A stretch of DNA of 64,000 nucleotides from Myxacorys californica WJT36-NPBG1 (GTDB taxonomy: Bacteria; Cyanobacteriota; Cyanobacteriia; Leptolyngbyales; Leptolyngbyaceae): the NCBI GenBank assembly GCA_019359315.1, contig JAHHHO010000015.1, positions 1 to 64,000 of the forward strand, read 5' to 3'. Shown here piece by piece: positions 1 to 64,000 of the stretch. A model generated the notes under the pieces. That model made no database searches. It saw nothing but the letters and a program-made list of their open reading frames with translations, and was not told where the DNA came from. Every line of letters starts with the position of its first letter. The stretch's first letter is position 1. The position numbers and the translations under genes are program-made.

Positions 1-113
1 AGCAATTACAACAGTGGATGACGCAACAGCTTGAAACACTATCGCCTCAGACGATTGCATCAATTACAGGACGGGCATCAATTCTTGAAGCACTATCTGT
101 AGCTGGACTTTAG
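1..113 (+). CDS. C-terminal end of an unidentified protein (5' end outside window)
   Basis: An open frame enters from the left edge (first full codon at base 3) and stops at TAG 111-113, giving about 36 residues rich in Gln, Thr and Leu, with the sequence LSPQTIASITGRASILEAL near the end. No motif or family is recognisable from so short a tail. It points toward the next gene, which is on the opposite strand, so the two are convergent. It could be a chance frame, but there is no stop in this frame before 111. Confidence 0.4.
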   Translation, partial: QLQQWMTQQLETLSPQTIASITGRASILEALSVAGL

Positions 114-210
114 AGATTTGGTATAAGGCTCTTCCGCAGACCATTCTGCTCTTTATTAAGCACGAATATCGAGATTAGGAAAGTCATTCGCTCAAACCCT
201 AGCCAAAGAG

Positions 211-2349
211 TCAACTAGTTCTGTTCAAAGGACAAAAGAGAACAGAGCTAGAAAGTCTCGGGGAAGGAGCAAAGAACCCGAAAACCGAGATCACTGTAGC
301 GACTCTCGGGGAGACCCTGTTGCGGCAAGCAGAGCGGCAACTCGACGGATTGAGCTTCCACGAACCGCCGCGCAAGAGCCGAACAGCATTTTTGCGATTG
401 GCTTTGCCAAGTTCTGAAGGATCGCTAGCCAATTCCCAAACCCGACCATCAGCAGGAGCGTTATTGTAATTCTCGTGCCAAGGATCAGCGCACCACTCCC
501 AAACGTTTCCGTGCATGTCATACAGCCCAAATGCATTAGGTGGAAAACTGCCTACATCTGTTGTTTGCTCCCGGAAGATTCCTTTTGATCCGTTGCCAGA
601 GTTTCCTAGATGAATAGAAACTTCGATTTTCTGATCTGTCCCTCGATAATTTGCTAAACCAGTTGTAATTGTTTCACCAAAATGAAAGGGCGTTGTGGTT
701 CCTGCACGGCAAGCGTATTCCCATTCGGCTTCGCTGGGCAAGCGATAGGGTTTTCCAGTTTTTTTGGATAAGCGATCGCAAAACTCAACTGCTTCATCCC
801 AGGACACAAGTTCAACAGGTCGATTTGCGCCTTTGAAGCGTGATGGATCGGGATTGAGATCGAGCTTGACTTTGGGAAGTGCTGCTACTGATCTCCACTG
901 CGTCTGAGTTACTTCAAATTTGCCTATTTGAAAAGAAGCTACAGTAACTTCATGCTGCGGATCTTCATGACTAGTGTGTCCATCCTCCAACTGTGGTGAA
1001 CCCATGAGAAACTTGCCTCCGGGAATTTCTACCATTTCCAACATAGTGTCGCCGCCTAAATCTTCTATGATTACGGCATCTATTGGGGATTTTGCCGAAG
1101 CCGACATCATTAATCTGACGCCTCCTGTAGCACCTCCAATACCTAGCCATATCAATACATCTCGTCGAGTACATAGTCGCTTTGAAGATGGTTGTTGGGC
1201 TGAATGTTGTTGATCTAAAGGTTCTTGTTGATCTCCGGATAGTTTCTGCTGATAATCCTCTTCCGCCGCCTCAAGAATTGGTTTTGAAATCGTTTCAACC
1301 TCACTAGCGGTTAGTCCCAACTCTTGACAGAATTCTTGCAACTCATCATTTGTTTCCGCATTTAAGGGATAATGACCTTCCTCGATCAGCCGAATCAGCA
1401 TCTCCTCATAGTCTTCTTGCGCTTTCCGAATCGGCTCTTGTTCTTCTGCCTGTTCTTCTGCCAAAATCTGGTTCGCATCTGCAACTGACAAACCCAAATC
1501 TTCTCTCAGCCGCTTTAGGCGAATTGTTTTTAATGGAGACAGTTTACGATCGACTAAAAACTTCCTGACACAATCGCGGTACTGTTTTAGCTTGATCTCC
1601 TGATCGTAAGCGCGATCAATATTTACCTGAATCTCAACGTTCTCATCCAATGAAAGCTGCTCAGATAACTTTACTCCAACCGGATTTGAAACAGTTGTCA
1701 AATTCGATTTTTGCTTGAGCTTGGGTTTCAAGTGTTCTGGAATACTATCTTGTCCAATGTCTCTTTCCAGTGCATTAACTACTTCAAGCTTGCGCTGCTC
1801 CTGAGACACCGATCGACGAGGCGAGTTACCAGAATCTAAAATCGTTAGGTGAATCTGATTACAACCAAGTTTAAAGGACTGCTCAATCGGTCGTCCGTAT
1901 CCAAGCGCTCTATAAAATCCGGTTGCAAAGGCGGTGGCAGCCTCATCTCGGATCTCTTGACTCATGCCAATCACATAGTTGACATGCTCCACGATCGCAT
2001 CTGCCTGCATCTCTGAATAACACGCATTGAGCAGAACACACTCCACCTTGTCAGAAAACAGTCCAAAGAAATCCTTCAAGGCATCGGTCGAAACAAGCCG
2101 CTCTCGTCCCGCATCATCTTGCAAAACTAAGCCTTGCTCTCCCGTTCCATGCCCGCAGAAATGCACAATTTGCGGCTCATGCTTCAGCAATAGTCCCTGC
2201 AAATCCTCTGGACGAACCGCTAAACCCACCTCGACCTCAAACTGTTCGCGATCTCGCGATCGCTCAATCACGCCCTTCAAATCTCGAATTTCTTCGTTAA
2301 GGTTAAGATCTTTGCGCGGGTTAGAGGTGAGAATCAGGATCTTCATCAC
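211..2349 (-). CDS. CHAT-domain caspase-like protease fused to an FGE-sulfatase domain, 3' end frameshifted
   Basis: As read, 712 residues. Residues 1-170 form a CHAT (clan CD cysteine peptidase) domain with a likely catalytic His67 in HFCGHGTG and Cys110 in LLNACYSE. Residues about 230-370 are charged and helical, possibly effector- or partner-associated. Residues 393-415 hold a twin-arginine-like TRRDVLIWLGIGGATGG segment that could be a membrane anchor. Residues 430-680 are a formylglycine-generating-enzyme/SUMF1-like domain (PGGKFLMGS, RLPSEAEWEYACRAG, LYDMHGNVWEWC, LLRGGSW). Family knowledge: CHAT proteases are found in bacterial cell-death and defence pathways, and many FGE-like domains bind or modify partners without sulfatase activity. 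After residue about 681 the sequence stops resembling the family; shifting one base restores ESRYSDLGFRVLC and a stop at 248-250. The family-like gene is therefore 248-2349 with a probable 1-base loss in GGGG 308-311. Target unknown. Confidence 0.85.
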   Translation of the reverse strand: MMKILILTSNPRKDLNLNEEIRDLKGVIERSRDREQFEVEVGLAVRPEDLQGLLLKHEPQIVHFCGHGTGEQGLVLQDDAGRERLVSTDALKDFFGLFSDKVECVLLNACYSEMQADAIVEHVNYVIGMSQEIRDEAATAFATGFYRALGYGRPIEQSFKLGCNQIHLTILDSGNSPRRSVSQEQRKLEVVNALERDIGQDSIPEHLKPKLKQKSNLTTVSNPVGVKLSEQLSLDENVEIQVNIDRAYDQEIKLKQYRDCVRKFLVDRKLSPLKTIRLKRLREDLGLSVADANQILAEEQAEEQEPIRKAQEDYEEMLIRLIEEGHYPLNAETNDELQEFCQELGLTASEVETISKPILEAAEEDYQQKLSGDQQEPLDQQHSAQQPSSKRLCTRRDVLIWLGIGGATGGVRLMMSASAKSPIDAVIIEDLGGDTMLEMVEIPGGKFLMGSPQLEDGHTSHEDPQHEVTVASFQIGKFEVTQTQWRSVAALPKVKLDLNPDPSRFKGANRPVELVSWDEAVEFCDRLSKKTGKPYRLPSEAEWEYACRAGTTTPFHFGETITTGLANYRGTDQKIEVSIHLGNSGNGSKGIFREQTTDVGSFPPNAFGLYDMHGNVWEWCADPWHENYNNAPADGRVWELASDPSELGKANRKNAVRLLRGGSWKLNPSSCRSACRNRVSPRVATVISVFGFFAPSPRLSSSVLFCPLNRTS

Positions 2350-2467
2350 AAGGCAGTAGGCTGAGGTGAGGTTCTTCTGAAGTTGCGCTAATGACTTACT
2401 TCATTAGATTTATTCACCAGAGTAGCAAATCCTGATTCAAGATCTAGCGATAGGTTTCACGGTTGCG

Positions 2468-2959
2468 TCAGCGATCGCTCTTTTCTGATTGATGCTGCTC
2501 TAAAAGCAATTGAATTAACTGCGTAGAGGCTCGAAATGTAGTTTGTTGAAGGCGAGAAATTGCGTCTGGAAAATAGATTAAATCTTGCTTAGCAGCTTCA
2601 TCTAACACACCCAATAACCCAGTGACATTTAAACCACGAGACTGAGCGATCTGTCTTCCCAACAAATCATCAATGAGCAGCAAGCTTGCCCTCTGATGCT
2701 CCGCCAACAAAATTGCAGCTTGTTCACCTCGATCAAGGACATCTAACGTGCGATCGGAAGAATCCTTAACTGTTTGAACGACCAACCAAGCGGGTGGATG
2801 ATTAATCCAATTCTGAACTAGGACGGGCGATCGCACATCAGATAGCTCTTGTTGAACAATGGATGGAATGCAAACCTGAGTGTAAAGTTACGGAAGCAGT
2901 TCAACCTCGCCGATGAGCAAAAGATAACAAATAGGCGATGTATCTGACACAACAATCAT
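2468..2959 (-). pseudogene. DUF3368 PIN-like toxin interrupted by an in-frame stop
   Basis: Reading from ATG 2957-2959 gives 23 residues beginning MIVVSDTSPICYLL, which carries the first acidic residue of a PIN nuclease fold (Asp6). TAA follows at 2888-2890, after which the same frame continues as LYTQVCIPSIVQQEL and on to the end at 2468. Total length with the stop read through is 163 residues, normal for DUF3368. The downstream part has the family's RGEQAAILLA and LLIDDLLGR segments. The ATG overlaps the upstream antitoxin stop (ATGA), so this is a translationally coupled toxin-antitoxin operon. A single C-to-T change (CAA to TAA) would explain the stop. From an internal GTG at 2834-2836, 122 residues could still be made, but without the N-terminal acidic residue. 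A sequencing error is the alternative. Confidence 0.75.
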
Positions 2960-3267
2960 GGTGTGTTCAGTTTTCCTGGTCGCAGTCGCTCATGGGTTTG
3001 GCGATCGGCTTCAAAATCTGCTTTGTCGTAGTGTAAATCAACACCTTTAGTTTTTAGAAATGCGTCAACTTCAAGGCGAGTGGAGATTCCTAGTAGCTCT
3101 CGCACTTTGCCCACACTGATTGAGCCTTCTTTGTGAGCTTCAATCACAATCATCTCGAGCAGCTTGCGTTCCAGACTACCCCATTTTACTTCTAGAGACT
3201 GTGCTACATCGTCAGGTAGAGCAATCTGAATCTGCATAAAGGCCACTCTAAGCATTATTTCTCCCAT
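2956..3267 (-). CDS. UPF0175-type antitoxin
   Basis: The 103-residue protein resembles the UPF0175 family: a short beta-strand start (MQIQIALPDDVAQSL), a helix-turn-helix-like middle (GSISVGKVRELLGISTRLEVDAFL) and an acidic, charged tail. In cyanobacteria UPF0175 genes are regularly followed by DUF3368 PIN-like toxins, exactly as here, and the pair is read as a type II toxin-antitoxin system in which this protein binds the toxin and probably the operator. Translation may begin at the first Met or at Met11. The stop overlaps the toxin start (ATGA). This partner is intact while the toxin is interrupted. Confidence 0.75.
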   Translation of the reverse strand: MGEIMLRVAFMQIQIALPDDVAQSLEVKWGSLERKLLEMIVIEAHKEGSISVGKVRELLGISTRLEVDAFLKTKGVDLHYDKADFEADRQTHERLRPGKLNTP

Positions 3268-3364
3268 TGTACTGCGCGCCCCTAGGAAGCATTACCGCTT
3301 AATTGCATTCAATGGATTAGATGGCTACGTTTTGCAGGATGACGCTAAATTGAGATAAAACTCA

Positions 3365-3694
3365 ATGCAATTAATAAAGTCTTTACTCTACTTCCTGTGG
3401 GCAGGAGTATTTGAAATTGGTGGCGGCTACCTTGTTTGGCTTTGGCTGCGAGAAGGAAAGCCGATTTGGTGGGGCGTGTTGGGCGCGATCGCACTAGCGT
3501 TATACGGTGTAATTGCGACCCTTCAACCCGCGAACTTCGGGCGAGTCTATGCGGCTTACGGAGGAGTATTCATCGTTATGGCAATGCTGTGGGGATGGAA
3601 AATCGACGGCGTAAGGCTCGATCGCTACGATCTCCTTGGGGCAGCATTAGCATTGCTCAGTGTATTCATCATTATGTTTGCACCAAGAGCTTAA
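3365..3694 (+). CDS. YnfA/UPF0060 family small membrane protein
   Basis: A 109-residue, very hydrophobic protein with four predicted transmembrane helices (about residues 5-25, 32-50, 58-78 and 88-106). It matches the UPF0060/YnfA family in length and in signatures: AGVFEIGGGYLVWLWLREG, LYGVIATLQPANFGRVYAAYGG and the closing LLGAALALLSVFIIMF. YnfA proteins are related to small multidrug resistance transporters; the transported substrate here is unknown. It precedes the photolyase gene on the same strand with a 76-bp gap, so co-transcription is possible but not shown. Confidence 0.85.
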   Translation: MQLIKSLLYFLWAGVFEIGGGYLVWLWLREGKPIWWGVLGAIALALYGVIATLQPANFGRVYAAYGGVFIVMAMLWGWKIDGVRLDRYDLLGAALALLSVFIIMFAPRA

Positions 3695-3770
3695 AGACTG
3701 CTTCCTAAGACAGACGACTAGCCACTTCTTAACTTACAGTATTACGATACGTTAAGAGCTAAGAAACACT

Positions 3771-5423
3771 ATGACAGTTGGCGTTTGGGTATTGGGCGAT
3801 CAGCTTTGGGCAGGGCAAACCGCCCTGGAGAGTCGCTGCGATCGCAAAGAAAATACGCCAGTCATTTTCATCGAGTCAATGGCTCACGCTCAACAACTGC
3901 CGTATCATCTGCAAAAGCTGGTACTTGTGTGGTCAGCAATGCGGCACTTTGCTAAAGAGCTAGAGCAAGACGGCTGGACAGTGACATACAAGATTTCGCC
4001 CGATTTTCAAACGCCGCTTTTAGCATGGATCGAACATCATCAAATTACCGAACTGCGGATCATGACGCCGACGGATCGACCGTTTGCTGAATTGATTCAG
4101 AGCCTAGATCTTCCCTGTGACGTAACACTTACTCCTAGCAATCGCTTTATCTGGAGCGACCAGTCTTTCAACGACTGGGCAACATCTCGTAAGCGGTTGA
4201 TCATGGAAGATTTTTACCGCGAAGGACGCCACCGATATGATGTGTTGATGGTAGACGACCAGCCTATGGGCGGACGGTGGAACTACGATCGCGAGAATCG
4301 TAAACCACCCAAAGGAAAACTTACGATTCCTGAAGCGCTCTGGTTTGAACCGGACGACATCACTCAAGAAGTAATCGATTGGATCAAACAATCACCAATC
4401 TTTGCAGACAGTCAAAAGTACTGGCAGATCGAACCGTTTCGCTGGGGTGTAACTCGCAAACAAGCCCTGCAAGTCCTACAATTTTTTATTCAAACTCGGC
4501 TCTCTAATTTTGGTCCTTATCAAGATGCGATGCTGATGGGCGAGCAGACCTTATGGCACGCCATGCTTTCACCTTATCTCAATATTGGATTGATTCATCC
4601 AAGCGAAGCGATCGAAGCGGCAGAGCAAGCCTACCGTGAGCATCCAGACGAGTATGACTTGAATAGTATTGAAGGATTTATTCGACAAATTTTAGGTTGG
4701 CGTGAGTATATGCACGGCATTTATATTCACATGGGAGCAGACTATCCGCAGCGTAACTTTTTCAATCACAATCAACCATTACCAGGATTTTACTTTACGG
4801 GTGAAACCGATATGAACTGCTTACACCACACGATTAAGCAGGTTAAAGAGATTGGCTATGCCCATCACATTCAGCGTCTCATGGTTCTAAACAACTTCTC
4901 GCTGATTGCTGGAGTATTACCACAAGAGTTGCAAGATTGGTTTCACTTAGCATTCATTGATGGATATGACTGGGTAATGCAGGCAAATGTAATTGGTATG
5001 GGTCAATATGCGGACGGCGGTTTGATGGCCTCGAAGCCTTACGCGGCATCTGCCAATTACATCAATAATATGAGCAACTATTGTAAGCAGTGTGTTTATA
5101 ACGTGCGCGATCGCACCTCCGAAAACGCCTGCCCGTTCAATTTCTTTTTCTGGGATTTCCTCGATCGCAACCGCAAAAAATTGAGCAACAATCCCCGCAT
5201 GTCGCTAATCCTGCGAAACTTAGAGCGCATTCCTGACGAAGAACTAAAGCAAATCCGCCAAAAAGCTGCCGACTGGCACAAACAGAATAACCGCACCGAA
5301 TATCCGTTGCCCTCAACGCCCAATCATGGACAATCTGACCCCGCTACGCAACCAGTATCTCGAACTGACGAATCAGATCCTCCCCGCTCTAGCAAACGAA
5401 AGAAAGCTTCCGGTTCGGTTTAA
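3771..5423 (+). CDS. phrB: Iron-sulfur bacterial cryptochrome/(6-4) photolyase (FeS-BCP family)
   Basis: A 550-residue flavoprotein of the FeS-BCP (CryPro/PhrB) branch. It would use light to repair pyrimidine (6-4) photoproducts, or act as a photoreceptor. The N-terminal half (1-130) is the alpha/beta antenna domain, beginning VGVWVLGDQLW; the C-terminal half (from about 230) is the FAD-binding helical domain. Four cysteines at 350, 438, 441 and 454 (TDMNC, NYCKQC, ENACPF) match in spacing the [4Fe-4S] ligands known from Agrobacterium PhrB. The sequence after about residue 510 is a hydrophilic tail (RTDESDPPRSSKRKK) that overlaps the next gene by 98 bp. Distinguishing photolyase from cryptochrome function needs experiment. 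Confidence 0.92.
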   Translation: MTVGVWVLGDQLWAGQTALESRCDRKENTPVIFIESMAHAQQLPYHLQKLVLVWSAMRHFAKELEQDGWTVTYKISPDFQTPLLAWIEHHQITELRIMTPTDRPFAELIQSLDLPCDVTLTPSNRFIWSDQSFNDWATSRKRLIMEDFYREGRHRYDVLMVDDQPMGGRWNYDRENRKPPKGKLTIPEALWFEPDDITQEVIDWIKQSPIFADSQKYWQIEPFRWGVTRKQALQVLQFFIQTRLSNFGPYQDAMLMGEQTLWHAMLSPYLNIGLIHPSEAIEAAEQAYREHPDEYDLNSIEGFIRQILGWREYMHGIYIHMGADYPQRNFFNHNQPLPGFYFTGETDMNCLHHTIKQVKEIGYAHHIQRLMVLNNFSLIAGVLPQELQDWFHLAFIDGYDWVMQANVIGMGQYADGGLMASKPYAASANYINNMSNYCKQCVYNVRDRTSENACPFNFFFWDFLDRNRKKLSNNPRMSLILRNLERIPDEELKQIRQKAADWHKQNNRTEYPLPSTPNHGQSDPATQPVSRTDESDPPRSSKRKKASGSV

Positions 5424-5646
5424 TCACTGCTTCCAGCGAATTGTGTTGGATAACCTGTTTGGTTGCTGTTGGTATAAGGTTCTGAGCCGCAAGCAGCCTG
5501 CTTACAAGCAACTGAGCAAAGAGCAGCTGGAAAAAGCCATTGCGATCGCGCAATCAATGATCGATCAACCTGATGAATACATTCGCCAACTGAATCAAAA
5601 TAGCTTGAACTGGCGTGGGAAAGATAGACCCTCCCGTTCTGCTTGA
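5326..5646 (+). CDS. Small conserved protein overlapping the photolyase 3' end
   Basis: A 106-residue frame starting at ATG 5326, inside the photolyase gene in another reading frame, and ending just before a hairpin. It contains PVRFNHCFQRIVLDNLFGCCW, a motif I associate with short conserved proteins encoded beside FeS-type photolyases in several bacteria. Such proteins are sometimes labelled acetyltransferase-like, though no acetyl-CoA motif is visible here. The second half (KQLSKEQLEKAIAIAQSMI) is helical and ends in SLNWRGK. The overlap suggests translational coupling. Function unknown. Confidence 0.7.
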   Translation: MDNLTPLRNQYLELTNQILPALANERKLPVRFNHCFQRIVLDNLFGCCWYKVLSRKQPAYKQLSKEQLEKAIAIAQSMIDQPDEYIRQLNQNSLNWRGKDRPSRSA

Positions 5647-5680
5647 GTGCCGATTAGCTAAAAACCCAACAACAGCGTAT

Positions 5681-5705
5681 TCTCCGATTTTCAAAAAATC
5701 GGAGA
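5681..5705. terminator. Inverted repeat after the phrB unit
   Basis: A perfect 11-bp stem (TCTCCGATTTT / AAAATCGGAGA) with a 3-nt loop lies 35 bp after the small gene that overlaps phrB. The run of T in the left arm and A in the right arm lets it work in either direction. There is no long T tract outside the stem, so efficiency is uncertain. Confidence 0.6.
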
Positions 5706-5728
5706 TTGCTTGGCCAACATGGGCTACA

Positions 5729-5765
5729 ACCTCTCCAGATTTAGAGAGGGATTTAGGGTGAGGCC
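5729..5765. repeat. REP-like short palindromic element, copy 1
   Basis: The segment contains CTCTCC, an inverted GAGAGG, then ATTTAGGGTGAGG. A related element in inverse orientation lies at 28068-28108 (CCACCCTAGTTCCTCTC with a matching GAGAGGAAC). Short elements of this kind are dispersed between genes in cyanobacterial genomes. It sits between convergent genes. Confidence 0.5.
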
Positions 5766-5806
5766 AACTTCTGAGAGACTGACGATGAGAAAAACAGAAA
5801 AAGCCG

Positions 5807-6799
5807 CTAATTCGCTTCAGGTCTCACAACATATTTTGCAGCACCTTGATTCTGCGGAAGCGGCTGAATTCTGCCACTGTCTACTAACGCCTGGTGCATG
5901 AAAGCAGCAATTTCGCCCCGTGTTGCAGGTTTAGTTGGGTTGAGAACTTTACGATTAGGATGATTGACCACAATGCCAGCACGAGTTGCTTCTGCAACAC
6001 TACTGACCGCATATTTGGGAATTCGATTGGCATCTGTGTAGTATTGCTTCAAAAGAGCAGCCGATTGCTGAGTGCTTGCCGAATTCTTAGCCGCAGACTT
6101 TTGATTGGCTGGTGTTGAAGCTGAGGTAGCGCTGGCAGGAGCAGCCTGAGCCGAGCGGGGCGTCACAAAAGGTTGCATCAGCGCAAGAGAAGCAAAAGGC
6201 AGCGCGATTTGTCGTCGCGCTCGACGATTCGGTTGAGCAGCGGCGGGCTTAGCTTGAGCTTTATTGGTTGCGATCGCCGCAGTCGCAGGGGCTTGGTTTG
6301 CTACCGATGCGTCTTTTAGCGACAAGTTCCGCGCCAAAGCAACCAACGCTTCAACACGACTCACAGGCTGTTGAGGGCGGAAATCACCACCTGGATAGCC
6401 GCTCAGAAAGCCAGTTTCGTAAGCTTCCTCGATCGCAGGGGCTGCCCAATTTCCTTTGGGCACATCTTTAAAGGCGCTGCCACTCGAAATTTGGCGCTCG
6501 CGCTGTTGAGAAAAGGCTTGCCGGACAATCGCCGCAAACTCATCGCGATCGACGGTTTGATTGGGGCGGAAGGTTCCGTCGGGGTAGCCCGTAACGATGT
6601 TACGCTCTGCCAATGCAGCAATAAACGGCTGTGCCCAGTAATTTTTGGTATCTGGAAAGTTTCCTGCTTTGTCCTGAGCGGCAACCGGATGAGGATTGGA
6701 CGAGACCATTGCGATCGCGCCTGAGAGTAACCCAATACCTAGTAAAGACGCTCCAACAACAAATCGACGTGATATGACCATAGAGCGTTTCCCCTGCAT
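5807..6799 (-). CDS. Secreted S-layer-homology (SLH) domain protein
   Basis: A 330-residue protein with a signal/anchor segment (residues 11-31, RRFVVGASLLGIGLLSGAIA) ending at a likely AVAAQ processing site near 38-42. Two clear SLH repeats follow at about 46-93 (FPDTKNYWAQPFI, ITGYPDGTFRP-type core) and 110-157 (FKDVPKGNWAAPAI, LSGYPGGDFRP). A third, degenerate SLH unit lies near 255-320. The middle (165-255) is Ala/Gln/Ser-rich linker. SLH domains bind peptidoglycan-linked polymers, so this is probably a cell-envelope protein. Met7 (6781) has a better-placed AGGGG upstream and may be the real start. Confidence 0.85.
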   Translation of the reverse strand: MQGKRSMVISRRFVVGASLLGIGLLSGAIAMVSSNPHPVAAQDKAGNFPDTKNYWAQPFIAALAERNIVTGYPDGTFRPNQTVDRDEFAAIVRQAFSQQRERQISSGSAFKDVPKGNWAAPAIEEAYETGFLSGYPGGDFRPQQPVSRVEALVALARNLSLKDASVANQAPATAAIATNKAQAKPAAAQPNRRARRQIALPFASLALMQPFVTPRSAQAAPASATSASTPANQKSAAKNSASTQQSAALLKQYYTDANRIPKYAVSSVAEATRAGIVVNHPNRKVLNPTKPATRGEIAAFMHQALVDSGRIQPLPQNQGAAKYVVRPEAN

Positions 6800-7226
6800 A
6801 ACAATTTACTTGACCAAAAATATGTACTCGGAAGTTACCGCTTTTTCTGCTCAATGTTGTCCACCAAATGGTAGAAATTAGTGTCGAATTCGTGATTTTT
6901 CTGTGACTTCAAGTATGGCTTTAGGAGGGCTATAAGTGGAAATAGAGCAGCTTCATTTCTTCTTTCGTCACTTCAGCGATTAAATTACTAAGTTATTCGC
7001 TGCTTATAAACGAGTGTTACAGACTCGCTGAACGACCTGATTTTATTGCCCCAACCTTCTCATTCTGTTAATCAGTTTAGGCTCATACTGCTAATCAGTT
7101 TAGGCTCATACTATGAGTGCAAATAGGGAGTGCAAATAGGCATTCTACCGATGCATTTATGTCCACAGTGATATCAGCGATCGATCATTAGTTCCTACAC
7201 TGGAAATACAATCATCGGTATTGGCT
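6800..7226. other. 427-bp intergenic region between divergent genes, with tandem duplications
   Basis: This region separates the divergent SLH and EcsC genes and presumably holds both promoters. Its left part is AT-rich with no credible gene. The right part holds two adjacent short tandem duplications, listed separately. No structured RNA or coding frame with a plausible start is visible. Confidence 0.5.
7069..7140. repeat. Two adjacent short tandem duplications
   Basis: TAATCAGTTTAGGCTCATACT occurs at 7069 and again at 7092 (period 23). Immediately after, GAGTGCAAATAGG occurs at 7115 and 7128 (period 13). Both are perfect over the quoted bases, which suggests recent slippage or a duplicated binding site about 90-160 bp before the EcsC gene. 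Confidence 0.85.
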
Positions 7227-8366
7227 ATGGCTAAAGATCAATTGCAGCAACCCTCACGTCCAAAGATGCAGAAGAGCGAATCTGGACAAATTGGGAAAAT
7301 AACGGAAACTGTATTCAAAACCGGAAAAGGAGCGATTAATCTTGCGCTGTGGTTGGGCGGAACTGTCCCTAAGCAGGCCGTGCGCTGGATTGGTAGCGCC
7401 ACTGGAAGAGCTGGACAAGCCGTAAACTTTGTTGGACAGCTACCTTTGCTGAGAAATCCGGTGGTCAGACGATTAGCGGGAGTTCTGAAGCTCGATTGGC
7501 TGGTCGGAATTAGCGATCGCGTGGATACGACGAAAGCAGAAGCTAGGGTAAAAGAACTCCAGCAAAAGTATCCGAATGAATCTCCCAGCCAAATCACGCA
7601 TCGATTGATGGTGAAAAAGGCCCTGAAAGCAGGAAGTTCGGGCTTTGTCACTAGCCTTTTGCCCGGATTTGCAGTTGCCCTTTTAGCGCTTGATCTAGCC
7701 GCAACTACGGCGTTGCAAACTGAATTGGTCTATGAAATTGCCGCCGCTTACGGATTAGATTTGAAGGACTCGGCTCGTAGAGGCGAGGTTTTAGCCATTT
7801 TTGGTCTAGCTGTTGGCGGCGGCAGGGCGCTAAAAGCTGGATTAGGATTCCTTCGTAATATACCGCTCGCAGGCGCGATGATTGGCGCAAGTACAAACGC
7901 AACGATGCTCTATTCGTTGGGCTATGCCGCGAGTCGATTCTATGAAGCTAAACTTCGAGATGGAGCGGAAGAACCTAGTACCGAAGCACTGCAAGCAATT
8001 GAGAAACAAACCGAGCAATATTTGACAGTAGCGATCGCGCAACAGGCAATCATGGATCAGATTCTGGTTCACATGATTTTGGCAAGCTACCCAGAAAAGA
8101 CGTGGGATGATATTTTGCCCGACCTGCAAAAAATGCAGCTAGAGCAGAATTCTTTAAATGCGATCGCGGCAAATATTAAAGCTCCGCAACCGTTAATCAC
8201 CTTAGTGGATCAACTCAACTGCGACTTTGCGGTTCCTCTATTAGCGCAGTGCCGTCGCATCGCGCAAAGTAGCGGAACGATATCCCCGCGCGAAGCAGAA
8301 GTCTTGGAGGCGATCGAAGAAAAGTGTAATGCGGACGAGCTGATTCGGAGCAGTTCAGAATTATGA
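7227..8366 (+). CDS. EcsC family protein
   Basis: About 379 residues. The central and C-terminal part (residues 130-350) matches the EcsC family: a glycine/alanine-rich amphipathic stretch (GSSGFVTSLLPGFAVALLALDLAATTALQTELVYEIAAAYG), then GRALKAGLGFLRNIPLAGAMIGASTNATMLYSLG, then helices. EcsC proteins are membrane-associated and of poorly defined function, named for a gene next to an ABC transporter in Bacillus. ATG 7227 is preferred over the in-frame TTG at 7221. The stop overlaps the next start by ATGA, so this protein and the ion channel are made from one transcript. Confidence 0.8.
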   Translation: MAKDQLQQPSRPKMQKSESGQIGKITETVFKTGKGAINLALWLGGTVPKQAVRWIGSATGRAGQAVNFVGQLPLLRNPVVRRLAGVLKLDWLVGISDRVDTTKAEARVKELQQKYPNESPSQITHRLMVKKALKAGSSGFVTSLLPGFAVALLALDLAATTALQTELVYEIAAAYGLDLKDSARRGEVLAIFGLAVGGGRALKAGLGFLRNIPLAGAMIGASTNATMLYSLGYAASRFYEAKLRDGAEEPSTEALQAIEKQTEQYLTVAIAQQAIMDQILVHMILASYPEKTWDDILPDLQKMQLEQNSLNAIAANIKAPQPLITLVDQLNCDFAVPLLAQCRRIAQSSGTISPREAEVLEAIEEKCNADELIRSSSEL

Positions 8367-9220
8367 GTGAAAGTCCGTCTCGAAAGCAGACGCTGCGATC
8401 GCAGACTCAGTTGGCGGTGGATCAAGAGCGGTGGGAGATTCTCCAGCAGTTAGAAGATTGGCTTGAAACCCCACTTCTAGTGTTGAGCTTTTTTTGGTTA
8501 GCGTTATTCACCATTGAATTGATTGGGGGACTAAATCCGCTTCTAGAAACGCTGGGGATCGCAGTCTGGATTATTTTTATCGCAGATTTTGGACTCAAGC
8601 TGCTGCTTGCACCCCGTAAGTTCAGTTACTTACGTCAGAACTGGCTCACCGCAATTTCACTGCTTCTTCCTGCCTTGCGGATATTCCGAATTGTCCGAGT
8701 GCTGCGAGTGTTGCAGACCGCACGAGCGGTACGAGGCTTGCGGTTACTGAGCGTGATGACCCGAACCAATCGAGGCATGCGGGCGCTCGCAGCGAGTATG
8801 CAGCGACGTGGATTTAGCTACGTTGTTGGACTAACGGCAATCATCACACTGACTGGCGCAGCCGGAATGTATGCCTTTGAAGGCGAAGTTTCCAATTCAG
8901 GAATCACCGACTACGGGTCTGCGTTGTGGTGGACGGCAATGCTGATGACGACGATGGGATCAGACTATTCGCCACAAACCGCAGAAGGGCGAGTATTGTG
9001 CTTTATTCTAGCGCTCTACGCTTTTGCTGTGTTTGGGTATGTCACAGCAACGATCGCAACCTTTTTTGTTGATCGCGATGCTAAAGATCCAGACGCAGAA
9101 CTTGCAGGAGCAAGTGCCATTGCCCAGTTACATGCTGAAATTACAGCTCTACGCGCCGAACTCCAAACATTGCACTCCGGTTATCCATTAACCCCTGAAA
9201 ACATCGATGAGATTTCATGA
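8363..9220 (+). CDS. Voltage-gated-type cation channel with non-canonical filter
   Basis: A 285-residue six-helix channel. Hydrophobic helices S1-S3 lie at about 38-100. An S4-like helix carries repeated arginines (RIFRIVRVLRVLQTARAVRG, about 112-131). A pore region spans 165-235, and a coiled C-terminal tail (AQLHAEITALRAELQTL) may tetramerise it. The selectivity-filter position reads MTTMGSDYSP rather than the potassium-channel TVGYGD, so ion preference cannot be assigned. The gene is translationally coupled (ATGA) to the upstream EcsC gene, which suggests a shared membrane-related role. Confidence 0.85.
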   Translation: MSESPSRKQTLRSQTQLAVDQERWEILQQLEDWLETPLLVLSFFWLALFTIELIGGLNPLLETLGIAVWIIFIADFGLKLLLAPRKFSYLRQNWLTAISLLLPALRIFRIVRVLRVLQTARAVRGLRLLSVMTRTNRGMRALAASMQRRGFSYVVGLTAIITLTGAAGMYAFEGEVSNSGITDYGSALWWTAMLMTTMGSDYSPQTAEGRVLCFILALYAFAVFGYVTATIATFFVDRDAKDPDAELAGASAIAQLHAEITALRAELQTLHSGYPLTPENIDEIS

Positions 9221-9289
9221 ATTCGCAGTTGCGAAGCAGTTCTTCGTTTCCTCAGAGGCGTTGTCTTCGTTATTAAGTTGTCCCCGTTA

Positions 9290-9991
9290 CTAATAGGAGG
9301 CCGCCTGTAGGCGTTCGACTTTCGAGTGCCCACGTTTGCCCGTCACTCTCGCAGGCACACCCATCGCGATCGAGTAGGGCGGAATATCGCGAGTCACCAC
9401 AGCCCCCGCTCCAATCACGCTGCCTCTGCCAATTTTGACCCCATCTAACACTCTCACCCCCGTCCCTATCCAACAGTCATCCTCAATTTCAATTCCCTTG
9501 CACGTTAATCCCTGAAGTCGGAACGGCGTGTCGGGATCAGAGAAAACGTGATTGTTGGCATACAGCGAGGAGTTGGAAGCAATCATGCAATCCCTGCCAA
9601 TTTTAATGGAGCCAGGCCCAGCAATGCAGACATAAGGACCAATATAGGTTTCCTCACCAATTTCAATGCCTCCCCCTTCGTGATCGTAAGCTCTAATTTG
9701 AACGCCCTGATCCAGCGAAGCACCATCCTTGAGACGAATCGGATTGCCTTTATTACTGATATAAGAGCCGCGATACACTCGGACGCGATCGCCGATTTCA
9801 ATGGTGTCGATGCCAATAAACTGAACATTAGTTTGAATGGTGACCGATCTTCCCACTTTTCTAAAAATAGCAGGATAGATTAAATTTCTAATTGCGCTTC
9901 CAATCGGACTCGGGATCGCTCCAAAAATCCCTGTAAGCAAATATTCTTTTCCGTACTTTTGAATTAAGGAAAACGTGATTTTTCGGCTCAT
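9290..9991 (-). CDS. Left-handed beta-helix acyltransferase (WcaF/NeuD-like)
   Basis: About 233 residues with many hexapeptide-type turns (IEIGDRVRVYRGSYI, IEIGEETYIGPYVCIAGPGSIKIGRDCMIA) and the terminal signature CWIGTGVRVLDGVKIGRGSVIGAGAVVTRDIPPYSIAMGVPARV, typical of sugar O-acetyltransferases. His at NNHVFSD is the expected catalytic position. Such enzymes acetylate sugars of exopolysaccharide or lipopolysaccharide. ATG 9991 is favoured over an upstream GTG at 10003, with GGGAG about 11 bases upstream. A short glycosyltransferase gene lies upstream on the same strand, 258 bp away, which fits a surface-glycan role. Confidence 0.88.
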   Translation of the reverse strand: MSRKITFSLIQKYGKEYLLTGIFGAIPSPIGSAIRNLIYPAIFRKVGRSVTIQTNVQFIGIDTIEIGDRVRVYRGSYISNKGNPIRLKDGASLDQGVQIRAYDHEGGGIEIGEETYIGPYVCIAGPGSIKIGRDCMIASNSSLYANNHVFSDPDTPFRLQGLTCKGIEIEDDCWIGTGVRVLDGVKIGRGSVIGAGAVVTRDIPPYSIAMGVPARVTGKRGHSKVERLQAASY

Positions 9992-10261
9992 TGGTACTAA
10001 CACTCCCTGGTTTTATCTAAATTCGTTAAATTGCTACTTAACCGCTAAATACAATGGCTGAGCGGAACTGCCGTGGAACTGAAATTCTCTAATTTTTATA
10101 ATTAGGCTAGGTTTGATTTGTTACCTAATCAAAATGTTGAGTCCTGGACAAGAGCTTAGAGTTTCATAAGCTATTACTTTCATAAGCTATGAATAGTAGT
10201 AATAGCGATATGAATTTGTTCTGCCCAAATTTGCATCATTTAGCACGTGAGCAACCATTCT

Positions 10262-10798
10262 TTATTCATCAGATTTGCTTAATTTCTCAGAGAGCCATTC
10301 TTGCGGATCCTGCTGCCACATAAAATCATCCACTGACAGCAACGGTGTTTCTGGAGCTTCTTCTAACAGTGGAAACCGGGGCGATCGATCAATCTGGAGA
10401 TTGCTACATCTGCGGCCATAAACGCCACTAAAGCAATTCTCCAAAAATGCGCCCCTTGAGTGGTTCATCAGTTCAACATAGTGTTCTAAAAAATGAGGAA
10501 CAACAGCTTCCTCAAATGTGATGAACTTGAAGTAAGCTCCGGTTGCCAACTTAAGAATGCAATTGCGATTTGAGAGTTCTTGCTGCGCTTCTGCGTGCCG
10601 ATAATACCGGATTCGACTATCTTTTGAGGCGTAGCTTCTACCAATTGCTTCTGTTTGATCGGTTGAAGCATTATCTAAAACAATGAGTTCAAAATTTTGA
10701 AACCGTTGTGACAAAATCGAATCGAGCATCGTTTGAAATATATATCCGCCGTTTCGTACTGTGAGTCCTAAGCTAACAAGAGGCTGAAGTGTAATCAT
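10262..10798 (-). CDS. Family 2 glycosyltransferase, shortened and probably degenerate
   Basis: The 178-residue product has the nucleotide-sugar-binding start of GT2 enzymes (PLVSLGLTVRNGGYIFQTMLDSILSQRFQNFELIVLDNASTDQT). Typical GT2 proteins exceed 280 residues, so the acceptor-binding half is missing. At the position where such enzymes carry an acidic D-D/DxD pair the sequence reads KFITFEEAVVPHF. The tail from about residue 120 is not recognisably GT2. It may be a remnant or a specialised short relative. Start ATG 10798. Confidence 0.65.
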   Translation of the reverse strand: MITLQPLVSLGLTVRNGGYIFQTMLDSILSQRFQNFELIVLDNASTDQTEAIGRSYASKDSRIRYYRHAEAQQELSNRNCILKLATGAYFKFITFEEAVVPHFLEHYVELMNHSRGAFLENCFSGVYGRRCSNLQIDRSPRFPLLEEAPETPLLSVDDFMWQQDPQEWLSEKLSKSDE

Positions 10799-11283
10799 CT
10801 GAATTTTCCTGACAATTTTAAGAACGTCTCAATGCAGATCAAATTTGCTCAAACATCGTCTTATATTTAACAAGGAGCTTTGCTTTTTCAATCAAATCAA
10901 TGCTTGAAGCAGCAGTGGAGCCATCGCAATGGAGAAGATAATTAAAACGCTAGCGTACAAAAATTTAGATGACTAGTTCTACACTTGTAGAAATGCAAAG
11001 AAGTTAGTGCTGCAATGATAGTTTGAAGTATTAGGACACTAGATTTAATCGATACTAAGACAGATTTGATCTAGATAAATCAATGCTGCAAGTAATTGTT
11101 TGACATTAAGAAAAAGTGCTTTGCCTAATATAAAGCGTCGGCAACTCAAACTAGCTCTTGTGAAAAAATTTGCAGGCTATGAACCAATGCATTAGCAAAG
11201 TTTAGATTCAGCTCAAACAGCAAGTTAAAGCTTCTGAGAAAAATTGGATGGCTGCACTTAAAAAATCCAACAACCGAATCAAG

Positions 11284-11447
11284 ATTAGAAGGAATGAAGC
11301 GAGGCAGCTATTTATGGGGGAGTCAAGCCTCCAGGAATTCGCACGGCTGCGACACTCTGCACTACCCATTTAGAGCCCACGAACAGCCTACCCTTCAGCA
11401 GCCTTTGCTGTGTGTGGGCGGGGAGAGCCGATCGTAGTAAATCTAAT
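11284..11447 (+). ncRNA. Candidate structured non-coding RNA, about 165 nt
   Basis: ATTAGA (11284-11289) can pair with TCTAAT (11442-11447) to close the element. Inside, one continuous right strand (11407-11430) pairs with three left segments: AGCCG with CGGCT (11344-11348), GGGGAG with CTACCC (11362-11367, one A-G mismatch), and GCTGT-GT-GTGGGC with GCCCAC-GA-ACAGC (11375-11387). Loop 11388-11406. This makes a long one-sidedly bulged hairpin, and the segment is more GC-rich than its surroundings. Size and shape are compatible with a 6S-like RNA, but I cannot identify the family; strand is inferred from the order of the arms only. No terminal U tract is obvious. Confidence 0.35.
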
Positions 11448-11940
11448 AAAGGCATAAATCTTAGATCTTGAGCAGTAAGCAGATCGGACGAATTACTTGC
11501 ACCTATTCTACAAGAGGCATTTCAGCCACCGTAATTACCGCAGGATTACTTCATCATTCCTTCAAACTTCCAATTATGTCGTAAAGGGAAGATGAAGTTC
11601 TTACTAATCGAGTAATAATTTTTAGAGATTCATGTACCTGGAGATAGATGCGCTCCATCGTTGAAAGACTTTGCTGGTCTTGAATCTATCTTTTTCTGAA
11701 ACAGCAGAGTTAGGATGTGAAGCTTGTCTAGCGTCTGAGCAGTAGTACTACAGGCATCTATTGAGGAATCTGGCGAGTGTACATACTCTCGCTTGCACAA
11801 GGCTGATCTTTTGTTCTGCTACAAAGCGAACGATCGCGTCAATCCAATTCAAAGTGACCAATCGCGCCCCAATCCCGGGTGCGGCTATGACGGCTGCCAA
11901 TTCGATTCTACTTCCGCTTCAGATCATTCATCACCTCCTA

Positions 11941-11957
11941 GCCGATCATTGATCGGC
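11941..11957. terminator. Short perfect palindrome beyond the 3' end of the TamB gene
   Basis: GCCGATCA and TGATCGGC form an 8-bp perfect stem with a single-base centre. It lies about 105 bp after the stop of the large reverse-strand gene and could be a weak terminator or a protein-binding palindrome. No T run adjoins it. Confidence 0.3.
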
Positions 11958-12063
11958 TGATTGAGCTTCAGCACAAAACGGAGCCGTCAGACAATTCCTT
12001 CTACAGCTTGCCAAATTGTCATCTTTGATGCTGAATCTAGCTGCTCAGACTGAATTTGAACTT

Positions 12064-15000
12064 CTAAAATCTAGTCTGATATTCAACCACAGCACGGCTA
12101 TCTCCAGCGAGATCTGTTGAACCTCGAACAAGCGTTTCATCATTGATCCGATAGACCACCCCGTAGCGCAAGGGTTCGTCACTCGCAAAAACTCGCGATA
12201 GAGACACCGAGAAATCACCACTTACATCAACGATCGCTTCTGCCGCCAAACTTAGCGTTGAGGAACGAGCCTTGGTGGCATTTACAACCGTCGGAAAAAT
12301 TCGCAACTCGCTTAACCCGATCGCTTGCCCGAGTTGCGTAATTGTTCCCTGCAATTCATTCGACAAGGCTGTGCTGGCAATGTTGGCAATGCCAACCGTC
12401 GTGCCTGCTTGTCCGATCGTGTCGATCAGCCCTCCGCCGACCAGCGCTAAAATTTCAGTCCTGCTTCGGGCTGGCGAACTTGTGAGCGCCAAATTCTCAG
12501 ATAATTGGCTGGCAGGCCCCGTGGCTTTTGCCTCAACTCGAATGGTGCGCAAGGTTCCGATCGAAGTTGCCAATTCGTTTGCAAACGGGCTGTCTGCAAT
12601 CTCACTGGATTGGCGTGAGCGTGGTAAACGGCTGCCCGTGGTCTCCGGAACCAATGCAAATAGCTGCACATCGAGAACAGGATCGAGTCCATTAGCAGGG
12701 GTGAATTGGGCGGTGTGTTGGTAGCCTCGTTCCAATCGAAACTGGGTTGTAAAGAGGTTGACTTGCCCTCCAGTTAAACGCACCGTGCCCTGAGGGCGGG
12801 GTTGTGCAAGGGTTCCGTTTAATGTGATTGTTCCTTCAGTAGTAAAGCTGACTAAGGGTGGACTCGTGACACGCACACCATTAGCAAGAACGATTTGCAA
12901 ATCGTTGAATGCGATCGGGGCTGATGGAGATGCACCAGCCGTAGGCGTTGTAGATGGCGTTGGTGTTGAATCTGGAAGTGTGATGGAGCTTTGATTAATT
13001 CCTTCATCTAAGTTCGATGACGTTGCTGATGATGTTGCGGTTGCATTTGCGGTTGTCCTGGTTCTGCCCGCCTGTGCGCCAACGTTTGCTTCTCCATTAC
13101 TGAGACGAATTGTACCGCCCAGCGTTGGTCGAAATGCGGTTCCTCTCACCACCACATTTCCACCCACATCACCTGTGTAAAGATCAGTTACATTGAGCCT
13201 TAGATCATTCAAGGCAACAGTAAGCGGATTTGCGGCTGCCGCTTCGACTGCACTTGTTGTTGCAAGAATAGGTAGAATGCCCTGCGCCGTGAGAGGCTGT
13301 TGATCGAATTGAGCTTGCAGCGTTTCGACAGTCACGCGATCGCCGTTAAATCGGGCGACTCCAGTGACATTCGTCAGTGATCGCGGCAGTGCTGAAGCGC
13401 GAACAGTCGCATTCTGAACGGCAACCGTTCCTTGAATCACAGGTCGGCTTAGAGTTCCGGCTACATCAACATTGAGCTGTCCCGCGCCATCGACCCATGC
13501 TACTTGATCGGTGAACAGATTCAGCAAGGCAAATCCGCCGTCTTTTAGCCTAGCTTGGAGTTGAATTTGATCAGTGGTGGGTTGAACAGAGGAGAATGGG
13601 AGCGCGATCGGAATAGTACCTGCAACGCTTAGGGGTTCCGTTTCGGTTAAGAAGATGTCGCTATCAAACCGCAGCCGAGCATCACCATACTGGAAATTCA
13701 GGTTGGCTTGCTGAATCGGTTGCTCGTTTACCCTGCCATTGACAATGTTTAGCACACCATTAGCGCTGGGATTATCTAAACTTCCCGATAGCGTTGTCGT
13801 TGCGTTTAATCGACCTGCTAAGTTGACAGGTAGTTGTCTGAGAAACGGTTGGGCTAACTCTAGCGGCAGGTTGCTAACGCGCAGTTGTCCGTTTAAGGTA
13901 TCTCCCACTCTTCCATTAAAGGCGAGTGTGCCGTCGTTGATATCGAGTCGCACCGGGGAAACATCTAGCACGCCATTGGCAAAGTTGCCTTGAGCAACCA
14001 AAGTCTTGATGTCGTAGTTGCCCCAATCGATGTCTGAGCCGCGCACATTAAAGTTGAACGCTAATCCACGTTGTAGCGATCCGCCAATGTTAATTGCGCC
14101 GCTCAGATCGCCTTGTAATTCTGCTAGAGGTGGCAGTGCGGCTACTTCAGGCTGGCGGCGCTGCTGAGCAATTTGGCGTTGAACCTGTGCCAATTTTTGC
14201 AGTCGCGTATCTAGTGGAGTGTTCGCCAGTTGAATTTGATCGAGGGGTTTTAGATCGGCGGCTTGTCCTGGCGCAGGGGATTGCACTCCCGTTACGATAT
14301 CACTTAGCTGAGAGATGCCGAGCGTTTGCAGCAGCGTTTGAATATTTTCATCATTGAAAGCAATTTGGAATTGAACAGGTTGATCTCCTGTGGTTTGAGC
14401 AGTGCCGTTGAGCGCAATGATGCTCTCCCCTCGGCGTAACTCTCCGCCTGAAAGCCGAGCAACTCCATTGATAAAGCTGAATTGTCCTCGAAATTCGTCT
14501 CCGGCAATTCTGCCAAATCGGGGGTTGGCGATCGCAACCCTCCCTTCAGCATTCAAGGTGTTCAAGTTAACCGCAACATTGCCCGATAGATTGCCAGCCG
14601 CCGATGCCAAAGTTTCTGCTGCTTGGGGAGCCACCTGACGTAGCAACGAAACCGGAACATTCTGCAAATCTGCTAGGAGTGTTTCGCCCGTTGTCCGTCC
14701 CCGTGCGATCGTTTGCTCTCGCTGAATAAAGAACGACGTGGGACGATTGTTCGCATTGAGTGACACCACAATCTGATCTTGAGTGCCAGCAATGCGTTCA
14801 CCTGAAAGCTGTAGCTCGGTGCGTTGTTTGGCACGATAAGCTAAGTTCCCTGCCAGCACTGGATCGAAGGCTAATCCGTTGACGTTGAGATTCCGCAGTC
14901 GCAGATCACCGATGGCATTGGGGGCGCTAGGCGTGCCCGTCACCCGCCCGTTAAAATCGGCTTGTCCTACCAGCGCTACGTTATTAGGCAGACTAGAAGC

Positions 15001-17136
15001 AAAATCTCGAATATCGAAACCGCTTGCTTGAACATCTAGATTGAATGCACTAATTTGAGGTGCGCCTTGCGTCTGAACTCCCACCGTTCCTCGCGCTACC
15101 AATCCTGGGGCAATGGCTTCTTCAACCTGCACCTGCTGACCATTCCACCGAAACTGAGCCGTCAACGGATCGTTAACGACGGCCAATCCTTCTGAAAAGC
15201 GCACTCGCCCGGCTGCCCGAACGTCAGCTAGGGTGAGCGCATCTGTATTGCCCGATAGCTGCACGTTGCCGCTTAGTCGTCCCCGCAGATCTTGAGAAAA
15301 CTGAGCCAGCGCGACCCCAGCTGTATTCACCGATGCCTGGAACTGTCCGTTCAGTAATCGACCCGTTGCTGCGATCGTGCCGCCTGTCGAAAGGCGCGCT
15401 CGCCCGGCTGCCCGAATGCCCTCCGAGTTTAACGAATTTGTGTTGCCTGATAGCTGCACATTGCCGCTCACCTGTCCCCGCAAATTTTGAGCAAACCGAT
15501 TTAACGCCACTCCTGCTGCATCTGCCGACACTTGGAACTGTCCGTTGACCAGTTGACCTGTTGCGGCAACCGTTCCACCTGCGACTTGAAAGGTTGAATT
15601 TTGTAGGCGAACTTGCTCACCCGCAATCACAACTTCGCCTCTTCCGGGGTAAGTAGCTTGCGGGGCTTCAAACCGTACGGTTGTTCGTAAAGCATTGGGA
15701 GAGCCAGAAACAGTTGCGATCGCATCTACAGTGCCAATGGTGATTGCTGAATTATTGGTGTAGAGGTTTGCGATCGCGTCTCCTGGTATATTGCTTGCCC
15801 GTCCACTAAACGCAATATTAGACTGTTGAGTGAGCAGAACTCGCCCGTCGCCTGTGATCAAACCACCTGCTTGAGGCACAGCTCGAACGTTAGAAAAAGC
15901 AACGCTGGGCGTGCCTGCGGTTTTGAGTTGAAAGCCACTGCTAATGGACGCAAAATCAACGCGATCGATCTGAGCGGCGCGAGTTGTGCGGACAGTTCCA
16001 TTCAGAACTGGTTTTTCGAGTTCTCCCTGAAGTTTGAGATCGGCTTGAAAGGTTCCCTTAACGGGAACAGGTGAGGTTAGTTTAAGGGTTTTAATCACGT
16101 CTTCTGCTGTCGTCGATTGCACCTTAGCAGAGACGTTGTAGCCCTTTTCTGTATCGATCGTGCCATTGGCTACAGCCGGAACACTACCGAACCGAGAGCG
16201 AACATTGTTCAGCGCGATCGTGGTTCCTCGAAACGTTAGTTGCCCGTTTGTATTAACAAACCGCTGCGGCAGCCTTTCAACTTCTAGGGTGACATCATCT
16301 AGCGTTGCCGTTCCTGACAGCGATGGATTTTGATTTGGACGCAGTTGAGCCATCAAGTCGCCATCGACCCGACCCGCTTGCAGTGCGACGGGCAACTTCA
16401 CCAATCGAGTGATATCTGTTGCCAGTACGCTCCGGGCTTGCAGGCTCAGATCGGTGTGCCTAGACTGGGGGCGCGTCTCTCCTGACAAATCAATTGTGCC
16501 GCCTTTCGCGATTTGACCACGGGCATCATACCGAAAGCGCTGATTTTTCTCTGACAGTCGAACCACTCCATCGAGTTGATTGATCGCAATTGCACGTTTG
16601 GGAATTCGAGGATCAGGAAAGGGCTGCAAAACGGCATTGCCTTGGCGAATCCGAATCGACTGCAAATCAGTTTTAATCGGACCTGATTCTTCCTGCGTTT
16701 TGATGGTGGTGGAAATCCAGGTTCCGTCTTTTGTTTGGTCAAGATAAGCATCAGGCTGATCGAGCGTGACGTTCAGTTCTAACGTTCGGCTCAACAGCAG
16801 TTGCAACAGCGAAAATTCTACCTCGACCGCTTTAGTGGTGAGGCGATCGGCATCGGTAGGCGTCGCCGGGACAGACGACGCCCCAAAGCGGATTCCGGTA
16901 AATGAAACCCGCTCAACCTGTCCTAGTGCGACGGGTCTACTTAGCAATTCCGTGAGGTTACGTTGAATTAGAGGAGCTAGCTCTTGATGAATCCAGACCC
17001 ACGCCCACCAAGCGCCCCCTGCGACAGAGAGGAGCAGAATTGTGCTAAGTGCGATCGCGGTACGACTAGTAAGCAGGCGTAGTAAATAGCGATAGAAGGA
17101 AGGGGGAGTTTGCTCAGGAGGGGGGGCTTGAGACAT
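12064..17136 (-). CDS. tamB: Giant TamB-like translocation and assembly module protein
   Basis: The 1690-residue protein has one N-terminal transmembrane helix (about 25-50, TAIALSTILLLSVAGGAWWAWVW), a long repetitive beta-rich body (AsmA/DUF748-type and DUF490-like segments with GxVxLSG and L-x-G-x-A alternation) and the conserved TamB C-terminus ending SRAVVEYQTRF. TamB-like proteins bridge the envelope and act in outer-membrane protein or lipid transport together with Omp85 proteins; in cyanobacteria and plastids (TIC236) they link inner and outer membranes. Residues around 1380-1430 are a Thr/Ser/Ala-rich linker. A 65-residue tandem duplication lies near 525-655 (195-bp DNA period, for example 15339 and 15534). 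No Omp85 gene is within the window. Confidence 0.88.
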   Translation of the reverse strand: MSQAPPPEQTPPSFYRYLLRLLTSRTAIALSTILLLSVAGGAWWAWVWIHQELAPLIQRNLTELLSRPVALGQVERVSFTGIRFGASSVPATPTDADRLTTKAVEVEFSLLQLLLSRTLELNVTLDQPDAYLDQTKDGTWISTTIKTQEESGPIKTDLQSIRIRQGNAVLQPFPDPRIPKRAIAINQLDGVVRLSEKNQRFRYDARGQIAKGGTIDLSGETRPQSRHTDLSLQARSVLATDITRLVKLPVALQAGRVDGDLMAQLRPNQNPSLSGTATLDDVTLEVERLPQRFVNTNGQLTFRGTTIALNNVRSRFGSVPAVANGTIDTEKGYNVSAKVQSTTAEDVIKTLKLTSPVPVKGTFQADLKLQGELEKPVLNGTVRTTRAAQIDRVDFASISSGFQLKTAGTPSVAFSNVRAVPQAGGLITGDGRVLLTQQSNIAFSGRASNIPGDAIANLYTNNSAITIGTVDAIATVSGSPNALRTTVRFEAPQATYPGRGEVVIAGEQVRLQNSTFQVAGGTVAATGQLVNGQFQVSADAAGVALNRFAQNLRGQVSGNVQLSGNTNSLNSEGIRAAGRARLSTGGTIAATGRLLNGQFQASVNTAGVALAQFSQDLRGRLSGNVQLSGNTDALTLADVRAAGRVRFSEGLAVVNDPLTAQFRWNGQQVQVEEAIAPGLVARGTVGVQTQGAPQISAFNLDVQASGFDIRDFASSLPNNVALVGQADFNGRVTGTPSAPNAIGDLRLRNLNVNGLAFDPVLAGNLAYRAKQRTELQLSGERIAGTQDQIVVSLNANNRPTSFFIQREQTIARGRTTGETLLADLQNVPVSLLRQVAPQAAETLASAAGNLSGNVAVNLNTLNAEGRVAIANPRFGRIAGDEFRGQFSFINGVARLSGGELRRGESIIALNGTAQTTGDQPVQFQIAFNDENIQTLLQTLGISQLSDIVTGVQSPAPGQAADLKPLDQIQLANTPLDTRLQKLAQVQRQIAQQRRQPEVAALPPLAELQGDLSGAINIGGSLQRGLAFNFNVRGSDIDWGNYDIKTLVAQGNFANGVLDVSPVRLDINDGTLAFNGRVGDTLNGQLRVSNLPLELAQPFLRQLPVNLAGRLNATTTLSGSLDNPSANGVLNIVNGRVNEQPIQQANLNFQYGDARLRFDSDIFLTETEPLSVAGTIPIALPFSSVQPTTDQIQLQARLKDGGFALLNLFTDQVAWVDGAGQLNVDVAGTLSRPVIQGTVAVQNATVRASALPRSLTNVTGVARFNGDRVTVETLQAQFDQQPLTAQGILPILATTSAVEAAAANPLTVALNDLRLNVTDLYTGDVGGNVVVRGTAFRPTLGGTIRLSNGEANVGAQAGRTRTTANATATSSATSSNLDEGINQSSITLPDSTPTPSTTPTAGASPSAPIAFNDLQIVLANGVRVTSPPLVSFTTEGTITLNGTLAQPRPQGTVRLTGGQVNLFTTQFRLERGYQHTAQFTPANGLDPVLDVQLFALVPETTGSRLPRSRQSSEIADSPFANELATSIGTLRTIRVEAKATGPASQLSENLALTSSPARSRTEILALVGGGLIDTIGQAGTTVGIANIASTALSNELQGTITQLGQAIGLSELRIFPTVVNATKARSSTLSLAAEAIVDVSGDFSVSLSRVFASDEPLRYGVVYRINDETLVRGSTDLAGDSRAVVEYQTRF

Positions 17137-17321
17137 CGTTTAAGAGCCTGCGTCTATCATTAGGCAGATCTAACTAACGGTCATACCCTAGCAGGACGCA
17201 TTCTCATTTATCGTCTACCCATAGACGGCTTTTTAGCTCTATTTAGCATCAACAGTATTGCTCTAAGCAACCAGCACTTTATGCAATTAATTCCAGTATT
17301 ACTGCGACCAGCTTTGCTGTG

Positions 17322-17729
17322 CTAAGGGCATCGCTCTAGCGGTGCTGTCAGTGTTGCATTTTGATTGACATCGACGATGATCTTTTGCAAATCGCCCTCT
17401 TCAGGCACATCTACTTTTATCTTTAATTCCACCAGACTCGCAACATTGACGCTGACCTCAAGCTGAACATTCTGAGTGGGAATTTCTCGCGCTCTGATTT
17501 GTTGACTCGCCATTTCTATTACATTGAGGGCTTGATCAACTGCCGTTGAGATCGTTTCTTCGGCAATATCAGATGCCTTCTCTTTTGTTTTTTGTGCGAT
17601 TTTTTCGGCTTGCTCCTTTCCGGCATCTTGGGTAGAGAGAGCAAGAGTTTTAAGCGCTTTCCCTGCTGTAGAAAGAAAGAGGGTTTTAAGCGTTTTCGCT
17701 CCTATTGTTTGTAGCAGATTCAAATACAT
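17322..17729 (-). CDS. Hypothetical helical protein with an internal duplication
   Basis: A 135-residue protein, not assigned to a family. The N-terminus has a 13-residue imperfect repeat (GAKTLKTLFLSTA then GKALKTLALSTQD), also visible in the DNA near 17647-17700. A charged helical stretch (residues 38-75, KEQAEKIAQKTKEKASDIAEE) resembles stress/LEA-type amphipathic helices. The C-terminal half (90-130) is predicted beta strands. No cysteine pairs or signal peptide. It lies 335 bp upstream of nothing obvious in an operon sense: it follows its own short promoter region and reads toward the TamB gene. Confidence 0.6.
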   Translation of the reverse strand: MYLNLLQTIGAKTLKTLFLSTAGKALKTLALSTQDAGKEQAEKIAQKTKEKASDIAEETISTAVDQALNVIEMASQQIRAREIPTQNVQLEVSVNVASLVELKIKVDVPEEGDLQKIIVDVNQNATLTAPLERCP

Positions 17730-17871
17730 TAATCCTTACTGTGTATCCAACGGCACTATGTAAGATGATCGGTATTGCTGAATGGAGACGTAAATTATCA
17801 CTTCCCTACCCCTCTCTTGCTTTGGAGACACTGCACAGTAGATTCTAGAGAGCAGTCCCAAGGAGCAAACC

Positions 17872-18090
17872 TTACTGAGATGAATTGTTTACTAAAAGAG
17901 CGCGAGTTGCTGCAATAGACGCTGTTCCTAAACCAATAAAGACCCATCGAAACTCGTCTGTCTTTGGAATTCCCATAAAGATAAGCGCTGCGCCAATCAT
18001 TCCGAATAAATGAGACAAACTTCGTCGTTGACGTCGCTCAGGACTCCAAATATCTTGCCGTTGATTTTGTAAATTTGCCATAGTACTCAC
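17872..18090 (-). CDS. Small membrane protein, hypothetical
   Basis: The 72-residue product has a basic, hydrophilic N-terminus (QNQRQDIWSPERRQRRSLSH) and two short hydrophobic helices (about 28-42 and 48-66). Met4 could be the true start. The composition and positive-inside arrangement look like a real small inner-membrane protein, but no family is recognised. Confidence 0.5.
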   Translation of the reverse strand: MSTMANLQNQRQDIWSPERRQRRSLSHLFGMIGAALIFMGIPKTDEFRWVFIGLGTASIAATRALLVNNSSQ

Positions 18091-18531
18091 TTACAATTTT
18101 CTAACTAAAATTTTTCTAACTAATCTTATCTAGCTGATATTCAGCAAGTTGTCTCCTAAGCCAAAGCTAATTCAAACATCAAGTACTACCGCCTCTGTGC
18201 GCAGTTTCTAACCAAACCACCTTGTTGCTTCTATACATCGTAGTGTCAAGGTAAGCTGCACTCATCTGACAAAAGCAGTAATTCAAATAACAATCTTTCT
18301 GTAAATTAAAGTTATTTCGGTTAGACGTCGAAGGCAAACAAAACAACATGAGTCTAACTTTAGTATTAGATTCAACAGTATTAAATTTACTGCTGGCACT
18401 ACAAAAAACGGTGGATAAACCTACCATTCGGACGAGCGTATTTAGGTAGGGGTAAGGCTTACGATGAATAGTAGAGTAAAACTCTGAAGGAATCGCCGTT
18501 ACCCCTCTTTAAACAGATCCTTTAACAAAAA
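18091..18531. other. 440-bp intergenic region, nothing recognised
   Basis: The region is AT-rich, between divergent genes. An 82-residue reverse frame (18179-18427) has irregular composition rich in Ser, Asn and Cys and no plausible start signal, so I do not call it a gene. A TTTAAA-rich stretch just before 18532 may include the promoter of the downstream gene. Confidence 0.5.
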
Positions 18532-19188
18532 ATGGTGAATCAACGTTCTCAAACCTCATCACACATAACCCAGAAAACGGCTTTAGAAGAAGAGCGTATG
18601 CGTGAAATTCATCTGCTGTTACAGCATTTGTTTAAGCATGAGGAAACTACACTTCGACTGATTTTAGATGACTTGTACGACGTTGGTTCTAAAAATCTAA
18701 TTAAGCAAAAAATTCGTTGTCGTCCCATTCGAGGGTTAGTAGAGCCGATCGCTAAAATGTCTAAGCCTGTGTTTAGAATTTTCGCGGTTCGGTGGTTTCA
18801 TAAAAATTGTCCTCAGTTAATTACGCAATGGTTGCGATCGCAAGTTGCGTTTGAAGAACCATTTCAAGAAACAACGGTCACTCAAGATATCACTGTCTCT
18901 ACTCCAGAGGTGCGAGCAATCAGCGCTGGGCATACTTCCGAAGAAATTGCGATAACCCCGCACGAGCAGCCTGAACTAGCGACTCAAATCCATCATTATC
19001 AACACGAAATTCGACGGTTGCACACACAGGTTAGATGGTTAACAGGAACGTTAGTCAGTGCGATCGCACTGTTGGGAGGATCGCTCCTTTGGGTCAGCTA
19101 CAATCCTGAGTCAATGGCGTCTCGAACGGCATTGCCCTTACAACCAATTGCAATTGAAGATACCAATCCTAAGCGCATTCAGCCTTAA
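18532..19188 (+). CDS. Hypothetical protein with C-terminal membrane anchor
   Basis: A 218-residue protein. The first 100 residues are helical and basic (EERMREIHLLLQHLFKHEETTLRLILDDLYDVGSKNLI, then a basic RCRPIRGLVEP patch). The middle (100-155) is polar, and a coiled segment (HHYQHEIRRLHTQVRWL) leads into one transmembrane helix at about 175-195 (GTLVSAIALLGGSLLWVSY). The arrangement suggests a tail-anchored, mostly cytoplasmic protein. I do not recognise a family. A strong hairpin follows the gene. Confidence 0.65.
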   Translation: MVNQRSQTSSHITQKTALEEERMREIHLLLQHLFKHEETTLRLILDDLYDVGSKNLIKQKIRCRPIRGLVEPIAKMSKPVFRIFAVRWFHKNCPQLITQWLRSQVAFEEPFQETTVTQDITVSTPEVRAISAGHTSEEIAITPHEQPELATQIHHYQHEIRRLHTQVRWLTGTLVSAIALLGGSLLWVSYNPESMASRTALPLQPIAIEDTNPKRIQP

Positions 19189-19238
19189 AGCAGAGCGCGG
19201 TTATCGCAATCGTAATCCCTACCGAACCAGCAAAAAAA

Positions 19239-19288
19239 TTAGAGTAGAAGCGTTCAGGAACCACCATTCCCGAAAGTTTCTACTCTAA
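19239..19288. terminator. Long hairpin between convergent genes
   Basis: TTAGAGTAGAA (19239-19249) pairs perfectly with TTCTACTCTAA (19278-19288). Inside, TTCAGGAA and TTCCCGAA extend the stem with one mismatch. It is placed between the stop of the membrane-anchored hypothetical gene and the stop of the HLIP gene and could terminate both. Confidence 0.6.
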
Positions 19289-19337
19289 ACTATGTTCCTT
19301 GACTAGAAAATTTGAACTGTCCCGTTGCACTACGGAT

Positions 19338-19550
19338 TCATGACAGGTTCATTAAAAATTCAAGTACTCCCTGCCCGGTCAACGCTTCCAAGACGAGCAA
19401 AGAGACAAACCCAATCATGGCAAGGCGATCGTTGAGCAATTCGGCTTTCGGCGTGAACCCAAACTGAGGTTGGTCAGTCACGTACATGCGCGGCTCGATC
19501 GCGAAGTTATTTAGCTTGCCTTGCTCATCTACAATTGCGCCGCTCTTCAT
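19338..19550 (-). CDS. hli: High-light-inducible protein (one-helix Lhc-like protein)
   Basis: From ATG 19550 the product is 70 residues and carries the chlorophyll-binding signature AELLNDRLAMIGFVSLLVLE (ExxNxRxAMIGF) followed by ALTGQGVLEFL, diagnostic of HLIP/SCP proteins. These single-helix thylakoid proteins bind chlorophyll and carotenoid, associate with photosystem II or chlorophyll synthase and dissipate energy under light stress. The frame stays open upstream to 19679, but the extra 43 residues are basic and unlike the family, so the internal Met is chosen. Possible RpaB-type HLR1 half-sites lie upstream. Confidence 0.9.
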   Translation of the reverse strand: MKSGAIVDEQGKLNNFAIEPRMYVTDQPQFGFTPKAELLNDRLAMIGFVSLLVLEALTGQGVLEFLMNLS

Positions 19551-19575
19551 GAGTTGCTTCAACGTTTTCTTAATT

Positions 19576-19613
19576 TCTTTACATATCTTAAGATAATTAT
19601 TGCGTTTTGTAAA
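19576..19613 (-). promoter_or_regulatory. Candidate HLR1-like sites upstream of the HLIP gene
   Basis: On the gene's strand TTTACAAAAC (reverse of 19604-19613) fits the first half of the RpaB-bound HLR1 consensus (K-TTACA-WW). A second half-site TTTACATA is on the opposite strand at 19578-19585. Canonical HLR1 is a direct repeat with 2-bp spacing; here the repeat is imperfect, so the call is tentative. Confidence 0.3.
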
Positions 19614-19635
19614 GAACAACGTTAGCTTTTGTTGC

Positions 19636-20460
19636 TTACTCGTGTTCAACAACGAATACATTGGCATAAAGGTTCGCAACGATTTGCTGCCCCTGCTGCG
19701 TTAAGTTGAGATAATGCAAGGCATCTTGAATGTAGGGATGAACGCCGTTCCAGAAGAATTTTGGGTAGTTTTTGCGGAGATCAGACGGGTTCTGATAGCC
19801 AAGAGCTTGGTTTACCCCTGTTTCTTCAAATTCATAATACAGAGCAGTGATTTTCTTGAGATACCGTGAGTCGCTCAACTGTCCGATCAGATCGGCGGCT
19901 CGCACGAGCCCAGGGTAGTACACCGTATCTTTGTGATCTTCGGCCTTGGGGACAGGAAAGCGCGTGAGTTCAATGTTGCGTTTGATCGTTTGAGCATCAA
20001 TCAAGGCGTGATCTTTGAAGCGATCGTCGATGAACAATTTGCCCCGATCGACATGATAGGGCGTCAAACTAGCGTCACTGGCACCCAGGGGGAGTGATAT
20101 TCGACCTCCATTAATTCCGGTAGCGTAAAAGCCATCGCGATCGCTGCGGCAAACCCCTTTGACATAGCCAATGTCATGACACGTCAACGAAATGATGAAG
20201 TGCAGCCAATCCTCACACGACACGCCACCATCTCGAATGTGTCTACCCCGCAGAATTTCCTGCCCAACTAATGTAACCAGAATTGTGTGTTCGACATCAT
20301 GGTAGAGGGCATCACTATTGGCGATATTTTCTAGCGCCATGTTGCCTGCCCAAGCCAGGATATCAGCGTAGTTTGATTTGTAGTTGCCATATGTCCGCCG
20401 ATAACCTGCTTGAAGCTGCTGCACAAAGGCATCAATCAGAAGTTCGATCGCACTAAACAT
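19636..20460 (-). CDS. HD-domain metal-dependent phosphohydrolase
   Basis: A 274-residue HD-superfamily protein. Metal-binding motifs are visible: YHDVEHT near residue 53-59 and CHDIGYVKG near 93-101, with a later conserved Asp in AADLIGQLSD. The helical arrangement and length match a family common in cyanobacteria and distantly similar to cyclic-nucleotide phosphodiesterases, but the substrate is unknown. Start ATG 20460 begins MFSAIELLIDAFVQQLQAG. It lies directly upstream of the HLIP gene on the same strand, with its end overlapping the HLIP upstream region. Confidence 0.85.
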   Translation of the reverse strand: MFSAIELLIDAFVQQLQAGYRRTYGNYKSNYADILAWAGNMALENIANSDALYHDVEHTILVTLVGQEILRGRHIRDGGVSCEDWLHFIISLTCHDIGYVKGVCRSDRDGFYATGINGGRISLPLGASDASLTPYHVDRGKLFIDDRFKDHALIDAQTIKRNIELTRFPVPKAEDHKDTVYYPGLVRAADLIGQLSDSRYLKKITALYYEFEETGVNQALGYQNPSDLRKNYPKFFWNGVHPYIQDALHYLNLTQQGQQIVANLYANVFVVEHE

Positions 20461-20605
20461 AAAAAGTAATTCGTAATTGAATGAGTCAGACGTTTTTGAG
20501 CAGATTTCTAAACGCTCTAAACACTAGAGTCAGCCTAGTTTGCCCAAACCAGTCGGGTTGCCTCTGCTCTCTCTTCAACTACGAACTTCAACCCCGAATG
20601 ACAAC

Positions 20606-21502
20606 CTACGAATTCATCTCGTCTAGTAGTCCAATCTCGGCTTCGGTAAATCTGACTTGTGTCGCTGTCACTGAGTCTGCAATGCTTTCGGGTTTACTCG
20701 CTCCCGGAATCGGAATAATGCTAGAAGATTTTGACAGCATCCAGGCAAGAACGAGGCTATAAACAGAAATGCCTTTGTCACGGGCAAGATTCGCGATCGC
20801 TTCTACGCTACTCAACTGCTGCACTCGCCGACTTCCACCGAGCGGACTCCACGGCAAGAAGCTCAGCCCTTCTGCTTCGCAATAGTTCAGTACACCGTCA
20901 AACTCAGGCTCGCGATGCCACGGATTATATTGATTCTGCACCGAAACTACATCGACGACTTCTCGCGCTTGCTGAATCTGATCGACCGAGAAGTTGGAGA
21001 CGCCAGCATAGCGAATGAGTCCTTCTGCAACCGCTTCTTTAACAGGCTGAAGAGACTCTGCGATCGTATAGTTTGGATCAGGCGAATGGTACTGCCAGAG
21101 GTCGATCGGCTTTTCGCCACCCAACGCCTCAAAACTTTCTCGAATGGTTTGACGCAAATGATCTGGATTGCCGTTGCGTGTCCAAGTGCCGTTGGGCCGC
21201 ATCAAACCGCCCTTCGTTGCCACTATAACCCGGCTCAAATCTCCTGAGTATTTTTGCAGCGCTTTCCCAATCAGGCGTTCATTATGGTGTTTGTCTGATT
21301 CATCCATGCAGTAAGAATCGGCGGTATCGATCAGCGTGACGCCCAAATCTAAGGCTCTATGAATCGTTGCGATCGATTGGTCTTCGGGAGGTCTGTTGCT
21401 AATAGACATCGGCATTGCGCCTAATCCAATCGAGAAAACCATCTTTCCGGTTTTGCCGAGTTCTCGTAAAGTCGGCATTTGAACAGTTTCTTGGGTTCCC
21501 AT
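20606..21502 (-). CDS. Aldo/keto reductase
   Basis: The 298-residue NADPH-dependent TIM-barrel oxidoreductase has the expected tetrad: Asp and Tyr in LIDTADSYC, Lys in VIVATKGG and His in LWQYHSPD. The cofactor region IIPIPGASKPESIADS and the ordered barrel strands (YAGVSNFS, VSVQNQYNP, FLPWSPLGG) are intact. Substrate is probably a small aldehyde or ketone and cannot be assigned. The start MGTQETVQMPTLRELGKTG is plausible; Met9 is an alternative. It is divergent from the carbohydrate kinase gene with about 100 bp between. Confidence 0.9.
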   Translation of the reverse strand: MGTQETVQMPTLRELGKTGKMVFSIGLGAMPMSISNRPPEDQSIATIHRALDLGVTLIDTADSYCMDESDKHHNERLIGKALQKYSGDLSRVIVATKGGLMRPNGTWTRNGNPDHLRQTIRESFEALGGEKPIDLWQYHSPDPNYTIAESLQPVKEAVAEGLIRYAGVSNFSVDQIQQAREVVDVVSVQNQYNPWHREPEFDGVLNYCEAEGLSFLPWSPLGGSRRVQQLSSVEAIANLARDKGISVYSLVLAWMLSKSSSIIPIPGASKPESIADSVTATQVRFTEAEIGLLDEMNS

Positions 21503-21608
21503 CGTACGACCTCTAGATAATCTCTCCAGTAAAAAAGGAGAATTGAGATCGCCACTTCACACTTAAGTTAGAGATTGGATAGAGATTGGTTCTACGTTGC
21601 GTTCTTTT

Positions 21609-22913
21609 ATGGATTGTTATCTCGGTATCGATTTTGGAACTTCTGGCGCACGGGCGATCGCCATTACGGCTGCTCGAGAAATTCAAGCTCAGGTGAGCGA
21701 TCGCTTTGCAGATTCTGCACGACAGAATTTAGCAGACCATTGGCAAAGCGTCCTGTTTAAGTTGCTAGCACAACTGCCCCAAACCGTGCGATCGCGACTC
21801 CAAGGAATTGCCATTAACGGAACCTCAGCCACCGTTTTATTGTGCGATCGCAAGGGGCAACCAATCACAGAACCCCTGTTGTATCACGACGATCGCGGCA
21901 AGCAAGTTCTCGATCGCGTTGCCGCGATCGCCCCTCCAGATCACACGGTTCTGAGTGCGACCTCTAGCTTGGCAAAACTAGTTTGGTGGCGTCAGCATTT
22001 AGACAACTTCAATGCAGCCCACTATTTCTTACACCAAGCGGACTGGTTAGCCTTTTTGCTACACGGAAAACTTGGCATCAGCGACTATCACAACAGCCTG
22101 AAACTGGGATACGACGTAGAAAAGTTGCGCTATCCCGATTGGTTAGATCTGCCAATGCTGCCGGAGGTAATGGAACCAGGACAAGCGATCGCGCCAATTC
22201 TTCCTAATATTGCAAATCACTTCAACATTCCTCACAATTGCTGCATTCATGCGGGAACCACCGATAGCATTGCGGCATTTCTAGCTAGTCAAGCCACAAC
22301 GCCTGGAGACGCGGTCACCTCGCTTGGCTCGACGCTTGTTTTGAAGCTGCTGAGTCATACTCGTCTCGAAAATAAACATTACGGCATTTACAGCCATCGT
22401 TTAGGAAATCTCTGGCTGGTGGGCGGCGCGTCCAACACAGGCGGAGCCGTACTAAAACACTTTTTTTCAGACGAAGAACTTTTAGAACTGAGTAGGCAAA
22501 TTTCACCCCAACAAGAGAGTCCATTAGACTACTACCCACTACTAAAGCCGGGAGAGCGATTTCCAATTAACGATCCACACCTGCTACCAAGACTAGAACC
22601 GCGTCCTAGCGATCGTGTCAAGTTTTTGCACGGTTTATTACAAAGCATCGCTCGCATTGAGATGCAGGGCTACAGCCTGCTAGAATCTTTGGGCGCGACC
22701 TCGCTACGGCAAATTTTTACGGCTGGAGGGGGAGCGCAAAACTCAACTTGGACTGCCATTCGCGCTTATCAGTGTCGTGTTCCCGTTCAGATCGCCTCTC
22801 AGACGGAAGCCGCGTTTGGAACTGCCTTACTCACCCTTCCTCAGCGTGACTCAACAAGCCATGATGAGGGAAGGAGAGATCAGCGTCTCGGAGGGAATAC
22901 TGAGAGAAGCTGA
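21609..22913 (+). CDS. FGGY-family carbohydrate kinase (D-ribulose kinase-like)
   Basis: About 434 residues with the FGGY kinase fold: phosphate-1 loop YLGIDFGTSGARA at the start, INGTSATVLL and LYHDDRG in the first domain, HQADWLAFLLHG, catalytic-type AGTTDSIAAFLA, then TSLGSTLVLK and the adenosine-site GGGAQNSTW. Length and sequence are closer to the short cyanobacterial/plant kinases (SePSK of Synechococcus, Arabidopsis XK-1), reported to phosphorylate D-ribulose, than to classical XylB of about 490 residues. ATG 21609 is preferred to an upstream TTG at 21597. The last 25 residues are hydrophilic and not conserved-looking. Confidence 0.85.
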   Translation: MDCYLGIDFGTSGARAIAITAAREIQAQVSDRFADSARQNLADHWQSVLFKLLAQLPQTVRSRLQGIAINGTSATVLLCDRKGQPITEPLLYHDDRGKQVLDRVAAIAPPDHTVLSATSSLAKLVWWRQHLDNFNAAHYFLHQADWLAFLLHGKLGISDYHNSLKLGYDVEKLRYPDWLDLPMLPEVMEPGQAIAPILPNIANHFNIPHNCCIHAGTTDSIAAFLASQATTPGDAVTSLGSTLVLKLLSHTRLENKHYGIYSHRLGNLWLVGGASNTGGAVLKHFFSDEELLELSRQISPQQESPLDYYPLLKPGERFPINDPHLLPRLEPRPSDRVKFLHGLLQSIARIEMQGYSLLESLGATSLRQIFTAGGGAQNSTWTAIRAYQCRVPVQIASQTEAAFGTALLTLPQRDSTSHDEGRRDQRLGGNTERS

Positions 22914-22943
22914 GGAGAATTCACTCTACCGACTACAACAGCC

Positions 22944-23375
22944 ATGTGGCGAAAGCTGAAAAACGTCTTTCTCAGTTTGAGAACCTATTCCGATATGAGC
23001 CCTGATCTGGGCTTAAGGCGACAGATCGATCAGACCTTACGATCGCGCTCCCCTCGAAGTTTTGAGGAGTGGTATACCTGCTTTTGGAGGCGGCTGGGTG
23101 TGTCAAAAGATGTTGCCGCCTTCGTCTATGACCAGATGGAAGAGTATTCCGGGTTACCATTTTCGCAAGTTTTACCGAGCGATCAACTCTCTAGCGATCT
23201 TCACCTATCGTTGGTGTGCTGGTTCGATTGGGAATGTACGCTATGCGACGACTTCCGCGATCGCTTTGGCATAGACATTCACGATTGCTTTGATCCGTAT
23301 GCTCTCTCTACCGTCAAAGATTTAGTTGTCTTTCTAAATCAACAAGTCATTCGAGTAAATTATTCTCAATCATAA
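22944..23375 (+). CDS. Hypothetical acidic protein, DUF1493/ACP-like C-terminus
   Basis: A 143-residue protein. The C-terminal half (WECTLCDDFRDRFGIDIHDCFDPYALSTVKDLVVFL) resembles the helix pattern of acyl-carrier-like DUF1493 proteins, but the Asp-Ser phosphopantetheine site is not visible. The N-terminal half contains SFEEWYTCFWRRLGVSKDVAAFVYDQM. It lies 31 bp after the kinase and 17 bp before the deacetylase gene, so the three are probably one operon. Function is unknown. Confidence 0.65.
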   Translation: MWRKLKNVFLSLRTYSDMSPDLGLRRQIDQTLRSRSPRSFEEWYTCFWRRLGVSKDVAAFVYDQMEEYSGLPFSQVLPSDQLSSDLHLSLVCWFDWECTLCDDFRDRFGIDIHDCFDPYALSTVKDLVVFLNQQVIRVNYSQS

Positions 23376-23391
23376 TTTACTCCCTCAGCAA

Positions 23392-24300
23392 ATGACGTAT
23401 CCCAGAGATTTGATCGGTTACGGACGCGATTCGTTTGACCCGCGCTGGAAAGATCAGGCGCGAATTGCCGTTCAGTTTGTGATCAATTACGAAGAAGGCG
23501 GCGAAACCTGCACGCTTCATGGCGATCAAGCGTCAGAAGCATTTCTTTCAGAGATTGTGGGAGCAGAACCGCTTCTAGGCGTGCGTCACATGAATATGGA
23601 ATCGTGTTACGAGTACGGTAGCCGCGCTGGATTTTGGCGATTGCATCGGCTGTTTACCGAGCGAGGAATTCCAGTCACGGTTTATGGTGTTGCTATGGCG
23701 CTAGAACGCCATCCAGAGGCGGTTTCAGCAATGCTCGAAGCTCAGTGGGAAATCGCCAGTCACGGGTATCGCTGGATTGACTACAAATACTTTTCAGCCG
23801 AAGCAGAGCGATCGCATTTGCAGAGCGCGATCGCCATTCACACACAGGTCACGGGCAGCCGTCCTCTGGGTTGGTATACAGGACGCAATAGCCAGCACAC
23901 GCGCCAACTGGTGGTCGAGGAAGGCGGCTTTCTTTACGATTCAGATAGCTATGCCGATGATTTGCCCTACTGGACGCATGACTTTGGCAAACCCCATCTC
24001 GTGATTCCTTACACGTTAGATAACAATGACATGCGGTTCGCCACCAATCAGGGCTTCAATTCTGGTGATCAGTTTTTTGCCTACCTGCGGGATGCATTTG
24101 ATCTGCTGTACACGGAGGGTGGGACGGCTCCAAAGATGATGAGTGTGGGGCTGCACTGTCGATTAGCCGGAAGACCTGGACGGGCAGCCGCGTTAGCACG
24201 ATTTTTGGACTATGTGCAGCAGCGCGATCGCGTCTGGTTATGTCGTCGCATTGACATTGCTCACCATTGGCATGAAATGTTTAGCCCCCTATCCTGCTAG
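23392..24300 (+). CDS. puuE: PuuE-type polysaccharide deacetylase family allantoinase
   Basis: A 302-residue NodB-fold protein. Signature segments of the PuuE group are clear: YPRDLIGYGRDSFDPRWKDQARIAVQFVINYEEGGE at the N-terminus, ESCYEYGSRAGFWRLHRLF, EIASHGYRWIDY and TLDNNDMRF. PuuE members hydrolyse allantoin to allantoate in a metal-independent way in Pseudomonas; other members act on related cyclic amides. No other uricolytic gene (uricase, allantoicase, ureidoglycolate enzymes) is in the window. Start ATG 23392 follows the small acidic gene closely. Confidence 0.88.
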   Translation: MTYPRDLIGYGRDSFDPRWKDQARIAVQFVINYEEGGETCTLHGDQASEAFLSEIVGAEPLLGVRHMNMESCYEYGSRAGFWRLHRLFTERGIPVTVYGVAMALERHPEAVSAMLEAQWEIASHGYRWIDYKYFSAEAERSHLQSAIAIHTQVTGSRPLGWYTGRNSQHTRQLVVEEGGFLYDSDSYADDLPYWTHDFGKPHLVIPYTLDNNDMRFATNQGFNSGDQFFAYLRDAFDLLYTEGGTAPKMMSVGLHCRLAGRPGRAAALARFLDYVQQRDRVWLCRRIDIAHHWHEMFSPLSC

Positions 24301-24526
24301 AACAACAGAATGCGAATAGACATTATTTTTTCCTCATTGCTTGTAGCAGTTTGTTGTCTAGCGACCTGCGATTCAAGGAGTTGCGCCTGCCGCTAATCGC
24401 ACGCCTATATTCATCATTCCTTCAAAAAGGGATTGATTTCACCCATCTTTAAACCTCTCCTGAAACACAGTGGGCGAATTGTGTAAGAAATGCCAAAATG
24501 ATCGGATATCTTTCTTAAAGAACCTA

Positions 24527-24853
24527 ATGGTATTTAACTCCGACAGCGCGAATTTTCTTCATAACAATGTAGATGCAGCAGATGCAAACGCCCTATTGCG
24601 GTATCTCCAGCATCAGCCGCCAGAAGTTTTAGAACGGGTGGCTCGTTCGGTTAGCCCCCAAGTAAAGCAAATTATTTCTCACAATGTGCAAGGATTAGTG
24701 GGCGTTTTACCCGCAGAAGGATTTAGCGTCAAAATTAGTACCGATCGCGAAAACCTCGCTGGGTTGCTCGCCTCTGCAATGCTAACTGGCTACTTTCTCC
24801 GTCAGATGGAGCAGCGTATGGAGTTAGACGGCTCTATCGATGAGGATCTTTAA
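24527..24853 (+). CDS. DUF760 family protein
   Basis: From ATG 24527 the product has 108 residues. It contains LLRYLQHQPPEVLERVARSVSPQVKQIISHNVQGLVGVLP and the closing SREN-like LAGLLASAMLTGYFLRQMEQRMEL, characteristic of DUF760, a family confined to cyanobacteria and plastid-bearing eukaryotes. Biochemical function is unknown, although plastid members have been connected with chloroplast regulation. A GTG further upstream (24470) would add a Cys-rich leader unlike the family and is rejected as start. Confidence 0.85.
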   Translation: MVFNSDSANFLHNNVDAADANALLRYLQHQPPEVLERVARSVSPQVKQIISHNVQGLVGVLPAEGFSVKISTDRENLAGLLASAMLTGYFLRQMEQRMELDGSIDEDL

Positions 24854-24875
24854 CCCTTTTTCAAGTCGATGTAGC

Positions 24876-26054
24876 TCATTTAGCGGGATAAGCTCCCGGA
24901 CGGACTTGAAGGGTTTGAATTTGATTGTTCCGTTTAATTTCGACTTCCAATGCGGTTCCGATATTGCTGGCTTCTACACGAGCTTGGACATCAGAAGCCG
25001 TTTGAACAGCCGTTCCGCCAATTTTTTGAATGATGTCGCCGGGTCGTAAACCCCCTTGGGCGGCTGGAGAGTTTTCAGCTACTCTGGCCACTAGAACGCC
25101 GCGATCCTGATTTACTTTTACATCTGATGATGACTCTCGCTCTAGCTCTTTGCGGAGGCTTGGCGTTAGGTCAACCATTTGAATTCCTAAGAACGGATGC
25201 TCAACCCGCCCTTTGCTAAAGAGTTGCTCGAACGCTCGCTGCGCTGTTTCGATCGGAATGGCAAACCCTAATCCTTGAGCATCCGCCCGAATTGCGGTAT
25301 TGATGCCAATGACTTCGCCGCGATCGTTGAGCAAGGGGCCGCCCGAATTGCCCGGATTGATTGCCGCATCGGTTTGAATAAAGCTGACTCGCTTATCGGG
25401 CACGCCGACTTGACTGCTGGAGCGATTTTTGGCGCTGACAATGCCTGCTGTCACTGTGTTATCGAGTCCGAGCGGATTACCAATCGCGATCGCCCACTGC
25501 CCCGGATTAACGGTTGCTGATTTACCTAATACCACCGTGGGTAAACTGCTCGACTCAATTTTGATGGCAGCAACATCGGTTACGGGATCGATTCCGAGGA
25601 CTTTTCCGGTAAATGAGCGCCCATCTTTTAGCGTCACTTCGACCGTATCTGCCCCCTCTACCACATGGGCATTGGTGACGAGCCGACCATCTGCTGTCAA
25701 GATAAATCCTGATCCTGTACCCCGTTCTACCCGATCTTCGGGAGCGGGTAGCTGCTCTCCAAAAAATCGCTTAAACACAGGATTGCGGAATGCTTCTGGA
25801 GCGTCGCTGGCAACTCGGCGGGTGGCGTTGATGCGCACCACAGCGGGTCCTACGCGATCGACGGCATTAGAAATAAAGGTGGCGTCTGTGGCCTTGTTGC
25901 CTGCAACGAAGACCGGACTTGAGGGCGCAAGCTGAAAGGTTAATGGCTGCTTTGCGGTGCGATCGCTAAGATAGCTATTAGCGACTAACCCCGCTCCACC
26001 TCCGACCGCTAAAAGAGAAACACCGAGCGCTAACTGCTTGAAAGACAGCATCAT
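24876..26054 (-). CDS. hhoA: HhoA/DegP-type serine protease with one PDZ domain
   Basis: A 392-residue trypsin-like protease. Residues 1-30 form a signal/anchor. The catalytic triad is visible as His130 (LVTNAHVV), Asp160 (DPVTDVAAIK) and Ser237 (INPGNSGGPLL). A single PDZ domain covers about 285-385 (GVLVARVAENSPAAQGGLRPGDIIQKIGG). Cyanobacteria have three such proteases, HtrA, HhoA and HhoB, acting on misfolded proteins in the periplasm and thylakoid lumen; the single PDZ and N-terminal layout fit HhoA or HhoB, and I cannot separate them with certainty. Divergent from psbQ. Confidence 0.9.
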   Translation of the reverse strand: MMLSFKQLALGVSLLAVGGGAGLVANSYLSDRTAKQPLTFQLAPSSPVFVAGNKATDATFISNAVDRVGPAVVRINATRRVASDAPEAFRNPVFKRFFGEQLPAPEDRVERGTGSGFILTADGRLVTNAHVVEGADTVEVTLKDGRSFTGKVLGIDPVTDVAAIKIESSSLPTVVLGKSATVNPGQWAIAIGNPLGLDNTVTAGIVSAKNRSSSQVGVPDKRVSFIQTDAAINPGNSGGPLLNDRGEVIGINTAIRADAQGLGFAIPIETAQRAFEQLFSKGRVEHPFLGIQMVDLTPSLRKELERESSSDVKVNQDRGVLVARVAENSPAAQGGLRPGDIIQKIGGTAVQTASDVQARVEASNIGTALEVEIKRNNQIQTLQVRPGAYPAK

Positions 26055-26238
26055 ATCCTAACCGCTTCTATTCGTTCTTAAATCCTAATCTAAGCCGAGC
26101 CGTACCGACCGCTTGAGCAGGGTATAGCTGGTCTAAAAACTCCCATCTGCTCCTCCTTGTCCCGTTCACGTTTTGAGATACACTTCTTTACAAGAAGACA
26201 ATTAACTCAAGAATTTAGATTCGTCAATCACGAGTGTT

Positions 26239-26691
26239 ATGGCAAACTATCGATCTATTTTGGCTTCAGTTCTAGCGATCGTCGCCGTTCTGTTTATTTG
26301 TTTTAGCGATCCGGCAGTGGCAAAGACAGTTAAGAAACTGACGTACACCCCTCAGCAACTTGAAGAGATTCAAACCTCGATGAGCGACGTTGCGGAGATG
26401 CGCGATCGCTTTCCTGAACTCAAGGCGCTCATCGATCAGAAAGATGACATGTTTACTCGTAATTTCATTCACGGCCCCTTGGGAGAACTGCGGGTCAAAC
26501 TGAGCAGTGTGGCGCGGAATCTGTTACCGGATGCTCAGAAACAAGCGCGTCAGCTTGCTAAGGATGTTGCGAATGATCTCGTGAGAATCGATCAGGCGGC
26601 GGCGTCAAGGGATTTTACGCTGGCATCTCGGTACTACAATGAGACGCTAAAGGATTTGGATGCGTTTGAGCAGTTGTTGCCCAAAAGCTAA
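26239..26691 (+). CDS. psbQ: CyanoQ, PsbQ-like subunit of photosystem II
   Basis: The 150-residue product is recognised as CyanoQ by FIHGPLGELRVKLSSVARNLLP and the four-helix C-terminal sequence ending DLDAFEQLLPKS, as in Synechocystis Sll1638. CyanoQ is a lumenal extrinsic protein that stabilises photosystem II and the oxygen-evolving complex. A hydrophobic N-terminal helix (residues 6-24) is followed by FICFSDPAVAK. The usual lipobox before the Cys is not convincing (Ile at -1), whereas AVA-K would suit signal peptidase I. Start ATG 26239. Confidence 0.9.
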   Translation: MANYRSILASVLAIVAVLFICFSDPAVAKTVKKLTYTPQQLEEIQTSMSDVAEMRDRFPELKALIDQKDDMFTRNFIHGPLGELRVKLSSVARNLLPDAQKQARQLAKDVANDLVRIDQAAASRDFTLASRYYNETLKDLDAFEQLLPKS

Positions 26692-26748
26692 ATTGTGACT
26701 GGGGTGTAGGGTATGGGAAAGACTCGTATCCTGCATCTCTTTTAAACT

Positions 26749-27843
26749 ATGGCGAAAGTAACGATCGCGGGATGTGGCATTGTTGGCGCTACGATCGCGT
26801 ATGAATTGAGCAAAGTTCCAGACTTCGACGTGACGGTTGTGGAGCAGCAGCCTGCACCTGTTGAACCGGATTTGAGTGTTTGTCCAAGCGCTACAGGGGC
26901 GGCACTCGGCGTGTTGATGGGGGCGATTAGCAAGAAAGAAAAGGGAAATAACCTACGGATGCGGTTGGCTGGCATCCAGTATTACGAACAGACGGTTCCA
27001 GAGTTAGAAGCGCTGACTGGACTAGCGATTCCGTTTAACCGTCAAGGTATTGTGATGCTCCAGTTTGAGCCGGATTTGTCGGTTTGGGAGCGGCTGATCA
27101 GGATTCGAGAGCAACAAGGGTGGATGCTGGAGATTTGGCAGCGCGATCACTTGCAGCAAGAGTTCCCGTTTCTCAATCTTGATCAGGTTTCGGCAGCCAT
27201 TTATTCTCCTCACGATCGTCAGGTGAATCCTGTTGCGTTGACTCGTGCGCTCATCGCGGCAGCAAAACTGAATGGAGCTACGTTCAAGTTTAATACGAGC
27301 GTTAGCGGCGCGACGGATCGGAGCGTGCAGACCTCAAACGGGGATATTGCCAGCGATTACTTCATTATTTCGGCGGGCTTAGGGTCTACCGCGCTAACCG
27401 CTGCGTTAGCGACTCCGGTTGATATTCGGCCTGTGCTAGGTCAAGCAATTGAGATTCGGTTGAAAGAACCGCTCTGCGCCAATTGCACCTTGCCAGTGAT
27501 CAGCGGAAATGATGTTCATCTTGTTCCATTGAGTGAGACGGAGTATTGGGTCGGCGCGACAGTGGAATTTCCAACAGAAGCAGGCTTGTCCTTACCGCCA
27601 GATGGCGCGATGTTTGAGGCAGTGATGGATCAAGCGATCGCATTTTGTCCTGCGATCGCTCAAGCCGAGATAATTCGCGCATGGTATGGGGTGCGTCCTC
27701 GTCCTCAGGGGCGACCTGCTCCAATTATTGAGACGCTTCCAGGCCATCCCCACATTTTGTTGGCAACGGGACACTATCGAAATGGAGTACTGCTTGCTCC
27801 TGCTACAGCCGCAAAGGTCAGAGAGACAATTTTGGGGAGTTGA
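26749..27843 (+). CDS. FAD-dependent amino-acid oxidase family protein (DadA/glycine-oxidase-like)
   Basis: A 364-residue flavoprotein. The Rossmann motif is at the N-terminus (VTIAGCGIVGATIAYELS, with Glu in VTVVEQQP). Typical DAAO-fold positions follow: SATGAALGVLMG, the substrate-domain strand NRQGIVMLQF, DRQVNPVALTRALIAAAK, and the C-terminal FAD contact WYGVRPRPQGRPAPIIETLP with ATGHYRNGVLLAPATA. This pattern is that of glycine oxidase/ThiO-like and related D-amino-acid oxidases; no fusion to thiazole synthase is present, so the thiamine role is only possible. The stop adjoins a tandem-repeat tract. Confidence 0.85.
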   Translation: MAKVTIAGCGIVGATIAYELSKVPDFDVTVVEQQPAPVEPDLSVCPSATGAALGVLMGAISKKEKGNNLRMRLAGIQYYEQTVPELEALTGLAIPFNRQGIVMLQFEPDLSVWERLIRIREQQGWMLEIWQRDHLQQEFPFLNLDQVSAAIYSPHDRQVNPVALTRALIAAAKLNGATFKFNTSVSGATDRSVQTSNGDIASDYFIISAGLGSTALTAALATPVDIRPVLGQAIEIRLKEPLCANCTLPVISGNDVHLVPLSETEYWVGATVEFPTEAGLSLPPDGAMFEAVMDQAIAFCPAIAQAEIIRAWYGVRPRPQGRPAPIIETLPGHPHILLATGHYRNGVLLAPATAAKVRETILGS

Positions 27844-27850
27844 AGCCGAA

Positions 27851-28060
27851 GGCTCGGGTTCTGAGCCTGAAGTTCCGCCTTCTGAGCCTGGAGTTCCGCG
27901 TTCTAGGCTTGAAGCATGAGGATCCGAAGGCGAAGTTCCGCGTTCTAGGCTTGAAGCATGAGGATCTGAAGGCGGAACTTCAGCATCTGAAGCTGAGACT
28001 CCAAGCTTTGAACTCGAAATCTCAGAGTCTGAAGTCAACCGCTCTACTGTTGAAGCAAAA
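27851..28060. repeat. 21-bp tandem minisatellite, about 10 units (locus 1)
   Basis: Starting just after the oxidase stop the DNA falls into ten consecutive 21-bp units, for example GTTCCGCCTTCTGAGCCTGGA, GTTCCGCGTTCTAGGCTTGAA and GCATGAGGATCTGAAGGCGGA, decaying toward the right. A 42-bp dimer (27892-27933 and 27934-27975) is almost perfectly repeated. The period is conserved across all units even where the bases differ. On the + strand it encodes a leucine-rich heptad in a frame from TTG 27840; this could be incidental. The period equals two turns of B-DNA. Confidence 0.85.
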
Positions 28061-28067
28061 ATCTTTC

Positions 28068-28108
28068 GCCCCCACCCTAGTTCCTCTCCCAAACATGAGA
28101 GAGGAACT
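28068..28108. repeat. REP-like short palindromic element, copy 2
   Basis: CCCACCCTAGTTCCTCTC with an inverted GAGAGGAACT forms a stem-loop. Read on the other strand it resembles the element at 5729-5765 (shared CTCTC...GAGAGG...TTAGGGTG core). It lies between convergent genes right after the minisatellite. Confidence 0.5.
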
Positions 28109-28112
28109 AAGA

Positions 28113-28136
28113 GTTTCGGTTTCCTCTCTCCGAAAC
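28113..28136. terminator. Hairpin between convergent oxidase and protease genes
   Basis: GTTTCGG (28113-28119) pairs with CCGAAAC (28130-28136) around a 10-nt pyrimidine-rich loop. The position, 55 bp before the 3' end of the reverse-strand protease gene and after the oxidase, fits a shared terminator, though no long U tract follows. Confidence 0.4.
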
Positions 28137-28190
28137 TTGAGAGCAATTATCTTAAATGTCCATCGAATTACGCCATCTCACCCAGTTTGT

Positions 28191-29540
28191 TCATTTAGCC
28201 TTGGATTGCTTCGGCTGAATAGCATTGCGAGGTTTAGCATTCGCTTGAGTCGCCGCTTTTGCGATCGCCCAATTACCCGACTCGCACTTTAGTAGACGAT
28301 TCAGCGTCGCGATCGCGCTCTGATCTTTAGAGCTTTTCACCCGATACTCCATCGCCACATTGATGAGTTCCATCGAAAGCCGCGTGATAAACGCCTGATC
28401 TTCCTGTGATTTCACCGTTCCTTCTTTGAGTGACTTTACGTTGCCAGTCAGCGATCGCCCCAAATCAAACCCATATTTCTGACTGATCGCATTAATCACA
28501 TAGCGCTGTTCAGGACGCGCAATCTTTGCAAGAGGCGCGATCGGCTGCGTCAATAATTTTTCTCGCAGAGTCCGATTCGTCACTTGCTCTTGCAGCCACG
28601 CTTCAGACGTTGAAATGGGTAGATCAGTGGTTTGCTCATCCACTTTGGCAAAGGCGTGAGCTTCGGCATACGATACGCGACCATCTTTGTTGTAATCGGC
28701 AGACGCGACAGATTTTCCAGTGCGATCGCGCCCGCTTAATCCTGCAAAAAAGCTTGAACTATAATCCCGATAATCCGCCTCGTTTACTTCAGGGGTACAT
28801 CCGACCGAAGGTTGAGTCTTAATTGTGGCAAAAAATCCGCAGCGCGTCTGAAGCGCAACACCCCGATTAGGATCACCTGCTTTGTAGATCAAATTGGCAA
28901 ACGAACCGGAATAGCACTGAGACATCATCGTGACAAACGGCAAGTTCTGAGGCAATTGATCGAGCAGTTGCGTAAAATCTTGCACCGACAACGCCTCATT
29001 TTTCCATAGCATCAACTGATTGTTGTTATGGTTTGATTCGTTCAACACGCCGTGACCTGTGAAGTAGAAAAAGATAGGCGACGACTGCTTGCCAGCTTCG
29101 CGCATCCAGGGTCTGAGGTTGTCATAGGTTGACGCCCCCTGCAAATTTGGAATGTTGGGTGACTTAAATTTCTCGCGATCGGCATCGATATACCGAACGG
29201 TTTTCTCTCCAGTCGTGCCGTTGGCGAAAAAGATGGGGGGGATTGAAAATCCCATCTTCTTCAAGGTTCGCTGAAAGTACAGTACGTTCTTCTCAAGGGC
29301 AATCTCATTGTACGAAGCCGCACCTCCGCCCCCAAACACGCCAAACGTTTGAGACGCATTTTTCTGAAAAGCGAAAGCGTTTTTTTGAGAAGCGCTTTTC
29401 TGACAAGTCTTCTCCGCATGCGAAACAGATTGAACGCGATTAGGATGGCGTTCGGATTGATGGTGTATGAATTGAGAAACTGCTAATGTTGCGCCTACCG
29501 CACCCAAAAAAAGTGCCCACTTTTGCATAAGTTTAACCAT
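28191..29540 (-). CDS. Secreted clan CD (caspase/legumain-like) cysteine protease
   Basis: From ATG 29540 about 449 residues. Residues 1-25 are a hydrophobic signal or anchor (KWALFLGAVGATLAVSQFI). The protease domain shows His163 in FYFTGHGVL and Cys209 in MMSQCYSGSF, the His/Cys dyad of clan CD peptidases (C13/C14). A calcium-binding EF-hand-like loop (DYNKDGRVSYAEAH) lies near residues 275-290. The N-terminal linker has a repeated QKNA motif (QKSAS, QKNAFAF, QKNASQT). The C-terminus is a Lys/Ala-rich tail. Presumably exported and possibly calcium-regulated; substrates unknown. A GTG at 29588 would add 16 residues and is less likely. Confidence 0.8.
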   Translation of the reverse strand: MVKLMQKWALFLGAVGATLAVSQFIHHQSERHPNRVQSVSHAEKTCQKSASQKNAFAFQKNASQTFGVFGGGGAASYNEIALEKNVLYFQRTLKKMGFSIPPIFFANGTTGEKTVRYIDADREKFKSPNIPNLQGASTYDNLRPWMREAGKQSSPIFFYFTGHGVLNESNHNNNQLMLWKNEALSVQDFTQLLDQLPQNLPFVTMMSQCYSGSFANLIYKAGDPNRGVALQTRCGFFATIKTQPSVGCTPEVNEADYRDYSSSFFAGLSGRDRTGKSVASADYNKDGRVSYAEAHAFAKVDEQTTDLPISTSEAWLQEQVTNRTLREKLLTQPIAPLAKIARPEQRYVINAISQKYGFDLGRSLTGNVKSLKEGTVKSQEDQAFITRLSMELINVAMEYRVKSSKDQSAIATLNRLLKCESGNWAIAKAATQANAKPRNAIQPKQSKAK

Positions 29541-29571
29541 TGCTGCCGGGTTAAGAGCAATTGTACCCAAG

Positions 29572-30414
29572 CTATAGCAGACGGACACCGTTCGTTAACC
29601 CCTGACAGACGCGAGTGAGAAAATCGAGGTTGAGCGTCTCAATGCGATCGCTCGGTTTGTGATAATGCGGATTCCTCATATTTGCGGTATCTGTCACCAT
29701 GATGGCTCGGTAGCCCCGATCCCAAAAAGCCGCATGATCGCCGCGTCGAGCATCGGGTAAAAGCTGACCTTTCATGCCCGCAGGCAGCCATTCTGCCCCA
29801 ATGCCGCCCTGACGAATTGTGCGACTGAGCCGGATCAAATCAGGAATGGTCGGCAAGTTGCCAATCAGCGCAATGAAATTTCCTTCTGTTGGATAGAAGC
29901 GCTCTAATCCAGCCGGGTAGTTTTGCGAATTGGGTTCTGAGGTAGCGTAACCGAGCATTTCCAAGGCAATCATCAGTCGAAGCGGTTCGCCATTTAGAGC
30001 GTTTGCATACTGCACATTGCCGAACGTATCCGATTGGGTATAAATCTCTTCCATATCGAACGCGACGAATCGAATCGGCGATCGCGCAGGTTGCTCATAA
30101 AACGCTTTCGCCATTTCTAGCAAAACCGCTACTCCCGTCGCGTTGTCATCCGCTCCAGGAGAACCCGGCACAGCATCATAATGAGCGCCAATCAGAATCG
30201 GCAGACGCTTTTGATCCTTAGCAGCCGGAAGATTCAGAATGAGATTCGTGTGTGTTCTGCCATTTACCTTAAAGTTATGAGACTGAACGCTGCCCCATTG
30301 CTCAAAGTGCTGACGAATATATTGCTGAACATAGAAATGTCCTTGCGTTGCAAAATAAGGGTCGCGATCGCGCACTAATTCACTCAAATGCGACTCTAGC
30401 CTTTCTTTTAACAT
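29572..30414 (-). CDS. M28 family zinc peptidase (aminopeptidase-like)
   Basis: About 280 residues. Zinc ligands typical of M28 are visible: His in ILIGAHYDAVPGSPGADDNATG (with the ADD Asp), the Glu pair in FVAFDMEEIYT, Asp in LPDARRGDHAAFWDRG and His in NPHYHKPSD. No signal peptide is apparent, so a cytoplasmic or atypically located enzyme acting on small peptides or acylated amines is likely. ATG 30414 overlaps the stop of the upstream PIN toxin gene (TAATG), which favours it over TTG 30426 and suggests translational coupling with the vapBC unit. Its last bases run past the protease gene's chosen start. Confidence 0.88.
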   Translation of the reverse strand: MLKERLESHLSELVRDRDPYFATQGHFYVQQYIRQHFEQWGSVQSHNFKVNGRTHTNLILNLPAAKDQKRLPILIGAHYDAVPGSPGADDNATGVAVLLEMAKAFYEQPARSPIRFVAFDMEEIYTQSDTFGNVQYANALNGEPLRLMIALEMLGYATSEPNSQNYPAGLERFYPTEGNFIALIGNLPTIPDLIRLSRTIRQGGIGAEWLPAGMKGQLLPDARRGDHAAFWDRGYRAIMVTDTANMRNPHYHKPSDRIETLNLDFLTRVCQGLTNGVRLL

Positions 30415-30815
30415 TACCTTTCCCAATCTTCATAGCGTAATTCATTCACACGATTGAATTCACGAGTGTTGTGAGTGACTAGGATTAGATCATTGGCAAG
30501 TGCGATCGCTGCAATTTTTAGATCGTTTGGACCGATAGGAGTACCGACAGATTCTAACTCTGAGCGAATTTGCCCATAGATCAAAGCAGACGCGTCATCG
30601 AAAGGAAGAGAGATAAACTGATTCAAAAACGCTTGCTGCTTGACTAACGTACGGTCTGGATTGTTGCTTTTCATTGCGCCATAAAATAGCTCTGCTTTGA
30701 CAACAGAACACACAACAATTTCAGACGGAGGAATCGATAATAGGCGCTGACGCAAGCTGGAAACTCGACGATTCAAATAAACAATGCACGTATTTGTGTC
30801 AATCAGGTATGTCAT
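30414..30815 (-). CDS. vapC: VapC-type PIN-domain ribonuclease toxin
   Basis: From ATG 30815 the product has 133 residues. PIN acidic residues are present: Asp in YLIDTNTCI, Glu in VVKAELFYGA and Asp in IGPNDLKIAAIAL. The usual fourth acidic position near the C-terminus appears as THNTREF, a common variant. PIN toxins of this type cut tRNA or rRNA and are held inactive by the partner antitoxin. It overlaps the upstream antitoxin gene by 17 bp, and the following M28 gene by 1 bp. Confidence 0.88.
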   Translation of the reverse strand: MTYLIDTNTCIVYLNRRVSSLRQRLLSIPPSEIVVCSVVKAELFYGAMKSNNPDRTLVKQQAFLNQFISLPFDDASALIYGQIRSELESVGTPIGPNDLKIAAIALANDLILVTHNTREFNRVNELRYEDWER

Positions 30816-31065
30816 TGAAAGCGTCCCAATCTCGTTCTTCAAATTCTCCTTGTGGTGGACGAGTCATTGGATCGTCAGCAAGACAACCTGCTAATGCTAA
30901 AAATTCAGGCGACCAGCCAAGTTCTTCGGGGGGTTTTTCAGGACGTTTGACAACAGGTTGGAAGATAACTGTCACCTCTACTTGCTCATCTTTCATCAGC
31001 GTTGGAATATCGAGATGCAGTACACCATCAGAATCCGTGCTTAACCGTACATGAATTTCGGACAT
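30799..31065 (-). CDS. Antitoxin partner of the VapC toxin
   Basis: An 88-residue protein from ATG 31065, preceded by a well-spaced GGAGG. It starts with beta-strand-rich SEIHVRLSTDSDGVLHLDIPTLMKDEQVEVTVIF and ends in an acidic, Pro/Trp-rich tail (GEFEERDWDAFNDIPD) likely to wrap the toxin. The family name is not certain; the assignment rests on size, layout and overlap with the PIN gene. Confidence 0.75.
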   Translation of the reverse strand: MSEIHVRLSTDSDGVLHLDIPTLMKDEQVEVTVIFQPVVKRPEKPPEELGWSPEFLALAGCLADDPMTRPPQGEFEERDWDAFNDIPD

Positions 31066-31081
31066 AGTGCCTCCAATCTGA

Positions 31082-31966
31082 CTAAACAAACTCTCCTTTT
31101 GCTACCAAGATAACTCTGCCACCTACAAACACTCGAATTTCCTCCGGCTCTTTCTGCGCATTCAGCAGCAGCAACGATGGTCTTCCCATTTCATAGCCTT
31201 GCTCAACTCGAATATCGATTTCTGGCGTTCCAAAATACTCGTGTTGCACTAAATATCCTGCAAGGCACCCGTTTGCGCTTCCGGTTGCCGGATCTTCAGC
31301 CACGCCTAAACCATCGGCAAAGACACGCACACTCAAGTCATTCTCAGAACGATTGGTTTCAGGACAAAAAATTAGAATTGCTTTTGCCTGAGTCGTTTCG
31401 ATCAGCTTGAAAAACCGTTCTTTGTTGACTCTGGCTTGCTGGAGAGCCGTATGCGTTTTGAGCGGCGCAATGATGAAGGGAACTCCGGTCGAAACTTCTG
31501 CGATCGGGAAGCGATCGTCCATTTGCGATGCCTCAAGATTCAGAATTTCAGCAATCTCGGTTAACTCAAATCGTTGTCCAAAGACTGGAGAATTTTGGCG
31601 CATCCACAGGACATCGGGGCGCTGATCGTGATAACTGATCGTGACGGGAATCTGCCCCACTTGAAGATTTAAGGTGATAGCGTCGATCGCGCGACCCATT
31701 ATTTCCTGTTGCAGAACAAAAACAGTGCCCAAGGTCGGGTGCCCAGCGAAAGGAAGCTCCTGTTTCGGAGTAAAGATGCGAACGGGGAATCCGCCCTCCT
31801 GCGGCTCCTCAGAAACAATAAACGTCGTCTCCGAATAATTCATCTCATTGGCAATTTGCTGCATTTGTTCAGAAGAAAGCTCCGCCGCTTGCCGAAACAC
31901 CGCTAACTGATTCCCGGCATACTTCTGTTCTGCAAAGACATCAACAATGTAAAAGGGCAATCCCAT
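31082..31966 (-). CDS. PhzF family isomerase-like protein
   Basis: The 294-residue protein matches PhzF/DapF-fold proteins: FYIVDVFAEQKYAGNQLAVF at the start, catalytic Glu46 in NEMNYSETTFI, FTPKQELPFAGHPTLGT, and the second-lobe VAEDPATGSANGCLAGYL. PhzF isomerises a phenazine precursor in Pseudomonas, but most family members are housekeeping proteins with unassigned substrates, and no phenazine genes are here. Seventeen bp separate its stop from the antitoxin start downstream. Confidence 0.9.
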   Translation of the reverse strand: MGLPFYIVDVFAEQKYAGNQLAVFRQAAELSSEQMQQIANEMNYSETTFIVSEEPQEGGFPVRIFTPKQELPFAGHPTLGTVFVLQQEIMGRAIDAITLNLQVGQIPVTISYHDQRPDVLWMRQNSPVFGQRFELTEIAEILNLEASQMDDRFPIAEVSTGVPFIIAPLKTHTALQQARVNKERFFKLIETTQAKAILIFCPETNRSENDLSVRVFADGLGVAEDPATGSANGCLAGYLVQHEYFGTPEIDIRVEQGYEMGRPSLLLLNAQKEPEEIRVFVGGRVILVAKGEFV

Positions 31967-32164
31967 GACGTTACTGGTAAAAAATTATTTCTAATTCTTC
32001 CATAGTGCTGATCCCCAAATTCTATATCCGAGCTAGAAAGCTAGAATTGCTCGCTTTGTGTAAAGAAAACTTACTTTCTAGAGGTAGATCTTTTCGTTTC
32101 ACAAAAACTTTATAATTGCTCCTGGCAAAACTGTATTGATGTTTACAATTTTATTAGCTGTGTC

Positions 32165-33544
32165 ATGTTGATCCTTGGACTTGTTTGGGTCGCCTCTTGG
32201 TTTGGCGGCATTTCTTCCTTAAGTGGAAAGCTGCTAGAAGCACCCCAGTACTGGTCTACTGTGCTTTCTAGTAACACGTTTTCTAGCGCGGCAACTAGCA
32301 CTACCAAGCTGCAAAGGATTGCAGTATCTCAGGATGCTTCACTGTCCAGTCATTCACCTCTCAAGATTGTTTCTGTCAAGACTGTTTTAGGCTCTATTTC
32401 AGATTCGGTTCGCTTCAACTTCGCCGCATCTGACAGAAAAAATCAAAATCAAGCCACCAATTCGTCTTTTGATGATTCAGACGGCTGGCTCGAAACTGTT
32501 GAAGATCTGTTAGTCAACGCGGTTTTCGATCCAGCGTCAGAGGAGAATGCGGCTTCTCCCGTGCCTCCCTTCTCCTCTGACAAGGCTTCAGATTCTGAGG
32601 CCGCGATCGCAACTGAGCAGGCGTCCGAGACTTCGATGGAGGCTTGGCTAAAGGCGGCAGAAAATCTACTGCTGGGGTTTCCTAGTTTAGCCACTGAGGT
32701 GGAAGACGACTATTCTTCAGTGTCAGTCATTGAAGTAGGAGATGACGATGAAATTTTGAGTCCTAACCCGGAGGCACAGAGCCAACCGCTTCTAAAATGC
32801 GCTACGTCGCAAAGCAACCCCTCAGAGCCATCCGCACTGAGGGGTTTTCAAGTTTGGGTGCAAGATTGTCTCGTGGCGATCGTTCCTGAGCAGCAGGTAG
32901 CAGACGCGATCGCAGATGCCGTCACCCCGCTTGTAGAAATGACCGACATCAATCCCGCTGACCTACAGCCTGCGGTAATCGATGGGAACGCGGTTGGAAA
33001 ATTTGGCGATCGCACGCTATTCACAATTGATCAATCTTTAGCCGATCAGATCGGGCGTCCGGCGGAACTGATTGCGATCGACTGGATCAACAATATTCGC
33101 ATCTCGCTGGGACATCCGCCGCTACCCCTAGCCGAGGCGCAAGTGCAGATGCACCAACTCCAGCCCACCAACGCGAGTATCGATGGCAAAGCCTCTTGGT
33201 ACGGACCTTATTTTCACGGACGACAAACAGCAACCGGCGAAATTTTCGATCAAAATGCTTTGACTGCCGCTCATCGCTCATTACCCTTTGGAACCTATCT
33301 CAAAGTGACCAATCAACTGAACGGCAAAAGCGTTGTGGTGCGAGTGAACGATCGAGGCCCCTATTTTGATGAGGATGAACGGGTGATCGATCTATCCAAT
33401 CGAGCCGCGCTGTGCATTAGTAGCGACGCTCACGGAGTTGTACCGATCGAAGCGGTAGTGCTACAACAAAGTCCTGCTTCAAACACCGCTTCTAAAGAAG
33501 GAACTCAAGTTTCCTTATCCCCCAATCGCGCTATTGGCTACTAG
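32165..33544 (+). CDS. RlpA-like double-psi beta-barrel protein
   Basis: A 459-residue exported protein. The N-terminus (residues 1-16) is a signal or anchor. Residues 20-330 are low-complexity, Ser/Ala/Glu-rich, with motifs such as DGWLETVEDLL and AWLKAAENLLLGF repeated. The C-terminal domain (about 340-440) is RlpA/DPBB: ASWYGPYFHGRQTATGE, ALTAAHRSLPFGTYLKVTN and VVVRVNDRGPYF. RlpA proteins are lytic transglycosylases or septal-ring-associated proteins; the SPOR domain of the E. coli protein is absent. It ends by overlapping the convergent regulator gene by 14 bp. Confidence 0.85.
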   Translation: MLILGLVWVASWFGGISSLSGKLLEAPQYWSTVLSSNTFSSAATSTTKLQRIAVSQDASLSSHSPLKIVSVKTVLGSISDSVRFNFAASDRKNQNQATNSSFDDSDGWLETVEDLLVNAVFDPASEENAASPVPPFSSDKASDSEAAIATEQASETSMEAWLKAAENLLLGFPSLATEVEDDYSSVSVIEVGDDDEILSPNPEAQSQPLLKCATSQSNPSEPSALRGFQVWVQDCLVAIVPEQQVADAIADAVTPLVEMTDINPADLQPAVIDGNAVGKFGDRTLFTIDQSLADQIGRPAELIAIDWINNIRISLGHPPLPLAEAQVQMHQLQPTNASIDGKASWYGPYFHGRQTATGEIFDQNALTAAHRSLPFGTYLKVTNQLNGKSVVVRVNDRGPYFDEDERVIDLSNRAALCISSDAHGVVPIEAVVLQQSPASNTASKEGTQVSLSPNRAIGY

Positions 33545-34178
33545 CTGCTTTTAGGCTCGGGTGCTGCAAAATGATTTGGCGGTTCGACGCAATTTTTATC
33601 CATCCTTCTTGCCGGAGTTGACCAAACAGGCGAGTGACGGTGACGCGGGTTGTGCCGATCGCATTGGCAATTTGCTGATGCGTCAGTCTGATGTTAAGCC
33701 GAACCCCTTCAGTTCCAGGTTGCCCGACTTCATACTGAAGCAGCAGCAGGAATTGTTTGAGGCGTTCTTCCACGCGGCGGTAGCCTGCTAAGGCAAGAAA
33801 AGCTTCGGTTTGCTGGAGCCGCCGTCCCAGATGTCTAAAAATCCCTTGACTTAATGCAGGGGATTTTTCAATTTCAGTCAAGGTCAGACACATCAAATCG
33901 GCATCTGATAGCGCGATCGCATGATATGGAAAAATCCCAGTTAACGGCAGTCCAAACGGCATAGATGCCGTCACCACGCCCAACAACGCTTCATCTCCCG
34001 TCGGGTAGAGTGTATTCAGCGACACAATGCCTCGGCAGACAATCCACACCTCATCGGCACGCATTTGGATGGGTTGACCACTGCGAAAGGGTTGTAGGCT
34101 CCGCTCTCGATAAAGCTGCTCCAGTAACTGACGAAGATCGGGGGGGCTAGTCAAACTGGATGTGAAGGATTGGATCAT
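33531..34178 (-). CDS. Crp/Fnr family transcriptional regulator
   Basis: From ATG 34178 about 215 residues. The N-terminal part is a cupin-like sensory domain (RSGQPIQMRADEVWIVCRGIVSLNTLYPTGDEALLGVV) that lacks the cAMP phosphate-binding motif of true Crp. The long dimer helix and C-terminal winged helix (RLTHQQIANAIGTTRVTVTRLFGQLRQEGWI) are clear. Similar cyanobacterial regulators (NtcA-type) respond to metabolites rather than cAMP; no effector can be inferred here. The RlpA-like gene converges on it and the J-domain gene diverges from it. Confidence 0.88.
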   Translation of the reverse strand: MIQSFTSSLTSPPDLRQLLEQLYRERSLQPFRSGQPIQMRADEVWIVCRGIVSLNTLYPTGDEALLGVVTASMPFGLPLTGIFPYHAIALSDADLMCLTLTEIEKSPALSQGIFRHLGRRLQQTEAFLALAGYRRVEERLKQFLLLLQYEVGQPGTEGVRLNIRLTHQQIANAIGTTRVTVTRLFGQLRQEGWIKIASNRQIILQHPSLKAASSQ

Positions 34179-34353
34179 GGAGGACCTTCCGTAATCAGGT
34201 TCCACGTAATACTGTAAAAGCTAGACTTCAAGACAAGGTAATCGACAGGTTAACGTTAGAAGCAATTTCTGATTTTCTGTTCGCTCGTTCCTAGAGCTTG
34301 CCGTCTCTTCCTGCGATTACAATAATTGAAAGGCGGATCAGGCAGGGAGTGAC

Positions 34354-35061
34354 GTGACTCAGGATAAACCAAATTCTGGCAGCAGCGGCAAGCGAGCGCC
34401 TTATCAGAAGGTGGCGGGTTCCAATTACTACACGCTTTTGGGGTTACATCCTGCGGCGTCGGTGCGCGAGATCCGGCAGACCTACCGGGAGTTGAGCAAA
34501 CTCTACCACCCGGACACAACAGCGTTGCCAAGCGCGATCGCCACCGAGAAATTTCAGCGAATTAATGAAGCTTACGCCACTCTCAGCAATCCCGATCGCA
34601 GAACGGCTTACGATCAGAAGATAGGCTATTCCCGTGTTGTCGTCGCTCAACCTTTACCGACTCTAAACAAGCCCCAGCCGAGTTCGTCAGCCTATTTAGA
34701 TCCAACCGATCGCCCCCTCTCAGCAGGAGAAATTTTTGCGCTGTTTATCTTGGGTCTGACGTTTGTGGCCTGCTTAGTATTGGCGGTGACGATTGGTTTA
34801 ACGAGAGGCGAAGCAGCGTTTAAGCCATTGGTTGCTCAAGATCCGGTGATTCAAGAAGCGTTTGAAATATTGCAGCCTCCTTCAGACAGCGGCGGGGCAA
34901 AACCAGAAAGGTTTTCTCCGTTGATAGAAACACCAATGAATCTAACTCCCAGTTCAGCCACCGCAACTGACCCGGCAAGAGCAACTTTTGAAGGAAACAC
35001 GCCGAAACCTTCAGAGACTGCTCCGGTAGAATTTGAGGCCGTCGCCAAATTTAACGATTAG
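34354..35061 (+). CDS. J-domain (DnaJ-like) membrane protein
   Basis: A 235-residue protein. The J-domain is at residues 20-90 (YYTLLGLHPAASVREIRQTY, HPD in KLYHPDTT, INEAYATLSNPDRRTAYDQK). A transmembrane helix follows at about 128-150 (IFALFILGLTFVACLVLAVTIGL) and then a polar 80-residue tail. It probably recruits Hsp70 to a membrane site. The start is GTG 34354, supported by GGGAG 9-10 bases upstream. A DUF3143 gene follows on the same strand after 62 bp. Confidence 0.88.
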   Translation: MTQDKPNSGSSGKRAPYQKVAGSNYYTLLGLHPAASVREIRQTYRELSKLYHPDTTALPSAIATEKFQRINEAYATLSNPDRRTAYDQKIGYSRVVVAQPLPTLNKPQPSSSAYLDPTDRPLSAGEIFALFILGLTFVACLVLAVTIGLTRGEAAFKPLVAQDPVIQEAFEILQPPSDSGGAKPERFSPLIETPMNLTPSSATATDPARATFEGNTPKPSETAPVEFEAVAKFND

Positions 35062-35123
35062 CCAAATGTAATAATTGAATCTAGTCGTTCACTACCCCAT
35101 CCTTAGCAGCTATCCCTTACCCT

Positions 35124-35390
35124 ATGACTCTTCCCCCAGCTGATACTCCCCTTTACAATCATCCCCTCCCTCAGATTGAATCTTGGCTGACAGATCAAGG
35201 CTGTCAGCAAGATTCAGATGAACTTCATTGCTGGACAATAGAGCGTTCAAAGTGGCAAGCAGAACTCTGCTTGGATGTAGATCAATTAACGGTGCGCTAT
35301 CTCAACGTTGAAGGTCGGGACTTGCAGCGCTCCTTCAAATATTCGCTCTCCCGCCAAGACCTCGAAGACGCTATCTTTGGCGGACCTTAG
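35124..35390 (+). CDS. DUF3143 family protein
   Basis: The 88-residue product begins MTLPPADTPLYNHPLPQIESWL and ends RDLQRSFKYSLSRQDLEDAIFGGP, both strongly characteristic of DUF3143, a small cyanobacterial family. Its role is unknown. It follows the J-domain gene, an arrangement that suggests co-transcription. Confidence 0.88.
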   Translation: MTLPPADTPLYNHPLPQIESWLTDQGCQQDSDELHCWTIERSKWQAELCLDVDQLTVRYLNVEGRDLQRSFKYSLSRQDLEDAIFGGP

Positions 35391-35409
35391 TACTCTAGAC
35401 AAGTCTGTA

Positions 35410-36168
35410 TTAGGCTTTACCAACCTTTCCAAAGCGTCGCTCACGGCCTTGATACGACGCTAGAGCTTGATGAAACTCATGCCGATCGAAGTCAGGCCAG
35501 AGGGTATCTGTAACGTAAAGTTCGGCATAGGCCGCTTGCCACAGCAGAAAATTGCTCAGGCGCATCTCACCACTCGTCCGGATTAGCAAGTCCGGATCGC
35601 AGACTCCAGCTGTGTAAAGATGCCGATCAAACAGACTTTCATCAATGTCGTCTGGTTGAATTAAGCCTTGTTGAATTTGAGCGGCGATCGCACGGCAGGC
35701 CCGCACAATTTCTTGCCTCCCACCGTAATTTGTCGCGACTGAGAACGTAATGCCCTGATTGTCTTTTGTTTCCAGCATCGATCGCTCAATCTCTGCCTGC
35801 AAACTCGTGGGCAGCGCATCTAAGTTGCCCACAAAGCGAATGCGGACATTTTCTTCTTTCATTTCGCGCAACTCTTGGCGCAGCACCCGCTCAAACAGCG
35901 TCATCAAGAAATCGACTTCTTCGAGTGGTCTACCCCAATTTTCGGTCGAAAAAGCATATGCCGTCAGCGCTTGAACGCCCCAATCTCGGCAGCAGCGCAG
36001 CAGATCTTTTAGCGTATCCACCCCACGTCGATGTCCCATGATGCGCGGAAGACCTTGACGCTTTGCCCAGCGTCCATTTCCATCCATAATCACAGCAACA
36101 TGTTTAGGCAAGCGATCGCGATGCAAATCAGTCGGTAATTCTTGTAAAGTCGAGGGCTTCGCAGTCAT
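35410..36168 (-). CDS. uppS: Isoprenyl transferase (undecaprenyl diphosphate synthase)
   Basis: A 252-residue cis-prenyltransferase. Diagnostic motifs are [20 protein letters not shown] (catalytic Asp), [25 protein letters not shown], the arginine-rich [15 protein letters not shown] and [14 protein letters not shown]. The enzyme condenses isopentenyl diphosphate to the polyprenyl carrier lipid for peptidoglycan and glycan synthesis. It is downstream of cdaA on the same strand with a 68-bp gap, so the two may be co-transcribed. Confidence 0.95.
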
Positions 36169-36236
36169 TGTTTTCGAGCAACCGAGGGTGAGTAGTCAAG
36201 CCGTTCGAGCAATCGAACATCAACAGAAACGGGAAT

Positions 36237-37211
36237 TTAGAACTCTGAATCGCCAGGCTTTCGCCCATCACTGACCTTGGGTTTAGCTTTACGAAGCTCT
36301 ACCGAATTGGGTAACGTCCGTTTTTGAAACAGCCGTGAGAACAAGGATAATCCCTTGGTCATCAAGCGGCGAATGAACGTTCTTAGATTTGGAGCGACAG
36401 GTTCGCGATCGCCCGAAAACGAGAACTTCGCTTCTAGTAACTCCTTCAATTTACTGCTCGTGAGGGGACGATTTAGAATTCCACGTTCTGCTAGTGAAAT
36501 TGACCCCGTTTCTTCAGAAACAACAATACAAATACAAGTTTCTACTCGGTCAGTCATTCCCATCGCGGCACGATGACGAGTGCCAAGCTGCCGAGACGCT
36601 GTTTTCTCTGATAGAGGCAGAATCACCCCTGCTGCCACAATGCGAGAGCCACGAATGAGAACGGCTCCATCGTGCAGCAGCGTTGTCGTTTGAAAAATCG
36701 TTTGCAACAACTCTTTTGAAAGTTCCGCATTCAATTTTACGCCTGGAACTGAGAAATCGCGCTCATCGATTGGGCTACCGGTTTCTAGAATTAAAAGTGC
36801 TCCTGTTCGATTTTGGGATAGCTCTTTGATCGCATCAACAATTTGATCCGTCACACTGTCCGATCCGGGCAAGCTGCGGCGAGACGGTTGAAACAGCTGC
36901 ACGATTTCTCCTCGTCCAAGCTGTTCTAAAAATCGTCGGAACTCGGATTGCAAAATGAATGCCATCGCTACAGCTGCACCCACAACCAAGTTATTGAGGA
37001 CAAAGCTGAGCAGTGTCAGGTCAACCCGACGACTGATTGCTGCCGCCAGCATCAGAACAATAAAACCCCTCACCATCCAAAGGGTGCGACGCTCTCCAAT
37101 AATGATCAGCATCATGTAGGTCAGTGCCAACACCAACCCGACATCGAGCAAAAACCGAAGATTTTCCAGGTTAAGCAAGAACTGGAGATTGTCTAGAGTG
37201 AGAGCTAACAA
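36237..37211 (-). CDS. cdaA: Diadenylate cyclase (c-di-AMP synthase)
   Basis: A 324-residue CdaA-type enzyme. Three N-terminal transmembrane helices (about 22-90) precede the DisA_N domain, with the catalytic DGA (residues 181-183, in TTLLHDGAVLIRG) and RHR (212-214, in LGTRHRAAMGM). It makes c-di-AMP, which controls osmolyte and potassium homeostasis and, in cyanobacteria, diurnal metabolism. The start at TTG 37211 is uncertain because the family usually begins shortly before LLDVGLVLALTYM, which fits this frame but no nearby ATG exists. The tail beyond residue 270 is basic. mscL, another osmotic-stress gene, is 5 kb away. Confidence 0.93.
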   Translation of the reverse strand: MLALTLDNLQFLLNLENLRFLLDVGLVLALTYMMLIIIGERRTLWMVRGFIVLMLAAAISRRVDLTLLSFVLNNLVVGAAVAMAFILQSEFRRFLEQLGRGEIVQLFQPSRRSLPGSDSVTDQIVDAIKELSQNRTGALLILETGSPIDERDFSVPGVKLNAELSKELLQTIFQTTTLLHDGAVLIRGSRIVAAGVILPLSEKTASRQLGTRHRAAMGMTDRVETCICIVVSEETGSISLAERGILNRPLTSSKLKELLEAKFSFSGDREPVAPNLRTFIRRLMTKGLSLFSRLFQKRTLPNSVELRKAKPKVSDGRKPGDSEF

Positions 37212-37347
37212 GGACGGTATCCTGTCAGGAGCAGTTGGGAAGAAGAGGGATGAGGGATGAGGGAGGAAGGATGGAGGAGAAAGAACGAGAGAGATAGGAG
37301 TCGTTCTGTATTCCTAGACAGTAGGTTCCTAGTTCATCCTTACATCG

Positions 37348-38730
37348 TTATTTCAGATGGGCAGGAAGGCGATCGTAACGAATCAAATCTTCGTAGGTTT
37401 CCCGTTGCAAGATGAGAGCCGCGTTGCTATTGCCGACCAAAACAGCCGCCGGGCGAGCCAGTCGATTGTAGTTAGACGACATGCTGTAATTGTAAGCTCC
37501 GGTTGCCATGACAACGAGAGTATCTCCGGGTTGAGTTGGAGGGAGTGTCGCGTCTTTAATTAGAATGTCTCCCGATTCACAGTGCTTGCCGGCGATCGTC
37601 ACCGTCTCGGTCATGGGTTCTGACATGCGGTTGGCGACGATCGCCCGACAAATCGACTGATACGTAATCGGACGAGGATTATCAGACATACCGCCATCGA
37701 CACTCAGATAGGTGCGAATGCCTGGAATCGTTTTCTTGCTACCGACTGTATATGCGGTCACGCAAGAAGAGCCGATCAGAGAACGTCCTGGCTCTGCTAA
37801 AACTTTAGGCAAAGGAATATTAGCGGCTTGACACGCTTGAATGAGTCCATCACAAACCGTTTTCACCCATTCATCGATACTGGGTGGATCGTCGCCTTCG
37901 TTGTAGCGAATTCCTAAGCCGCCGCCCACATTAATTTCTTTGATCGTGAATCCGTGCTGTGTCGCTTTATTCAACCACTGCACCATCACACCCCCTAAAT
38001 CCTGATGGGCTTGCAGTTCAAAAATTTGAGAGCCAATGTGTGCGTGCAAGCCAACCAGCGACAAGGATGGATATTGGCTGATGAATTTGAAGACCTCCTC
38101 AACCTGATTTGGATCAAAGCCAAATTTACTGTCGATGTGCCCCGTGCGAATGTATTCGTGGGTGTGGCAGTCTAGCCCTGGTGTGATCCGCATCATGATT
38201 TGGATGCAGCTGTCGGTTTTCAAACTCGCCAGCGTCTCGATCTCCAAGCGGTTGTCTACCACGATCGTACAACCCGACTCGACAGCAAATTTGAGTTCAC
38301 TCAGCGATTTATTGTTGCCATGTAAATAGATCTTTCTGGGGTTCGCTCCGGCTTGCAGTGCGGTGAAGAGTTCGCCGCCCGTTGCAACATCAATTCCTAA
38401 TTCTTCTTGAGTAACGATCGCGCAAACCGCTAGACAGTTCCAAGCTTTCGAGGCATACAGCACTTGAGATTCGCCAGGATAGTAGCGTTTAAATGCGTCC
38501 CGATATTGGCGACAGGCTGTTCTCAGGGAAGCTTCATCCAATATGTAGAGAGGCGAGCCAAATTGCTGAACCAGATCTGTTACATCGTAACCTCCAATTT
38601 CTAAATGGTCGCGATCGTTGACCTTTGCAGTCAACGGCACTAGAGACTGATTTGGAGAGCGCTCTGGTGTAATGTCGGTTAAGTATTGGCGACCTGTATT
38701 TTGCGCCTCTAAAGCGTGAGTCGATACCAT
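37348..38730 (-). CDS. lysA: Diaminopimelate decarboxylase
   Basis: About 460 residues of a fold-III PLP enzyme. The PLP lysine is in VLYASKAWNCLA, the barrel His in HAHIGSQIFE, the glycine-rich phosphate loop in NVGGGLGIRY, and the C-terminal domain cysteine site in KHCESGDILI with MATGAYNYSMSSNYN. It converts meso-diaminopimelate to lysine, linking lysine supply and peptidoglycan precursor use. ATG 38730 is preferred; an in-frame ATG at 38781 would add 17 residues. It lies upstream of cdaA on the same strand, 137 bp away, and is divergent from rimI. Confidence 0.95.
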   Translation of the reverse strand: MVSTHALEAQNTGRQYLTDITPERSPNQSLVPLTAKVNDRDHLEIGGYDVTDLVQQFGSPLYILDEASLRTACRQYRDAFKRYYPGESQVLYASKAWNCLAVCAIVTQEELGIDVATGGELFTALQAGANPRKIYLHGNNKSLSELKFAVESGCTIVVDNRLEIETLASLKTDSCIQIMMRITPGLDCHTHEYIRTGHIDSKFGFDPNQVEEVFKFISQYPSLSLVGLHAHIGSQIFELQAHQDLGGVMVQWLNKATQHGFTIKEINVGGGLGIRYNEGDDPPSIDEWVKTVCDGLIQACQAANIPLPKVLAEPGRSLIGSSCVTAYTVGSKKTIPGIRTYLSVDGGMSDNPRPITYQSICRAIVANRMSEPMTETVTIAGKHCESGDILIKDATLPPTQPGDTLVVMATGAYNYSMSSNYNRLARPAAVLVGNSNAALILQRETYEDLIRYDRLPAHLK

Positions 38731-38837
38731 TCTTGTTGCGTCCTCGATCGCTGGGGGCGGGTGACTTGCCCATTTAAACACTATGTTACCCAGTGTACAA
38801 TTGAGGGCTGTTGATTCGGAGTCGAATTTAACGCGGC

Positions 38838-39563
38838 GTGACCTCGATTAAGCTTCAGCCTCTTGACCACACTCTTCTTCCGGCCGCGCTCCAGTTGGAT
38901 CACCTTTGCTTTGGTGGTTTATGGACGCTGGACGGCTATCAGAGAGAATTAGAAAGCCCAAATAGCGACTTACTGGCGATCGTTCCAGCACCTTCAACCC
39001 CTGATGAAGAAGCAGTTGTCATCACTGACATCACTGAAGAGCGGAGCGAATTCCTCGTTAACCCAAAAGTTAATCCAAAAGCAAATCTTTCAACGAGCCG
39101 CCCACGTGCTACATCTGCGACCCCATCCGCTGCCAGCGATCCCCTGCTCGGACTTGGCTGCTATTGGGCAATTCTTGACGAAGCTCACATCACAATTTTG
39201 GGCATTCATCCTGACTACCAGCGACGCGGACTCGGGCACCTTATGCTATGTGCCCTCCTCGATCGTGCCCGCCAACGCGACATGGCACGCGCTACCTTAG
39301 AGGTCAGAATTTCTAATCAGTCCGCTCTATTGCTATATCAAAAGTTTGGATTTCAAATTGCAGGACAGCGTAAAGGTTATTACACTGATACCGGCGAAGA
39401 TGCCCTAATTCTATGGCGCGGCAAACTTCAATCGACTGAGTTCGGCACGCTTCTGACAACGCAATGGACTGAAATTCACCATCGTCTTACGCACCACCAT
39501 TGGTCACTTCAGCTTGGTTTAGAGTTGTTAATAGCAGAGAACTCTACCTTGACTTATCCCTAA
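38838..39563 (+). CDS. rimI: RimI-like ribosomal-protein alanine N-acetyltransferase with insertion
   Basis: The 241-residue GNAT protein has the acetyl-CoA loop GIHPDYQRRGLGHLMLCALL and the RimI end VRISNQSALLLYQKFGFQIAGQRKGYYTDTGEDAL. Between the first helix region and the core lies an extra low-complexity stretch at residues about 50-100 (rich in Pro, Ser, Thr, Lys and Asn), absent from standard RimI of about 150 residues. RimI acetylates the N-terminus of ribosomal protein S18. The start is GTG 38838. It precedes clpC on the same strand. Confidence 0.85.
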   Translation: MTSIKLQPLDHTLLPAALQLDHLCFGGLWTLDGYQRELESPNSDLLAIVPAPSTPDEEAVVITDITEERSEFLVNPKVNPKANLSTSRPRATSATPSAASDPLLGLGCYWAILDEAHITILGIHPDYQRRGLGHLMLCALLDRARQRDMARATLEVRISNQSALLLYQKFGFQIAGQRKGYYTDTGEDALILWRGKLQSTEFGTLLTTQWTEIHHRLTHHHWSLQLGLELLIAENSTLTYP

Positions 39564-39685
39564 GCTTTCGCTGACAATCTGCCTTTGGCTATAAATTTTT
39601 CTTTTTCTTGGCTCGACCGAACGAAAGAGATCGGTTATCGCGCTCCAACCTGTTGCTGGAATCATAGCAACCGGAGGTTTTGTCT

Positions 39686-42205
39686 ATGTTAGAATCACCC
39701 TACCGGCACGCAGCAGGTAAATGGAAAAACGCCATGTTTGAACGCTTCACAGAAAAAGCCATCAAGGTCATTATGTTAGCTCAGGAGGAAGCACGCCGCC
39801 TGGGTCATAACTTTGTCGGTACAGAACAGATCCTCCTGGGTCTAATCGGAGAAGGAACTGGCGTCGCCGCCAAAGTCCTTAAATCGATGGGCGTCAACCT
39901 CAAGGACGCTCGGATCGAAGTAGAGAAGATTATCGGTCGAGGATCGGGCTTTGTGGCAGTGGAAATTCCGTTTACGCCACGGGCAAAGCGCGTTCTAGAA
40001 CTCTCCCTTGAGGAAGCCCGCCAGTTAGGACACAACTACATTGGCACTGAACACCTGCTTCTAGGGCTGATTCGAGAAGGTGAAGGAGTCGCTGCCAGAG
40101 TGCTTGAAAATCTGGGAGTTGACCTCTCGAAGGTCCGGACTCAAGTGATCCGAATGCTGGGCGAAACTGCCGAGGTTTCCTCGGGAGGTAGCCAAGGACG
40201 AACCAAAACTCCGACCCTCGACGAGTTTGGCTCGAACCTCACGCAACTTGCCGCTGATGGAAAGCTTGATCCCGTTGTGGGTCGCCAAAAAGAAATTGAA
40301 CGAGTGATTCAAATCCTTGGTCGCCGGACAAAGAACAATCCAGTGCTAATTGGTGAGCCTGGAGTGGGTAAAACCGCGATCGCAGAAGGTCTCGCTCAAC
40401 GGATTGCCAACGACGATATTCCAGACATTCTGGAAGATAAGCGCGTCGTCACCCTTGATATTGGTCTGCTCGTGGCAGGAACCAAATATCGGGGTGAATT
40501 TGAAGAACGCCTCAAGAAGATCATGGACGAGATCCGCTCTGCCGGAAACGTCATCTTGGTCATCGACGAAGTTCACACCCTGATCGGTGCGGGCGCTGCC
40601 GAAGGCGCGATCGATGCCGCTAATATCCTTAAGCCAGCTTTGGCGCGGGGTGAATTGCAGTGCATTGGAGCCACCACGCTCGATGAGTATCGCAAGCACA
40701 TCGAACGGGATGCTGCCCTAGAGCGTCGTTTCCAACCCGTTATGGTTGGTGAACCCTCGGTGGATGAAACCATCGAAATTCTGCGGGGTCTGCGCGAGCG
40801 CTACGAGCAGCACCACAAGCTGAAGATTTCGGATGAAGCGGTGGATGCGGCAGCGAAACTGTCCGATCGCTATATTTCCGATCGCTTCTTGCCCGATAAA
40901 GCGATTGACCTGATCGACGAAGCGGGTTCCCGCGTTCGACTGATCAACTCACAGTTACCACCTGCCGCTAAAGAACTCGATCGCGAACTGCGTCAAGTCT
41001 TAAAAGACAAAGATGACGCGGTACGCTCGCAGAACTTTGACAAAGCAGGCGAACTGCGCGATCGCGAAATGGAGATCAAAACCGAGATTCGAGCAATCGC
41101 TCAAACTCGTAAGACCGAATCGACGGGCGAAGACGCTCAGCCGCTTGTGACGGAAGAGGACATTGCGCAGATCGTAGCATCTTGGACGGGTGTTCCGGTG
41201 AATAAGCTCACCGAATCTGAGTCTGAGAAGTTGCTGCACATGGAAGACACCCTGCACACCCGCCTGATTGGTCAAGACGAAGCGGTGAAAGCCGTATCGC
41301 GGGCGATTCGCCGGGCTCGGGTTGGTTTGAAGAATCCCAACCGCCCGATCGCCAGCTTTATCTTCTCTGGTCCTACCGGGGTTGGTAAAACTGAGTTGAC
41401 GAAGGCATTGGCAGCTTACTTCTTCGGATCTGAAGATGCCATGATTCGCCTTGACATGTCAGAGTTTATGGAGCGTCACACCGTTTCTAAACTGATCGGT
41501 TCGCCTCCTGGATATGTCGGTTACAACGAAGGCGGTCAGTTAACCGAAGCCGTTCGTCGTCGTCCTTATACCGTGGTGCTGTTCGACGAGATTGAGAAAG
41601 CGCACCCTGACGTGTTCAACATGCTGCTGCAAATCTTGGAAGATGGTCGTTTGACCGACGCCAAGGGACGCACCGTAGACTTCAAGAACACCTTGCTGAT
41701 TATGACCTCGAACATTGGTTCCAAGGTGATCGAGAAAGGCGGCGGTGGTTTGGGCTTCGAGTTCTCCGGTGAAGGCGAATCCGATTCTCAGTACAACCGC
41801 ATCCGGGCGCTAGTGAACGAAGAACTGAAGAACTACTTCCGGCCTGAGTTCCTTAACCGTCTCGATGAGATCATCGTCTTCCGTCAATTGAACAAGGAAG
41901 AGGTCAAAGAGATTGCAGTCATCATGCTGAATGATGTCTTCAAGCGCTTGCAGGAGCAAGGAATTACCCTCGAAGTCACCGAGAAGTTTAAAGACCGCTT
42001 GGTGGAAGAGGGCTACAATCCCAGCTATGGAGCGCGTCCACTGCGTCGTGCCATTATGCGACTGCTAGAGGATTCGTTGGCTGAGGAAATTCTGTCTGCC
42101 CGCATTAAAGATGGTGATACTGCCGTCGTCGATGTGGATGAGAGCGGACAGGTGAAGGTGATTCAGGGACAAGAGCGTGAGTTGTTGCCCCAAGCCGCCG
42201 AGTAG
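39686..42205 (+). CDS. clpC: ATP-dependent Clp protease ATP-binding subunit ClpC
   Basis: An 839-residue HSP100 chaperone. Two Clp-N repeats (about 20-165), a first AAA module with [13 protein letters not shown] and [15 protein letters not shown], the UVR-type linker ([18 protein letters not shown]) and a second AAA module with [14 protein letters not shown] and [12 protein letters not shown] are all intact. ClpC unfolds substrates for the ClpP/R core and is essential in cyanobacteria. ATG 39686 follows GGAGG at 39673-39677 with good spacing, giving a 16-residue extension ([16 protein letters not shown]) before the usual family start MFERFTEK (39734). A strong terminator follows. Confidence 0.97.
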
Positions 42206-42223
42206 TGAATTTCTAGAAGATTA

Positions 42224-42269
42224 AAAATAAAAGCGGCAGAGAGTCAAACCTCTCTGCCGCTTTTATTTT
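42224..42269. terminator. Strong bidirectional terminator after clpC
   Basis: AAAATAAAAGCGGCAGAGAG pairs over 20 bp with CTCTCTGCCGCTTTTATTTT, enclosing the loop TCAAAC. The arms carry A- and T-runs, so both strands have a U tract after a GC-rich stem. It lies 19 bp after the clpC stop. Confidence 0.92.
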
Positions 42270-42494
42270 CCACTTTCTTAAATAATTTATCGATCTTAAA
42301 AAAACTGGAAAAACCTGCGAATTATACTGCTCAGAAATAGAATAAGGCTTACTGCTGTTCTTTGAGTGGTAAAGCATATATCTCTACTGCAATAGAAGCT
42401 AGAAATAAACGTTCTCCTACAAGCTTGTAACGTGTTCAGTTAAGAACATTGTAGTGTTGACCATTTAGATAAAAGTTGAGGGATAAAGCGTCTT

Positions 42495-42914
42495 ATGGCA
42501 AACGGTGGATTTTGGGCAGACTTTAAAAAGTTTCTGATGCAAGGCAATGTCATTGATTTAGCCGTTGCCGTTATCATCGGGGCTGCGTTTAGCAAAATTG
42601 TTGATTCGCTAGTCACAGATGTGATTACGCCAGCTATTATCGGTCCTGCAATGCAAGCCGCAGGGGTTGATAGGTTAGAGAATTTTGTGGTTGGTAATGG
42701 CATTAAAATCGGCGTATTTTTAGCGGCAGTGATCAACTTTGTGATCATTGCCTCTGTCATTTTCATTCTGATTCGGGCAATTGAAAAAGCAAGACGGAGA
42801 TTTTTTCTTCAAGAAGCCGTGGAAGAAGCTGCTCCAGCCGATCCGATTGTGCTTTCTCAAGAGCGGTTGACAGGCGCGATCGAGCATCTCACATCTACTT
42901 TAGAGCGGCGCTAA
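42495..42914 (+). CDS. mscL: Large-conductance mechanosensitive channel
   Basis: The 139-residue protein has the N-terminal amphipathic helix FWADFKKFLMQGNVIDLAVAVIIGAAFSKIVDSLV, TM1 and TM2 (VFLAAVINFVIIASVIFILIRAI), and a coiled C-terminal helix (LSQERLTGAIEHLTSTL). MscL opens under membrane tension to release solutes on hypo-osmotic shock. A hairpin terminator follows the gene. Confidence 0.95.
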   Translation: MANGGFWADFKKFLMQGNVIDLAVAVIIGAAFSKIVDSLVTDVITPAIIGPAMQAAGVDRLENFVVGNGIKIGVFLAAVINFVIIASVIFILIRAIEKARRRFFLQEAVEEAAPADPIVLSQERLTGAIEHLTSTLERR

Positions 42915-42935
42915 GCTCGTAATAGCCAATATCTA

Positions 42936-42986
42936 AACGCTCCGCCCTCTGCCTTTACTTCACTGACAGAGGACGGAGCGTTTAAA
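42936..42986. terminator. Bidirectional terminator between mscL and the convergent gene
   Basis: TAAACGCTCCG and CCTCTG on the left pair with CAGAGG and CGGAGCGTTTA on the right, with one base mismatched between the blocks and a loop of about 15 nt. The ends supply A/T runs on both strands. Confidence 0.88.
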
Positions 42987-43014
42987 GTCGAGCTGCGGGA
43001 GCTAGTTGCGGCAT

Positions 43015-43614
43015 TTAGGGAATTAAGTCATACACTCGCCGAACAAACTCGCTTTCTGTGATCGCTCCACGAAAGAACTGATTTTTAACCTGGCTTAAAT
43101 CACTTCTAAGTTTTCTTAGCGATTCAAGTTCTGAGGGAGACGGAGTTGGGCTAGGTGAAGGGGTTTGAATGGCGCGGGCATCGGCATCTAGCTGGCGACG
43201 AACGGAGATCGCCGCAATACCTGTGACTGGAAATCGTCGATTGCGCTGATAAACCTTGACAATACTATAAGTTTCGCGACGGTAGTTGCCTGTAATCGGC
43301 AGAGATAGCCCAGTGACGATCTTGAGATTGTTTTGAAGAATTTTTACGGTTTTCTCGACGGTCGCTCGCAGGTCAACTCCGTCTTTACCATCGGGAGTGA
43401 GGTTTGCATCCTGCTGAAACTGCGCGATCGCGGCTTGAGTATAGGTTTCGACATACTCCAGTCCGCGCAGTGCAGTTGTAGCACAATCGATATTTCCTAA
43501 GACATCGCGATCGCAGGCGTTGAAATTATTTCCCAGTCCATCTAATCCGCGTGGACCTAAGTAGTAGCCTAACCCGTCTAGATTTTCCCTGAGATCGACG
43601 AGAGACAATGGCAT
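43015..43614 (-). CDS. Hypothetical protein with peptidoglycan-binding-like repeats
   Basis: From ATG 43614 the product has 199 residues. Residues about 80-145 (VKILQNNLKIVTGLSLPITGNYRRETYSIVKVYQRNRRFPVTG) have the spacing of a PG_binding_1 domain, and an earlier segment (YTQAAIAQFQQDANLTPDGKDG) looks like a first copy. A Ser/Pro linker and a helical end (RSDLSQVKNQFFRGAITESEFVRRVYDLI) with an SHOCT-like short-helix pattern follow. No signal peptide is apparent, so localisation is unclear. AAGGA is about 10 bases before the ATG. Confidence 0.65.
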   Translation of the reverse strand: MPLSLVDLRENLDGLGYYLGPRGLDGLGNNFNACDRDVLGNIDCATTALRGLEYVETYTQAAIAQFQQDANLTPDGKDGVDLRATVEKTVKILQNNLKIVTGLSLPITGNYRRETYSIVKVYQRNRRFPVTGIAAISVRRQLDADARAIQTPSPSPTPSPSELESLRKLRSDLSQVKNQFFRGAITESEFVRRVYDLIP

Positions 43615-43623
43615 AACGTTCAA

Positions 43624-44282
43624 TCCTTTCTGAACTGGTAGATGGTCTAGAGAAGAATGATAAATCCCAGCGTTACAGATTTACCGCTAATTGAAGACTA
43701 CTTTATACACTGTCGAAAGGGACTTTAGCATCATTTCTAGCGATTGATAGGAAGTTTCTTGCTCCTAAGGCAGCGTTGCTTCGCGCCGTTGAAATGTTCC
43801 TTCATACTGATGGACAGTTTCTTCGCAGAGATGGACAGTTTCTTTGGGTCAATAGGAATGCTTCTTCATACTGATGGACAGTTTCTTCGCACGAATGGGC
43901 AGCTTCTTTGCATGGATGGACAGTTTCTTCGCACGGATGGACAGTTTCTTCACGCTGATCGAATGGTTCTGTTTTATAGATGTTCATTGCTTCCCTCCTT
44001 CCCATTTGTGAATCTCCGGCGTGTAAGTTTTTATACATTGTGCTTTCTTAATTACTTTGGGGAACTGTGCTGGTAGGTTGTTGCACACTCTTTCAAGGAT
44101 GATGATAAAGATCTACTGAAGGGATAGAAGCCCACTTTGTTAATGGGGCTACTATACGGATGAAGCTCTGTATGAACTGCTGCACAGAATTGGTACAGCG
44201 ATCGCTGTCTGTCTAATCAATTGTTACCGCGTTCTAGTTTTGGGAATTCTACGAGAGCTTAACTATTGAATTTCCAGTCAAG
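43624..44282. other. About 660-bp region without a convincing gene, holding a minisatellite
   Basis: The central part is a 21-bp repeat tract (43788-43977). Frames crossing it on both strands (for instance 43744-44076 and the reverse 43802-44038) exist only because the repeat period is a multiple of three. The right 300 bp, ahead of the next gene, shows no coding frame with a plausible start. Confidence 0.55.
43788..43977. repeat. 21-bp tandem minisatellite, about 9 units (locus 2)
   Basis: GATGGACAGTTTCTT or close variants begin at 43809, 43830, 43873, 43915 and 43936, with weaker units at 43788, 43851, 43894 and 43957. Spacing is 21 bp apart from one 22-bp step. A T-rich core (GTTTCTTC) is centred in each unit. 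On the reverse strand the repeat reads as heptads of the form CEETVHP. Same period as locus 1 at 27851-28060 but different unit sequence. Confidence 0.88.
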
Positions 44283-44852
44283 ATGTATACAAGAGAATGG
44301 TTGGTAACTAGAACTCGCTTTTACCAAAGTTTCGGTTTCTTTGCAGATTACGCGGATCTATCTGATGAAGAACTTGCTGATCAGATCATCCGTCTACGTC
44401 AAGTGGAAACAGAAAGGGAAATCGCCAAACTTTTTCATGAGGGGCATGACTGGTTACTTCTAAAACTTGATGCAAAGAGAGTTTTGAGTACTGCTACAGA
44501 TATTCTCTATGCTGAAGAACCGCCAGATTACAATTTTGATACTTTCGTAGAGACGATCCAACAACTAGGCTCTATTTCTCGCGGCGCTTTCATTCCGCAA
44601 AATATACGAGAAGCAGAGCCTAGTGTAATTGAATTTGTCCTCAATGGGCAAAGCTTCTCTTTTGTTCCTGAAGGTCCGCCTGATGATCCGCTTATTCTCG
44701 TTAGTCAAATCAATCCAATGATCGTAGAGACTGGTTATCAATTCAAGCAATGGGACTTGTCTCCAGACGTGTTCATTTTTGCGATGACAGTAGAAGAGGT
44801 AGAGCGGCTGGGATGGAGATTTCTTCCTGATCGATGGATGTTCAATGAGTAA
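44283..44852 (+). CDS. Hypothetical protein
   Basis: A 189-residue soluble protein, not recognised. The first 75 residues are helical and charged (LSDEELADQIIRLRQVETEREIAKLF). The rest is mixed alpha/beta, with several strand-like stretches (SVIEFVLNGQSFSFVPEG, DPLILVSQINPMIVETG) and an aromatic-rich end (RLGWRFLPDRWMFNE). No metal or nucleotide motif is visible. Composition and the clear ATG 44283 support it as a real gene; the shape would fit an immunity-type protein but there is no toxin beside it. Confidence 0.65.
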   Translation: MYTREWLVTRTRFYQSFGFFADYADLSDEELADQIIRLRQVETEREIAKLFHEGHDWLLLKLDAKRVLSTATDILYAEEPPDYNFDTFVETIQQLGSISRGAFIPQNIREAEPSVIEFVLNGQSFSFVPEGPPDDPLILVSQINPMIVETGYQFKQWDLSPDVFIFAMTVEEVERLGWRFLPDRWMFNE

Positions 44853-44950
44853 ATTATGTCGCTAGCCTACATCAAGGAGGATATTGGCTACGTCCCAAAT
44901 TCGTGCTCCAAGCTAAAATGAAAGGGGTGAGTCGCAACGAGGACAAGCCT

Positions 44951-45226
44951 ATGGCAGTTAGACAACGACGTTACAGCAAAGAAGAGTTAGCCCAACGGGG
45001 GCAGGAACTCTACGAGTCTGGTATTCGGCAGCAGGTCGAAGCGGGCAACGATGGCAAAATTGTGGCGATCGACATCGAAACTGGAGATTTTGAAGTTGGT
45101 GACACGATCATCGCTGCAACTGATCGGCTATTTGAACGCAATCCTGATGCTCAACCTTGGGGGATTCGGATCGGGCACCGCGCCGTCTATCATTTTGGAT
45201 CGCGGAGTCTGAAAAAGAATCAATGA
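44951..45226 (+). CDS. Small partner protein of a retropepsin-like protease
   Basis: From ATG 44951 the product has 91 residues. A basic N-terminus (AVRQRRYSKEELAQRG) leads to KIVAIDIETGDFEVGDTIIAATDRLFERNPDAQPWGIRIGHRAVYHFG, a pattern I have seen in small cyanobacterial proteins encoded in front of clan AA aspartic proteases. The stop overlaps the protease start (ATGA). Role unknown; the antitoxin-like size and coupling are suggestive only. Confidence 0.75.
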   Translation: MAVRQRRYSKEELAQRGQELYESGIRQQVEAGNDGKIVAIDIETGDFEVGDTIIAATDRLFERNPDAQPWGIRIGHRAVYHFGSRSLKKNQ

Positions 45227-45591
45227 TTTGCGGAGTCGTAAATTTGCGTCGTGAAGCAACACTCCCCCTAGTGGTTGGTAACTCGTCTGGGCAACGGCAA
45301 GTCATCGATACCGTCATTGACACTGGATTCGATGTTTTTTTGTCTTTGCCATCTGAAGCGATTGTTCGCCTTGAATTGCCTTGGACTATTTCTAATACTG
45401 TGACCTTGGGGGATGGCAGTCAAACCCTGTTTGATTTATATCGCGGGACTGTTATTTGGGATGGGCAATACCGCGAGATCGATATTGCAGAATCAGAAAC
45501 GGAACCATTGCTCGGAATGGCGATGCTCTACGGTTATCGATTACAGGTTGATACTGTTGAGGGCGGCATCGTCAAAATTGCACCCTTGTGA
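45223..45591 (+). CDS. Clan AA (retropepsin-like) aspartic protease
   Basis: From ATG 45223 about 122 residues. The catalytic-type motif VIDTVIDTGFDVFLSLP (Asp-Thr-Gly) sits at residues 29-45, followed by beta strands and the second conserved region EPLLGMAMLYGYRLQVDTVEGG, as in bacterial single-lobe retropepsins, which act as dimers. It is coupled by ATGA to the small upstream gene. Substrates of such bacterial proteins are unknown. The alternative start GTG/ATG at 45157 lies inside the partner gene and is rejected. Confidence 0.8.
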   Translation: MICGVVNLRREATLPLVVGNSSGQRQVIDTVIDTGFDVFLSLPSEAIVRLELPWTISNTVTLGDGSQTLFDLYRGTVIWDGQYREIDIAESETEPLLGMAMLYGYRLQVDTVEGGIVKIAPL

Positions 45592-45797
45592 TCCTAAATT
45601 TAGAAGCAATCGGTAGGGTACGGTCTAACAATGCGACGGAGCGGCGAGCAAGGTCTTTTCGCGTCATTCTGGTCGAATCTATCGCCGTTCATCTTCATCG
45701 TTAGAGAGAATTTGAAGAACTGTCAAAGGTAGAATAGCGGAAGTACTTTGGTCAATCAGCGTTGCTCTCATCCGTAACGCTCACTGCAACTTCCTTT

Positions 45798-46364
45798 ATG
45801 ACTCACGAACCGACGACTGCTACGCCTACACCGTCTCCTACATGGAAAGTGTGGTGGGAAAATATTCAAATTCTGGTCATCGCGCTGATTTTGGCGCTGA
45901 TGGTGCGATCGTATATCGCAGAGCCTCGATTTATTCCGTCTGACTCGATGATTCCGTCGCTGAGGATTGGCGATCGCTTAGTTGTCGAAAAGCTTTCGTA
46001 TCGGTTCCGAAATCCAGAGATGGGCGAAATTGTCGTATTTGATCCACCCCCCCAGCTACAAGAACAGGGATATCTTAAAGATCAAGCCTTCATCAAGCGG
46101 ATCATTGGCGAACCCGGACAAACGGTTGAAGTGAAGAATGGCAAGGTTTTAATCAACAACGTGCAGGTGGAAGAACCCTACATTGCAGAACCCCCAAAAT
46201 ATACGCTGCGCCCAGTTCGAGTTCCTGAGAATAGCTTTTTTGTAATGGGAGACAATCGCAACAATAGCAATGATTCCCATGTGTGGGGATTTTTGCCGAA
46301 GGACTATATTATTGGGCGAGCGTTATTTCGGTTCTTTCCGTTTGATCGAATCGGTGGCGTGTAG
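45798..46364 (+). CDS. lepB: Signal peptidase I
   Basis: From ATG 45798 about 188 residues. One transmembrane helix (NIQILVIALILALMVRSYIAEP) precedes the catalytic Ser in FIPSDSMIPSLRIGD. The general-base Lys is in AFIKRIIGEPGQ, and box E appears as VMGDNRNNSNDSHVWGFLP. The enzyme removes signal peptides of exported and thylakoid-lumen proteins. Length and single helix match cyanobacterial LepB1/LepB2; which paralogue is unclear. Confidence 0.95.
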   Translation: MTHEPTTATPTPSPTWKVWWENIQILVIALILALMVRSYIAEPRFIPSDSMIPSLRIGDRLVVEKLSYRFRNPEMGEIVVFDPPPQLQEQGYLKDQAFIKRIIGEPGQTVEVKNGKVLINNVQVEEPYIAEPPKYTLRPVRVPENSFFVMGDNRNNSNDSHVWGFLPKDYIIGRALFRFFPFDRIGGV

Positions 46365-46442
46365 TGCTGGCAGCGGATTTTGTAACAGAGGAATACTGAT
46401 TGGAAGCGAAACCTGCATCCGCTATCAAACGTTATCAAATCC

Positions 46443-46463
46443 ATTGGTAATGTGATTGCCAAT
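46443..46463. terminator. Hairpin between lepB and the convergent HhH gene
   Basis: ATTGGTAA pairs with TTGCCAAT (one G-U) around a 5-nt loop, 14 bp before the 3' end of the reverse gene. The stem is short and has no marked U tract. Confidence 0.4.
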
Positions 46464-46476
46464 GTGTAAGTCCAAT

Positions 46477-47019
46477 CTAGAAATTCAAGTAATGCATTAA
46501 CTCGGCTGTTACTTTGCTAGGTAACGATAGTCGTTCTTGCAGATCGACCACGTTTTTGTAATTGCCGTTGGTTATTCGGTTTCGTGCGATCGCGCGGGCT
46601 AACACGGGCTTCATGACCGGAATTTGCGCTAACTCTTCTGGAGACGCCGTGTTCAAATTCACGCGCTGAATTTGAACCAAACTTTCTGGATCGTAATAAC
46701 AAAATCTCATAATCGGTTCTAGTGGCTTGATGCGCTGAGCCGACATACCTAACGCAGCCGCAACATCTTCCGCACAGAAAAACTGAACTCCTGAGGTGCT
46801 CAGTTGGGTCAGCATCTTAGCTTGATGGATTGAAAGCCCTGGAAGTCGTAGCCAGTCATCCACATTTGCTTGATTGACATCAATTTGAATGCCAAGCGAT
46901 ACTGCCAGTTTAATTTCTTCCAACGACTGGAATCGATAGTAAGGATCATTCTGAATTTGCGACTTCAGGGATTGAGCCGCTCCTCCTGAGCCAGACGTTA
47001 ACCAATTCAGAAAGCCCAT
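46477..47019 (-). CDS. ComEA/PsbU-like helix-hairpin-helix protein
   Basis: A 180-residue protein with two helix-hairpin-helix modules: residues about 47-95 (VNQANVDDWLRLPGLSIHQAKML) and 118-178 (VNLNTASPEELAQIPVMKPVLARAIARNRITNG). The arrangement resembles ComEA, which binds incoming DNA during natural transformation, and distantly PsbU. No signal peptide or hydrophobic anchor is visible, which argues for a cytoplasmic role and against a simple ComEA. It is 26 bp downstream of the TM2-domain gene on the same strand. Confidence 0.8.
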   Translation of the reverse strand: MGFLNWLTSGSGGAAQSLKSQIQNDPYYRFQSLEEIKLAVSLGIQIDVNQANVDDWLRLPGLSIHQAKMLTQLSTSGVQFFCAEDVAAALGMSAQRIKPLEPIMRFCYYDPESLVQIQRVNLNTASPEELAQIPVMKPVLARAIARNRITNGNYKNVVDLQERLSLPSKVTAELMHYLNF

Positions 47020-47045
47020 TTCCCTTCACTCTTACTGATTCACTC

Positions 47046-47453
47046 TTACTGAATCTTTTCTAGCAGCTTTCGCCGCTTCTGTTCAAATTCGTACTCCGAA
47101 ATCAAGCCATCTTCTCGCAGATGATCGAGATCTCGTAACGTCTCTGCGATCGTACTGACAGGCTCAGAGGCTTTTCCAAACATGCCAGCCCCCGCTTCCA
47201 AAAGCTCACCCTCGTTAAAATTCGCATCAAACTCATCGGGATTCTGAACTAAATAAAAGATCGCATCAAACACGCCCGCAATCCAGGCTGCTTTGCTTCC
47301 AGTTAGTGCAAATGCAACATAGATTAGGCACCACCAGCGCTGTCCTAAATAGAGTTTGTGCAACCCCGCAAGATGAAAGCCACCAAACATAGGAACCGCT
47401 CCTGCTAATGCCAAAAGTGCCGCAATTCTCCGACTTCTTGGTTTCGCTAACAT
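47046..47453 (-). CDS. TM2-domain membrane protein with SHOCT tail
   Basis: The 135-residue product has two or three hydrophobic helices, with the TM2 motif GGFHLAGLHKLYLGQRWWCLIYVAFALTG, and a C-terminal SHOCT segment (LRDLDHLREDGLISEYEFEQKRRKLLEKI). TM2 proteins are widespread small membrane proteins of unknown function; SHOCT tails usually mediate oligomerisation. Probably in one operon with the downstream HhH gene. Confidence 0.85.
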   Translation of the reverse strand: MLAKPRSRRIAALLALAGAVPMFGGFHLAGLHKLYLGQRWWCLIYVAFALTGSKAAWIAGVFDAIFYLVQNPDEFDANFNEGELLEAGAGMFGKASEPVSTIAETLRDLDHLREDGLISEYEFEQKRRKLLEKIQ

Positions 47454-47514
47454 GGCTGTCGATTTCGTCCGATTCTCCGGTTTACACGGCCTAAGTTAAG
47501 TACATACAAGTTGA

Positions 47515-47889
47515 GTGCATAGAAGTATAGCCTCATCCTTGCAAGGCCCTAACGCTGATCGCCTTGATACTCTACCCCCTCAGAGTGCCACTATAGCGGA
47601 TTTTGTTTTTAAAGTAGATTGCCCAACTGTACCCACCCTTGAGGATGGCCACCTATCGTCGTTGGTGCCTCAGAGTGACGTTGCCCAGCAGCTTATGCGC
47701 AAACCTGTGCATGAAGTAGAAACCTTCTATGAACAAGCGATCGCAGGGGTCGTGGCGTCAGATGTTAAGCCTGTCGCTCAGTATAGTTTTAATCTGACGG
47801 ATCAGAGTGGCTCTGAGATTGATTATGCTCGAAGGCCTCAGCTTCAGGTAGTGAAAGCCCTACTTATCGTCAGTAGAGGGTTGCATTAA
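47515..47889 (+). CDS. Hypothetical protein, doubtful
   Basis: A 124-residue frame from GTG 47515. No family is recognised. The composition (Asp, Ser, Gln, Val) is plausible for a soluble protein, with segments like VHEVETFYEQAIAGVV, but the start is weak and there is no clear ribosome-binding site. It lies between the divergent TM2 gene and the DUF1825 gene. Kept as a candidate because it fills the only space there without stops. Confidence 0.4.
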   Translation: MHRSIASSLQGPNADRLDTLPPQSATIADFVFKVDCPTVPTLEDGHLSSLVPQSDVAQQLMRKPVHEVETFYEQAIAGVVASDVKPVAQYSFNLTDQSGSEIDYARRPQLQVVKALLIVSRGLH

Positions 47890-47959
47890 GATAAGCAATA
47901 GAGCCTGATTGAGATATTCCAATCAACTCCTATTCAGCTACTCAAGCCACTTTAGAGCA

Positions 47960-48277
47960 ATGGGATTTTTTGACTCCGAGATTGTCCAACAAGAAGCAAA
48001 GCAACTGTTCGATGATTATCAGTCGCTTGTAAACCTAGGCGGCAGCTATGGCAAGTTCGATCGCGAAGGCAAACTTCTGTTTATCGAGCAGATGGAAGCC
48101 ATTATGGATCGCTACAAAATTTTTATGAAACGCTTTGAGCTATCCGAAGATTTCACGGCTCAAATGACCGTTGAGCAGATGAAAACGCAGCTTAACCAAT
48201 TTGGTATTACGCCACAACAAATGTTTGATCAGATGAATCAAACGTTGGCGCGGATGAAATCACAAATCGACAAATAA
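47960..48277 (+). CDS. DUF1825 family protein
   Basis: From ATG 47960 the product has 105 residues and starts MGFFDSEIVQQEAKQLFDDYQSL, followed by FDREGKLLFIEQMEAIMDRYKIFMKRFELS and a helical end, as in DUF1825, a cyanobacterial core family of unknown function. The frame extends upstream to 47909, but the leader is unlike the family. Confidence 0.88.
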   Translation: MGFFDSEIVQQEAKQLFDDYQSLVNLGGSYGKFDREGKLLFIEQMEAIMDRYKIFMKRFELSEDFTAQMTVEQMKTQLNQFGITPQQMFDQMNQTLARMKSQIDK

Positions 48278-48301
48278 GATTTTTTATAGAAAACAATTTT
48301 G

Positions 48302-48359
48302 AATGGACGATTGAGCCTGACCGTTTTTGCTAAACGCCCAAGATGCTCGATCGTCCATT
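48302..48359. terminator. Long hairpin between convergent DUF1825 and PBP1A genes
   Basis: AATGGACGATTGAGC (48302-48316) pairs with GCTCGATCGTCCATT (48345-48359) over 15 positions with one G-U. The loop contains a smaller CGTTT/AAACG hairpin. A T run on the right suits termination of the forward gene. Confidence 0.65.
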
Positions 48360-48381
48360 TCTGTATTTGTTTAAGATCTGT

Positions 48382-50292
48382 TCAAGGTCGATCGAAGTCA
48401 GAAGCGGGTCTAAACTTTTCAACCGGCACACCTTGCAATGCCTGTGACATAAAGTCGCGCCAAATCGGAGCGACGTAGCTACCGCCCGTTGCGCCTTGAC
48501 CCAACTGTGTATAGTCATCATTACCAACCCAAACAGCCGTTGCGAGTTGTGGCACATAGCCCACAAACCAAATATCCCGCTCAGACGAGGTAGTTCCTGT
48601 TTTACCTGCTGCCGGACGCCCAATCTGCGCGGCGGTTCCGGTTCCGCGTGAGACAACCCCCTGAAGGACATCATTGAGCGATGCTGATGCCCACGGGTCA
48701 AGAACGAGTCTCGGTCGAGGGGTATTGTCGAGCAACGTATTTCCGCTACTGTCGCTGACCTGGGCAATCAACGTCGTCTCGGAGTACCAGCCGTTGTTGG
48801 CAAACGTGGCATAAGCGCTCGCCATTTCCATCGGTGTTAAATCAACGGCTCCAAGCGGTAGCGAAATGACCGGATCAATGGGGCTTTTGATGCCAATGCT
48901 GCGACAGATCTCAACGATTTTGTTTAAGCCAAGCTCTTGACCCAGTTTCACAGCCGGGACATTCCGTGACTGCTCTAGGGCGCGACGCAGAGACATGGCT
49001 CCACCAAAGGTGCGATCGTAGTTTTGGGGATAGTACATGTCGTACCCATCTGGGTACCCCACAGGACTGTCATATACCGTCGAGTCAGCACCATATTTAC
49101 CAGACGCCAGCGCTGCATAGTAGACAAACGGCTTGAACGCTGATCCAGGTTGACGCAAGGCTTGAATGGCTCGATTGTATTGACTCTTCTTGAAGTCCAC
49201 CCCGCCAACCATTGCTTTAACAAAATGGGTGCGCGGGTCTACCGACACGATGGCCATTTGATCGGCGTAAACTCCCATGCCATTGAGCCTGCCAATCCAG
49301 CTACTAGCCGTATCTTCTGCGATGCGTTGCAGCTTAGAATCAATCGTGGTTTGAATCCGCATTCCGCCCTTCAGCACGGCATCGCGTCCAAACTTCTTGG
49401 TGAGTTCCTGAACGACCGCATCGCTGACATACGGCATCTCACTCTTCTGAAAGGACGTGATTTTGCCGAGCTTAAGGGGCTGCTTTCGAGCGGTTTCTTC
49501 TTCACTCACCGTAATCCAACCCAGTTCGGTCATGCGATGCAACACTTCTCGCTGTCGCTTCTTGGCACTTTTAAGATCGGCAAATGGACTCAGCGCTTCC
49601 GGCGACTGGATTAGGCCTGCCATCATGCTCGATTCCGCTAAGTTTAGCTCTGAAACGGATTTGCCAAAGTAGCTTTGCGCCGCTGTCTGTGCTCCATAAT
49701 TGTTGTGACCCCAGTAGACCTGATTGAGATACATCTCGAGAATCTGGTCTTTTTTGAAAATCTGCTCAATCCGCAGCGCTAGAACGCCCTCTGCAATTTT
49801 CCGGCTAAACGCGCGTTTGGGTGACAAGAACAAGTTCTTCACCAACTGCATCGTTAGGGTAGAACCCCCTTCTACCGTTCTACCCGTGCTGAAGTTTGCG
49901 GCTGTCGCCCGCGCCACTGCCCCGACGTTGACGCCGCTATGGGAATAGAAGTAGCTATCTTCGATCGCAATCACCGCTCGCTTGAGGTGAGGAGAAATTT
50001 TATCGAGCGGTACCACTTCCCGATTGGCTTCCCCGTGAATGCTGGCGAGTGGTTTACCCTTGATGTCATAAATATGAGTCGTCTCGCTTGGGGTATAGCC
50101 TCGGAGTACGCGCACATCGGGCAAGTTGCGGAAGCTGACGGCTAAGCCGACCAATCCACCGGCAACGATCGCACTGGACAGCATCGTGAGTCCAAGTAGA
50201 GTTCCTCCTGTAACCTTGGCGACTGACCGGATAAATTGACCCGTGGATTCAGGTTCACGCTGTTGCTTTTGTCTGATGGTGTTAGACGACAC
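48382..50292 (-). CDS. Class A penicillin-binding protein (PBP1A-like)
   Basis: A 636-residue bifunctional enzyme. A transmembrane helix (about 27-52) is followed by the GT51 glycosyltransferase domain (catalytic Glu111 in IAIEDSYFYSHSGV; EGGSTLTMQLVKNLFL) and the transpeptidase domain (Ser384 in QPGSAFKPF, the SRN motif in LEQSRNVPAVK, and KTGTTSSERD). It polymerises and cross-links peptidoglycan. The C-terminus is short and has no added domain. Start ATG 50292. Confidence 0.95.
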   Translation of the reverse strand: MSSNTIRQKQQREPESTGQFIRSVAKVTGGTLLGLTMLSSAIVAGGLVGLAVSFRNLPDVRVLRGYTPSETTHIYDIKGKPLASIHGEANREVVPLDKISPHLKRAVIAIEDSYFYSHSGVNVGAVARATAANFSTGRTVEGGSTLTMQLVKNLFLSPKRAFSRKIAEGVLALRIEQIFKKDQILEMYLNQVYWGHNNYGAQTAAQSYFGKSVSELNLAESSMMAGLIQSPEALSPFADLKSAKKRQREVLHRMTELGWITVSEEETARKQPLKLGKITSFQKSEMPYVSDAVVQELTKKFGRDAVLKGGMRIQTTIDSKLQRIAEDTASSWIGRLNGMGVYADQMAIVSVDPRTHFVKAMVGGVDFKKSQYNRAIQALRQPGSAFKPFVYYAALASGKYGADSTVYDSPVGYPDGYDMYYPQNYDRTFGGAMSLRRALEQSRNVPAVKLGQELGLNKIVEICRSIGIKSPIDPVISLPLGAVDLTPMEMASAYATFANNGWYSETTLIAQVSDSSGNTLLDNTPRPRLVLDPWASASLNDVLQGVVSRGTGTAAQIGRPAAGKTGTTSSERDIWFVGYVPQLATAVWVGNDDYTQLGQGATGGSYVAPIWRDFMSQALQGVPVEKFRPASDFDRP

Positions 50293-50595
50293 GGTGATCT
50301 CTCTATTCTCAAAAGGGCAACGAAGGTAGCTGGAGGAATGCTCTAGCTAGAGTAAATTAACGGTTGTTGAAGCAGGATTTTGATACGGGTATCAAAGATA
50401 ACTTTAGTAGGATAAATGAGACTTCCCAAAATGAAACAAAGTTTCTGTAAAGTCAGTTGCGGGCTTGCGGATAGGCAGTTCTCCAATCTCATGCGCTAGG
50501 GTTGTGAAACGGGTCAAAGATTGCCCCAATTATAGTAGTGTGACTGAATAATCCTTGAATTCTAACAAGGGGAAGCATCTTCTACATCAGAGCAG
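50293..50595. other. 303-bp divergent promoter region
   Basis: The region lies between the divergent PBP1A and tyrS genes. A TATAGT near 50531 could be a -10 box for the rightward transcript, but no well-spaced -35 is visible. No coding frame, T-box leader or strong hairpin was seen. Confidence 0.4.
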
Positions 50596-51834
50596 ATGGT
50601 ATCGCGGTTTTGTATCAAACAACGTATGCTAACCAATTTTTCTTGGCTGTACCGGGGCATCAGTGAAATCTTTCCAGATCAGCCAGAGTCGAATAGCCCA
50701 AATGAGAATCTGGTCAATCGGATTGAGCAGGCTGACCGTCCTCTCCGCATTAAGTTCGGAATCGATCCGACGGGTACGGATATTCACTTGGGGCATAGTA
50801 CCGTATTCCGAAAGCTGCGATCGTTTCAGGATGCTGGACATACAGCAGTGTTGATTATTGGAGATTTTACAGCGCAAATCGGAGATCCGACTGGGAAGTC
50901 GGAAGTACGGCGTCAGCTGACTCAAGCGCAGGTGAAAGCAAACGCTGAAACCTATCTCAATCAGGTGCGTCCCATTCTAGATTTCGACACGCCCGGACGC
51001 CTGGAAGTGCGCTATAACTCGGAATGGCTATCAGCACTTGATTTACCCAAGATTCAAGAGTTGCTGGCGACGATGACAGTCGGGCAGATGCTAGCGAAGG
51101 AAGGGTTTGCGGAGCGATATAAACAAGGGACACCGATCTACATCCATGAGTTCCTCTACCCGTTAATGCAGGGCTACGATTCGGTTGCGATCGCGTCTGA
51201 TGTAGAGCTCGGCGGCACGGATCAGAAGTTCAATCTGGCGGTCGGTCGAGATTTGCAGCGCCATTTTGGGCAGACACCTCAGTTTGGTCTGCTAATGCCG
51301 ATTCTGCTCGGAACCGATGGCGTTCAGAAAATGTCGAAATCACTGGGTAATTACATTGGGCTATCGGAAGATGCGCTCAGTATGTACTCAAAGCTGGAAA
51401 AAATTCCGGATGCGCTGCTTGAGCAATATTTTGAGTTGCTAACCAATCTGCCGTTAGATCAGCTACCAGAGCAGCCGCGCGATCGTCAGAAACTCCTTGC
51501 TCTAGAAGTTACTGCTCAGTATCACGGCAAAGAAAACGCTCTTGAAGCTCAAGCCGCTGCGATCAATCTGGTTCAAGGAGCAGGCAGTCAGAGTGAGTCT
51601 GTCCCAGAGTTTTCGCTCTCAGCCGTTCAGTTTCCGTCCAAAATTTTCTATCTAGTCAGCGCAACAGGTCTGTGTAAGAGCAGTTCGGAGGCGCGGCGTC
51701 AAATTCAGGGCGGAGCAGTCAAGTTAGACGGTCAGAAGGTGGATCAGGTCGATCTAACCTTTGCATCTCCTGAAGAATTGCTCGGAAAAGTGCTGCAGCT
51801 TGGTAAAACTAAATTTGTTCGCTTTGTGGAATAA
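50596..51834 (+). CDS. tyrS: Tyrosyl-tRNA synthetase
   Basis: A 412-residue class I synthetase. The HIGH-type motif appears as IHLGHSTVF, the signature loop as [12 protein letters not shown] and the tyrosine pocket in [14 protein letters not shown] and [17 protein letters not shown]. The C-terminal S4-like RNA-binding domain has [17 protein letters not shown]. The start may be 50596 or ATG 50626, where [11 protein letters not shown] resembles the usual family start. pyrF follows 3 bp after the stop. Confidence 0.96.
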
Positions 51835-51837
51835 CGT

Positions 51838-52551
51838 ATGGGAATTTCTGAGCGCATTATTGTTCCCCTGGATGTAGCGAGTGAGGAGGATGCGATCGCG
51901 CTGCTCGACCAACTGCCGCAAGTCACCTTCTGGAAAGTCGGGCTAGAATTGTTTGTTAGCAGTGGTGCAACCATTCTGACGCGTCTAAAAGAGCGGCAAA
52001 AGCGCATCTTTCTCGATCTAAAATTTCATGACATTCCCAACACCGTTGCGGGTGCATGCGCGGCTGCCGCGAGATATGGTGTCGATTTAGTCACCATTCA
52101 TTCCACAACCGGAAAAGCCGGACTGCAACAGGCGCAAGTGGCGCTGCAAACCAGTGCCGAACAAGCGGGCTTGCCCGTTCCTAAATTAATCGCCGTTACG
52201 CTGTTAACCAGTATTTCGGCTCAAACGTTGGCCTTTGAACTAAACGTGCCGCTAGAGTTACCAGAATATGCGCTTAAAATGGCACTTCTAGCCCAGGAAA
52301 GTGGCTTAGCAGGCGCGGTGTGTTCTCCGCAAGAGGTGCAGCAACTTAGACAAACCTGCGGCGATGACTTTGTTCTGGTTACACCGGGCGTGCGACCGAC
52401 GTGGGCAGCATCGGGAGATCAACAGCGGCACATGACTCCTGCTCAAGCCATTCAATTTGGATCAACCTATTTGGTGATTGGGCGTCCGATTACGATGGCA
52501 GATGACCCAGCTAAAGCGTTTGAGCGAATCTGTGAGGAGATTGGAGGTTAG
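51838..52551 (+). CDS. pyrF: Orotidine-5'-phosphate decarboxylase
   Basis: The 237-residue TIM-barrel enzyme begins [21 protein letters not shown]. The catalytic Lys/Asp array is in [18 protein letters not shown], and the phosphate-binding end [19 protein letters not shown] is intact. It makes UMP in pyrimidine synthesis. It starts 3 bp after tyrS and ends 2 bp before the next gene, so the three form a tight operon. Confidence 0.96.
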
Positions 52552-52553
52552 GG

Positions 52554-53243
52554 ATGGGCGATGAGGGCTGGCGGAGGTCGAGGGGATGGAAGGTGTTCGC
52601 GATGCCCTTGGCAGCTTGCGTCGCAATCGAGGCTGTGTCTTTAACCCTTACGGCTCTACTCTCGTTTGCTTCTAAAAGCGACGCGTCCCCGCCGCCCCGA
52701 TACGCCTGCCCCTCCCAAGTCGAACCGCTTGTCGCCCTCATGCTTGGCAATCTCGCAAGTTACACCAATCGCGTCATCGCTCGATCAACGCCTAGAGGCA
52801 ATCCAAATCGCAGTTATGTCCTCACCGCCGGTAGACCTGAATTTGAGCCGCTTCCGCTCAGTCCAGATGGAGTTGCCAGTTTAGGCAATTCCTCTGGCAA
52901 TCCTGACCCAAATTTGCGTCAAGTCTTCATTACGACGCTAGAACGGCAAACTCTAGGTCGTCCGCGCAGCAAAGAAAGCACAGAGGTTTACCTTCAAGGC
53001 TTTCACTGGTTGTTTCTGACAAAAACTGGGAGTGAGTGGCAACTCGCCCTTCTGTTTAGCCAGATCGGCACCTATCCGAAAGCGCCAGTGGCTGCAAGCT
53101 CCAAAGGTGCTCTCGGCGAATCACCACCCAGAGAAAGTAGTCAGGGCATTTTAGGTCAAGCCATTCGGACTTGGTTGCGAGATTGTAATGCTGGAGTCGT
53201 TCGACCGCTCAAATCTGACAACTTATTGGATAAAACCGGATAG
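52554..53243 (+). CDS. Hypothetical exported or membrane-anchored protein
   Basis: A 229-residue protein, not recognised. A hydrophobic segment (residues 13-40, WKVFAMPLAACVAIEAVSLTLTALLSF) is a likely uncleaved or cleaved signal. The body (75-185) has regular strands and ends with IRTWLRDCNAG. It resembles a cyanobacterial family of conserved hypotheticals found after pyrF, but I cannot name it. The tight spacing to pyrF supports expression. Confidence 0.65.
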   Translation: MGDEGWRRSRGWKVFAMPLAACVAIEAVSLTLTALLSFASKSDASPPPRYACPSQVEPLVALMLGNLASYTNRVIARSTPRGNPNRSYVLTAGRPEFEPLPLSPDGVASLGNSSGNPDPNLRQVFITTLERQTLGRPRSKESTEVYLQGFHWLFLTKTGSEWQLALLFSQIGTYPKAPVAASSKGALGESPPRESSQGILGQAIRTWLRDCNAGVVRPLKSDNLLDKTG

Positions 53244-53304
53244 AATGACAGTCCTAACCCGAAGTGATGACTTCAAAAGCGTTTAGTAGGAATTGCACCC
53301 CTCA

Positions 53305-53955
53305 ATGGCATTGAACGACAAGCAAATCAGAATTCTGCAAGTGGTCAACAGCGGAACAATTTCTGGGGAAGGTATTGCCAGCGCGTTGGGATCATCGATG
53401 CAAATGCTTCGATATTATCTAGACACGATGGCGGAAGATGGATATCTCAAAGTGGCTAAGGTTTATGACAATAGTACGAGAGAGTTTCAGATCGTTCGGG
53501 CCTATCTAACTGACAAGGGAAAAGCAATATTAGAGCAGCTAAAAGGGTTAGAGAAACTGAGCAGTCCGGCTGATGAAGTTGCTAAAGAGTCGTCGGTTGG
53601 GCAGGCAGATGAATTTTCTAAACCGTCAGTTGGCGTTAGATCTACACCTCAGCAAATCCTACTTCAAGATGTTGAGCAAATTATTAACTCTCTCGATGCG
53701 CTGCAAAGGATTGTAGAAGAATTGCCGGATGAGCGTCGAGATATTATCAGCGTCTACTTAAGCGATCTTCAAGATGAGGTCAAAGTCGTTTACAGGAGAA
53801 GACCTCAAAGAATCAAGGCTTATTTTCTTGCCGTTTTAGGCACTACATTGCCAATTATCAGGCAAACCGATAGAGAAACCAACTTTGTTGAACATGCTCG
53901 GAAACTATCGAAAAAATTTGGTGTTGTTGTGAAGTTGCCATCCCTAGAGTCATAA
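53305..53955 (+). CDS. Winged-helix protein of unknown role
   Basis: From ATG 53305 about 216 residues. Residues 1-75 form a winged-helix DNA-binding domain (KQIRILQVVNSGTISGEGIASALGSSMQMLRYYLDTMAEDGYLKV). The rest is helical and charged (DVEQIINSLDALQRIVEELPDERRDIISVYLSDLQDEVKVVYRRR), ending in a basic patch. It has the layout of a transcriptional regulator whose effector domain is not identified. Confidence 0.65.
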   Translation: MALNDKQIRILQVVNSGTISGEGIASALGSSMQMLRYYLDTMAEDGYLKVAKVYDNSTREFQIVRAYLTDKGKAILEQLKGLEKLSSPADEVAKESSVGQADEFSKPSVGVRSTPQQILLQDVEQIINSLDALQRIVEELPDERRDIISVYLSDLQDEVKVVYRRRPQRIKAYFLAVLGTTLPIIRQTDRETNFVEHARKLSKKFGVVVKLPSLES

Positions 53956-53977
53956 TCTCAAGCAATTACAGTAGCCG

Positions 53978-54688
53978 CTACGATCGCAGTTCATCGAGCT
54001 TAGCTTTCACCGCTTGGATATCTTGCCACATCAACCACTTGGGACCGCCCTTGTCACGGGACTGATTTCTCAACAGATACGCGGGGTGAAAGATCGGCAT
54101 ATAAAATCGCCCGTCTTGCTCAATCCATTGCCCCCGAACTTTTGTAATTCCTTGCTTAATGCCGACTAAATTCTTCATTGCGGTTGCTCCCGTTAGCAGA
54201 ATAATTTTCGGGTCAACCATGCGAATTTGTTCTTTTAAGTAGCCGCTACACGCATTCGCTTCATCGGTAGTAGGAACTCGGTTTTCGGGTGGGCGGCACT
54301 TGACGATGTTAGAGATAAAAACATCGTTCTCTGTCGTGAGATTGACCGATGCCAAGATTTTTTCAAGCAACTGCCCTGACTTACCCGTGAAGGGTAATCC
54401 GGTTTCGTCCTCAGTTTGTCCTGGTCCTTCACCGACTAGTAAAATAGGAGCTTTGAGATTTCCTCGTCCGATCACCGCATTGGTTCGATATGCGCCTAAG
54501 TCGCAGCGATGGCAGCGATTGCAGTGTTCTGCCATTTTTGCCATGGAGTCATACGTCCCGGTAGGAATCGGCACTTTGGCACTGGTGGGGATCAAGTCGG
54601 GGTCAAAGCCAACCGGGGTTGCTACTGGGGAACTAGCAGCAGCGGTAGGGGTGACATCAAATAGGCTGATTTGTTCTTCGTTACTCAT
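53978..54688 (-). CDS. Family 4 uracil-DNA glycosylase with iron-sulfur cluster
   Basis: A 236-residue protein. The water-activating motif GEGPGQTEDETGLPFTGKSG and the C-terminal HPAYLLRN loop are clear. Cys at 59, 62, 131 and 147 (CNRCHRCDLG, VKCRPPENR, ANACSGY) are positioned to bind a [4Fe-4S] cluster as in other family 4 enzymes. It removes uracil arising from cytosine deamination. The N-terminal 40 residues are an Ala/Pro-rich extension. It converges with the winged-helix gene. Confidence 0.93.
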   Translation of the reverse strand: MSNEEQISLFDVTPTAAASSPVATPVGFDPDLIPTSAKVPIPTGTYDSMAKMAEHCNRCHRCDLGAYRTNAVIGRGNLKAPILLVGEGPGQTEDETGLPFTGKSGQLLEKILASVNLTTENDVFISNIVKCRPPENRVPTTDEANACSGYLKEQIRMVDPKIILLTGATAMKNLVGIKQGITKVRGQWIEQDGRFYMPIFHPAYLLRNQSRDKGGPKWLMWQDIQAVKAKLDELRS

Positions 54689-55220
54689 GAATCGCGCGTG
54701 TGTTCTCCCGAGTTTGGCAACTCATCTTTAATAAATTTTAAGACAATCGCGTTAGCTTAGAAAACTTGCTTTAGGTGGAACTGGGCGAATGGAACCGCAC
54801 AATGCGTACTGATTTGACCATTTGTTGTGGGTCGCTTCTGAAGCGAGCTTGACTTACTCACCTTACAACTTACTCACCTTACAATAGACGAGAGCTTCTA
54901 ACTTTCGGTAGACAACCCACGACAACATCTGTGTACGTCATGCTTTGGTTTGTGTGGTCTAATGCAAAGATAAATAGATTCGGGCCCAGTCGATCGCTCA
55001 AACAGCGTGAGTTTATCAGCTTGCTTCAGTAGCTTCACGGCCTGACTGAATTGCCTTAAGAGCAGGTGTAAGCGCTTCTAAGGGTCACCTTAATCGGAGA
55101 AGTCACCTCGTCTCCGTTGGTGTTGAGGCAGATTAGATAAGCTTGGCGATTTCTCCTCAGTAGCCCTATAGGTTAGCAGCTATGGCTGGTTCGGCATTTT
55201 ACTAGATTTAGAGAGGAACT
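54689..55220. other. 532-bp intergenic region before the sensor kinases
   Basis: The region contains a perfect 16-bp tandem duplication (54851-54882), a 6-bp stem CGGAGA/TCTCCG at 55095-55116, and an AT-rich segment before the kinase start with AGAGAGGAAC as ribosome-binding site. No gene is visible. Confidence 0.5.
54851..54882. repeat. Perfect 16-bp tandem duplication
   Basis: CTTACTCACCTTACAA is repeated at once without gap (54851-54866, 54867-54882). It is about 340 bp upstream of the first sensor kinase gene. Confidence 0.85.
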
Positions 55221-58200
55221 GTGATCGACGGCGGAAAGACAGCAGAAATGGATAGCCTATTTGCGGGCGAGGGCGAAATCCGGGCAATGCTGCGGGCACG
55301 CTTCGGGGGTGGCAATGCTGACGGGTCGCAACCCTCAATAGGTGTCGTCAGCGAGTGGACGCAAAGCTTACGAACCGCCGTCAGCCTCTGCTTGGGGTCT
55401 CCGCAACCGATCGCGCTTTGGTGGGGACGCGACTACCTGTGGTTCTACAACGATGCCTATTGCCTTCTAGAACCGTCGAAGCACCCTCAGTGTTTGGGTC
55501 GTCCGGGGCGCGAGTGTTGGGCAGAGGATGGCAATAGGATGGCTTCTCTCTTAGACAGCGTGCGGGAAACGGGCGCGTCTACTTGTTTAGAAGATGTTCA
55601 ACGAATCGTCACTCGGAATGGCTATGCCGAGGAGACCTACTTTACCTTTACTTACAGCCCCATTCAAGATGAGAGTGGAGGGATCGGAGGCGTATTCTGC
55701 ACTTGTACTGAGACGACAAAGCGAGTGCTGAGCGATCGCAGGCTAAAAACGTTGCGTGAACTGTCTGCTAACACGGGTCAGGCAGAAACGGTGAAATCCG
55801 CCTGTACGCTGATTGTAGAAACCTTGGCGCAAAACTCCTATGACCTTCCGTTTGCGTTGCTTTATGTGGTTAAGGCTGAGGGCAGTCGAGCGTATTTAGC
55901 GGGCACAGTGGGAATGGAGCCTGGAACGATCGCGAGTCCGCAACAGGTAGACTTAGCGACGGCAACAGATGCTTGGCATTTGGCGCAGGTCAAAACCACA
56001 GGTCAGGCTCACCAAATCAATGGATTGACGGCTCAGTTGGCAGCCCTACCGGGAGGCGGATCGGAGGATGCGCCCGATGCTGCGATCGTCTTGCCCTTAC
56101 GCCCGTCAGGACCAAGGCAGCCAGTCGTCGGACTGCTAGTGCTGGGCATTAGTCCTCGACGAGAGTTTGATGACGATTATCGAGGCTTCTTTGATTTAAT
56201 CGCCAGTAACGTCGCTACGGTCATTGCCAATGCTAATGCTTATGAAACGAAAATTACTGAACCCAAGCTAGCTGAAATAGCACTTCAACGCAGCGAAGAA
56301 CGCTATCGGGCATTTATTGGGCAAAGCTCGGAAGCTATTTGGTGCTTTGAATTGGAAAAACCAGTGCCGATTTGCTGCTCCGAAGACGAGCAGATTGAGC
56401 GCTTCTACCAACATGGCTATCTGTCAGAGTGTAACCAGGCGATGGCGCAGATGTATGGGGTTTCTTCACCTCAAAGTCTTGTTGGAGCAAAGCTCAGCGC
56501 GTTTCTGGTTCAGTCAGACGCCCACAACACTGACTATCTAAAAGCCTTTATTGAGTCAGGCTATCGGCTGATTGACGCCGAATCTTATGAAGTTGATCAA
56601 TTTGGCAACCCCAAAGTTTTTTTGAATAACCTGGTTGGTGTCATTGAAGATGGAATGCTAGTGCGAGCCTGGGGCACTCATCGGGACATCACGGAACGCA
56701 AACAGGCAGAGCAGCGCTTGCAGCTTTACGCCAGCGTCGTGCGCAACGTCCAAGTTGGAATTGTGGTCTGGCAGCTAGAAGACCTGTGCGATTGCGGCTC
56801 CTTCCGGCTGCTCATTGCGAATCCGGCAGCATCGGCGGCTACAGGGGTTGATTTTGAGTCCCTGATCGGCACGACGATGGCAGAGCATTTTCCGGCTCTC
56901 GTGCAATCGCCTCTGGTTCAACGGTATGCCGAGGTGGTGCAAACGGGGCAAGCGATCGATTTAGGAGAAGTGCAATATGGCGAGGACGGCATTACCGCAG
57001 GAACGTATAGCTTGAAAGCGTTTCCGCTGCCCAACCAATGTTTGGGATTAGCGTTTGAGAACATTACCCTGCGGAAAGCGATCGAAGCCCAGTTACAGGA
57101 GAGCCAGCGCTACAGCCAGCAAATTGCTGAAGCCATGCCCGGTATTTTGTTTGTGCATGATCTGATCGAACAGCGCTCTATCTACACCAATCGCCAAATT
57201 ACCGATTTGTTAGGCTACACCTCTGAGCAAGTTCAGGCAATGGGGTCAGATGTGATTCCGACCATTATTCACCCCAACGATTTAGAGCGCGTCTACGCTC
57301 ACTTTGAAAATTTCCGTGAAGCTCCAGAAGGGGCGGTGCTGAGTATTGAATATCAGGCTCACCATGCTGATGGCGAATGGCGCTGGCTCTATTCTCAAAG
57401 TGTTGTGTTTAACCGCACTGTAGATGGGATACCTCATCAAATTTTGGGGGTCTCAATCGATGTGAGCGATCGCAAGCAAGCCGACCAAGCGTTGCGGGAT
57501 GCTCATGTGCAGATGGAGTCTGCTTTGGTAGCTGGAGAAATTTACACCTGGCGGTTTAATATCCTAGAGAACTGCATCACCGTCAATGCAGCCTTCGCTC
57601 ACCTCTTTGCCGTTGACCCAACCCAAGCGGCGACAGGGCTACCGCTGGAGCAGTTTATCAATGCGATCCACGAGGAAGACCGACCTCGTATCTTAGCGGC
57701 CATTCATCGCACGATCGAGACAGGCGAGGAGTTTGTCTCAGAGTACCGTGTTCAGACGGTGACGGGCGAGGTGCGTTGGGTTGCCGCGCGAGGTCGAGTT
57801 GAATATGACTCGCAGGGCAGACCCGTCGCCTTTCCTGGCGCACTCGCTGACATCAGCGATCGTAAACAAGTAGAAGAGTCTTTGCGTCAGAGTGAGGCAC
57901 GCGCCCAGCTTGCGATCGGAGTGGGTCGTTTAGGAACGTGGCGCTATGACCCTAGCACGAACCTCGTCGAGCTAGACGAGCGGATGCGCGAGATTTGGGG
58001 TGAGCCACCTGACGTGGTGGTGTTGCCGCTCTCAGTCACGATGGAGCGCATTCACCCGGATGACCAAGCGCGTGTCGCAGAGGCGATTGGCGCGGCGCTC
58101 GAGCCTGGTGGTTTGGGGGTTTACGACATTGAGTACCGCATCGTGTGGGCTGATCATACCGAGCGCTGGGTGTTAGCAAACGGGCTGGCGCAATTCGAGG

Positions 58201-59855
58201 GGGAAGGGTCGTCCCGGCGGGTAGCAAGTTTTATCGGAACCGCGATCGACATCACCCACCATAAACAGACCGAAGAAGCACTGCGGCAACGAGAAGCAGA
58301 ACTCCGTGTGATCACCAACACTTTGCCTGTCTTGATCTCGTTTATAGACTCAGAACAACGCTACCGCTTTAACAACCACACCTACGAAGAGTGGTTTGGT
58401 CATTCTGCCACCGAAATCTATGGCAAGCATGTACGCGAGGTCTTAGGGGAAGCGGCTTACGAGGTGATTCGTCCATATATTGAACAGGTTTTGTCAGGAC
58501 AGCAAGTCAGCTTTGAAGCTCAAGTGCCTTACGCGGTCGTTGGCACTCGTTACGTCCTGGTCACGTATGTTCCTCGCTTTGGTGTTCCTCGCTTTGGCAC
58601 TCAAGGAACAGTTGAAGGTTTTGTCGTGCTAGTCAACGACATTACCGAAGCGAAGCGTGCTGAAGCGGAGCGTGAGCAACTGCTTGCCCGTGAACAAGCC
58701 GCACGAGAGCAAGCCGTTGCTGCCAACCGCATCAAAGATGAATTCCTGGCGGTGCTATCTCACGAACTGCGCACGCCAATGAATCCGATTTTGGGCTGGT
58801 CAAAGCTACTGCGCGCTGGCAAGTTGGATGCGCTGAAAACGGCTCATGCGCTGGAGACGATCGAGCGCAACGCCAAACTGCAAACCCAACTGATTGAGGA
58901 TCTGTTGGATGTCTCTCGGATTCTGCAAGGCAAACTCAACCTCAAGATGACTCCGGTCAAGCTTGAGGCGACCCTTGAGGCAGCACTCGAAACCCTGCGA
59001 CTAGCAATAGAAGCCAAGTCAATTCAAGTTCATACCCGACTAGAGCCAATCGCCGGGCAGGTGTTAGGAGATTCTGCTCGCCTCCAGCAAGTGATCTGGA
59101 ATCTTCTATCTAATGCTGTCAAGTTTACGCCTGAAGGCGGGCGGGTAGAGATTCGGTTGAATTACACTGCTTCGCACGCTCAACTCCAAGTCAGTGATAC
59201 GGGCAGAGGCATTGTCGCATCCTTCTTGCCGCATGTGTTTGAGTACTTCCGTCAGGCAGATGGAACGACGACTCGAACGTTTGGCGGTTTGGGGTTAGGA
59301 CTCGCGATCGTGCGGCATCTGGTTGAACTGCACGGCGGCACGGTTGGGGCTGAAAGTGCCGGAGAGGGGCAGGGCGCAACCTTCACGGTTAAACTGCCTC
59401 TGCTCAAACAAGAGGAAACGATGCAAAATGAAGTGCTGTCTTCCTCGACTTCCTCACCCCATCCCCTCAGCCATCTCCGCATCTTGCTAGTCGATGATGA
59501 CACCGACACGCGAGAATTGAGTGCCTTTATTTTGAGGCAGGCGGGGGCGACCGTCACGTCCGTTGGCTCTGCGACCGCTGCTCTAGCCGCGCTGCCTCAA
59601 ACTAAACCCCATGTGCTAGTGAGCGACATTGGTATGCCAGAGATCGATGGTTATGGGTTGATTCGGCAAATTCGAGCCATGCCGCAGGGCGAGCAGATTT
59701 TAGCGATCGCGCTCACCGCCTACGCTGGAGAAATCAATGCTCACCACGCGATCGCGGCAGGGTTTCAACGGCATCTTTCTAAACCTGTAGAGCCGGAGAT
59801 GTTGATCGCCGCGATCGCGGCGTTAGCGACACAGCTTAATCGCGAGACAGACTAG
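55221..59855 (+). CDS. Hybrid sensor histidine kinase with multiple PAS and GAF domains
   Basis: The 1544-residue protein has, in order, an N-terminal PAS-like region (about 40-165), a GAF domain (175-340), five to six PAS domains (from about 355 to 1150, each ending in a DITERKQAE-type linker such as 489-497, 748-754 and 877-883), HisKA (His1181 in VLSHELRTPMNPI), HATPase (N-box NLLSNAVKF near 1294-1302, G-box FGGLGLGLAI) and a C-terminal receiver (Asp1469 in VLVSDIGMPEIDGYG, Lys1521). No transmembrane helix is apparent, so it senses cytoplasmic signals. The start is GTG 55221 after GAGAGGAAC. The likely output is phosphotransfer or the receiver itself; no DNA-binding partner is adjacent. 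Confidence 0.93.
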   Translation: MIDGGKTAEMDSLFAGEGEIRAMLRARFGGGNADGSQPSIGVVSEWTQSLRTAVSLCLGSPQPIALWWGRDYLWFYNDAYCLLEPSKHPQCLGRPGRECWAEDGNRMASLLDSVRETGASTCLEDVQRIVTRNGYAEETYFTFTYSPIQDESGGIGGVFCTCTETTKRVLSDRRLKTLRELSANTGQAETVKSACTLIVETLAQNSYDLPFALLYVVKAEGSRAYLAGTVGMEPGTIASPQQVDLATATDAWHLAQVKTTGQAHQINGLTAQLAALPGGGSEDAPDAAIVLPLRPSGPRQPVVGLLVLGISPRREFDDDYRGFFDLIASNVATVIANANAYETKITEPKLAEIALQRSEERYRAFIGQSSEAIWCFELEKPVPICCSEDEQIERFYQHGYLSECNQAMAQMYGVSSPQSLVGAKLSAFLVQSDAHNTDYLKAFIESGYRLIDAESYEVDQFGNPKVFLNNLVGVIEDGMLVRAWGTHRDITERKQAEQRLQLYASVVRNVQVGIVVWQLEDLCDCGSFRLLIANPAASAATGVDFESLIGTTMAEHFPALVQSPLVQRYAEVVQTGQAIDLGEVQYGEDGITAGTYSLKAFPLPNQCLGLAFENITLRKAIEAQLQESQRYSQQIAEAMPGILFVHDLIEQRSIYTNRQITDLLGYTSEQVQAMGSDVIPTIIHPNDLERVYAHFENFREAPEGAVLSIEYQAHHADGEWRWLYSQSVVFNRTVDGIPHQILGVSIDVSDRKQADQALRDAHVQMESALVAGEIYTWRFNILENCITVNAAFAHLFAVDPTQAATGLPLEQFINAIHEEDRPRILAAIHRTIETGEEFVSEYRVQTVTGEVRWVAARGRVEYDSQGRPVAFPGALADISDRKQVEESLRQSEARAQLAIGVGRLGTWRYDPSTNLVELDERMREIWGEPPDVVVLPLSVTMERIHPDDQARVAEAIGAALEPGGLGVYDIEYRIVWADHTERWVLANGLAQFEGEGSSRRVASFIGTAIDITHHKQTEEALRQREAELRVITNTLPVLISFIDSEQRYRFNNHTYEEWFGHSATEIYGKHVREVLGEAAYEVIRPYIEQVLSGQQVSFEAQVPYAVVGTRYVLVTYVPRFGVPRFGTQGTVEGFVVLVNDITEAKRAEAEREQLLAREQAAREQAVAANRIKDEFLAVLSHELRTPMNPILGWSKLLRAGKLDALKTAHALETIERNAKLQTQLIEDLLDVSRILQGKLNLKMTPVKLEATLEAALETLRLAIEAKSIQVHTRLEPIAGQVLGDSARLQQVIWNLLSNAVKFTPEGGRVEIRLNYTASHAQLQVSDTGRGIVASFLPHVFEYFRQADGTTTRTFGGLGLGLAIVRHLVELHGGTVGAESAGEGQGATFTVKLPLLKQEETMQNEVLSSSTSSPHPLSHLRILLVDDDTDTRELSAFILRQAGATVTSVGSATAALAALPQTKPHVLVSDIGMPEIDGYGLIRQIRAMPQGEQILAIALTAYAGEINAHHAIAAGFQRHLSKPVEPEMLIAAIAALATQLNRETD

Positions 59856-59928
59856 TTTGATGACTAGTCATCAAAGTGAATCTCGTCCTTGCTGCTCTAG
59901 ATTCTGACTTAACCGTTCCCTTAACGCT

Positions 59929-62900
59929 ATGACTGAAGCCTTGCCAAAGCCAACCTTGACGACCGCTCCGCTACCCATCAACGAGGCGGAACGGTTAAAG
60001 GCACTGCGACGATATCAAATTCTCGATACTCCGCCTGAAGCTGGCTTCGATCGCATTACGGCCTTGGCAGCACGTCTGTTTGATATGCCGATTGCCTTGG
60101 TGTCTCTGATTGATGAATCGAGGGCCTGGTTCAAGTCGTGCTATGGCTTTGACCTTCGCGAAGTCCAACGGGATGCTACCATTTGCAGCTTTGCTGTGTT
60201 GTCTAACGATGTGTTAGTGATTCCGGACACCCGCCAAGACGATCGTCTCACATGCAATCCATTCGTGCTGAATGAACCGGGACTGCGCTTCTATGCAGGC
60301 GCGCCTTTGCTCACCCAGGATGGCTATACCCTAGGCACGCTCTGTTTGCTTGATACAAAACCGCGCCCTGCCCTCACTACTGATCAACAAGCCACGCTGC
60401 TAGATCTAGCAGCAATGGTGGTCGATGAGCTAGAGCTACGGCTCGCCGCGCGTAAAATAGCCCAAATTGATGCTGCCCTGTTAGAGGTGACTCAGGGAGT
60501 CGCTGCCGTCACAGGCGAGGCGTTTTTCTACGCCCTAGTTCAACATTTCACAAAAGTTTTAGGGGCAGACTACGCCTACATTGGCTTATTAGCTGAAGAA
60601 AATTTAGACGCGATTCAAACGATCGCTGCTTGCGCCCACGATCAGATCATCGATAACTTTGCCTACTTGTTGAAAGACACTCCCTGTCAAGAGGTGATTC
60701 GGCAGCGAAAAATGTGCTGCTATCCCAAGGGTGTGCAAGCCCGCTTTCCCAATGCTCCCTTATTAAAACCGCTGAACATCGAAAGCTATATCGCCATTCC
60801 GTTTTACGACTCCATTGGCACGCCCCTAGGACTGCTAGGCGTAATGCATAGCCAACCCCTTGAAAACGTCCAGCTTGCCGAGACGTTGCTTCCCATCTTT
60901 GCGCTGCGGATTGCAACTGAGTTAGAGCGCCAGCAAACTGAGTTGGCACGGCAACAGGCGCAAAGACAGTTAGAACATCTAGTTGAGCAACGCACCGCTG
61001 AGGTCTCCAACGCCAACAAATTGCTTCAGTTAGAAATTGTTGAGCGACAGCAAGCCCAAGCCACCCTTCAGCAGGAACAAGAATTACTCCAGGCCCTGTT
61101 GGATAACGTTCAGGCAGGCATCGTAGCGTGTAATGCTGAGGGAGTTCTGACCCTATTTAACCGGGCCGCCCGAAAATTTCACGGACTGCCAGAGCAACCG
61201 CTGCCGCCAGAGCAATGGGCAGAGTACTATGATCTCTACCTGCCAGATGGCAAGACGCAGATGCCTAAAGCCGAGATTCCGCTGTTTCGCGCATTGCAAG
61301 GACTGCCGGTTGACAACGTTGAAATGGTGATTGCGCCGAAGCACGGAACCGCTCGGACGCTGCTCGCCAGTGGGCAAGCGATTCGCACAAAGCGCAACTC
61401 TGGAAGCGCAGATGCCCAAGGCGCGGTGGTCGTCATGCACGATATTACAGAGCGCAAACAAGCTGAAGCAGAATTGCTAATTTCAGATGCGGCGTTGCAG
61501 CAGATGCCAGATGCCATTTTGTTAACCGACTTAGAGGGCAAAATTCAACGCTGGCTGGGCAACGCCGAACAGATTTTTGGCTACACGGCAGCAGAAGCGA
61601 TCGGCAAACCCGTTCACTTTCTCCATCATCCCGACATCCAACCTACGATGACGGCTGAGATCATTCGGTCGATCAAGGAAACTGGAGCCTTTAGCGGTGA
61701 AATTTCCTGTCGGCGCAAAGATGGCTCGGCACTACCGATCGAAACGACTGCAAAGACGGTGTACGACGAAGCCGGGAACCCGCTCTTTTTGGTGGGCATC
61801 AACAAAGACATTACAGAGCGCAAACAAGCCGAAGCCGAACGCGCTCAACTGATTCGAGAGCAAACTGCCCGCCTAGAAGCAGAAGCCGACCAGCGGCGAT
61901 CGACATTTTTAGGGGAAGTCACGATGGCACTGGCATCCTCGCTGGAGTATGAACGCACTCTGGCAAGCGTTGCCGATTTGGTCGTGCCATTCTTTGCCGA
62001 CTGGTGCGCGGTGGATCTGTTGCAGGACAATCAATCCATTCATCGGGTAGCTGTGGCTCACTGTGATGCAGAGAAGGTGAATTTAGCCTGGGAACTGCAT
62101 CGGCGCTATCCTAGACAGCTTGATGAGGCAGAGGGAGTATCCAAAGTTTTACGAACCGGACAAGCAGAAATCGTGGTTGACATTCCAGATGCAATGTTAG
62201 AGCGGGTGGCTCACGATGCAGAACATTTGAGTCTTCTGCGCGAACTCGGTTTGAAGTCTTGCATTGTCTGCCCGCTAATAGCCCGGGGACAGATTTTAGG
62301 AGCCATTACGTTTGTGACGGCTGAATCCGATCGTCGCTACAGCGGATCAGATTTGACAATGGCAGAAGATATTGCTCACCGAGCCGCGATCGCGATCGAC
62401 AATGCTCGCCTTTTCCAAGACGCTCAGCAGGCCCAACAAGCCGCCGAAGAGTCAGCCGAGCGAGTCAACCGTCTTCAGTCTGTGACCGCTGCCCTGTCTG
62501 AGTCACTCACACCAGCCCAAGTGTCTGAAGTCATTGTGGATCAGGGCATTGCTGCCTTGGGTGCGAACTTTGCGATGATTGCCCTGCTCAACGAAACCGG
62601 CACTGAATTAGAAGTGGTTCGCGCTGTTGGGGGAACCGCCAACCAGTTTGAGGGATGGGAGCGGTTTTCTCTCAATGCCCCCATTCCCTTAGCCCAAGTC
62701 GTGCGGACTGGGGAACCGATTTGGGCGGAGCCTTCAGCCGCACGCGCAGTCCGCTATCCTCATTTAGCTAAGCACTATGCTCAGCACAATCTTGGGGCGT
62801 GGATCTCAATGCCCCTGATGGTAGAAGGTCGGGCCGTCGGCGGCATGTCTTTTGGGTTCGGCGAGCCGCAACAGTTGAATGAAGAGGATCAAGCGTTCAT

Positions 62901-64000
62901 TCTGTCGCTGGCGCAGCAGTGTGCCCAAGCGATCGCGCGCACCCATCTTTATGAAGCAGAACAAACTGCCCGCAGTCAGGCTGAAGCGGCAAACCGAGTC
63001 AAAGATGAGTTTCTCGCGGTGCTGTCTCACGAACTGCGAACGCCGCTCAACCCGATCTTGGGCTGGTCAAAGCTGCTGCGCGGCGGCAAGCTGGATGCCA
63101 CGAAAACGGCTCATGCGCTCGATACGATCGAACGGAATGCCAAAATGCAAGCGCAGCTGATTGAAGATTTGTTAGACATTTCCCGGATTCTACAAGGCAA
63201 GCTGCATCTCACGCCGACTGCCGTTGATCTGGCAGAAACCATTCAAGCGGCGATTGAAACGGTGCGATTGTCTGCGATCGCCAAATCGATTGACCTTCAG
63301 TTTGAAGAAACGGCTGATCAAACGTCTCCCGGCTCCAAGATTCAAGTTTCGGGTGATGCGGGTCGCCTCCAGCAAGTCATTTGGAACCTCCTGACCAACG
63401 CGATTAAGTTCACCCAACCCGGAGGACGAGTTGAAATCAAGCTGTTCTCAGTAGTGGGAGACCATCTCGGACACGGGACAACGGCCAAATATGCTCAAAT
63501 CACCGTGAGCGATACTGGCAAAGGCATTAACCCTGACTTTTTGCCCCATGTGTTTGATTATTTTCGTCAGGCAGATAGCACGACCACTCGAAAGTTTGGC
63601 GGATTGGGGTTGGGGCTTGCGATCGTGCGTCATCTGGTCGAACTGCACGGTGGAACAGTTCAAGCAGATAGTCTCGGCGAAGAACTGGGCGCAACCTTGA
63701 CCGTCCGGTTACCCCTGATGAAGACAGATGACTCAATCAAAGATGATGTCCCTGTCTCACGCCTCATGACTCCTGCCCCGCTGCTGACCAATCTTCGGAC
63801 GCTGGTGGTCGATGACGAGGCAGATTCTCGCGAATTGGTCGTCTTCATTCTGGAGCAGGCAGGGGCAATTGTTACCGCTGTGTCTTCCGCCGCCGAAGCA
63901 TTGCTTGTTTTTGGACAAACGAGGTTTGATGTGTTGGTCAGTGATATTGGAATGCCCGATATGAATGGCTATGCGCTGATCCAACAAATCCGCACTATGC
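59929..64000 (+). CDS. Second hybrid sensor histidine kinase, 3' end beyond the window
   Basis: At least 1357 residues from ATG 59929. Domains in order: GAF (about 20-170, RRYQILDTPPEAGFDRI, ICSFAVLSNDVLVIPDT), a second GAF-like region (185-325), a coiled linker, two PAS domains (about 390-510 and 520-640), two further GAF domains (660-820 and 845-1000), HisKA (His1034 in VLSHELRTPLNPI), HATPase (NLLTNAIKF, FGGLGLGLAIVRHL) and a receiver whose phospho-Asp is about residue 1339 (VLVSDIGMPDMNGY). The HisKA-HATPase-REC block is strongly similar to the upstream kinase. It begins 73 bp after that gene and is probably co-transcribed. Confidence 0.92.
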   Translation, partial: MTEALPKPTLTTAPLPINEAERLKALRRYQILDTPPEAGFDRITALAARLFDMPIALVSLIDESRAWFKSCYGFDLREVQRDATICSFAVLSNDVLVIPDTRQDDRLTCNPFVLNEPGLRFYAGAPLLTQDGYTLGTLCLLDTKPRPALTTDQQATLLDLAAMVVDELELRLAARKIAQIDAALLEVTQGVAAVTGEAFFYALVQHFTKVLGADYAYIGLLAEENLDAIQTIAACAHDQIIDNFAYLLKDTPCQEVIRQRKMCCYPKGVQARFPNAPLLKPLNIESYIAIPFYDSIGTPLGLLGVMHSQPLENVQLAETLLPIFALRIATELERQQTELARQQAQRQLEHLVEQRTAEVSNANKLLQLEIVERQQAQATLQQEQELLQALLDNVQAGIVACNAEGVLTLFNRAARKFHGLPEQPLPPEQWAEYYDLYLPDGKTQMPKAEIPLFRALQGLPVDNVEMVIAPKHGTARTLLASGQAIRTKRNSGSADAQGAVVVMHDITERKQAEAELLISDAALQQMPDAILLTDLEGKIQRWLGNAEQIFGYTAAEAIGKPVHFLHHPDIQPTMTAEIIRSIKETGAFSGEISCRRKDGSALPIETTAKTVYDEAGNPLFLVGINKDITERKQAEAERAQLIREQTARLEAEADQRRSTFLGEVTMALASSLEYERTLASVADLVVPFFADWCAVDLLQDNQSIHRVAVAHCDAEKVNLAWELHRRYPRQLDEAEGVSKVLRTGQAEIVVDIPDAMLERVAHDAEHLSLLRELGLKSCIVCPLIARGQILGAITFVTAESDRRYSGSDLTMAEDIAHRAAIAIDNARLFQDAQQAQQAAEESAERVNRLQSVTAALSESLTPAQVSEVIVDQGIAALGANFAMIALLNETGTELEVVRAVGGTANQFEGWERFSLNAPIPLAQVVRTGEPIWAEPSAARAVRYPHLAKHYAQHNLGAWISMPLMVEGRAVGGMSFGFGEPQQLNEEDQAFILSLAQQCAQAIARTHLYEAEQTARSQAEAANRVKDEFLAVLSHELRTPLNPILGWSKLLRGGKLDATKTAHALDTIERNAKMQAQLIEDLLDISRILQGKLHLTPTAVDLAETIQAAIETVRLSAIAKSIDLQFEETADQTSPGSKIQVSGDAGRLQQVIWNLLTNAIKFTQPGGRVEIKLFSVVGDHLGHGTTAKYAQITVSDTGKGINPDFLPHVFDYFRQADSTTTRKFGGLGLGLAIVRHLVELHGGTVQADSLGEELGATLTVRLPLMKTDDSIKDDVPVSRLMTPAPLLTNLRTLVVDDEADSRELVVFILEQAGAIVTAVSSAAEALLVFGQTRFDVLVSDIGMPDMNGYALIQQIRTM

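Follow-up and report, generated by a model that had tools for sequence, protein, structure and literature searches.

Two tandem arrays lie within the window, meaning the whole stretch of 64,000 nucleotides that was analysed, and their units are unrelated in sequence, their period being identical. This raises the question of what keeps a step of 21 bp when the letters differ, and whether the second array (here, the window array) stands alone or is part of a larger system. The original prediction, that two unrelated units have a 21-bp step in common, was confirmed by comparing both tracts, and the coordinates of the features discussed below are collected in Table 1.

Table 1. Arrays and neighbouring genes, by position in the window or by locus
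Feature	Position or locus	Strand	Description
21-bp tandem array, family A (window array)	43746..43972	-	11 units, the outer ones degenerate; core GAAGAAACTGTCCATC plus about 5 variable bases; a single step of 22 bp
BLAST homology to the C100 array of the same genome	43727..43977	-	without the 5' hairpin present in the C100 and C92 copies
Neighbour gene, peptidoglycan-binding domain protein (PF01471)	43015..43623	-	outside the array-protein system; sister species G001 has the ortholog
Neighbour ORF, 189 aa, no Pfam match	44283..44852	+	among 38 genomes searched, present in the own one and, weakly, in one other; differs from the array-linked protein
First tract, family B 21/42-bp array	27820..28040	+	unit type gene-linked at C120:82.3k; with matches in 14 of 42 Leptolyngbyaceae genomes, the own one among them
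HsdR-like	L184/L164		same strand, after gene and array
N6 methylase	L185/L165, L198/L158		same strand, after gene and array
HSDR_N	L188/L162		same strand, after gene and array
SMEK-NACHT	L189; L157 (array-linked gene broken)		same strand, after gene and array
TIR	L186		same strand, after gene and array
NB-ARC	L191/L179		Pfam only; L191 array weak
Arrays without the gene	L156; L161, L176		by N6 methylase (L156); by MmeI-type enzymes (L161, L176)

The window array and its copies

Anchored on the minus strand at matches to at least 9 of the 16 letters of GAAGAAACTGTCCATC, eleven unit starts follow one another from 43972 down to 43746, nine of the ten steps measuring 21 bp and the remaining one 22 bp, with the core matched at 16 of 16 letters in four units and at 15 of 16 in one. 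Tandem Repeats Finder reports the stretch 43809-43951 (period 21, 6.8 copies, 72% matches, score 135). As a control for chance, 268 kb were shuffled in blocks of 200 bases, and at the thresholds applied none of the periods from 9 to 70 produced a hit. The intergenic minisatellite with a single 22-bp step, as proposed at the outset, is confirmed here as a non-coding array of 11 units. A conserved coding (heptad) repeat was rejected, as the frame used differs between homologous copies, several of them have stops and 22-bp steps occur. The unit of the window array has no dyad symmetry (z -0.9). An RNA hairpin array was also rejected for this copy, which folds worse than permuted controls on the two strands (+1.3 and +1.4).

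The array is flanked by the predicted gene 43015-43623 and by the ORF 44283-44852, the next gene, by the simple gene caller of the period scan, being 45157-45591 (+). In the genomes G004 and G010, the ortholog of 43015-43623 adjoins another gene, presumably for a signal-peptidase as read by eye, with no array within the stretches examined. Since this ortholog is without array in both genomes and the ORF at 44283 is almost confined to the own genome, the window array is located in a variable segment.

Elsewhere in the same genome (G000; 128 contigs, 5.97 Mb in total), the type A unit occurs only at C100:4.2-4.5k and C92:76.4-76.6k, as seen by BLAST and pattern search, and both copies start with a nearly identical hairpin, AACGTTTCTATC-TCAA-GATAGGAACGTT, followed by T's. 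This hairpin has no further match, with up to 3 mismatches, among the 58 genomes searched, and the exact two-unit type A pattern was found in no other record among 84,980 species, a collection that possibly excludes the own genome. The C100 copy consists of hairpin and array without a gene. At C92, the unit stands behind a gene, as it does behind the 81%-identical relative of that gene in another genus (L199, genome G059), and a colinear match of 202 bp at 73% links the two loci, starting at the hairpin and reaching into the repeats. With the unit type found behind the C92 gene, the window array is an orphan of this cis-linked protein-array system. A plasmid or phage origin was rejected on null searches, the window array being unmatched in plasmids, neither the array pattern nor the protein being found in viral contigs, and a further search giving no phage.

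Periods of intergenic arrays in the genome

A period-blind autocorrelation scan was applied to 52 stretches of the genome (1,034,115 bases, 17%), chosen by contig number and not randomly, with gene calls made by a simple codon-score script. Among the 40 intergenic arrays found, the period is 21 bp in 22, 42 bp in 3 and 84 bp in 1, the remaining ones being at 20 and 41 bp (two each) and at 14, 15, 22, 24, 27, 51, 60, 71, 85 and 96 bp (one each). Arrays inside predicted genes (n = 18) have mixed periods, with 21, 63 and 126 bp once each. The original prediction stood or fell with an excess of 21 bp over other multiples of three, and such an excess was found, 26 of the 40 intergenic arrays being at 21, 42 or 84 bp and at most two at any other period. 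These 26 arrays belong to about 16 unit families according to our own assignment from profile comparison scores (three arrays in A, six in B, two in C, three in D and twelve single), which supports the claim that the period rather than the letters is what they have in common. A side observation concerns the 21-bp array at L110:10367-10577, with units in both orientations (ATCAACATTGATCAAGAACA type) and the strongest plus-strand fold of the 26 (z -7.7).

As periods of 20, 22, 41 and 85 bp also occur, codons are not the cause of the 21-bp step. Exact two-copy duplications in intergenic DNA (at least 13 matching bases, n = 47), counted with arrays and the 50 bases around them omitted, are spread over 9-27 bp, with 2 at 21 bp and 1 at 42 bp. 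A general bias of new duplications toward 21 bp was rejected on this count (2 of 47), and the step seemingly is not set at the birth of a duplication, with the arrays, inside which exact 21- and 42-bp repeats are frequent, being left out of the comparison.

A protein gene beside the arrays

The same kind of gene is located directly upstream of several type B loci and of the type A locus C92, encoding array-linked proteins of about 164 residues (those of L154 and L003 being 45% identical). Searches of 56 members in Pfam gave a weak match in only three, each to a different family, and nothing convincing was found in NCBIfam, PADLOC and PHROGs (three proteins each) or in PDB sequence searches. 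The last 30 residues carry a mean net charge of +2.5, the whole protein being slightly acidic (-1.4). The gene is present in 24 of 42 Leptolyngbyaceae genomes, own included, with 1-10 matches each, and in 11 of 244 genomes sampled evenly across the cyanobacterial phylum, namely the own genome, G012, eight of a second family (f28) and one of f16. The own genome has six gene loci, one of them in two pieces. In addition, a homolog with 51% identity was noticed on plasmid pTs417 of the purple sulfur bacterium Candidatus Thiodictyon syntrophicum (L254:4995-5462), without an array and between the genes of arginine decarboxylase and pyruvate kinase.

Regarding the linkage, 50 of 70 Leptolyngbyaceae gene loci have a downstream array with a lag of 21, 42 or 63 bp within about 700 bp (lag score of at least 38/63), often not more than 100 bp behind the stop codon of the gene. 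An upstream array is present at 8 loci, being the only one at 7, so that 57 loci have an array on either side and 13 on neither; another period (12-63) was found downstream at 2. As controls, the genes of the own genome have a downstream array of the 21 type in 17 of 615 cases and of another period in 15, and tiles of related genomes contain them in 15 and 39 of 1434 cases, respectively, giving a Fisher p of about 1e-44 against the genes and 3e-63 against the tiles, with the caveat that counts from related genomes are interdependent. Six genes found beside arrays were the basis of the seed alignment A1, and 45 of 64 loci keep the array when these are taken away. In f28, 19 of 20 fetched loci have an array (800 bp searched, same threshold), and the single f16 locus has none within 800 bp. 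The best lag at the scoring Leptolyngbyaceae loci (n = 55) is 21 in 33, 42 in 18 and 43 in 4, and at the other scoring loci (n = 19) 21 in 5, 42 in 13 and 23 in 1; gene-linked arrays are therefore at 21/42 in 69 of 74 scoring loci from two families. The loci L215, L220, L205, L204, L226, L228 and L230 have a 21/42-bp array upstream, with the best stretch starting about 220-450 bp before the gene, and none downstream. As seen by eye, the unit at L214 (C21) resembles type D, and that at L216 (C116) resembles the array L038:17.2k.

The units resemble one another more as protein identity rises, and below 60% identity their similarity is close to background, with a Mantel r of 0.62 for 48 arrays (largest of 1000 permutations 0.19) and of 0.47, compared to 0.135, for pairs less than 75% identical. 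The units drift with the protein, and the period hardly does. Since gene and array are physically linked, the correlation can be explained by shared descent alone. The constant step of gene-linked arrays compared to the drifted steps elsewhere, along with the lost similarity of units, speaks for a constraint without proving it.

Many arrays of the own genome are orphans, as the gene lies within 1.5 kb of two of its 32 intergenic arrays with periods near two or four turns. Near the rest, the window array among them, tblastn gave only weak matches to the gene, the best with an E of 0.003 at L052 and the next 0.017. Unit types A and B are found at both gene-linked and orphan sites, the window holding one of each. 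Among relatives, the sister species G001 has zero intergenic 21-bp arrays in 187 kb, and G004 has two intergenic arrays (21 and 42 bp) in 220 kb, 72 kb of it non-coding. Sampling of about 117 kb of non-coding DNA from the gene-bearing G001, G003, G005, G012 and G032, and of about 92 kb from the gene-lacking G006, G007, G008, G010, G014 and G016, gave no intergenic array whose fundamental period is 21 or 42, with G006 carrying an intergenic array with lags of 44, 40 and 84 (L144:6764-6990) and G016 a type B match. The idea that genomes with the gene are also rich in arrays was set aside, the samples being too small and the trend not in its favour. Since these five gene-bearing relatives lack such arrays in the samples, the many orphans are a trait of this genome and not of all gene-bearers.

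At several type B loci of several genomes, the gene, the 21-bp array and a defence-type gene follow one another on one strand (Table 1). PADLOC matched 9 of the first ten neighbour ORFs, a fraction that is biased because these were partly picked for restriction-enzyme-like starts, and 2 of a further ten. Neighbours of the MPYQN group gave no PADLOC match (0 of 10), and no defence-type neighbour was seen by eye at L187 (own genome), L200, L201 and L209.

Possible explanations and known systems

The protein and its array point to a hitherto undescribed protein-and-repeat system. As the preferred reading, to which a probability of roughly 0.4 is given from sequence comparison, the protein of about 164 aa would read its own array as double-stranded DNA, with one unit per two helical turns. 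Each paralog, acting as a dimer or higher multimer, would bind its own unit on double-stranded DNA, and one unit per two turns would place all copies on one face of the helix, leading to a cooperative nucleoprotein stretch. Gene-linked arrays would then be the control or nucleation site of the protein itself, and orphan arrays may act as further binding stretches or sinks. Each unit would be free to drift while the protein drifts along, and selection would hold the spacing because, in this proposal, spacing alone sets the helix face. This is favoured by the linkage, the constancy of the period, the unit-protein Mantel correlation, the colinearity of C92 and L199, the C-terminal charge of +2.5, the missing 21-bp peak among duplications and a tendency of the units to dyad symmetry (mean z 1.17 for 26 arrays, each member of a family being counted on its own). 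Against it stand the window unit, which is without dyad symmetry and folds less than its permuted controls, the 13 of 70 loci without array and the 7 with one only upstream, the Thiodictyon and f16 copies without array and the modest charge of the tail, as well as the route to the correlation by shared descent, the five gene-bearing relatives without arrays in the samples, the array in gene-lacking G006 and the type B match in gene-lacking G016. Tentatively, the system could represent a new class, in which a spacing-recognising protein has freely co-evolving units, its modules having been recruited before restriction, STAND and TIR genes and its orphans having colonised the intergenic DNA of Myxacorys.

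The main rival, considered somewhat unlikely, is an inherited period without function, where duplications of a terminator hairpin would have given rise to the arrays, unequal exchange and slippage holding the step as the letters turn over and pieces spread to intergenic sites. Between gene and array, a search by pattern within the first 260 bases gave a covarying hairpin with a T-run at 10 of the 70 loci, 26-174 bases past the stop codon (L209:2049-2086, L199:2048-2085 and eight other loci), and it is probably the terminator of the array-linked gene. In its alignment, which includes the C100 orphan, 97.1% of cells are paired, with 8 changed on both sides compared to a shuffled mean of 2.9. As its two AACGTT arms are spaced by 21 bp in L194, L196 and L202 and by 22 bp in L209, with covarying pairs, the step might be a relic of hairpins that were repeated; in the same direction, the units of type D and of L194/L196 look by eye like repeated hairpin arms, and orphan arrays include the drifted periods 20, 22 and 41. 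However, neutral drift should shift the step too, yet 69 of 74 loci remain at 21/42 with unit similarity near background below 60% identity, the hairpin pattern is absent from type B and MPYQN-group loci, and slippage alone leaves the linkage to one gene family unexplained. It is unlikely, too, that the arrays belong to a self-spreading element whose protein, or a partner of it, copies the array to new intergenic sites. This would be similar to RAYT-REPIN (REP) systems, where one gene has sequence-matched repeats beside it and others dispersed in intergenic DNA, and the own genome does have flank-matching repeats of types A and B dispersed through it, few genes (six loci) for numerous orphan arrays whose unit types match in part, a hairpin with array but no gene at C100, and weak gene matches near orphans. 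On the other hand, no transposase or recombinase domain was found in the array-linked protein, a Pfam match to the Y1/IS200-type transposase being found in 0 of 56 members, and the arrays are long and head-to-tail with a freely varying 21-bp unit, compared to the single palindromes of RAYT-REPIN. Moreover, no empty site is shown in G001, where the contig ends 223 bp past the ortholog of 43015-43623 and the gene flanking the C100 copy has no match.

Two further explanations place the function in the repeats as RNA or as shaped DNA. For the first, which appears quite improbable, the array would be transcribed and the protein would bind the repeated RNA, as in CsrA/CsrB or in type III toxin-antitoxin systems (ToxIN), the latter having repeat units of about 35-60 bp. 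Arrays downstream of the gene and often within 100 bp of its stop would suit this, and many of the 26 arrays at 21, 42 or 84 bp have a stronger fold than their column-permuted versions, the mean z being -1.6 for either strand, with negative values in 20 arrays on plus and 21 on minus; likewise, ToxIN resembles the present loci in having a gene of about 160-170 codons beside a tandem array, with some copies here by defence genes. Nevertheless, the window array folds worse than its controls, both strands fold about equally, a terminator-like hairpin with T-run separates gene and array at type A loci, and an RNA target has no need of an exact two-turn step. Compared to ToxIN, the array is downstream at 50 of 70 loci and only upstream at 7, the units measure 21 bp and the three proteins searched have no PADLOC match. 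As for DNA shaping by phased T-rich cores (curvature or HU-type binding), which the original prediction had proposed, it would now be very improbable. One T-rich core per 21 bp does fall on one face by construction, but neither AA/TT nor A+T has a 10-11 bp signal within the units, so that A-tract curvature is not evident, and purines have a negative value at 10-11 bp. The composition also varies from A+T-rich units (L026, L029:6.7k) to GATCGC-containing ones (L040), and the linkage to the gene is left unexplained. What stands from that earlier reading is the period as the common property, while its curvature detail is not supported and the tie to a protein gene had been missed.

Reading of the array by the protein, one unit per two turns, also has to be compared with known repeats. 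Iterons and centromeres of plasmids (RepA iterons, ParR-parC) likewise combine a gene for a protein with a short neighbouring array, whose step is close to two helical turns. Differently, the arrays described here are on chromosome-sized contigs, mostly downstream of the gene and often of ten or more units, the unit differs between paralogs, orphans are many and the protein is without a Pfam match. In the cyanobacterial STRR (short tandemly repeated repetitive) heptamers, the unit is 7 bp long. TAACTGA heptamer arrays (PMC4679880) are intergenic tandem repeats with no known function and many loci per genome, and the SPADE survey gives heptamers as the most abundant intergenic repeats, with periods that are multiples of three being overrepresented (PMC6344855). 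The arrays studied here are likewise intergenic, without known function and present at many loci per genome, but their step differs from that of 7 bp. The 7-bp component, taken as the third-harmonic share of power, is 0.02-0.10 in type A, 0.27-0.32 in type B and 0.20-0.26 in L026, L038:17.2k, L052 and L102; a heptamer origin of type A was rejected, as it has no 7-bp signal, and type B and a few others have a 7-bp sub-structure, for which such an origin may hold. Heptamer-based arrays were observed in relatives at L076-L079 (G005, many), L064 (G003), L089 (G014) and L092 (G016). CRISPR was rejected, as the units are head-to-tail at 21 bp with homogenised cores and no unique spacers, and no cas genes were found in 20 neighbour ORFs by Pfam and PADLOC. 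A full-text literature search, at the level of titles and abstract openings, gave no account of cyanobacterial 21-bp arrays or of the gene-array pair.

Intergenic tandem repeats are common in bacteria and mostly unexplained, and the present repeats, almost constant in period and free in sequence, are genetically linked to one protein family in two cyanobacterial families. This linkage makes the function of the repeats addressable by a direct binding and deletion experiment. The copies located directly upstream of defence genes are a possible lead on the control of those genes. If the protein does read its array at one unit per two turns, this would be a naturally occurring example of helical-phase recognition, in which protein and array co-evolve, and may be useful for studies of specificity.
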